Shown: in pieces, positions 1 through 32,611 of the stretch
Position numbering within the stretch: position 1 is the stretch's first letter
Layout: each line of letters opens with the position of its first letter
Translations under genes and position numbers: made by a program
Notes under the pieces: model-generated
The model's input: the letters and a program-made list of their open reading frames with translations, nothing else
The model's database searches: none
What the model was told of the DNA's origin: nothing
DNA from: Methanobacteriota archaeon
Lineage (GTDB): Archaea > Thermoplasmatota > E2 > JACPAO01
DNA length: 32,611 nucleotides
Assembly (NCBI GenBank): GCA_016180755.1
Contig: JACPAO010000021.1
Span: 6,496 to 39,106 of the forward strand
Direction of reading: 5' to 3'

Positions 1-15
1 GGGGGGGGGGGGGGG
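1..15. other. Poly-G homopolymer at contig start, likely sequencing/assembly artefact
   Basis: 15 consecutive G at the first bases of the window. Confidence 0.7.
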
Positions 16-71
16 CGTCACGGGGCCCCATCGGACCTGAAGGGGCCCGCCCCACCGGCCCTTTGGCATCG

Positions 72-85
72 AGTTAGGCACTAGG
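72..85 (+). repeat. 14-bp dispersed repeat AGTTAGGCACTAGG, copy 1
   Basis: Exact match, read directly. Confidence 0.95.
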
Positions 86-102
86 TCTGTGTCCGTCGGG
101 CC

Positions 103-1538
103 ATGGACGTCGGGTCGGCAAAGCTTAAGCGGGGCGATTCGAACCTGTCGAGCGTGCGTACGGTCGCAGTCCTCGCGGCGTTCAGCCTTGTTTTCTCAGG
201 TTGCGTCGCCGGCGGCACGAAAGGGCAGGCGCCCGAGGCGACGTCCGAGGGTAGCCTGATCGTGGTCGACGAGGCGTCGGGGCAGGCGATCGCGCTCGAA
301 AAAGGCAAAGGCGCGGTCGCGGGCCTCATCCGCGACGACATCGGCGTGCCCGTGGCGACGGCCCACGTGGCGCTGCTCCACACCGATTTCTCCGCCTACT
401 CCAACCGGACCGGGAAGTTCCAGGTGCTCAACGTCACGGCCGGCGCATACGTCGTTCGCATCGACCATCCCGACTACCGGGCCGCGGAGGAACCCATCGA
501 GGTCGTCGCGGGAAAGGTCCTCAACCTCCAGATCACGCTCCTTCCCAAGACGGACGCAGGCGCCGGCTACCGGGCGCACCTGCATGACTATTGGGGCGAT
601 TCAACGGAGGTCGTGGTCATCGCGAAGGACTTCGACTGGCACGAACCGTACGACAAGAACCGCCCCTACGCGGGCTACGAGCAGGTGAACCGCTACTACA
701 ACTTCGCGACGCAGGCGGGCGGCGTGAACCCCTGCCTCTACCAGGGCGAGGTGTACTTCAACAACCGGCACGTGTGGTTCGACAACCGCGAGCAACTGGT
801 GTGGGCGCGGGATCCCAGAAGGACTACAACGTCTCGACGCCGATCAAGAGCGGCGCGACGTTCGTGGCGGACGTGACGCCCTACATGTGGGACTCAAGCC
901 ATCAGGTCTTCACGCTCTGGTCGATGGCGCTGTGCATGCGCGCCGACAACGAGGAAGGCCAGTTCTTCGTCGGCAAGGTCCACGTCGACATGAAGCTCGT
1001 GAAGGGGTATGACGTGACGGCCGAGCCGCCGCATCCGAACTTCTGGGCGAACGGCACCACGTACAGCGTCGTGAACGGACCCGCGAAGAAGTACACGTCG
1101 CAGACCTATTCGCTCTACAAGAGCGGGTCGAACGGCGCCTTCGTCGTCAAGCCCACCTCGCCGCACATTGTCCCACCGGGAACGCTCGAACTCAGAGCGC
1201 GCCTCGAATGGAAGTACAGCCTCGCCACCGGCACGAAGGCCTGGAGCCTAACGTACCGGCCCGCGAACGTGAATCCCTACGAGGCGCGCGAGGATGGAGT
1301 GTTCAAGAGCGTTGCGCCGTCCGAGAAGGGCACGACCTATCGCACCTACACAATCGCGCTCAAGCCGGAGGAGACCGATGCGTTCTACCAGCTTCGCAGC
1401 AACTGGTACTTCTTCCTCAACTATGAAGGTGAGGAGAACGACTGGTACTGGGTCAACTCCTGTGGGTGCGACGTCGAGGTCAATCTGCAAGTGGACGCGA
1501 TCGGCGACCCCGCGAAGGCCGGCGCCGACAAGGCCTGA
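103..1538 (+). CDS. Putative lipoprotein with carboxypeptidase-regulatory-like domain (frameshifted near 809-811)
   Basis: ORF 103..876 has signal peptide and lipobox (LVFSGC) and a beta-sandwich-like GLIRDDIGVPVATAHVALL...GKFQVLNVTAGAYVVRI segment; protein sense continues in another frame in ORF 591..1538 from GSQKDYNVSTPIK onward. Confidence 0.7.
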
Positions 1539-1586
1539 ATCCAGGGACCCGGTCCGTCGCGGGCGGTCGCCGACCCAACGCCTCCC

Positions 1587-1600
1587 AGTTAGGCACTAGG
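1587..1600 (+). repeat. 14-bp dispersed repeat, copy 2
   Basis: Exact AGTTAGGCACTAGG. Confidence 0.95.
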
Positions 1601-1643
1601 CCATCGCATAACCTCATCAAACCTTCGTCGCGTTCGGCCGCCC

Positions 1644-2330
1644 GTGCCCATCAAGGCGATCGCCGTCGACATCGACGGGACTCTCACGGATTACGACCGT
1701 CTCATGGACTTCGCGGGCGTCCGCGCCTTGCGGAAGGTCGAGGCATCGGGCGTCCCCGTCATCTGCGCGACGGGCAACGTGGCGCCGGTCACCAAGGCGT
1801 TCGCGAATTTCGCGGGGTTCACGGGGCCGATCGTCTGCGAGAACGGTGGAGCCGTCTACAGCAACGACATGCTGCGGCACAAGATCCTCTTCAACCGCAA
1901 GCGCGCCGACGACGCGGTCGCGCACTTGCGCACCCTGGGGATGAAGGTCCATTCCATCTGGAGCGACCCTTGGCGCGTGAGCGAGGTGGCGCTGAGCCTC
2001 AAGATGGACGAGGCGGCCATCCGTCGCGCGCTCGACGGCTGGGGGTTCGACATCGTGAGCACCCGGTTCGCGATCCACATCATGGAGCCCGGGCTCGACA
2101 AGCACAAGGGCTTGATTGAGAGCCTCGAGTTCCTTCCCCGCAACGTCAGGCCGACGGAGATCCTCTCGATCGGGGACAGCAACAACGACGAGACCATGCT
2201 CCGGGGCTGCAAGTACTCGGGCTGCGTGGGAAACGGTTCCGAGCGCGCCCGGAACGCGGCGAAGTTCGTCGCGGACAAGACGCACGGCTCGGGGGTGGTG
2301 CAGATCCTCAAGCATTACGGCGTGGCGTGA
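1644..2330 (+). CDS. Phosphoglycolate phosphatase, archaeal HAD (Cof-like) type
   Basis: HAD motifs DIDGTLTDYDR, CATGN, IGDSNNDETML, VGNGSERAR; 228 aa. Confidence 0.85.
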   Translation: MPIKAIAVDIDGTLTDYDRLMDFAGVRALRKVEASGVPVICATGNVAPVTKAFANFAGFTGPIVCENGGAVYSNDMLRHKILFNRKRADDAVAHLRTLGMKVHSIWSDPWRVSEVALSLKMDEAAIRRALDGWGFDIVSTRFAIHIMEPGLDKHKGLIESLEFLPRNVRPTEILSIGDSNNDETMLRGCKYSGCVGNGSERARNAAKFVADKTHGSGVVQILKHYGVA

Positions 2331-2363
2331 GAAGGTCGGGAGCCCGACCGGCCTCCGCGCACG

Positions 2364-2377
2364 CCTAGTGCCTAACT
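2364..2377 (-). repeat. 14-bp dispersed repeat, copy 3 (CCTAGTGCCTAACT on +)
   Basis: Exact reverse-complement match. Confidence 0.95.
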
Positions 2378-2430
2378 TGCAGCGGGTCCAGAGGACCCAC
2401 ACGAAGCCCTCGGCGCGCCATTATCCGTCC

Positions 2431-2964
2431 ATGGAAGCTGTTGCAGATGCAAACAGCCGGGCAAACCACGGGATGCGTATGAGTGACGGCCGAAAGAAGG
2501 GCGGAGGAGGCCCACCAGGCAAGGATCTCACCCACCCGAGGTCGCCGCGGTACCAGGCCGACCTCATGGGCGTCGCGGTCCGCCTGCCCAAGGACCGGAT
2601 CGACCTTGCCCTGCAGATCGTCCGGAGCCGCGAAGAGCACGCCCTGCGGGATGGCCGCGTCGCGCCCGTGAAGCTCAGCGAGGTCATCCGGCATGTCGTC
2701 GACCTCGGCATGTACGAGCTCCAGGTCCGGGAGGCCGTCCAACGCATGACCCGGAAAGGGCGACCCTACACGCTCCCCGAGGTCGCCGACCACGTCCGCC
2801 TCCCCGAGTCCCTCCTTCGGAAGGAACTTGCGGCCCGCGGCGTCCAGGTACCGCCGCCCATCACCGTCGAGGCCCCCTGGCCCCAATTCGACCCGCCGGC
2901 GCCGGAGCCCGAGCTTACCAAGGACGCCGTGTTCGTGGAGCACCCGAAGCCGCCTAGTGCCTAA
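2431..2964 (+). CDS. Hypothetical protein, possible HTH/DNA-binding
   Basis: In-frame part of ORF 2116..2964 starting at ATG 2431; two predicted helical segments (VKLSEVIRHVVDLGMYELQVREAV; YTLPEVADHVRLPESLLRKEL). Confidence 0.6.
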   Translation: MEAVADANSRANHGMRMSDGRKKGGGGPPGKDLTHPRSPRYQADLMGVAVRLPKDRIDLALQIVRSREEHALRDGRVAPVKLSEVIRHVVDLGMYELQVREAVQRMTRKGRPYTLPEVADHVRLPESLLRKELAARGVQVPPPITVEAPWPQFDPPAPEPELTKDAVFVEHPKPPSA

Positions 2965-2966
2965 CT
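2953..2966 (-). repeat. 14-bp dispersed repeat, copy 4, overlaps the stop codons of two convergent ORFs
   Basis: Exact CCTAGTGCCTAACT on +. Confidence 0.95.
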
Positions 2967-3274
2967 CGGGCGATTTCCGTGTCCAGGGCCTTCGTCAACC
3001 GGGCGAGATTGGACCGGTTCTTCCCCCAGTCCCACAGGCCCACCAGGATCCTGGATTCGGCCTTCACACGCGTGCCGCCCGACGGCCGCGCGAGGACGTC
3101 GACCGTGATCTCCTCTCCCCAAGAACGGATGCTGAAGCCCGAACGGACCACGACCCGCCGTTCGGTCCGCTCGCGGACCGTCCATCGGAGCGCCTTCAGC
3201 GTGCGCAGCAACGCCTCGAACACGACGACGGGGCCCGTCGCGTAGGAAAGGGAGACCGAGGCCACGGCCGGCAT
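2954..3274 (-). CDS. Conserved hypothetical protein, about 106 aa
   Basis: Intact ORF with protein-like composition (MPAVASVSLSYATGPVVVFEALLRTLKAL...); stop codon lies inside repeat copy 4. Confidence 0.6.
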   Translation of the reverse strand: MPAVASVSLSYATGPVVVFEALLRTLKALRWTVRERTERRVVVRSGFSIRSWGEEITVDVLARPSGGTRVKAESRILVGLWDWGKNRSNLARLTKALDTEIARVRH

Positions 3275-3351
3275 TCGCCGCCCGGCTCCAAAAAATGCGC
3301 GGAACCGGCTGCCAACAATGGACGCATGGGTCCCGACGGGGACCGGGCCGA

Positions 3352-3365
3352 CCTAGTGCCTAACT
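3352..3365 (-). repeat. 14-bp dispersed repeat, copy 5
   Basis: Exact CCTAGTGCCTAACT on +. Confidence 0.95.
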
Positions 3366-3423
3366 GGAGGAGAAAGAGGGCCCCCAGGGGGTGAATCCCG
3401 GGGGCGGGTGGTGTGGTGGTTGC

Positions 3424-3663
3424 TCAATGGGTGGCGATGATGATGACGTCCCGGACCGAACGGACGCTCTCGAAGGGGAAGACCATGTGGCCCGCTGTGT
3501 CCTGGTGGTAGAGCCGAGGGTCGATCTCGTCGCTCGGTTCGATGAGGATGGAGACCAAGTCTCCCGTCTTCTCGTTCGCCGTGCAGTTCCGGAGGATCCC
3601 CAAGTAGGCACCCTCGTCGCTCATGACCGTCTTGCCGCGCAGCTCGCTCTCGAAAACCTTCAC
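3424..3663 (-). CDS. PRC-barrel domain protein
   Basis: 79 aa MKVFESELRGKTVMSDEGAYLGILRNCTANEKTGDLVSILIEP...VFPFESVRSVRDVIII, typical archaeal PRC-barrel pattern. Confidence 0.75.
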   Translation of the reverse strand: MKVFESELRGKTVMSDEGAYLGILRNCTANEKTGDLVSILIEPSDEIDPRLYHQDTAGHMVFPFESVRSVRDVIIIATH

Positions 3664-3763
3664 TGTGCATCCGCTCCCGAAGCCGTTGTTAGGTGCACGT
3701 GAAAGACGGGGGAGGCCAGAGATAAGCGTGTCGAATTGAATCCGCCGCTCCGGCTGCTCCGCG

Positions 3764-3802
3764 GTTAGGCATTACGTCGGGCCGTCACGTGTAGTGCCTA
3801 AC
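3764..3802. repeat. Inverted pair of repeat variants (copies 6 and 7) forming a potential 12-bp-stem hairpin
   Basis: GTTAGGCATTAC (3764-3775) opposite GTAGTGCCTAAC (3791-3802); one G.T pair, 15-nt loop. Confidence 0.85.
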
Positions 3803-3808
3803 TCGGCT

Positions 3809-4785
3809 CTACATCGAGAAGTCCTGGTACGTCCGAGCGACTAGCGAGATCCGCAAATAGTTCGGCCCGGTCACAAGGGTCGCCTTCGAGTCGAAGATCC
3901 AGTCCCCGACCTTCGGCTTCTCCATCGTCTTGTTGAGCGCCTTCGTGCACGTCGACGGAGGGCTGCTGTCCTGATGCCCCTCGGTCTGCGCCGACGCCGC
4001 GTCCTGCGGCTTCACCGTGAGGCTCCAACTTCCCGCCTGCGGATTGCACTTCACGTCGAAGCGCAGCACCATCTCGTGGACCGTGGCGTCGACCTTGAAC
4101 GCCTGGTTCGACTGCTGGCTCGGCTGGTCCCGCAGGTCGATCGCCGGCACGAGCGCCTTGACCGAAGCCCGCACGTAGGGTCCCGTGTAGTTCTCCCCGA
4201 AATCGGAGAGCTTCAACCCGAACTGGACGTTACCCGAAGCGTCCAGGAACGACAGGTGCCCGAAGAACCCCGCCTTCGCGTTGTAGGAATACCGCACCCG
4301 CGGCTTCCCCAGCTCCGACGCCTCCACCTCGAACTCGTCCCCCGAGGCGCCCACGGCCTTGATGACCCGCGTCTGCCCGTCCCACTGCGTCGACCACTCC
4401 TTCCCCGCCGCCAACGGCCAACGGAAGTACTCGACCTTCTTGTTCCCCTGATTGCCCGAAAGCGACGACTTCTCGATCGGACCCACGTAGCTCACGTCCG
4501 TCTCGGCGTCGAAGGCCGCCTGCATGCGGCTCGTCGTGTCGAGCGTGTACGCACCCGAACCCACCTCGGTGACGATGAGCGTCGTCGGATCCCCGGATCC
4601 CGAGGCGGACGCGTACTTCCACCAACGACCCTTCACCCACGTCATCGGCTTCGCAAACGGGTCCGGCGCGGCCGCCTCCGAATACTCCGGCAGGTACGGG
4701 TCCACGCAGACCGGGTCGCAGTTCTTCTTCTCCGCGCAGCCTGATAGAAAGACGACGAGCGACAGGACGCAGACCGAGATCTTCA
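3809..4785 (-). CDS. Putative lipoprotein, extracytoplasmic
   Basis: Signal peptide and lipobox LKISVCVLSLVVFLSGC; ORF track 3809..4846, start trimmed to the TTG just before the signal peptide. Confidence 0.65.
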
Positions 4786-4796
4786 ACCGGCGCCCC

Positions 4797-5171
4797 CTAC
4801 AGCCAGCCCTTGGCCAACACGACCACGCCAAGGACGCTTCCGACAAGGCAGATGAGCAGGTACAGCGGCAGCGCGAAGTTCTCGCGCGCCGTCTTCGCCG
4901 TGTCCCGGATCAAGAGGCCCATGACGATGGCGATCATGAACCCGACCGGCACGAAGAACGGGTTCGTGATGTCCGCGCCCTGGAGGCGGTCGACGTGCAA
5001 CCAACCGGCGCTCACGAAGAAACCGACCGCCATCCACGTGTTGTGCCGAAGACGGATCTCCCGCGCCGTCGGCACCTCGTCCGGGTGCAGGGGCGCCCGC
5101 GCGTTGAAGTCGGCGTCCGTCATGCCTTCCACGATCAAAGGAGGGACCGCCATCGCGAATCCCTCGCGCAT
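4797..5171 (-). CDS. Small membrane protein
   Basis: 124 aa with hydrophobic segments TWMAVGFFVSAGW, PFFVPVGFMIAIVMGLLI, LPLYLLICLVGSVLGVVVLA. Confidence 0.6.
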   Translation of the reverse strand: MREGFAMAVPPLIVEGMTDADFNARAPLHPDEVPTAREIRLRHNTWMAVGFFVSAGWLHVDRLQGADITNPFFVPVGFMIAIVMGLLIRDTAKTARENFALPLYLLICLVGSVLGVVVLAKGWL

Positions 5172-5199
5172 CCCCCGGCAGCTAGATACGGTTTTTCCG

Positions 5200-5213
5200 A
5201 GTTAGGCACTAGG
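5200..5213 (+). repeat. 14-bp dispersed repeat, copy 8
   Basis: Exact AGTTAGGCACTAGG; supplies the stop codon of the 5202..5450 ORF. Confidence 0.95.
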
Positions 5214-5450
5214 CGGGCGACGCCCCGGCTCCACCAACGTCCGCACGGCGTCCCGCACGAGCCCGAACATCCGGAACCATGCCCATACGGCGGCCGCGAA
5301 GAACGCGAGGACGCCAAACCAGGCGAAGAGGCCGGCGACGTCAAGCCAGGCGCCTCCCCCCTCTGCCATGCTCCCGAACCCGAGCAGGGCGATGTACCCG
5401 AACGCCGCCCACGCCGCAAACAGCGCCAACCGGCCCCACGCGGTGGCCAT
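5202..5450 (-). CDS. Small membrane protein
   Basis: 82 aa, two or three hydrophobic segments; ends PPSA* inside repeat copy 8. Confidence 0.55.
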   Translation of the reverse strand: MATAWGRLALFAAWAAFGYIALLGFGSMAEGGGAWLDVAGLFAWFGVLAFFAAAVWAWFRMFGLVRDAVRTLVEPGRRPPSA

Positions 5451-5517
5451 GCCTCAAGGGAATGCTCCCCAAACCCAAGAGCCTTGCCGCGAAAGGGCCG
5501 TCGACGCGCGCCGACGC

Positions 5518-5928
5518 CTAGGTGCGGCGCCGGACCGCCACGACGAGCGTCCCCACGGCGAACGTCGTCAAGACCGCCGTGAAGGCCGGGATCCCCTTGC
5601 CCGCGCCCTGCGCTCCGCCCGTCTCGTTGCCCGCCCCCGTCGTCGTGGGACAAGCCGCGGCATTCTCCGTCGTCGTCGTGGTCGTTGGCGGCGGGGACGT
5701 CGTCGTCGACCCCGTCGGCGGCAAGGTCGGCGGGAACGGCGGCGTCGTCGTGGTGGTCGTGGTAGGCATCGTCGTGGTCGTCGTCGCGTTCCCGTAGGTC
5801 GGAGCCGTCGTGCAGTCCGCCGCCCGAGGCGTGGTCGTCGTCGGCGACTGACTGAACACCGCCCCCGCCATGAACGCCAAGACCGTTCCCACGAGCACCA
5901 AGGTTGCACTAACAACTCGTACCGACAT
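5518..5928 (-). CDS. Thr-rich (mucin-like) secreted surface protein with PGF-CTERM-like C-terminus
   Basis: Signal peptide, long TTTTTT/PPFPPTLPPT stalk, NAT/NET sequons, C-terminal GIPAFTAVLTTFAVGTLVVAVRRRT. Confidence 0.75.
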   Translation of the reverse strand: MSVRVVSATLVLVGTVLAFMAGAVFSQSPTTTTPRAADCTTAPTYGNATTTTTMPTTTTTTTPPFPPTLPPTGSTTTSPPPTTTTTTENAAACPTTTGAGNETGGAQGAGKGIPAFTAVLTTFAVGTLVVAVRRRT

Positions 5929-6055
5929 GTGAATCCAAACCTCGGCGGCCTCCGGTCAAACGAAAAGCCTTGTAGGACACCCCTCGCGCGGACCTCGAAC
6001 GACCCTCGAACCCCTAACTAGATACGAACCCTCACAATCGCGGACCCCGGGTAGC

Positions 6056-6622
6056 ATGGCCGACCGACCGAACGTCACCGTCCCCATCGCGCTGCTTGCG
6101 ACCGCCGCCGCCACGATGCACGCGAGCCTCGGGCTCATCGTCAACCTCGACCTCCCCCAGGTCGGCTACGGGTTCGCCGCCATGGCCGCCGGCTTCTTCC
6201 TCGCAGGCGTCGCCCTCTTCTTCGCCCACAAGGCCGTCGGGCTCCTCTTGAACTGGATCGCCCTCGGGGCCGCCGGCATCGGAGCGACCTGGGCCGGCAC
6301 GAGCAGCTACGTCCCCCGCACCGTCGAGCCCGCCTTCATCATCACGAGCGTCGCCGCCATCGCGCTCCTTTGGAGCGCCTTCTACGCGCTCAACTGGTGG
6401 CTCGGCGGCAACCCCTCGCGCTTCCTCGTCCGGATGGGCCTCGGGTTCTTCGTCGCGGCCGCTGCGAACCTCGCCTACATCCCCATGGAGATCATGGACG
6501 ACGTCTACCTCTTCATCGCGGACGACGTCATCAGCGCGGCCGGCCTGAGCCTCGCGGGGGTCTTCCTCGTACGCTACGGCCGCCAGAAGGCGCCGCCGGC
6601 CCCGAAGCCACCGGAGAAGTGA
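6056..6622 (+). CDS. Multi-pass membrane protein, unknown function
   Basis: 188 aa with about 5-6 hydrophobic helices. Confidence 0.65.
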   Translation: MADRPNVTVPIALLATAAATMHASLGLIVNLDLPQVGYGFAAMAAGFFLAGVALFFAHKAVGLLLNWIALGAAGIGATWAGTSSYVPRTVEPAFIITSVAAIALLWSAFYALNWWLGGNPSRFLVRMGLGFFVAAAANLAYIPMEIMDDVYLFIADDVISAAGLSLAGVFLVRYGRQKAPPAPKPPEK

Positions 6623-6917
6623 CGACGTCCGGCTCGACGCGGGCAGGCGCCCCGCCACGCGAGCCTCGCCAATGAACCGCCACAAATCCTACGCACGCCG
6701 CGAAGCCCACACCGATCACCACGTAGGCAAGAGCTCCAAACGTCGGCACGCACAAGGATCTCGTCTGGCCGCCGCCCGCCAAGGAACCCGTGCATTCGGA
6801 GCCCGCGGCGAGCAAGGCAAGGCCCAACGAGGACGAAACGGCGAGCGTCACCACGGCGGCGACCAGCCACGAGCAACGCGATTGGTCGGGTGTCGCCCTG
6901 TCGCTCACGGTCGACAA
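6531..6917 (-). CDS. Possible small membrane protein overlapping the 3' end of the 6056..6622 gene
   Basis: N-terminal part has two hydrophobic helices (WLVAAVVTLAVSSSLGLALLAAG, FGALAYVVIGVGFAACVGFVAV); C-terminus lies antisense to the neighbour. Confidence 0.4.
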   Translation of the reverse strand: MSTVSDRATPDQSRCSWLVAAVVTLAVSSSLGLALLAAGSECTGSLAGGGQTRSLCVPTFGALAYVVIGVGFAACVGFVAVHWRGSRGGAPARVEPDVVTSPVASGPAAPSGGRSVRGRPPRGSGRPR

Positions 6918-6938
6918 TCAAGAACACGTTAGAGATAA

Positions 6939-7181
6939 CTGTCGGACCTACGCTGCAGCGTTTGTCGCGCCTTGGTCCCAAAACGGCTCGCGCAACGAGA
7001 GCACAACTGCGTGGCGCGCGGCTACCGCGCTCATCGCGACTTGAACGCTGCGGAGAACATTCGCGAGTTAGGCGAGCTCCAACTACCCCGGGAACCGGGG
7101 AAAGTCACGCCTGCAGAGACTGGAAGTTACGGGGCCTCGCGCCCGGTGCCGGTCGAGGAAGCAGGAATGTCTGAACAATGA
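6939..7181 (+). pseudogene. tnpB: Decayed C-terminal fragment of IS200/IS605-family TnpB
   Basis: Frame reads *LSDLRCSVCRALVPKRLAQREHNCVARGYRAHRDLNAAENIRELGELQLPREPGKVTPAETGSYGASRPVPVEEAGMSEQ*, matching the TnpB zinc-ribbon plus (D/H)RDxNAAxNI tail; upstream in-frame stop at 6936; the expected CG of the second knuckle reads RG. Confidence 0.75.
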
Positions 7182-7194
7182 GTCCATTGTACAG
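7171..7194. repeat. Hairpin overlapping the tnpB-remnant stop codon; possible IS right-end palindrome or cdc48 3' structure
   Basis: CTG-A-ACAATG-AGTC-CATTGT-A-CAG, arms complementary except A.A. Confidence 0.6.
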
Positions 7195-7200
7195 ATATGT

Positions 7201-9420
7201 TCAATATACTTCCATACCTTCTTGGCTCGCCACAGCCCGCTTCTTGATTTGGCTCTGGCCCAGTTGCTCCGTGAGCTTGTTGTAGTACTTCACGAGGTCT
7301 TCCGTGACGCTCGCGCGCACCTGCTTCAACGCCCGGTCGAAGTGCTGCTTGTAGACCTTCTTCGCCTTGATGTCCTCGCGCAACGCGAGCATCGCCGCCT
7401 CGCGGCCCAACGCCTCGATGTCGCTTCCGACGAAGCCCTTCGTCAGGGTCGCGATCTCCTCGAGGTTCACGTCCTTCGCAAGCGGCATCTTCCGCGTGTG
7501 CACCTTGAGGATCTCGAGCCGCGCCTTCTCCTCGGGCGCCGTCACAAGGAGCAGCCGGTCGAAGCGGCCGCTGCGAAGCAGGCCGGGATCGATGATGTCC
7601 GGGCGGTTCGTCGCCCCAATGATCACGACGCCTTCCATCGACTCCAGGCCATCGATCGACGTAAGGAGCTGGTTCACGAGGCTCTCCGTCACGTGGCTGC
7701 CTTCGTACGTGCCCCGCCGCGGCGCGATGGAGTCGAGCTCATCGAGGAACACGATCGAGGGCGCGCTCTGCTTCGCTTTCTTGAAGAGTTCCCGCACGGC
7801 CTTCTCGGACTCCCCGACCCACTTCGACAATACTTCGGGGCCTTTTACGGACAGGAAGTTCGCGCCCGACTCGTTGGCGACTGCCTTCGCAAGAAGCGTC
7901 TTGCCCGTGCCGGGCGGGCCGTACAATAGGATGCCCCTGGGCGGACGGATCCCCATGCCCTCGAAGGCCTCGGGGAACTTGAGCGGCCACTCGACGGCCT
8001 CCTTGAGCTGCTGCTTCACCTCTTCCAGGCCGCCGACCTGGTCCCAGGTGATGTTGGGGATCTCGACCATGAACTCGCGGAGCGCCGACGGCTCGACCTT
8101 CTTCAAGGCCTCCTTGAAGTCGCTCATGGTGACGTGCATCTTCTCGAGCACCTCGACCGGGATCGGCTTGTCGAGGTCGATCTCGGGAAGGTACCGGCGC
8201 AGCGCGTGCATCGCCGCCTCGCGAGCGAGCGCCGCCATGTCCGCGCCCACGAACCCGTAGGTGGAATCCGCAAGCGCCTCGAGGTCGAAGTCCTCCGACT
8301 TCGGCATGTTGCGCGTGTGGATCTGGAGGATCTCGATGCGGCCCTGCCGGTCCGGCACGCCGATCTCGATCTCACGGTCGAAGCGACCGGGCCGCCTGAG
8401 CGCGGGATCAATCGAGTCGGGGCGGTTCGTCGCCCCGATCACGATGAGCCGCCCGCGCGACTTCAGGCCGTCCATGAGGGTGAGCATCTGCGACACGACG
8501 CGACGCTCCACCTCGCCCTGGACCTCGTCCCGCTTGGGGGCGATGGCGTCGATCTCGTCGATGAACACGATGGCCGGGTGGTTCTTCTCCGCCTCTTCGA
8601 ACGTCTTGCGCAGGTTCTCTTCCGACTGCCCGTAGAACTTCGACATGATCTCGGGCCCGTTGATCGTGTAGAAGTTCGCGCCCGCCTCGTTCGCGACGGC
8701 CTTCGCGATGAGCGTCTTGCCCGTGCCGGGCGGGCCGTGGAGGAGAACCCCCTTCGGCGGGTCGATGCCGAGGCGCTCGAAGAGTTCCGGGTGCTTGAGG
8801 GGGAGCTCGATCATCTCGCGGACGTTCTGCAGCTCGTCCTGCAGCCCGCCGATGTCCTCGTACGAGACGTGCGGACCCTCCATCGCCTCGCTCGGAGCGG
8901 CCTCCTCGCGGACGATGATCTTCGTCTCCTCGTTGATGAGCACGATGCCTTTCGGCGTCGTCGACACGATCGAGAACGGCAACGCGTTGCCGAAGAGCGC
9001 GATGTTCGGGACGACGACGATGTCGCCCTCGACGATGGGCCGCTTCAAGAGGCCCCGCTTCGCGAGGGTTTCGATACCCTCCCCGAACTGGATCTGCTGA
9101 TCCTCCGCGATGGCCGGGGCGAGCGTCACGACCTTCGCCGGCTTCACCTGCGCCCGACGGATCGTGACCTTGTCCCCGATGCCGACGCCGCAGTTTTTCC
9201 GGGTGAGGTTGTCGATGTGGATGATGCCCTTGCCCTCGTCGCCGGGATGGGACCGCCACACGACAGCCGCGGTCACCTTCGACCCGCGGATCTCGATGAT
9301 GTCGCCCGGCGAGAGCCCGAGCTCGACCCGGGTCTGCCCGTCGAGGCGCGCGCGGCCGTACGAGACGTCCTGTTGCAGGGCCTCGACGACGCGAAGAACA
9401 GCTTCGGTTTTCGGTGGCAT
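7201..9420 (-). CDS. cdc48: Cdc48/VCP-like AAA+ ATPase (double AAA domain)
   Basis: Two Walker A (GPPGTGKT), Walker B (VFIDEIDAI / VFLDELDSI), SRH ATNRPD and N-terminal Cdc48 domain; ATG at 9420 ([11 protein letters not shown]) preferred over the TTG at 9444 in the ORF track. Confidence 0.95.
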
Positions 9421-9458
9421 GTCTCCCACGGCCGGATTTCCCAAAGTTATCCGGCGCG

Positions 9459-9465
9459 CTATTTA
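9459..9465. promoter_or_regulatory. AT-rich TATA-like core shared by divergent cdc48 and gamma-carbonic anhydrase genes
   Basis: TATTTAA between the divergent starts 9420(-) and 9509(+), within CGCGCTATTTAACTCTTTAAGCGCG. Confidence 0.45.
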
Positions 9466-9508
9466 ACTCTTTAAGCGCGGGCGCTTCCTCCCAAAGCGCG
9501 GTGAGGCC

Positions 9509-10024
9509 GTGGAAACCACGAAACGACCCCGGATCGACGCGACCTGCTTCGTCCATCCCCGGTCCTCCGTGATCGGCGACGTGACCCTTTCTCGCAACGT
9601 GAGTGTGTGGCCGTTCGCGTCGCTTCGCGGCGACGTCGACCCCATCGTCCTCGGCGAAGGAAGCAACGTCCAGGACGGGTGCGTCATCCACACCGACAAC
9701 GGCTTCCCGGTCACGATCGGGAAGAACGTCACGCTGGGGCACATGGCGATCGTCCACGGGGCCACCGTCGAGGACGATTGCCTCATCGGGATCCGAGCCG
9801 TCGTCCTCAACGGCGCCAAGATCGGTCGGGGGAGCCTCGTCGCGGCCGGCGCCCTCGTCACGCCGGGCACCGACATCCCGCCCAACAGCCTCGTCATGGG
9901 AATGCCGGGCAAAGTGGTGAAGACCGACGCGAAGCTCGCCGATTCGAACCGCCACAACGCCGAACGCTACGTGGGCTACGCGCAGAACCATCGCAAGGGC
10001 GCGTTCGGATCCGTCGGCCCTTGA
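9509..10024 (+). CDS. Gamma-class carbonic anhydrase family protein (left-handed beta-helix)
   Basis: Hexapeptide repeats; SVWPFASLRGDVDPIVLGEGSNVQDGCVIHTDNG, LGHMAIVHG, IGIRAVVLNGAKIG, VMGMPGKVVK. Confidence 0.85.
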   Translation: METTKRPRIDATCFVHPRSSVIGDVTLSRNVSVWPFASLRGDVDPIVLGEGSNVQDGCVIHTDNGFPVTIGKNVTLGHMAIVHGATVEDDCLIGIRAVVLNGAKIGRGSLVAAGALVTPGTDIPPNSLVMGMPGKVVKTDAKLADSNRHNAERYVGYAQNHRKGAFGSVGP

Positions 10025-10075
10025 ACGGCGCGTCGGCCGATGCGACTAACAAGACCAGCAACGTTTAGTAGATTG

Positions 10076-10600
10076 ATGGAGCCCAGTCCCCTCGTGAAGG
10101 TCGCCTCGAGTCTGCTCGTCCTCCTTCTTGCGTCGTCGGGCTGCATCGCCCTCGACGACGCCTCGCTCCTTTCCGACCTTCCCCGGCGGCCCGACGGGCC
10201 CGCCCCGTTCCACGCCCTGCGCGGCCCCGACTTCGGCGACAGCTCGATGGCCTCGCCGCTACGACTCGTCATCGACACCGAGGACGAGTGGCAGGACTTC
10301 TGGCGCGACTTCATGAAGGGAAGCGGCGAAGACCCCGATCCACCGGGCGTCCACTTCGGCGAACGGTTCGTCGTCGTCGCGAGCCGCGGCCGGCAGGGAA
10401 GTTCGGGGCCCGGCATCCTCATCGCATCGATCGCGTGGGACGGCGACTACACGGTCCGCGTGGACCACACGGACGTGCGCGGCTGCGCCGCCGCGGCCGT
10501 CATGACGCATCCCCTTGTCGCCGTCGAGGTGGACCGCATGGGGCCGGGCGCGCCCAGCGTCACCTTCGCGCAAAACGCCACGAAGATCCGCGACTGCTAG
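10076..10600 (+). CDS. Putative lipoprotein, possibly PrcB-like
   Basis: Lipobox LLASSGC; FGERFVVVASRGRQGSSGPGILIASI segment; start trimmed to ATG 10076. Confidence 0.55.
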   Translation: MEPSPLVKVASSLLVLLLASSGCIALDDASLLSDLPRRPDGPAPFHALRGPDFGDSSMASPLRLVIDTEDEWQDFWRDFMKGSGEDPDPPGVHFGERFVVVASRGRQGSSGPGILIASIAWDGDYTVRVDHTDVRGCAAAAVMTHPLVAVEVDRMGPGAPSVTFAQNATKIRDC

Positions 10601-10644
10601 CCGCCACCACAAACCAATTGTAAGCACCCGGCATCCGCGCGCCC

Positions 10645-12006
10645 GTGGTGGAGATCCGCGGTCTCCGAGGCGTCGAGTTCGACCCGACCAAGGTCGAGCT
10701 CGGGAAGGTCGTCGCTCCGCCTTTCGACGTCATCAACGACGAGGAGCGCCAACGCCTTGCCAAGCTGAGCCCGTACAACATCGCCCACGTGACGCTACCC
10801 AAGGTGCCCCGCGGCGGCAAGACGAAGGACCCGCACGAGCACGCCGCCCACCTCATCGACACGTGGCTCGGCGAGGGCGTCCTCAAGGAGCAGGCCGAAG
10901 AGGCCGTCTACGCCTACGAGATCTGGTACACCTGGCGCCACCAGGAGAAGCGCATGCGGGGCGTCCTCGTCGGCCTCAAGGTCGACCCCACCTACAAGCA
11001 GGTCGTCCCCCACGAACGAATCTTCGACAAGCCCGCCGAGGAGCGCCTCAAACTCCTTCGCGCCACGACGTTCGACCTCGAACCCATCTGGCTCCTCTAC
11101 TCCGGGAAGTCCGTCGAAGAGACCTTGTGGGCGTACATCGACGGCGCCGGCGAGGCGCCCGACATCCTCGTCACCGGGCCCGACGGCGCCATCCACAAGC
11201 TGTGGCGCGTCGTCGACCCCGCCGTGGCCGGCACCGTCCTCGAGGGCCTCAAGGGCCGCAAGGCCTACATCGCCGACGGCCACCACCGGTACGCGACCGC
11301 CGTCAAATACGCCGAGGAACGCCGGCTGCGTGAGTACCGACCCTCGAAGACCGCCGCCTACGAGTTCAAGATGGTCCTTCTTACCAACATGAACGACGCC
11401 GGGCTCGGCATCCGGCCCACGCACCGCGTCGTCAAGGCACCCAAGAAAGTGGACCTGGCCGCGTTGCGCGTGAAGCTGTCGCAGGACTTTGACATCACGG
11501 AGCACACGGGCCACGCGAACAAGCTCGGCGAGGAGATGCTCGTCACGCTCGAACGATCGGCCTCCGCCCTCCCGAACGCGCACCTGTTCGCCCTGTACGG
11601 GGGCGACGCGAGCCGGTACTGGCTCCTGCGGGCGAGGGAGAACGTCCTTCCGGAGTCCGTCGCGCCGGGCCGGAGTTTCACTTGGCGCAGCATCGACACG
11701 GCCTTCCTCCAGAAGCTCGTGCTCGAGAAGGGCGTCGGCATCCCCGAAAAGAAATGGGGCGACGACGTCTACTACACGCGCGACGAGGCCGAGGCGGTGT
11801 CCCTCGTCACGGCCAAGAAGGCCTCCCTTGCCGTGTTCCACCTCCCGACGAAGCTCGCGCAGCTTCGCGCCATCGCCGACGGGGCCGAGGTGATGCCGCC
11901 CAAGTCCACCTACTTCACGCCGAAACCCCTCTCGGGCCTCGTCCTCCACCGGATCGGCAAGGCGGAGCCCCTCGTGGAAGGCCCCCGGCGACGCTTCACG
12001 TCGTAG
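10645..12006 (+). CDS. DUF1015 family protein
   Basis: N-terminus MVEIRGLRGVEFDPTKVELGKVVAPPFDVINDEERQRLAKLSPYNIAHVTLP and YIADGHHRYATAVKYAEE are characteristic. Confidence 0.85.
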   Translation: MVEIRGLRGVEFDPTKVELGKVVAPPFDVINDEERQRLAKLSPYNIAHVTLPKVPRGGKTKDPHEHAAHLIDTWLGEGVLKEQAEEAVYAYEIWYTWRHQEKRMRGVLVGLKVDPTYKQVVPHERIFDKPAEERLKLLRATTFDLEPIWLLYSGKSVEETLWAYIDGAGEAPDILVTGPDGAIHKLWRVVDPAVAGTVLEGLKGRKAYIADGHHRYATAVKYAEERRLREYRPSKTAAYEFKMVLLTNMNDAGLGIRPTHRVVKAPKKVDLAALRVKLSQDFDITEHTGHANKLGEEMLVTLERSASALPNAHLFALYGGDASRYWLLRARENVLPESVAPGRSFTWRSIDTAFLQKLVLEKGVGIPEKKWGDDVYYTRDEAEAVSLVTAKKASLAVFHLPTKLAQLRAIADGAEVMPPKSTYFTPKPLSGLVLHRIGKAEPLVEGPRRRFTS

Positions 12007-12015
12007 TGCGCGCGG

Positions 12016-12639
12016 CTACCGGGGCAGCCGTCGCAGCAGCCGCACGTGGAACCGCGCGTCCCCCGCGATCTCGGGATGGAACGCGAGCGCGATGAGGTTT
12101 CCTTCCTCGGCCGCCACGATGCGCCCGTCGAACGTCGCGAGGACCCGGCTCCGCCCCCAGACCCGCGTGATGGCCGGCGCCCGGATGAACACGGCGTGGA
12201 CCCGATCCTTCTCCCCCTTCACGACGAGGTCCGTCTCGAAGGACTCCCGCTGCCTTCCGAACGCGTTCCGATCGACTGCGATGTCCATCGCCGCGATGAG
12301 CTCGGTATGCGTCTTCTCGACCTGGTTGTCCCCCTCCTTCGCGAGCAGGATGGCCCCCGCGCACGTCCCCAGCACCGGGAGCCCGTCGTCCCGGATCCTC
12401 CGCTGGAGGACGCCGAGGGCTCCGGTCTTCACGAGGAGCTTGCTGATGGTGGTGGATTCCCCGCCCGGGATGACGACGGTGTCCGCCTTCTTCGCATCCT
12501 CGGCCGTGCGAAGCGGGACGACGTCCCCCGTGAGCCCCAGATGCGACAGCGCAGCCTGCGAAATCTCCACGTGCTCGCTCACGTCCCCCTGGACGGAAAC
12601 GACACCGATTCGGACGCGCCGCGCCACGGCCAAGTCCAT
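12016..12639 (-). CDS. pdxT: Pyridoxal 5'-phosphate synthase glutaminase subunit PdxT
   Basis: IGVVSVQGDVSEH, VIPGGESTTISKL, PVLGTCAGAILLA, C-terminal HPEI; start trimmed to ATG 12639. Confidence 0.9.
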   Translation of the reverse strand: MDLAVARRVRIGVVSVQGDVSEHVEISQAALSHLGLTGDVVPLRTAEDAKKADTVVIPGGESTTISKLLVKTGALGVLQRRIRDDGLPVLGTCAGAILLAKEGDNQVEKTHTELIAAMDIAVDRNAFGRQRESFETDLVVKGEKDRVHAVFIRAPAITRVWGRSRVLATFDGRIVAAEEGNLIALAFHPEIAGDARFHVRLLRRLPR

Positions 12640-12671
12640 GCCGCCCCCGCCTTTAATCTGCCGCCGCGAGG

Positions 12672-13304
12672 TTATGGCGCGGCCACCGCGTCGATCCGCT
12701 GGCGACGCAGGATCGGCCGCTCGAGGAAACCGTCGAGGGTGCTCAAGCGCCCGAAGGCGCACGACGGAAAGTCGGCCAACTCGGGAGACCCAATCTGGAG
12801 GAGCCGCCGCATGAGGCGGCCCACGAGCACCGCGTCTTCATGCGCCCGGTGGAACCGTTCATGCTCGATCCCAAGGGCCCGCACGAGCGAAACGAGCCGG
12901 TAGCTCCACAGGTGCGGCAGGAGACGCCGCGCGATCCGCACCGAGTCGTAGACGGGAAGGGCAGGCAAGGGATACTCGAGGCGCTCCGCGTTCCCCGCGA
13001 GGATGCTCGCGTCGAAGGCGGCGTTGTGCGCCACCAGCGCCGCGCCCTCCACGAACGCGAAGAACCGGTCGAACGCGTCGACCACGTCCGGCGCGTCGTG
13101 GACCATCGCGTCCGTGATCCCGTGGATCCGCGTCACCTCGGACGGGACCCGGATCCCGGGGTTCACGAGCATCGAGAAATCCTCGACGTGGCCGTCCGCG
13201 AAGAACCGTCGCGCGCCCACCTCGACGGGCCTCGACCATCGCGGGAGTCCCGTCGTCTCCAAGTCGAACGCGACCCAATCCATCCGGACCCCAAGGCGAC
13301 CCAC
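12672..13304 (-). CDS. DnaQ-like 3'-5' exonuclease (DEDDh)
   Basis: AFDLETTGL, IHGITDAMV, VAHNAAFDASIL, HRAHEDAVLVGRLM. Confidence 0.85.
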   Translation of the reverse strand: MGRLGVRMDWVAFDLETTGLPRWSRPVEVGARRFFADGHVEDFSMLVNPGIRVPSEVTRIHGITDAMVHDAPDVVDAFDRFFAFVEGAALVAHNAAFDASILAGNAERLEYPLPALPVYDSVRIARRLLPHLWSYRLVSLVRALGIEHERFHRAHEDAVLVGRLMRRLLQIGSPELADFPSCAFGRLSTLDGFLERPILRRQRIDAVAAP

Positions 13305-13347
13305 GCGCCTATGGCTTCGACGGGGGGACGCGTGAAAGTCGCTCCCA

Positions 13348-13361
13348 CCTAGTGCCTAACT
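13348..13361 (-). repeat. 14-bp dispersed repeat, copy 9
   Basis: Exact CCTAGTGCCTAACT on +. Confidence 0.95.
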
Positions 13362-13426
13362 CGAAGGAAAACCATCTCAACCGCCGCCGGCCTTCTCCGC
13401 CCCGGAGCACCCGCCCTGCAGCCGGA

Positions 13427-14183
13427 AAAATTCCCCTACGTCACCGCCACTATCATCGTCATCAACCTCGCCGTCGCCCACTTCGTCACCGGCTGGGTCC
13501 CCACGGAGGAGTCGATCCGGCCCGTCGCCTTTTCCGCGACGAGCTGGCAAGACCGGCCCGAGACCTTCCTCTTCAGCATCTTCGCCCACGGCGGCATCCT
13601 CCACATCGCGATGAACACGCTCGCGCTCCTTTCGCTCGGACCCTTCGTGGAACGTGGACTCAAAGCCGTCCGCTTCACCGCCCTCTACCTCCTTGCCGGC
13701 TTCGGCGGCAACGTCGCCCACGCCCTCTTCCAGCCCGACCTCCCAACGGTCGGCGCAAGCGGGGCGATCTTCGGGCTCCTCGGCGTCGTCCTCGTCCTCG
13801 CGCCCACCATGAACGTCCTCATCCTCAACCTCATCCCCGCCCCCATCCTCATCGTCGGCGCCCTGTACGCCGTGCTCGTCCCCTACCTGACGAGCTTCAA
13901 CGACGTCGTCCCCATCGCGCACGAGGCCCACATCGGCGGCATGGTCGCGGGCATCGCCTTCGCCATCACGATCAACCCAAGGTGGACGCTCATCGTCGCG
14001 CCCGCGGGCGCCCTCATCTTCCTGTCGCTCTCGTTCCTCGTCGCGGAACTCGTGCGCACCGACTTCGACCTCACGAAGGTCCCGCCGTACGTCGCGCTCG
14101 CGCTGGTCGTCGCGGGATACGCGTACCTCGTTGCGATGGAGAAGCGTCGAAGGCGGAGCACGGCCACGAGAGTGCCCACCTAG
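13427..14183 (+). CDS. Rhomboid family intramembrane serine protease (5' end uncertain, probable frameshift)
   Basis: Frame of ORF 13611..14183 extends upstream as EKFPYVTATIIVINLAVAHFVTGW...FLFSIFAHGGILHIAMN without a start codon; catalytic GASGAIFG and HEAHIGGM present. Confidence 0.75.
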
Positions 14184-14192
14184 TGCCTAACT
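14179..14192 (-). repeat. 14-bp dispersed repeat, copy 10, in the loop of an AGTGCCC/GGGCACT hairpin
   Basis: Exact CCTAGTGCCTAACT on +; supplies the rhomboid stop codon TAG. Confidence 0.95.
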
Positions 14193-14250
14193 GGGCACTT
14201 TCACCAGGCCCCGCCGAAAGGATACAAGGCGGCGGACCCTCCCGCACGTC

Positions 14251-14613
14251 ATGTTCCAAGGACTCCGTACCGTAATCTACGACGCTGAGGACCTTCCGAA
14301 AACGAAGGCGTGGTTCGAGAAGGTGACCGGCAAGAAGCCGTACTTCGACCAGCCCTTCTACGTCGGATTCAACGTCGGCGGCTTCGAACTGGGCCTCGAC
14401 CCGGCCCGGCAAAAGGTCTCCGCCGGCGGGGCGAGCGTCGCCTACTGGGGGGTCGCCGACGCGACGCAGGCCGTGAAACGCTTGGGAAAACTGGGCGCGA
14501 CCGTGGTGGAACCCGTGAAGGAGGTCGGCGAAGGCATCAAGGTCGCCACCGTCCGGAGCCCCTTCGGACACGTCATCGGCATCATCGAGAACCCGCACTT
14601 CAAGCCTGATTGA
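14251..14613 (+). CDS. VOC (glyoxalase/dioxygenase) superfamily protein
   Basis: 120 aa, YDAEDLPKTKAWFEKVTGKKPYF...GFELGLD...VRSPFGHVIGIIENPHF. Confidence 0.8.
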   Translation: MFQGLRTVIYDAEDLPKTKAWFEKVTGKKPYFDQPFYVGFNVGGFELGLDPARQKVSAGGASVAYWGVADATQAVKRLGKLGATVVEPVKEVGEGIKVATVRSPFGHVIGIIENPHFKPD

Positions 14614-14749
14614 ACGCACTTTCACTCCACCGCTCCAAACCACTATCCGTATCTTCGACCGTTCTCTTGTCGTCGGACTCTCCAGGGGTGCACCCACGTC
14701 AGCCACGTATGAGCGCGAACTGAAAGGGATTCTCGGCGGCGACGCCAAG

Positions 14750-15229
14750 GTGCTGCCCGCGGTCGTGAAGACGCTCGGGGCCGACCATCGCGTCGCCTAC
14801 GAATCCGCCGCCGTTTCCCCGTTCCTCGTGGTGCGAGCCGCCGGCAGCCTCGGCGCCGACCTCGTCGCGCTCCGCCACGACCTCGGCTTCCTCATCGAGG
14901 TGAAATCGAGCAAGGACGACCTCCTCCACTTCACGAGCTCCCCCCGGCTCGTCGAACAGATCAACATCATCCGCGAGCAGTGCGAACGCAGCGGCGTCCT
15001 CCCCATCTACGCGTTCCGCCTCAAGGGCGTCCGCGGCGACGCCTGGCGGCTCTTCACGCTTCCCGACATGCGGATCAACGGCCGCACCGGCCTCCTCTAC
15101 GAGCGCCTCCCCAAGATCGAGCGGACCGCGAAGGGGAACCTCGTGCTTCGGTGGAAGAACGGGATGCCGCTCGCCCGCTTCCTCGACTACGTCAAGGCCG
15201 GCCCCGTCTTCACGACGGTCGCGGTTTAG
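14750..15229 (+). CDS. Holliday junction resolvase Hjc-like PD-(D/E)XK nuclease
   Basis: AAGSLGADLVALRHDLGFLIEVKSSKDDLLHFTSSPRLVEQI matches the Hjc-type catalytic core; coding similarity probably extends upstream of 14750 (ATYERELKGILGGDAKVL). Confidence 0.65.
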   Translation: MLPAVVKTLGADHRVAYESAAVSPFLVVRAAGSLGADLVALRHDLGFLIEVKSSKDDLLHFTSSPRLVEQINIIREQCERSGVLPIYAFRLKGVRGDAWRLFTLPDMRINGRTGLLYERLPKIERTAKGNLVLRWKNGMPLARFLDYVKAGPVFTTVAV

Positions 15230-15908
15230 CGGGCGCCACCACGACGAACTCCTCGAGTTTGCGCGTCTTGAACCGCGACTCGAGGGCCCTCGCCGTCTCC
15301 CATGAAAGCCTCGTGCCGGTCGGGAGCGTGCCACGCTGCTTGTAGTACGCCTCAAGGAACGCAATGGTGATCGGGTCCGTCGCATACCCAGAACCAACCG
15401 GCAACCCGATCTCTTTCTCGAGGGGACGGCCCATGCGGGCCACCTCGCGGTCCCGCTGGACCTTCGCGATGATCGACGCCGCGGAGACCACGGGGTAGGT
15501 GGCGTCCGCCTTGTGCTCCGCCACGACCCGCATGACACCTGCCTCCGGGCCGAGGTGGCGAAGGATGTCCCGGCCGAACCGCGTCGCGACGACGTCCGCC
15601 GCGTCCACGAAGAGCTCCGTCACGCCGAGCTTGCGCGCGATCACGGCGAACGCGCTTACCTCGATCTCGTTGAGCGTCTCGCCCCCTCGACGCTGGTCGA
15701 TGTCAGCGGCCTCGATGTGGATGCTCTCGACCCGACGCGCGACGCCCTCGATCTCGCGCGCCAGGCGGGTCCGTTTCTCGGGGGAAACGACCTTCGAGTC
15801 GCGCACGCCAAGGGCTTGGAACATCGCCTGGTCGGCCCCGCTCACGCCCGCGACGACCATGGGGCCGAAGACCGGGCCTCGGCCGGCTTCGTCGATGCCC
15901 CCGATCAT
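15210..15908 (-). CDS. rnhB: Ribonuclease HII
   Basis: MIGGIDEAGRGPVFGPMVVAGV, DSKVVSPEKRTRLA, AASIIAKVQRDREV. Confidence 0.93.
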   Translation of the reverse strand: MIGGIDEAGRGPVFGPMVVAGVSGADQAMFQALGVRDSKVVSPEKRTRLAREIEGVARRVESIHIEAADIDQRRGGETLNEIEVSAFAVIARKLGVTELFVDAADVVATRFGRDILRHLGPEAGVMRVVAEHKADATYPVVSAASIIAKVQRDREVARMGRPLEKEIGLPVGSGYATDPITIAFLEAYYKQRGTLPTGTRLSWETARALESRFKTRKLEEFVVVAPAKPRPS

Positions 15909-16039
15909 GGTCCGTCCCAGGGTGGCTTCCCCTTGTTAATCCTGTCGCACGAGACGCTTCGCGCTCCGTGGCGTCGGTCCGCCTCCCAAGCCGCGACCGA
16001 ACCCCTATAAGCGCCACCATCGTACGGAAAGGGGCTCCA

Positions 16040-16534
16040 ATGGTGGACACGCTCGGCCTGACCATCTTCCTCATCGGCATCGCGCTCGTCGTCCTCGAGC
16101 TCACCCAACCCGGCTACTTCATCGGCGTCGTCGGCACGGTCGGCGTCATCGTCGGACTGATCCAGATGGGCTATCCGGGCTTCCTGCTCAGCTGGTGGAG
16201 CCCGCCGGTCTCCGCGGTCGTCGCCCTCGCCGCGAGCCTTGCCTCCATCCAGTTCTACAAGAAGTTCGCGCCGCCCGCCCGTGCGCCGGAGACGCTGTCG
16301 AGCGATGCGCTCGTCGGGCACGCCGGACGCGTCGTCGTGCGCGTCGAACCGGACAACATGCACGGAAAGGTCAAGGTCGGCGGGATCGTGTGGAGCGCCG
16401 AAGCCGAAAAGGACCCCATCGACGTCGGGGCGGACGTCACGGTCACGCGCGTCGAGGGCGTCCACCTCATCGTGAAGAAGGGCTTGCCGCAGCCGCCCGA
16501 AGTTGTCGTCCCCGCATTAGGAGGAATTGGTTAG
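16040..16534 (+). CDS. NfeD-family membrane protein
   Basis: MVDTLGLTIFLIGIALVVLELTQPGYFIGVVG N-terminus plus C-terminal OB-fold-like domain; directly upstream of an SPFH gene; start trimmed to ATG 16040. Confidence 0.85.
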   Translation: MVDTLGLTIFLIGIALVVLELTQPGYFIGVVGTVGVIVGLIQMGYPGFLLSWWSPPVSAVVALAASLASIQFYKKFAPPARAPETLSSDALVGHAGRVVVRVEPDNMHGKVKVGGIVWSAEAEKDPIDVGADVTVTRVEGVHLIVKKGLPQPPEVVVPALGGIG

Positions 16535-16535
16535 C

Positions 16536-17675
16536 TTGGTCGACCCGCTCATCGTGACCGTCTCCATCATCCTGCTCGTCGCCATCATCCTCGTCGTCAT
16601 CAGCGGCGTCCGCATCATCCAACCCTACGAGCAAGGCCTCCTCGTCGTCCTCGGCCGCTACCGTCGCCGCCTCAACCCGGGCTTCAACCTCGTTCTCCCG
16701 CTCATCTCCCAGGTCGTCCGCCTCGACCTCCGGACACAGGTCCTCGACGTGCCTCGGCAAGAGGTCATCACGCGCGACAACTCGCCGACCCAGGTCGACG
16801 CCGTCATCTACATCCGAATCATCGACCCCGAGAAGGCCTACTTCCAGGTCGCCAACTACCGCGTCGCGGTCCTCGCTTTGGCGCAGACGACGCTCCGCAG
16901 CGTCATCGGCGACATGGAACTCGACGAAGTCCTCTACAACCGCGACCGCATCAACGCGCGTCTGCGGGACATCCTCGACACGGCCACCGACAACTGGGGC
17001 GTCCGCGTCGAGGCCGTCGAGATCCGCGAGGTCGACCCCATCGGCACCGTCAAGGCCGCGATGGAGGAGCAGACGAGCGCGGAACGTCAGCGCCGCGCCG
17101 CCATCCTGCGCGCCGACGGGGAAAAACGGAGTAAGATCCTCGTAGCCGAGGGGGACAAGCGCAGCCGGATCCTTCAAGCCGAAGGCGTCCGACAAGCGAA
17201 GATCCTCGAGGCCGAGGGCACGCGGCTCCAGAAGGTGCTCGAGGCCCAAGGCGAAGCGCAAGGCCTACGCATCATCAGTCTCGGCTCTGCGACGTTGGAT
17301 GGAAAGAGCCTCACCGTCCTCAGCCTCGAGGCCGTGAAGGAGCTCGGCAAGGGCCAGGCCACGAAGATCGTCTTGCCCTTCGAACTCACCCGTGTCACCG
17401 AAGGCATCTCGCGCTACTTCGGCCAAGGCGCGAAGACCGAGGAACGGCCCCCGAACAAGCTGTCAGAGCTCGAGAAACTCATCGGAAAGAGCGAAGACAT
17501 CCTGGGTCGTGTCCCGACGGCCAAGGAGCTTCGATCGGAGATCTCGAGCATCGAAGAGGAGATTAAGAAGGAGGCCGGCGACGCCGGTGACGTCGTCGCG
17601 GAGCTCGTCGAGCACCGCGGGGCGACAAAGGCCCCGGACGCAGCCGGTTCGAAGTCGGCCAAGAAGAAGGCCTAG
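16536..17675 (+). CDS. SPFH/Band 7 (stomatin-like) protein
   Basis: VISGVRIIQPYEQGLLVVLGRYRRRLNPGFNLVLPLI, QEVITRDNSPTQVDAVIYIRI, AEG-rich coiled coil; AGGAGG at 16519-16524 upstream of TTG 16536. Confidence 0.9.
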   Translation: MVDPLIVTVSIILLVAIILVVISGVRIIQPYEQGLLVVLGRYRRRLNPGFNLVLPLISQVVRLDLRTQVLDVPRQEVITRDNSPTQVDAVIYIRIIDPEKAYFQVANYRVAVLALAQTTLRSVIGDMELDEVLYNRDRINARLRDILDTATDNWGVRVEAVEIREVDPIGTVKAAMEEQTSAERQRRAAILRADGEKRSKILVAEGDKRSRILQAEGVRQAKILEAEGTRLQKVLEAQGEAQGLRIISLGSATLDGKSLTVLSLEAVKELGKGQATKIVLPFELTRVTEGISRYFGQGAKTEERPPNKLSELEKLIGKSEDILGRVPTAKELRSEISSIEEEIKKEAGDAGDVVAELVEHRGATKAPDAAGSKSAKKKA

Positions 17676-18313
17676 GACTCGTCCGGCCGGCGAGGCAAGA
17701 CCGCGGCCACCAACACGAAGGCAGCTGCGGCGACGACGCCCGTCAGGAACGGTGTCCCCTCCTCCGGGCCTTTGGTCGTGTTGGCGGTCGCGTTCGGCAT
17801 CGTCTTAGGAGGAACGACGAGGACATTCCCCTTCGCCCAAAGGTCGTTCTGCGACGTGGTGTCTCCGTTCACGGCGTTCGCCCAATACCTGAACGACGCG
17901 TTCCCAGCGGCCGCGGCCGGCGCGACCCATTGGAAGGACCAGGCGCGAAGGTCATTGCCCGCGGTCGTATGCGTGATGCCCACGCCATCGAACTTGAGCT
18001 GTGTCCCCGTGCCGGCGACGAACTTCCCCAGGTCCACCTTCGCCGCGAACCCGCCCTGGTTCTGGGTCACGACGGGGACGGGCATCGGCCCGCCCGTGAT
18101 CCGGAGCGCGAGGTCGTACGTCTTCCCCGCCTCGTATTCCGTGGGACCCGTGAGGGCGACCTGGACGGTCGACGACGCGGCGCCGTGGCAGTTGCAACCC
18201 GAATCGAACGCGGGGTCCGGCGCGCCGCTTGCGTTCGACGCGGCCGGAGCCGAGATCCAGACCGCGGCGCCGACGACGATGGCCAGGAGGAACGCCAACT
18301 TGAAGCGCATCAA
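17672..18313 (-). CDS. Choice-of-anchor V-like secreted protein with CNCH motif and C-terminal TM anchor
   Basis: Signal peptide; PAFDSGCNCHGAASSTVQVALTGPTEYEAGKTYDLALRITGG; C-terminal PFLTGVVAAAAFVLVAAVLPRR. Confidence 0.7.
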   Translation of the reverse strand: MMRFKLAFLLAIVVGAAVWISAPAASNASGAPDPAFDSGCNCHGAASSTVQVALTGPTEYEAGKTYDLALRITGGPMPVPVVTQNQGGFAAKVDLGKFVAGTGTQLKFDGVGITHTTAGNDLRAWSFQWVAPAAAAGNASFRYWANAVNGDTTSQNDLWAKGNVLVVPPKTMPNATANTTKGPEEGTPFLTGVVAAAAFVLVAAVLPRRPDES

Positions 18314-18396
18314 CGCCGCCGAACCCCCTCGAGTTCTTGAACCCCGCGAAATCCACGCCCGCGGCCGCGTTGGGTTTTTTCCATCCCACTCCTCAG

Positions 18397-18405
18397 CTTA
18401 TATAT
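18397..18405 (+). promoter_or_regulatory. Candidate TATA box for the 18444 surface-protein gene
   Basis: CTTATATAT about 40 nt upstream of ATG 18444. Confidence 0.6.
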
Positions 18406-18443
18406 GCCAAGGTGCGACGTATGGAAGGTCAACGGTGTCCGAG

Positions 18444-20480
18444 ATGAACCAAGCTCGAAACGTCCCCGGGACCAAGCGCGTCGTCGTCCTCCTGCTCATC
18501 CTCGCCCTTTCGGCGAGCACCCTCGTAGTCGACGACGCGGCCGCCCAAGTCCCCGTCTACAAGATCGAAGGTGTGGTCTACGGCCCCGATTTCCAGCCCC
18601 TCCAGGGCGCCACCGTAAGCGTCCTCACGTCCGCCGGCGCTTCGGCCGGCACAGCCACGACGGACGCCGCCGGGAAATTCAGCGTCGGAAACCTACAAAG
18701 CGGCACCTACAACGGCTCCGCCACCCACGCGTGTTGCGAGAAGGACGCGATCCCGGTCGGCGTCAGCGGGACGGATCCCGTGGTCCAGCAGAACTTCCGC
18801 CTGCGGAGCCCCCAAGGCTCTTCGGGCGGCGTCGCCTACACCCTCCAGGGCTTCGTGGAGGACGCCGACTCCGCCCAGGCGCTCGCGGGCGTCTTCATCG
18901 AGGTGTGGAACTACTACCAAGACGCCTCCGGCACGGGCGACGACCGCGCCTACATCCAACCCCCCGGCGGCCAACAATACTCCTCCACGACGAGCGCCGC
19001 CGACGGATCCTACAGTTTCAGCCTTCGGGCGGGAAGCGTCAGCATCAGCGCCCGAGCGGACGGCTACGACCACCTCCACGCAAGCTTCGAGATGCGCGAA
19101 GGCCGCACCCTCGACCTTCCCATGCGAGCCGCCACGGGCGAGAGCGCCCTCATCCAGGGCACCGTGAAGACCGTCGACGGGAAACCGATCGAGGGCGCGT
19201 ACGTCAACGTCCAGCCCGACTACCGATGCAAGGGCGACGTGTGCACGGCGACCGCCTATCCCAGCGAGTCCCGGCAAGAGGGGGACGTCTACTTCTACTA
19301 CGAGCCGCGCTACGGCCAGTACAACGGCACGACCACGGGGCCCGAGGGCGCGTACTCCCTTCGCGTCGCGCCCGGCGACCTCCTCGTGTCCGCCGACGCC
19401 CAGAACTTCGTCCGCGAAGAGGTCGGCGTAAGCGCGGCCGGCGGCGAGACCAAGACCGTCGACCTCGTCTTGGAGAAGGTGCCCGCCGACTCCGTCAAGG
19501 TGAGCGGCGTCGTCCGAAACGCCGGCAACGGGAAGGCCGTCCCCTACGCCCAGGTAAACCTTGAGAACCAGCAGTGGGGCCACTACAACTACACCATGAG
19601 CGACAAGGAGGGCGCGTTCGCGTTCTGGACCAAGCCCGGCTACACGATCGTGACCGCGAGCGCGTACCGCTACTACTACGTGCCCTGCGAATACGCGAGC
19701 GACGACGCCGCAAGCGGCACCTCCGACCCGGCCGGCGAGCCCTCCGGCACGGTCGGGTCCTCGATGGAACCCCAGTCGCCCCGAGCCGCCTGCGACGGAT
19801 CCGGCGAACGCGACCAAGAGTACTTCCCGCGCACCGCGACCATCGTGGGCGTCGAGGGAGAACCACAACCGCTCGATCTCGATCTCGAGCCGCGACCGGC
19901 CCCGAGCGCGACCTTCAAGGGCTACGTCGTCAACCAGACGAGCCAGAAGGGCGTCGCGGGAGTCTCCGTGAACTTCTACAACGAGCGCACCCACGACTAC
20001 GGCTCCGCCGTCACCGACGAGTACGGCAGCTACCAGATCAAGGTCCACGGCGGCTACTACACGGTCCGCGCCTACGCCGCCGGGTTCTTCGACGCGGTCG
20101 TGAACGCCGAGATCGGCGACAAGGCCGAGGCCCGCCTCGACCTCTTCCTCACCCCCGGCGAACGAAAGTACGGCGGCGGATGCTGTTGGGCGTACGCCGA
20201 GTCCGCAAAGGGCGGCGCTCCCTACGCGACGACGGCCGCCACTTCGGGCCCGCGCTCAACCGCCCCTCCGGCCCCCATGGCCGCCGGCGGAGGCGACGGC
20301 GCGTCCCTCGACGCAAGCTCCCAGGGCGGCCAGCAGAGCTACCTCGGCTCGGGGGGCGGCCTCGGACCGTACAAGCCCGCCTCCCACGACTCCGGCGGGA
20401 CCTCGCCCGGCCCCGGCCTCCTCGTGCCGCTCGTCGTCGTGATGGCGGTCGTGGCCGCGCGCCGCCACCGCCGACGTTGA
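18444..20480 (+). CDS. Large secreted protein with several carboxypeptidase-regulatory-like domains and C-terminal membrane anchor
   Basis: MNQARNVPGTKRVVVLLLILALSASTLVV signal; repeated G.V....G.P...A.V.V.......T...G.Y.......G.Y..... units; C-terminal SPGPGLLVPLVVVMAVVAARRHRRR; start trimmed from ORF 17772..20480. Confidence 0.8.
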   Translation: MNQARNVPGTKRVVVLLLILALSASTLVVDDAAAQVPVYKIEGVVYGPDFQPLQGATVSVLTSAGASAGTATTDAAGKFSVGNLQSGTYNGSATHACCEKDAIPVGVSGTDPVVQQNFRLRSPQGSSGGVAYTLQGFVEDADSAQALAGVFIEVWNYYQDASGTGDDRAYIQPPGGQQYSSTTSAADGSYSFSLRAGSVSISARADGYDHLHASFEMREGRTLDLPMRAATGESALIQGTVKTVDGKPIEGAYVNVQPDYRCKGDVCTATAYPSESRQEGDVYFYYEPRYGQYNGTTTGPEGAYSLRVAPGDLLVSADAQNFVREEVGVSAAGGETKTVDLVLEKVPADSVKVSGVVRNAGNGKAVPYAQVNLENQQWGHYNYTMSDKEGAFAFWTKPGYTIVTASAYRYYYVPCEYASDDAASGTSDPAGEPSGTVGSSMEPQSPRAACDGSGERDQEYFPRTATIVGVEGEPQPLDLDLEPRPAPSATFKGYVVNQTSQKGVAGVSVNFYNERTHDYGSAVTDEYGSYQIKVHGGYYTVRAYAAGFFDAVVNAEIGDKAEARLDLFLTPGERKYGGGCCWAYAESAKGGAPYATTAATSGPRSTAPPAPMAAGGGDGASLDASSQGGQQSYLGSGGGLGPYKPASHDSGGTSPGPGLLVPLVVVMAVVAARRHRRR

Positions 20481-20526
20481 GCCCATCGCCGTAAGCCTAA
20501 AACGGACGGCCGCGCGTCGCGCCGAC

Positions 20527-21546
20527 GTGCGACGCGCACCGTGGCTTCTTCTCCCCCTTCTCGCGGCCGGCTGCATGGCGTCCCCCGAACCCGGCGACGC
20601 GTCGCCTTCTCCCACGGCGAGCGACCAACCTTCCATCGCGGCGGGAAACTGGACGACGCGGCCCGCCCTGCCGACCCCCCGGACCGAGCTCGCCTGCGCC
20701 GTCGCCGGCGGCAAGCTGTACGCGCTCGGGGGGTTCAACGCCCAAGCGGCTCCCATCGGTCTCTTGGAGGCGTACGACTTGGCGACGACCACGTGGACGC
20801 GTGCCGCGGACTATCCCATCGCCGTCCACCACTTGGGCCTCGTCGCGCACAAGGGCGCCCTCTACGCTTTCGGCGGCCACACGGGGACCCAAGTCTTCGT
20901 CGCGACGAACGCCGCGTTCCGGTACGACCCCGCGACGAACGCGTGGACGCCGGAGACCACGCTGCCGCGCGCGCGGGGCGCGTTCGCGATCGTTCTCTTC
21001 GGCGACGAGGCGTACCTCGTGGGCGGGACCGATTCCCAGCGGCCCGGCTCGTCCATCTACGCGGTGACCGACGTCTACAACCTCACGACGAAGACGTGGC
21101 GCGTGGGCCCGGCGCTCGCGGAGCCGCGCGAACATTTCGCCGGGGCCGCCGCCCAAGGCGTCGTCGTCGTGGCGGGCGGGCGGATGCTCACCCTAGGGAG
21201 CAACGTGGGGACGACCGACAGCCTCCAGGCCGGCGCGACGTCCTGGACCCGCGAACCGAAGATGCCGAGCGCGCGGGGCGGGATTGCCGCGGCCTCCTGG
21301 GCCGACACCGTCGTCGTCTTCGGGGGCGAGCACAGCTCGGGCACCCATGACGAGGCGGAAGGGTTCAACGTGACGTCACGACGGTGGGTCGAATACGCGC
21401 CGATGCCGAGCGCGCGCCACGGCCTCTGCGCCGCGGCGGCGCCGGACGGCCTGCACGTCGTGGGAGGAGGACCGCAGCCCGCCTACACGGTAAGCGGGCA
21501 GCACGAGGTCCTTCTTCCGGGCGTGTCTACTTCTTCTTCCGGCTGA
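20527..21546 (+). CDS. Kelch-repeat lipoprotein
   Basis: Lipobox LLAAGC; repeated kelch units (KLYALGGFN, ALYAFGGHTG, EAYLVGGTD, VVVVAGGRM, VVVFGGEHS, GLHVVGGG). Confidence 0.85.
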   Translation: MRRAPWLLLPLLAAGCMASPEPGDASPSPTASDQPSIAAGNWTTRPALPTPRTELACAVAGGKLYALGGFNAQAAPIGLLEAYDLATTTWTRAADYPIAVHHLGLVAHKGALYAFGGHTGTQVFVATNAAFRYDPATNAWTPETTLPRARGAFAIVLFGDEAYLVGGTDSQRPGSSIYAVTDVYNLTTKTWRVGPALAEPREHFAGAAAQGVVVVAGGRMLTLGSNVGTTDSLQAGATSWTREPKMPSARGGIAAASWADTVVVFGGEHSSGTHDEAEGFNVTSRRWVEYAPMPSARHGLCAAAAPDGLHVVGGGPQPAYTVSGQHEVLLPGVSTSSSG

Positions 21547-21991
21547 TCCCGATCGCGGCGACGACGAGGCCGGCGGCAACGGCGAACACCGGTGCCGTGA
21601 AGCCTGGGATTCCTCCGCCTTCGCCCTCAGGACCGCCCGTGTCGTTTCCGGTTCCGCTGCGGCTCGTGGTGTTTCCGCCGGGCGGCAACGTGAACGACGT
21701 CGAGATGGTCGTGTTCGTCGGGGGACACGAGACCGTCGTCGTGGTGGGCGGCGTCGTCGTGGGCGGCGAACTGCTAGTCGTTGGGAGCGTCGGCGGGAAA
21801 GGCGCCGTCGTGGTCGTCGACCGTGTGGTCGTGGTTGTCGCGTTCCCCGTGGTCCCCGTGGGGCACGGCTGTTGGCTTCCCGTGGAGGCCACAAAGGTCT
21901 GGCCGATCGTGGGCGCGCCCGCTACGAACAGCACGCTCAATAAGAGCGCACTAGCGGACCAGGCGAGCCGTCGGCGTGAAGATGCGTTCAT
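21527..21991 (-). CDS. Thr-rich (mucin-like) surface protein with PGF-CTERM tail
   Basis: Signal peptide, NATTTTTRSTTTTAPFPPTLPTT stalk, C-terminal GIPGFTAPVFAVAAGLVVAAIGISRKKK. Confidence 0.85.
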   Translation of the reverse strand: MNASSRRRLAWSASALLLSVLFVAGAPTIGQTFVASTGSQQPCPTGTTGNATTTTTRSTTTTAPFPPTLPTTSSSPPTTTPPTTTTVSCPPTNTTISTSFTLPPGGNTTSRSGTGNDTGGPEGEGGGIPGFTAPVFAVAAGLVVAAIGISRKKK

Positions 21992-22072
21992 GTTTCACCT
22001 CGAAAACCAACGCGCCACGCCGCGACTTAAGGCATTTAGGACACGGCTCGGCCGACCCTCGTGCGAACGTCG

Positions 22073-22864
22073 TCACGATCTCTCGAAGAAACGGGCCGCC
22101 ATGACGGACGTGCCGAGCGTGAACAGAAGCAGGGCCCCGACGTCGACGAAGATGGAGAGCTCGGAGGTCCCCTTGATTGCCCAACGGAGCGCGTCCACAC
22201 CGTACCTCATCGGATTGAAGGCAATCACAATCTGGAACCAGCCGGGGAGCGTCTTCGTCGGGTACAAGGCCCCGCTCAGGAAGAACATCGGCATCACGAG
22301 GAACTGGCTGATGAGGAAGAACACCTCGTGGCTCTCGGTCTTCGCCGCGATCGCCACTCCCAGGTTGACGATCGAGACCCCGATCATGGCCATGACGCCG
22401 ATGCACAGAAGGAAACCGGCGACGAACCCGAGACCCGTCGTGAACCGCAAGTCGAAGGCGAGGGTCGCGATGACGAGCAAAGTCACGCCCTGGATGAGCG
22501 CCGTCGACATCCCGCCGAGCGACTTCCCGAACACGAACGAAATCCGCCGGACGGGGGCGACGAGGATCTCCTTGAGGAACCCGAACTGCCGGTCGAAGAT
22601 GATGCTCATCCCGCTGAAGATGCTCGTGAAAAGCATGCCCATGGCGATGATGCCCGGCGCCGTGAAGTCGAGGTACGACGCGTAGTTGCCGAACTGGAGC
22701 GGGCTCGTCCCGTCGGGCCGCGCGAAGCCGTACTTCATCCCGTAGCCGAACATCCCCATCCAGACGAGCGGAGTGACGAGGCTCGTCACGATCCGGCTGG
22801 GCCGCCGGAAGAACCGCAACATGTCACGGTTCCACACCGTCACCGTGTCGACGACGATCGTCAT
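22073..22864 (-). CDS. ABC-2 type transporter permease
   Basis: RDMLRFFRRPSRIVTSLVTPLVWMGMFGYGM, IFSGMSIIFDRQFGFLKEILVAPVRR, FLVMPMFFLSGALYP. Confidence 0.92.
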   Translation of the reverse strand: MTIVVDTVTVWNRDMLRFFRRPSRIVTSLVTPLVWMGMFGYGMKYGFARPDGTSPLQFGNYASYLDFTAPGIIAMGMLFTSIFSGMSIIFDRQFGFLKEILVAPVRRISFVFGKSLGGMSTALIQGVTLLVIATLAFDLRFTTGLGFVAGFLLCIGVMAMIGVSIVNLGVAIAAKTESHEVFFLISQFLVMPMFFLSGALYPTKTLPGWFQIVIAFNPMRYGVDALRWAIKGTSELSIFVDVGALLLFTLGTSVMAARFFERS

Positions 22865-22865
22865 G

Positions 22866-23858
22866 CTACCGCCTCCGGTGTCGCATGAAGAACCGCATCC
22901 GGCCTTGCGCGTCCATGTCCTCTTCTCGGATTTCGCGGCCCGTGTGCTTCACGAAGACGTCGTTCAGCGTGGGCTTCTTGAGGCTGATGCTCTCGACGAC
23001 GCCGCCGGCCTCGCGCACGGCGTCCATGACCTTCGGGATCGCGGACTCCCCGTGCTGGACCTCGAGCTGGACGCCGGCGTTCATCGCGGTCACGGTCCGC
23101 ACGAAAGGCAGTGCCTTCAGGGCGTCGGCTACGGCGCCGTTCGCGGCCTGGACCTTGACGTGCACGACGTCGCCTCCGAGTTGCGACTTGAGGTCGGACG
23201 GCGTTCCCTCGGCGACGATGCGCCCCTTGTCGATGATGCCGATCCGGTGGCACAGCGCGTCCGCCTCTTCCATGTAGTGCGTCGTGAGCATCATGGTGAC
23301 GCCGCGTTCTTGGTTGAGGCGCCGAATGTAGTCCCAGATGTGGTTGCGCGTCTGGGGATCGAGCCCCAAGGTCGGCTCGTCCAGGAACAGGACCTCGGGA
23401 TCGTGGAGGAGCCCGCGCGCGAGCTCGAGGCGTCGACGCATCCCGCCCGAGTATTCCTTCACGCGGCTGTGCTGGCGGTCCACGAGGTCGACCATGGCAA
23501 GAAGGTCGTCGATCCTTCTGTCCCGCTGGGCGCGGGGGACCTTGTAGAGACGCGCGTGGAACACCATGTTCTCGCGGCCCGTGAGCTCCTCATCGAGGCT
23601 AGGGTCCTGGAACACGATGCCGATCCGCCGCCGGACGTCGTAGGGCCGCGTCAAGACGTCGAAGCCGGCGACGCTCGCGGCGCCGCTCGTGGGTTTCAAC
23701 ATCGTGCTCAGGATGCTGATGGTCGTCGTCTTCCCCGCCCCGTTCGGGCCCAAGAACCCGTACAGTTCGCCGCGTTCGACGCTGAGGTCGACGCCATCGA
23801 CGGCCTTCACGTCCCCGTAGTGCTTCACCAAGCGTTGCGTCGAGATCGCGGCCGCCAC
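22866..23858 (-). CDS. ABC transporter ATP-binding protein (DrrA-like)
   Basis: LGPNGAGKTTTI Walker A, YSGGMRRRLELARGLLHDPEVLFLDEPTLGLDP; adjacent to ABC-2 permease. Confidence 0.95.
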   Translation of the reverse strand: MAAAISTQRLVKHYGDVKAVDGVDLSVERGELYGFLGPNGAGKTTTISILSTMLKPTSGAASVAGFDVLTRPYDVRRRIGIVFQDPSLDEELTGRENMVFHARLYKVPRAQRDRRIDDLLAMVDLVDRQHSRVKEYSGGMRRRLELARGLLHDPEVLFLDEPTLGLDPQTRNHIWDYIRRLNQERGVTMMLTTHYMEEADALCHRIGIIDKGRIVAEGTPSDLKSQLGGDVVHVKVQAANGAVADALKALPFVRTVTAMNAGVQLEVQHGESAIPKVMDAVREAGGVVESISLKKPTLNDVFVKHTGREIREEDMDAQGRMRFFMRHRRR

Positions 23859-23908
23859 TGCGACCGCGACAAACGCACCGGATTTAATGATTGGCCCCTA
23901 CGGTCGGC

Positions 23909-24379
23909 CTACGCGTGGCGCGTCGCGTCGAACTTGGCCGCGGTGAGGACGCGATGCGCCTCCGCCGCCTTGTCGACGCGGAGATAGAAGTATCCCTCGT
24001 TCCCCTTCCCCGGCGAGCTTCCGAACATCGACTCGATGTTGATGTTCGCCGCCGAGAGCGTCTCGCACATGCGCGCCGCCTCGCCCGGACGGTTCTCGAG
24101 CTGCACCTCGAGGATCTCCATCGGGACGACGACGTACCCTTTCGCGCGCAGCGTCCTCTCGGCGAGGTCCGGCTGGTCGGTGAAGCAGCGGAAGAAGCCG
24201 CTGCGCCCCAGGATCTCCACCTCGACGGCCTCCACGTTCACCTTGGCGTCCGCGAGGGAACGCGTGGCCTTCGCGAGCATGCCGGGCTTGTTCTCGAGCG
24301 TCACGTGGATGCAGCGAAGGAGGGGCTTCGCCACCTTGGCGCTCGCGACGGCTGGCTTGGGAGTCTTCGGGTTCGGCAT
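23909..24379 (-). CDS. ACT domain-containing protein
   Basis: Two ACT-like halves: LLRCIHVTLENKPGMLAKATRSLADAKVNVEAV and EVQLENRPGEAARMCETLSAANINIESMFG; start trimmed to ATG 24379. Confidence 0.8.
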   Translation of the reverse strand: MPNPKTPKPAVASAKVAKPLLRCIHVTLENKPGMLAKATRSLADAKVNVEAVEVEILGRSGFFRCFTDQPDLAERTLRAKGYVVVPMEILEVQLENRPGEAARMCETLSAANINIESMFGSSPGKGNEGYFYLRVDKAAEAHRVLTAAKFDATRHA

Positions 24380-24532
24380 GTTCGGACCGCCTTGGGCCGC
24401 GCCCAGAACCGTCTTCCCAATAAGGATTTCGTCTGCGGAGGCGATCTTCTCTGCGCGGCCGGCACGCGTTCGGGGTTGCGTCGGAGAAACGGGCGAAACC
24501 CTTAACGGCGGCGCCCGGCTGGCAGGGGGAAG

Positions 24533-25078
24533 ATGCGCATCTACACGCGCGGAGGCGACGAAGGGAAGACCAGTCTCTTCGACGGCACCCGCGTCTCGAA
24601 GGCGGACCTCCGCGTCGAGGTCTACGGCACCATCGACGAGCTCAACAGCCACCTGAGCCTCTGCCGCGTCGCCTCCCAGGCCGCCGCTGTCCGGGCCGTG
24701 CTCGAACGCGTCCAGAACGAGCTCTTCACGTGCGGCGCGGACTTCGCGACGCCGACCTCGAGCGCGAAGGCATCAAAGCGCTTGACCGCCAAGCACGTCG
24801 AGGCCTTGGAGAAGGACTCCGACCGCTTCTTCGGCGAGGTCGGGAACCCGCAAGGGTTCGTCCTGCCGGGAGAGACCGAGGAAGGCGCCCGACTCCACGT
24901 CGCGCGCACCGTCTGCCGCCGCGCCGAGCGCCTGGCCGTCTCCCTTTCCTCCCGCGACCCCTTGAACCCCGACGCAGTCCGGTACCTCAACCGGCTCAGC
25001 AGCCTGCTCTACTCGCTTGCCGTGTGGAGCGACAAGGTCCGAAGCGGACGGACCCTCCAGAACCCGAAATACGAGTGA
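24533..25078 (+). CDS. PduO-type cob(I)yrinic acid a,c-diamide adenosyltransferase
   Basis: MRIYTRGGDEGKTSLFDGTRVSKADLRVEVYGTIDELNSHL, RTVCRRAERLAV, YLNRLSSLLYSLAVW. Confidence 0.92.
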   Translation: MRIYTRGGDEGKTSLFDGTRVSKADLRVEVYGTIDELNSHLSLCRVASQAAAVRAVLERVQNELFTCGADFATPTSSAKASKRLTAKHVEALEKDSDRFFGEVGNPQGFVLPGETEEGARLHVARTVCRRAERLAVSLSSRDPLNPDAVRYLNRLSSLLYSLAVWSDKVRSGRTLQNPKYE

Positions 25079-25082
25079 TCCC

Positions 25083-25379
25083 ATGACGACGATCATCATC
25101 ATGAAGTTCAAGATCGCCGACGGCCGGGAGAAGGAGTTCGAGTCCTTCGTCGAGGAACGGACGCGCATCATCAAGAAATCGCCCGGCTTCAAGCAGATCT
25201 ACCTCCTTGCTCCCCTCGGCTCCAAGGAGTACCGGCTCGTCTCCTGGTGGGACAAGATCCCCGACCACGAGTCCTGGGTCCGCAAGGAATCCTACGAGCT
25301 CTCCCACAACATGGACCACGCCGGCCTCGTGATCGGCACGGTCCCCTACGAGGTCGCCCGGGTCCTCAAGCAATGGTGA
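25083..25379 (+). CDS. Antibiotic biosynthesis monooxygenase (ABM)-like domain protein
   Basis: IIIMKFKIADGREKEFESFVEERTRIIKKSPGFKQIYLLAPLGSKEYRLVSWWDK. Confidence 0.7.
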   Translation: MTTIIIMKFKIADGREKEFESFVEERTRIIKKSPGFKQIYLLAPLGSKEYRLVSWWDKIPDHESWVRKESYELSHNMDHAGLVIGTVPYEVARVLKQW

Positions 25380-25432
25380 GAACCCGCGTGCCGGCCGGGA
25401 AGCGACGGGGCCGCCCCGCCCCGAAGGACGGC

Positions 25433-26020
25433 ATGACCATCGGCGTCGATTTCGACGACGTCCTCTACCCCTACCATCACTACCTCAAGCAGCGGATCCG
25501 GGCGAGGTGGGGCATCGACCTTTCCGGGGAGCGCGTCACGACGTTCTACTACGAGCACCACCCCTCGCTGGTCGCGCGTGGCGTCACGCGCGAGGCGCTT
25601 TGGGCCGAGATCCAGGGCGCCTGGCTCGTCGCCGAGGACCACGCGCACGCCGCACTTCTCGATCCCGACGCCCCGAAGATCCTCGAGGACCTTCAGCGCC
25701 GGCATCGCGTCGTCCTCATCTCGGCCCGTTCGACCAACGCGCTTCCGTTCCTCGAGAGTTTCCTCGAACGCCACGCGATCCGCCCGCACGAGATCCAGCT
25801 CGGCCGTCAGGAGAAACGCGGCTTCGATGTACTCGTCGACGACTTCCCGAAGCACGTCGAGGAGAACGCCGTCGCCGGCGGCCACAGCATCCTCTACACG
25901 AGCGACGAGAACAGCAACTTCGACGAGTCGCGCCTTCCCCGGGTCCATCGCGTCCATTCCTGGCGCGAAGCCTCGCAGGTGATCGAGCGCATCGACGCGC
26001 GGAGGACCGGGCATGCCTAG
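25433..26020 (+). CDS. 5'(3')-deoxyribonucleotidase-like HAD protein
   Basis: MTIGVDFDDVLYPYHHYL, VVLISARSTNALPFLESFL, VLVDDFPKHVEENAVAGGHSILYT; alternative start ATG 25373 overlapping the previous stop. Confidence 0.65.
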   Translation: MTIGVDFDDVLYPYHHYLKQRIRARWGIDLSGERVTTFYYEHHPSLVARGVTREALWAEIQGAWLVAEDHAHAALLDPDAPKILEDLQRRHRVVLISARSTNALPFLESFLERHAIRPHEIQLGRQEKRGFDVLVDDFPKHVEENAVAGGHSILYTSDENSNFDESRLPRVHRVHSWREASQVIERIDARRTGHA

Positions 26021-26717
26021 GGAGACCCTCGAGGCGAAGCGGGCCCGGACCCTCGAGGTCATCGCGCGGTTGCGCGACGCCTACCCCGACGCCTCCATCT
26101 CCCTCGAGTACGGCAACGACTTCCAACTGCTCGTCGCCGTCATGCTCTCCGCGCAGTGCACGGACGCCATGGTGAACAAGGTCACGCGGACCCTGTTCAA
26201 GAAGTACCGGACCGTCGACGATTTCGCGCGCGCCGACCTGAAGACCCTCCAACGAGAGATCCGGTCGACGGGTTTCTTCCGGAACAAGTCCCGGGCCGTC
26301 ATCGCGGCGGCCAAAGCCGTCCGCGACCGGTTCGGGGGCCGCGTGCCCTCCACCATGGAGGAACTCGACTCCATCCCCGGCGTCGCCCGCAAGACCGCGA
26401 ACGTCGTCCTCTGGAACGCCTTCCGCAAGACCGAAGGGATCGCCGTCGACACGCACGTCACGCGGATCGCCAACCTCCTTCGGCTCACCCGACGCAAGGA
26501 CCCCGTCAGGATCGAGCAAGACCTCCTCCGTCTCGTCCCGCGGCACGAATGGGGCGTCTTCACGCATCACATCATCGACCATGGCCGTGCGGTCTGCATC
26601 GCCCGCCGGCCCCGGTGCGAAGCCTGCGTCCTCAACGACGTCTGCCCGTCGGCCGCCCGCCCCGCCGACCCGGCCCTCCTTCCGCAGGCGCTCGCCACGC
26701 CGAAACCGACGACTTAG
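26013..26717 (+). CDS. nth: Endonuclease III
   Basis: LLVAVMLSAQCTDAMVNKVTRTLF, ELDSIPGVARKTANVVLWNAF, VDTHVTRIANLLRL, C-terminal 4Fe-4S-type Cys cluster (CIARRPRCEACVLNDVC). Confidence 0.95.
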   Translation: MPRETLEAKRARTLEVIARLRDAYPDASISLEYGNDFQLLVAVMLSAQCTDAMVNKVTRTLFKKYRTVDDFARADLKTLQREIRSTGFFRNKSRAVIAAAKAVRDRFGGRVPSTMEELDSIPGVARKTANVVLWNAFRKTEGIAVDTHVTRIANLLRLTRRKDPVRIEQDLLRLVPRHEWGVFTHHIIDHGRAVCIARRPRCEACVLNDVCPSAARPADPALLPQALATPKPTT

Positions 26718-26743
26718 AAACCCGGAGCCGCCTGCGCGGCCGC

Positions 26744-27709
26744 GTGGCGGGTGGAGAGTACCCAACCGAGATCCCCCTACCGGGGCATGCGTGGGACTTC
26801 TTCAAGTGGCGGCGGGAGCACAAGCGCATCGCCAAGATGCACGAGGAGCGGGGCGAGACCCTTCCGGCGGTCTCGCGAAACGGCGCCGCCCTCCTTCGGG
26901 AGTCCGTCGACACGGTCACCTGGTCCGGGCACGCGTCCGTCATCACGCGCCTTGATGGCAAGACCGTCCTCGGCGACCCCGTCTGGTCGAACCGGATCGC
27001 CCTCATCATGCGACGGATGACGCCCGTCGCCCCGGCCTGGGAGGCCGTCCCGCCGCCCAACCTCATCACGATCAGCCACAACCACTACGACCATCTCGAC
27101 AACGGGACCATGAAGCGGGTGCGACGCGAGACACCCGTGGCCGTCCCGCTGGGCGTGGGAGGCTGGTTCCGCAAGCGGGGCTTCCGGGCGGTCCACGAGT
27201 TCAACTGGTGGGAGACCAAGGAGATCGATGGCCTGCAAGTGAGCTTCGTGCCGAGCCGCCACTTCAGCGGCCGCACCTTGTGGGACCGCAACAAGAGCCT
27301 CTTCGGCGGCTGGGTCGTGCAAGGCGACCGTCACGGCGTCTACCATTCCGGCGACACGGGCTACTTCGCCGGCTTCCGAGAGGTCGGCGACCGGTTCCCC
27401 GGCCTCGACGTCGCCTGCCTGCCCATCGGCGCCTACCTGCCGCCTTGGATCATGAAGGAGGTCCACACGGACCCCGACGAAGCCGGAAAGGCGTTCGTCG
27501 ACGTGAAGGCCCGCCGGATGCTGCCCATCCACTGGGGGACGTTCCGCCTGAGCGACGAAGCCATGGACGAACCACCCGCTCGGATCCGTGCGTTCTTCGA
27601 GAACCAGAAACTCGCCGCGGACCGCCTTCTTCTTCCCGACCTTGGAGAGGTGGTTCGGCTCGACGGCTCGGCGACTATCGGACCTTCGCCGTCGCGCCCC
27701 AGGCCTTGA
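26744..27709 (+). CDS. MBL-fold metallohydrolase (NAPE-PLD/UlaG-like)
   Basis: WSGHASVITRLDGKTVLGDPVW, ISHNHYDHLDNGTM, VSFVPSRHFSGRTLWDRNKSLFGGWVV, HSGDTGYF, LPIHWGTFRL; start trimmed to GTG 26744. Confidence 0.85.
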   Translation: MAGGEYPTEIPLPGHAWDFFKWRREHKRIAKMHEERGETLPAVSRNGAALLRESVDTVTWSGHASVITRLDGKTVLGDPVWSNRIALIMRRMTPVAPAWEAVPPPNLITISHNHYDHLDNGTMKRVRRETPVAVPLGVGGWFRKRGFRAVHEFNWWETKEIDGLQVSFVPSRHFSGRTLWDRNKSLFGGWVVQGDRHGVYHSGDTGYFAGFREVGDRFPGLDVACLPIGAYLPPWIMKEVHTDPDEAGKAFVDVKARRMLPIHWGTFRLSDEAMDEPPARIRAFFENQKLAADRLLLPDLGEVVRLDGSATIGPSPSRPRP

Positions 27710-28157
27710 GGGCCGAGACGACCTCCGCCGCGTGGCCCTCCGGCTTGACCTTCTCCCAAACCTTCGCGATTGTCTGGTCCGGCGCGATCAGGAAGGTCGA
27801 CCGCTGCATCCCCATGTACTTGCGGCCGTACATGTTCTTCTCGACCCACGTGCCGTAGGACTCGCTCAAGGGCCCCTCGTCGACAAGGAGCGGGAAATTG
27901 AGCCCGTACTTCTCCTTGAACTTCTGGTGGCTCACCGCGTTCTGGCGGCTCACGCCGAGGACGGTCGCGCCCGACTTCTCGAGCGGACCCATCTGGTCCC
28001 GGAAACTGCAGGCCTCCTTGGTGCAACCGGGCGTGTCGTCGGTCGGGTAGAAGTAGAGCACGACGGCCTTCCCCTTGTAGTCGGAGAGTCGATGGGTCTT
28101 GCCGGTCTCGTCCTTCGCGGTGAAGGACGGCGCCTTCTTGCCCTCTTGGGGAAGCAT
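27675..28157 (-). CDS. bcp: Thioredoxin-dependent peroxiredoxin (Bcp/PrxQ type)
   Basis: LYFYPTDDTPGCTKEACSFRDQM, MYGRKYMGMQRSTFLIAPDQTI; start trimmed to ATG 28157. Confidence 0.93.
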   Translation of the reverse strand: MLPQEGKKAPSFTAKDETGKTHRLSDYKGKAVVLYFYPTDDTPGCTKEACSFRDQMGPLEKSGATVLGVSRQNAVSHQKFKEKYGLNFPLLVDEGPLSESYGTWVEKNMYGRKYMGMQRSTFLIAPDQTIAKVWEKVKPEGHAAEVVSALKAWGATAKVR

Positions 28158-28254
28158 CGCGTCCCCGCGAAGGCCCCCGGCAATAAAACCCTCTTCGGCG
28201 AAACTACAAAACCCGTTTATACCGCCACCCTCCCTCCAAGCTTCGGCGTTCGAC

Positions 28255-29109
28255 GTGGTCTGGGTACGCGTAGGGTTGGCATTCGTCCTGTTCTGCGTCC
28301 CGTTTGCCGGCTGCATCGCGGCGGAGAGCTCCGACACAAGGGCCTCCAACTCGATCGCGCCGGCGGCCGTACCCACCGCGGCCGCCGACACGGGCTCCAT
28401 CGCGGGGAAGACGGTCGACGAGGAGCAGCTTCCCATCGAGGGCGTCGGCGTCGTCATCGCCGAGACACGCAACTCCACCAAGTCCGACGCCTCCGGACGG
28501 TTCACGTTCAACGACCTGCAGCCTGGGACGTACACGGTCCTCACCGGTCGCGCGGGGTTCAAGGAGCAGGCCAAGAAGGTGGACGTGGTCCCGGGAGAGA
28601 TCACCGAAGCGACGATTGTACTGATGGAGATCGCCCTTCCCGCTGAATGGGTCCAGGTGGATCGCCAATCGCAGGGAATGATCGCAGGAAGCTACGTCGC
28701 CGTCTACCCCAACGACCTCCAAAGCTGGAACAAGAAATGGTACCTCAAGGACGACCCCGCTGTCCTCGAAGGCATGCAGATCGAGGCAGACTGGCTTCCC
28801 TCCACCGCGCTCGGGAACGGGATCCGGTTCTGGTCCGCCATCCCGGCCTGGAACTCGGAGAAGACGCTCTGCGTGGGAAGCGGCTTCGACCCTTACGTCT
28901 GCGTCGTACCGCCTGAGAAATACAAGGTCGACTGGGGCTGCGACCACGCGAGCGAGCCCAACTCCTGCATCGCCCAGTGGCAATTCCGCCCGGGTGGTTC
29001 CAGCGGCACGCAGGGGCTAGTTGGCCTGTGGCCCCAAGACACCGTGACGGTCTATGTGAGCCACTTCTTCCGGATGCCGATGCCGGCGGAATACAAGGCG
29101 CGCGCCTAG
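28255..29109 (+). CDS. Putative lipoprotein with carboxypeptidase-regulatory-like domain
   Basis: VVWVRVGLAFVLFCVPFAGC lipobox; GSIAGKTVDEEQLPIEGVGVVIAETRNSTKSDASGRFTFNDLQPGTYTVL; start trimmed to GTG 28255. Confidence 0.65.
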   Translation: MVWVRVGLAFVLFCVPFAGCIAAESSDTRASNSIAPAAVPTAAADTGSIAGKTVDEEQLPIEGVGVVIAETRNSTKSDASGRFTFNDLQPGTYTVLTGRAGFKEQAKKVDVVPGEITEATIVLMEIALPAEWVQVDRQSQGMIAGSYVAVYPNDLQSWNKKWYLKDDPAVLEGMQIEADWLPSTALGNGIRFWSAIPAWNSEKTLCVGSGFDPYVCVVPPEKYKVDWGCDHASEPNSCIAQWQFRPGGSSGTQGLVGLWPQDTVTVYVSHFFRMPMPAEYKARA

Positions 29110-29140
29110 GCTTCACCCCGTCCGTGGCAGGCCGGCGTGG

Positions 29141-29722
29141 TCAGTGCCGCAACTTCACGAAGTGCTCTTTCTTCCACTTGATGCTGCAGCCGAAGGCGCG
29201 CGTGATGGGCTCTTTGACCTGCTGTCCGGCAAGGAGGCCGTCCATGGCGGCGCGAAGCTCCTTGGCGCGACCGAGCTTCGGGTTCTGCTGGTCCCCGTCG
29301 AACCGGCCCTGGTACCGAAGGAGCCGCTGCTGGTCGAAAAGCAAGACGTGCGGCGTGCACACGGCCCCGTACGCCTCCGCGACCTGCTGCGTCTCATCGA
29401 ACACGTACGGCATCACGAGCCCGTGCTCGCGCGCGTGCTGGACCATCGCCTCGAACCCGTCCTCGGGATACTCTTCGGGATCGTTGCTGTTGATGGCGAC
29501 GACCGCGACGCCCTTGGCCCCGTAGTCCTTCGCTACGTCGTTCATCCGTTCGCGGTACGCTTGCGCGTACGGACAGTGGTTGCAGTACCAGACAACGACG
29601 AGGAGCTTCTTGTCCCGGAACGAATCGAGCGAGTACGTCTTCTCGTCGACGCCGGGGAGGTTCCGGAACGTGGGGGCGGGGTCGCCGAGCTTCAGCTTGT
29701 ACGCGTCGGCGGTCGTGACCAT
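29141..29722 (-). CDS. Thioredoxin-like redoxin family protein
   Basis: WYCNHCPYAQAYRERMNDVAKDYGAKGVAVVAINSND; VCTPHVLLFD. Confidence 0.9.
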   Translation of the reverse strand: MVTTADAYKLKLGDPAPTFRNLPGVDEKTYSLDSFRDKKLLVVVWYCNHCPYAQAYRERMNDVAKDYGAKGVAVVAINSNDPEEYPEDGFEAMVQHAREHGLVMPYVFDETQQVAEAYGAVCTPHVLLFDQQRLLRYQGRFDGDQQNPKLGRAKELRAAMDGLLAGQQVKEPITRAFGCSIKWKKEHFVKLRH

Positions 29723-29807
29723 GGGTTGCGCCGGGCCCGGCCGAGGGCCGGCATCGTAGAAAACGGTTGGGCGACCTCTGGCGCCGTTTCGTGTCTTGTC
29801 CCAGGAA

Positions 29808-29818
29808 GCTATATTTAA
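29808..29818. promoter_or_regulatory. TATA-like element in the redoxin/sufB divergent intergenic region
   Basis: GCTATATTTAA immediately upstream of operator-like inverted repeat 1. Confidence 0.5.
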
Positions 29819-29829
29819 GGAGGAAATAA

Positions 29830-29845
29830 TTTAGGTGCGCCTAAA
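29830..29845. promoter_or_regulatory. Operator-like inverted repeat 1, TTTAGG-TGCG-CCTAAA
   Basis: 6-bp arms, 4-bp spacer; matches the TTAGG-N4-CCTAA architecture of DtxR/IdeR boxes. Confidence 0.7.
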
Positions 29846-29866
29846 ACGCTCGCTTAACTACAAGTA

Positions 29867-29880
29867 TTAGGGCCCCCTAA
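29867..29880. promoter_or_regulatory. Operator-like inverted repeat 2, TTAGG-GCCC-CCTAA
   Basis: Same TTAGG-N4-CCTAA architecture, centre-to-centre 36 bp from site 1. Confidence 0.7.
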
Positions 29881-29938
29881 CTCGCGACTGCAGTGGAAAC
29901 AAACCCCAGCTCTGGAGCACCCGCGACCAACCCGTCCG

Positions 29939-29946
29939 TATATAAG
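29939..29946 (+). promoter_or_regulatory. Candidate TATA box TATATAAG upstream of the preferred sufB ATG at 29980
   Basis: TATATAAG centred about 37 nt upstream of ATG 29980, inside the longest-ORF N-terminus. Confidence 0.5.
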
Positions 29947-29979
29947 CCAGCGACGGCTGGGCCGGCCCCCAGGACGTCC

Positions 29980-32487
29980 ATGAAGAACGAAGACGTCGCG
30001 GCCATCGCGAACCAGGACTACAAGTGGGGCTTCGTGAGCCCCCTCGACGAGGACACGCTGCCGCCCGGGCTCAACGAGGACGTCGTGCGGCTAATCAGCC
30101 AGAAGAAAGGGGAACCCGAGTGGCTCCTCGAATGGCGCCTCAAGGCGTACCGTCACTGGCGCAAGATGAAGGAACCCACCTGGCAGAACGTGCACTACCC
30201 TACGATCGACTACGAGGCGATCCGCTACTATTCCGCTCCCAAGAAGAAGAACCTCAAGTCGATGGACGAGGTCGATCCCGAGGTCAAGAAGACGTTCGAG
30301 AAGCTCGGGATCCCGCTCGAGGAGCAGAAGTTCCTTGCGGGCGTCGCCGTGGACGCCGTCATCGACTCCGCGAGCGTCACGACGACCTTCAAGAAGCAGC
30401 TTGGCGAGAAGGGAATCATCTTCTGCAGCTTCAGCGAGGCCGTCCGCGAGCATCCGGACCTCGTCAAGAAATACCTAGGCTCGGTCGTCCCGTACAACGA
30501 CAACTTCTTCGCGGCCCTCAACTCGGCCGTGTTCAGCGACGGAAGCTTCGCCTACATCCCCCCGGGCGTCCGATGCCCCGTCGAGCTTTCGACGTACTTC
30601 CGCATCAACGCGGCCGGGACGGGCCAGTTCGAGCGGACGTTGATCGTGGCGGAAAAGGGGAGCTACGTGAGCTACCTCGAAGGATGTCTTCCCGAATGGG
30701 AAGAGGTCAGCACCGGCGACCGGATGAAGCCCGTCTGGGACCTCGAGATCGGCGACACGGTCATGGACGGCCGCGGGCAGGAGACGAAGATCGCCAAGGT
30801 CATGCAGCGGTTCTACGACGGCCCGATGCACGAGATTGTCCCGCACAGCTCGGGAAACCGCTTCTTCGCGACGAGCGAACACCCGGTCCTCGTCCTCAAA
30901 GCCAGCAAGGTGCGACGCCGGAAGCGGGGCGCCCAACGGAGCGGGGACGTGCGCAAAGGCGCGCTCTCGAGGGTGGAGCCCGAGTTCATTCGCGCGTCGG
31001 ACGTGACGACGGGCGACTTTCTCGTGTATCCCATCAACAAACTGAGCCGCGAGGACCCGACGCTCTCCGACGACTTCCTCCGACTCCTCGGATGGTACGT
31101 CGCGGAAGGCTGCGCGACCAAGTTCAATGGATACCCGGCGCTCGAGTTCTCCCTAGGTTCTCACGAACCTGAGAACGTCGCCGACGTCTCGCGCCTCATC
31201 GAAGCCGTGGTCGGCAAGAAGCCCTCCGTCACACGCGACGAGAAACGTCCCGGCGTGTACCTCGTCGTCTACTCCAAGGAATTCAGCGACCTCATGGTGA
31301 AGCACGGCGGCAAGTACGCCGAGCAGAAGCGTTTCAGCAAGGCCGTCATGGACCTTCCGCCCGAGCGACAGCAGCTCGTCCTCGATACGTACTACAAGGG
31401 CGATGGGTGCGTCGGGAAACGGGGCCGGCTCGTCGATATCCGCGTGACGACGGTCTCCCGGGAGCTCGCGTTCCAAGTGCAGGAGATGCTGACGCGCAAG
31501 GGCATCTTCGGTTGCGTCAACGAACAGCCGGGCTACGCCGAGACCATGAAGGACGGGCGCACGATCACCCACGCTCGAAAGTACTGCGTGTACTACGCGC
31601 AGAACCCCCGCAGCCGCCGAGTCACGCGGCGCGGCGACGCATTCCTCGTTCCCGTGCGGAAGGTCTCCGCCAAGCCCTACCAGGGCCTCGTTTTCAACTT
31701 TGAGACCGAGGGCGAACCCCACACGTACAACGTGAAGGGTTTTGTCACCCACAACTGCACCGCCCCCATGCGTGACGAGAACCAGCTCCACGCGGCCGTC
31801 GTGGAACTCATCGCGCTCGACGACGCGGAGATCAAGTACAGCACGATCCAGAACTGGTACCCAGGCGACAAGGAAGGAAAGGGCGGAATCTACAACTTCG
31901 TCACGAAGCGCGGCAAATGCCTCGGACGCAAGAGCAAGATCAGCTGGTGCCAGGTCGAGACCGGTTCCGCGATCACGTGGAAGTACCCCAGCTGCATCCT
32001 GCAAGGCGACGAATCGCAGGGCGAGTTCTACTCGGTTGCCCTCACGAACCATCATCAGCAGGCCGACACGGGGACCAAGATGATCCACATCGGCAAGAAC
32101 ACGAAGTCCACGATCATCAGCAAAGGGATCTCCGCCGGCTTCGGCCAGAACACCTACCGCGGCCAGGTCAAGATCCTCCCGGGCGCGTCCGGCGCGCGCA
32201 ACTACAGCCAGTGCGATTCGCTGCTTCTTGGCGACAAGTGCGGCGCGCACACGTTCCCCTACATCGAGGTCAAGAACCCGACGGCCCAGATGGAGCACGA
32301 GGCCACGACGAGCAAGATCAGCGAAGAGCAGCTCTTCTACCTCAAGCAGCGCGGGATCTCGGAGGAGGACGCCGTGAACCTCATCGTGAATGGGTTCTGC
32401 AAGGACGTCTTCCTCAACCTCCCCATGGAGTTCGCGGTCGAGGCGCAGAAACTCCTCGGCGTCCAGCTCGAGGGGTCGGTCGGTTAG
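29980..32487 (+). CDS. sufB: SufB, Fe-S cluster assembly scaffold, interrupted by an intein
   Basis: N-extein DYKWGFVSPLDEDTLPPGLNEDVVRLISQKKGEPEWLLEWRLKAYRHWRKM...GSYVSYLEG; C-extein CTAPMRDENQLHAAVVELIALDDAEIKYSTIQNWYPGDKEGKGGIYNFVTKRG...SCILQGDESQGEFYSVALT; ORF track start is GTG 29893, ATG 29980 preferred. Confidence 0.95.
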   Translation: MKNEDVAAIANQDYKWGFVSPLDEDTLPPGLNEDVVRLISQKKGEPEWLLEWRLKAYRHWRKMKEPTWQNVHYPTIDYEAIRYYSAPKKKNLKSMDEVDPEVKKTFEKLGIPLEEQKFLAGVAVDAVIDSASVTTTFKKQLGEKGIIFCSFSEAVREHPDLVKKYLGSVVPYNDNFFAALNSAVFSDGSFAYIPPGVRCPVELSTYFRINAAGTGQFERTLIVAEKGSYVSYLEGCLPEWEEVSTGDRMKPVWDLEIGDTVMDGRGQETKIAKVMQRFYDGPMHEIVPHSSGNRFFATSEHPVLVLKASKVRRRKRGAQRSGDVRKGALSRVEPEFIRASDVTTGDFLVYPINKLSREDPTLSDDFLRLLGWYVAEGCATKFNGYPALEFSLGSHEPENVADVSRLIEAVVGKKPSVTRDEKRPGVYLVVYSKEFSDLMVKHGGKYAEQKRFSKAVMDLPPERQQLVLDTYYKGDGCVGKRGRLVDIRVTTVSRELAFQVQEMLTRKGIFGCVNEQPGYAETMKDGRTITHARKYCVYYAQNPRSRRVTRRGDAFLVPVRKVSAKPYQGLVFNFETEGEPHTYNVKGFVTHNCTAPMRDENQLHAAVVELIALDDAEIKYSTIQNWYPGDKEGKGGIYNFVTKRGKCLGRKSKISWCQVETGSAITWKYPSCILQGDESQGEFYSVALTNHHQQADTGTKMIHIGKNTKSTIISKGISAGFGQNTYRGQVKILPGASGARNYSQCDSLLLGDKCGAHTFPYIEVKNPTAQMEHEATTSKISEEQLFYLKQRGISEEDAVNLIVNGFCKDVFLNLPMEFAVEAQKLLGVQLEGSVG
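30685..31755 (+). mobile_element. In-frame intein (357 aa) with LAGLIDADG/DOD homing endonuclease domain within SufB
   Basis: Starts CLPEWEEVSTGDRMKPVWDLEIGDTVM, block B ATSEHPVLV, DOD motifs LLGWYVAEG and VLDTYYKGDG, block F YQGLVFNFETEGEPHTYNVKGFVTHN followed by Cys+1. Confidence 0.95.
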
Positions 32488-32509
32488 CTACACACGGTGG
32501 GAACCAACG

Positions 32510-32611
32510 ATGGCGACTCCTCTTCTCGAGATCAAGGACCTGCACGCGAACGTCGCGGGGAACAAGATCCTCAACGGCCTCAACCTCACGATCCACGACG
32601 GCGAGGTCCAC
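32510..32611 (+). CDS. sufC: SufC, Fe-S assembly ATPase (truncated by window end)
   Basis: MATPLLEIKDLHANVAGNKILNGLNLTIHDGEVH, typical SufC N-terminus directly after sufB. Confidence 0.85.
   Translation, partial: MATPLLEIKDLHANVAGNKILNGLNLTIHDGEVH

Follow-up and report, generated by a model that had tools for sequence, protein, structure and literature searches.

The suf locus and the palindromes upstream of sufB

The window analyzed here, the whole stretch of 32,611 nucleotides, lies on contig C138 of an archaeal assembly that amounts to 2.31 Mb in 163 contigs and is 75% complete. An archaeal-type CDC48 and promoters of the TATA type mark the genome as archaeal, and it probably belongs to Thermoplasmatota. 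On the plus strand, the window encodes a bacterial-type SufB protein (29980..32487; PRK11814, 1.1e-266; TIGR01980, 1.3e-191), with an alternative in-frame GTG at 29893, followed by the start of sufC (32510..32611; translation MATPLLEIKDLHANVAGNKILNGLNLTIHDGEVH), which runs off the window. The sufB gene is interrupted by an intein of 357 aa (30685..31755, plus strand) that begins with Cys1, ends with His-Asn before Cys+1, contains a LAGLIDADG_3 domain and is inserted in SYLEG^CTAP; it is absent from the three other genomes of the order (G055, G056 and G057), so that this genome is alone among the four in carrying it. Work on mycobacteria has dealt with conditional SufB splicing (PMC8891592); for the locus described here, the suggestion in the initial annotation that protein splicing could add a second level of control is speculative. 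The divergent neighbor of sufB, on the minus strand, encodes a redoxin (AhpC-TSA-like protein; 29141..29722, ATG at 29722).

The intergenic region between the two divergent genes contains two palindromes to which no strand is assigned: operator 1, TTTAGG-TGCG-CCTAAA (TTTAGGTGCGCCTAAA, 29830..29845; 14-bp core TTAGGTGCGCCTAA at 29831-29844), and operator 2, TTAGG-GCCC-CCTAA (TTAGGGCCCCCTAA, 29867..29880), which is an exact instance of the TTAGG-N4-CCTAA pattern. The initial annotation had described two such palindromes between redoxin and suf, 36 bp apart from center to center, with no other such pair in the window; both are exactly as claimed, and the window holds no further match even when one mismatch is allowed (0.13 expected from shuffles). 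Searches of the operator region for sigma-70 promoters and Rfam families returned none.

Across the 2.31-Mb assembly, the exact pattern occurs only as operators 1 and 2, compared to three occurrences of the reversed control pattern. At one mismatch, there are just five further places in the assembly, none beside a recognizable iron gene, and the places inspected in this genome at one to two mismatches likewise adjoin no convincing iron gene. When the 257-bp intergenic region was shuffled 20,000 times with its dinucleotides kept, a single match was obtained in 11 shuffles and two matches in none. Across the class, the motif count shows no excess over the reversed control, and the argument therefore rests on position: the feature that departs from chance is the pairing of the sites before suf and their occurrence next to iron genes elsewhere. 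That the palindromes are functionless chance products of an AT-richer intergenic region would fit the class-wide count and the location of half of the class sites away from iron genes; given that the only two exact copies of the assembly are spaced by 36 bp, that no shuffle reproduced such a pair and that related sites are found at suf in sister genomes (see below), we consider this explanation very improbable.

A DtxR-family regulator and the match to known iron boxes

The comparison with the DtxR/IdeR consensus made in the initial annotation holds in part. It has been proposed that this consensus be shortened from 19 bp to 14 bp, TTAGGNNNNCCTAA, a site that takes up one dimer (PMC8464063), and both operators match this shorter form exactly, whereas the quoted 19-bp two-dimer box (TTAGGTTAGSCTAACCTAA) is unmatched, the repeat not being continued around either operator. 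The likeness to the actinobacterial iron boxes (PMC8464063, PMC10317159) lies in the 14-bp form, whereas the arrangement differs, with two separate one-dimer sites in place of an overlapping two-dimer box, and with an archaeal promoter. In actinobacteria, Fe-S assembly genes are regulated by IdeR; a single box covering the start site is usual for IdeR-repressed genes, and IdeR-activated genes tend to have several boxes (PMC10317159). The suf locus described here resembles the IdeR regulons in the presence of Fe-S assembly genes and the IdeR-activated genes in the presence of more than one box.

The DtxR-family regulator that the initial annotation presupposed is indeed encoded in this genome, as one clear protein (G000:C140:20845) with both domains of the family (PF01325, 1.8e-18; PF02742, 1.4e-13), although its gene is cut by a contig end. 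It groups with the proteins of the order-mates (support 0.94), and the nearest solved structures are those of DtxR, IdeR and MntR proteins. Alignments, read by eye, indicate that the Cys102-Glu105-His106 metal ligands and His79 are retained (GCRMEH, KHH), with Asn at position 10, Ala at 83 and Asp at 98; because the ancillary metal ligands differ from those of DtxR, the metal cannot be read from the sequence. The recognition helix (ASSVTE) differs from that of the actinobacterial DtxR/IdeR proteins (GPTVSQ), and is close to the PASVTE of those members of the class that have the operator at their genes. Upstream of the dtxR gene itself, there is an 18-bp palindrome, TTTCGG-CATATG-CCGAAA (L057:7743-7760, contig C140), which has the half-sites of the order's operator, separated by 6 bp rather than 4 bp, and could be considered an operator variant; a similar N6 element precedes an unrelated gene (L281:7003).

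The same site at iron genes of related archaea

When 80 further genomes of the class were surveyed for exact matches, 70 distinct sites were obtained, 36 of which are located at iron genes: 26 at feoA, four at feoB, two at genes for a CbiX lipoprotein and one each at dtxR, dtxR/feoA, FTR1 and sufC. By a rough estimate, random placement would put well under one site at such genes. The genome scan suggested in the initial annotation, in which random positions were to be set against iron genes, thus favors the latter, with two exact copies in this genome and about half of the sites in relatives next to feo, dtxR, FTR1, sufC or CbiX genes. Most of the iron-gene sites lie 2-31 bp before the start codon, often directly after a TATA box; placement between the TATA box and the start codon of the uptake genes, over the start region, is the geometry of a repressor. 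One of the relatives, G059, has an exact site before sufC, within a feoB-suf-ZIP-dtxR cluster.

In the order itself, predicted operators, as exact or near matches, were identified with the relaxed pattern TTTMGGN4CCKAAA, which was fixed after some of the sites had been seen, so that the statistics attached to it are indicative only. In G055, dtxR is preceded by TTTAGGTACGCCAAAC at a distance of 13 bp, and TTTCGAGGCCCCGAAA is found at the FTR1 start. In G057, TTTAGGACCTCCTAAA lies 12 bp ahead of FTR1, a weaker site is present 48 bp upstream, and an ABC transporter is preceded by two sites with a spacing of 34 bp. An ABC transporter of this kind has TTTCGAGGAACCGAAA at its start in G056, where it adjoins dtxR. 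The binding protein of the transporter matches both the phosphonate-binding family PF12974 and Transferrin families, making this conserved, operator-bearing system a candidate ferric iron importer. The respective loci (L268:2310-4906 in G057 and L212:647-3157 in G056) encode the binding protein, an ATPase and a permease, with the operators before the first gene.

The sufB genes of two of the three order-mates are preceded by degenerate sites, ATTCGATTCACCTAAA in G055 and TTTCGACTCACCGAAA in G056, the latter belonging to a set of only eight places that match the relaxed pattern with at most one mismatch in 1.7 Mb; in both genomes, the TATA box follows the site after about 22-23 bp. No operator site was found at sufB of G057. 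In the genome under study, FTR1, FeoB and the ABC transporter binding protein were sought and not found in the 75%-complete assembly, and the exact pattern revealed no second iron gene with an operator there.

Pairing of operators recurs among the relatives, with spacings of 34-48 bp. Examples include an exact pair 45 bp apart before a gene for a CbiX-domain lipoprotein (G054:C88; L036:1501 and 1546) and, in G018, a pair before feoA with a spacing of 46 bp.

Predicted iron control of suf and its possible direction

Taken with the regulator gene, the presence of the same sites at the iron-uptake, dtxR and suf genes of relatives supports the DtxR/IdeR-type iron control of suf that was predicted in the initial annotation. 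We consider it highly probable that both palindromes are operators for the DtxR-family metalloregulator of this genome, which would place suf in the iron-uptake regulon; comparative genomics lends good support to the prediction that iron very probably controls suf via this protein. Under the mechanism we envisage, each palindrome would hold one DtxR dimer, so that, when iron is sufficient, Fe(II)-loaded DtxR would occupy both sites; this occupancy would change transcription from the suf promoter, and Fe-S cluster assembly would thereby share an iron regulon with iron uptake. The linkage of a DtxR-family protein to feo and other iron-uptake genes is shared with archaeal regulators of this family, namely, haloarchaeal Idr, SirR and TroR, and the methanogen DtxR associated with FeoAB, as is the location of sites at transporter and regulator genes, seen here in the relatives. 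The sites described here are found at a bacterial-type sufBC operon, a location that may set them apart from those systems.

An alternative is that the DtxR-family sites serve mainly the divergent redoxin, with suf merely adjacent. Operator 1 is 10 bp from a TATA-like element on the redoxin strand (CTTAAATATA; 29810..29819), and iron or redox control of a redoxin is plausible. However, the redoxin orthologs of G055, G056 and G057 are located elsewhere, and have no site within two mismatches of TTTMGGN4CCKAAA in the loci fetched; sites are present, by contrast, at the sufB genes of G055 and G056 and at G059 sufC. These observations make suf the better target, and we rejected redoxin as the main one, an assignment that appears improbable.

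With suf as the preferred target, the placement of the operators relative to the promoter bears on the direction of control. The candidate proximal sufB promoter is the TATA box TATATAAG (29939..29946, plus strand), 34-41 bp before the ATG at 29980; several clear genes of this genome likewise have TATA-like elements about 30-45 bp before the ATG, and TATATAAG is the best candidate for the sufB promoter. The two operators precede this box by 59 and 95 bp, where an activator would more typically bind, and in all three genomes of the order with suf operators (this one, G055 and G056), the sites are upstream of the best TATA box. Two alternatives would restore the repressor geometry. The TATA-like element at 29810..29819, to which no strand is assigned and which could, judging from its sequence, belong to redoxin, might instead be a distal plus-strand promoter (TATATTTAAG), in which case operator 1 would sit on its start site; or translation could begin at GTG 29893, which follows operator 2 by just 12 bp. 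The extra codons that would be added by the GTG start have a low third-position GC (20/29, counted by hand), which argues against this start. Since the suf operators, unlike those of the uptake genes, are upstream of the TATA box, we rank activation first: provided that binding is real, there is about an even chance that Fe-DtxR activates suf, a lower although substantial one that it represses the operon, and a small one that it has no net effect.

Possible origin of the suf operon and a proposed change of regulator

The SufB of this genome is bacterial in type (PRK11814), with up to 86% identity to bacterial proteins. Among named genomes, those recovered in a scan for this SufB are almost exclusively bacterial; the sole record with an archaeal title (L149) looks bacterial and was left out. 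Within the class, the bacterial-type SufB is confined to this order at the threshold used.

Suf operons are often controlled by Rrf2-family proteins, and in other genomes of the phylum that encode the bacterial-type SufB, an Rrf2-like gene is located directly upstream of sufB in seven loci (L181, L183 and L185-L189); all four of these genes that were tested match the SUF regulator family TIGR02944. An alternative is therefore that the palindromes are recognized by a dimeric protein other than DtxR, for instance an Fe-S sensor of the Rrf2/SufR type or a MarR-like winged-helix protein. Yet no gene for an Rrf2/SufR-like or MarR-like protein is found beside suf here, the gene directly upstream of sufB being the divergent redoxin; moreover, the palindrome matches the known DtxR consensus, and throughout the class it also stands before feoAB, dtxR and FTR1, genes at which an Fe-S sensor would be unexpected. 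Recognition by such a regulator accordingly appears distinctly improbable compared to binding of the DtxR-family protein.

The kind of suf operon under control is the same in both cases, whereas the order lacks the TIGR02944-type regulator beside suf and has DtxR-type sites instead, suggesting that suf changed from Rrf2 to DtxR control; some of the Rrf2-bearing genomes may be contaminated. A tentative scenario, which we regard as possible rather than likely, is that the archaeal order acquired a bacterial-type suf operon and put it under its own DtxR, acting as an iron-dependent activator from upstream of the TATA box, opposite to the repression of uptake genes. DtxR iron control is known; among the systems compared here, what would be new is the example on a bacterial-type suf operon.

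The sites delineate a predicted iron regulon, derived from sequence, for an uncultured archaeal order, with Fe-S cluster assembly included. If the sign of control at suf is opposite to that at the uptake genes, one metal sensor would couple the entry of iron to its use in cluster building, and if the switch from Rrf2 to DtxR at suf is real, it would clearly exemplify how regulation can be rewired once a gene has been transferred.

Two further loci of the phylum with a bacterial-type sufB, L182 and L184, have no Rrf2-like gene visible upstream of sufB. In L182 (G081:C1), which comes from another family of the phylum, a TAGG-AAAT-CCTA core is present upstream of sufB and might be a distant counterpart of the operator.
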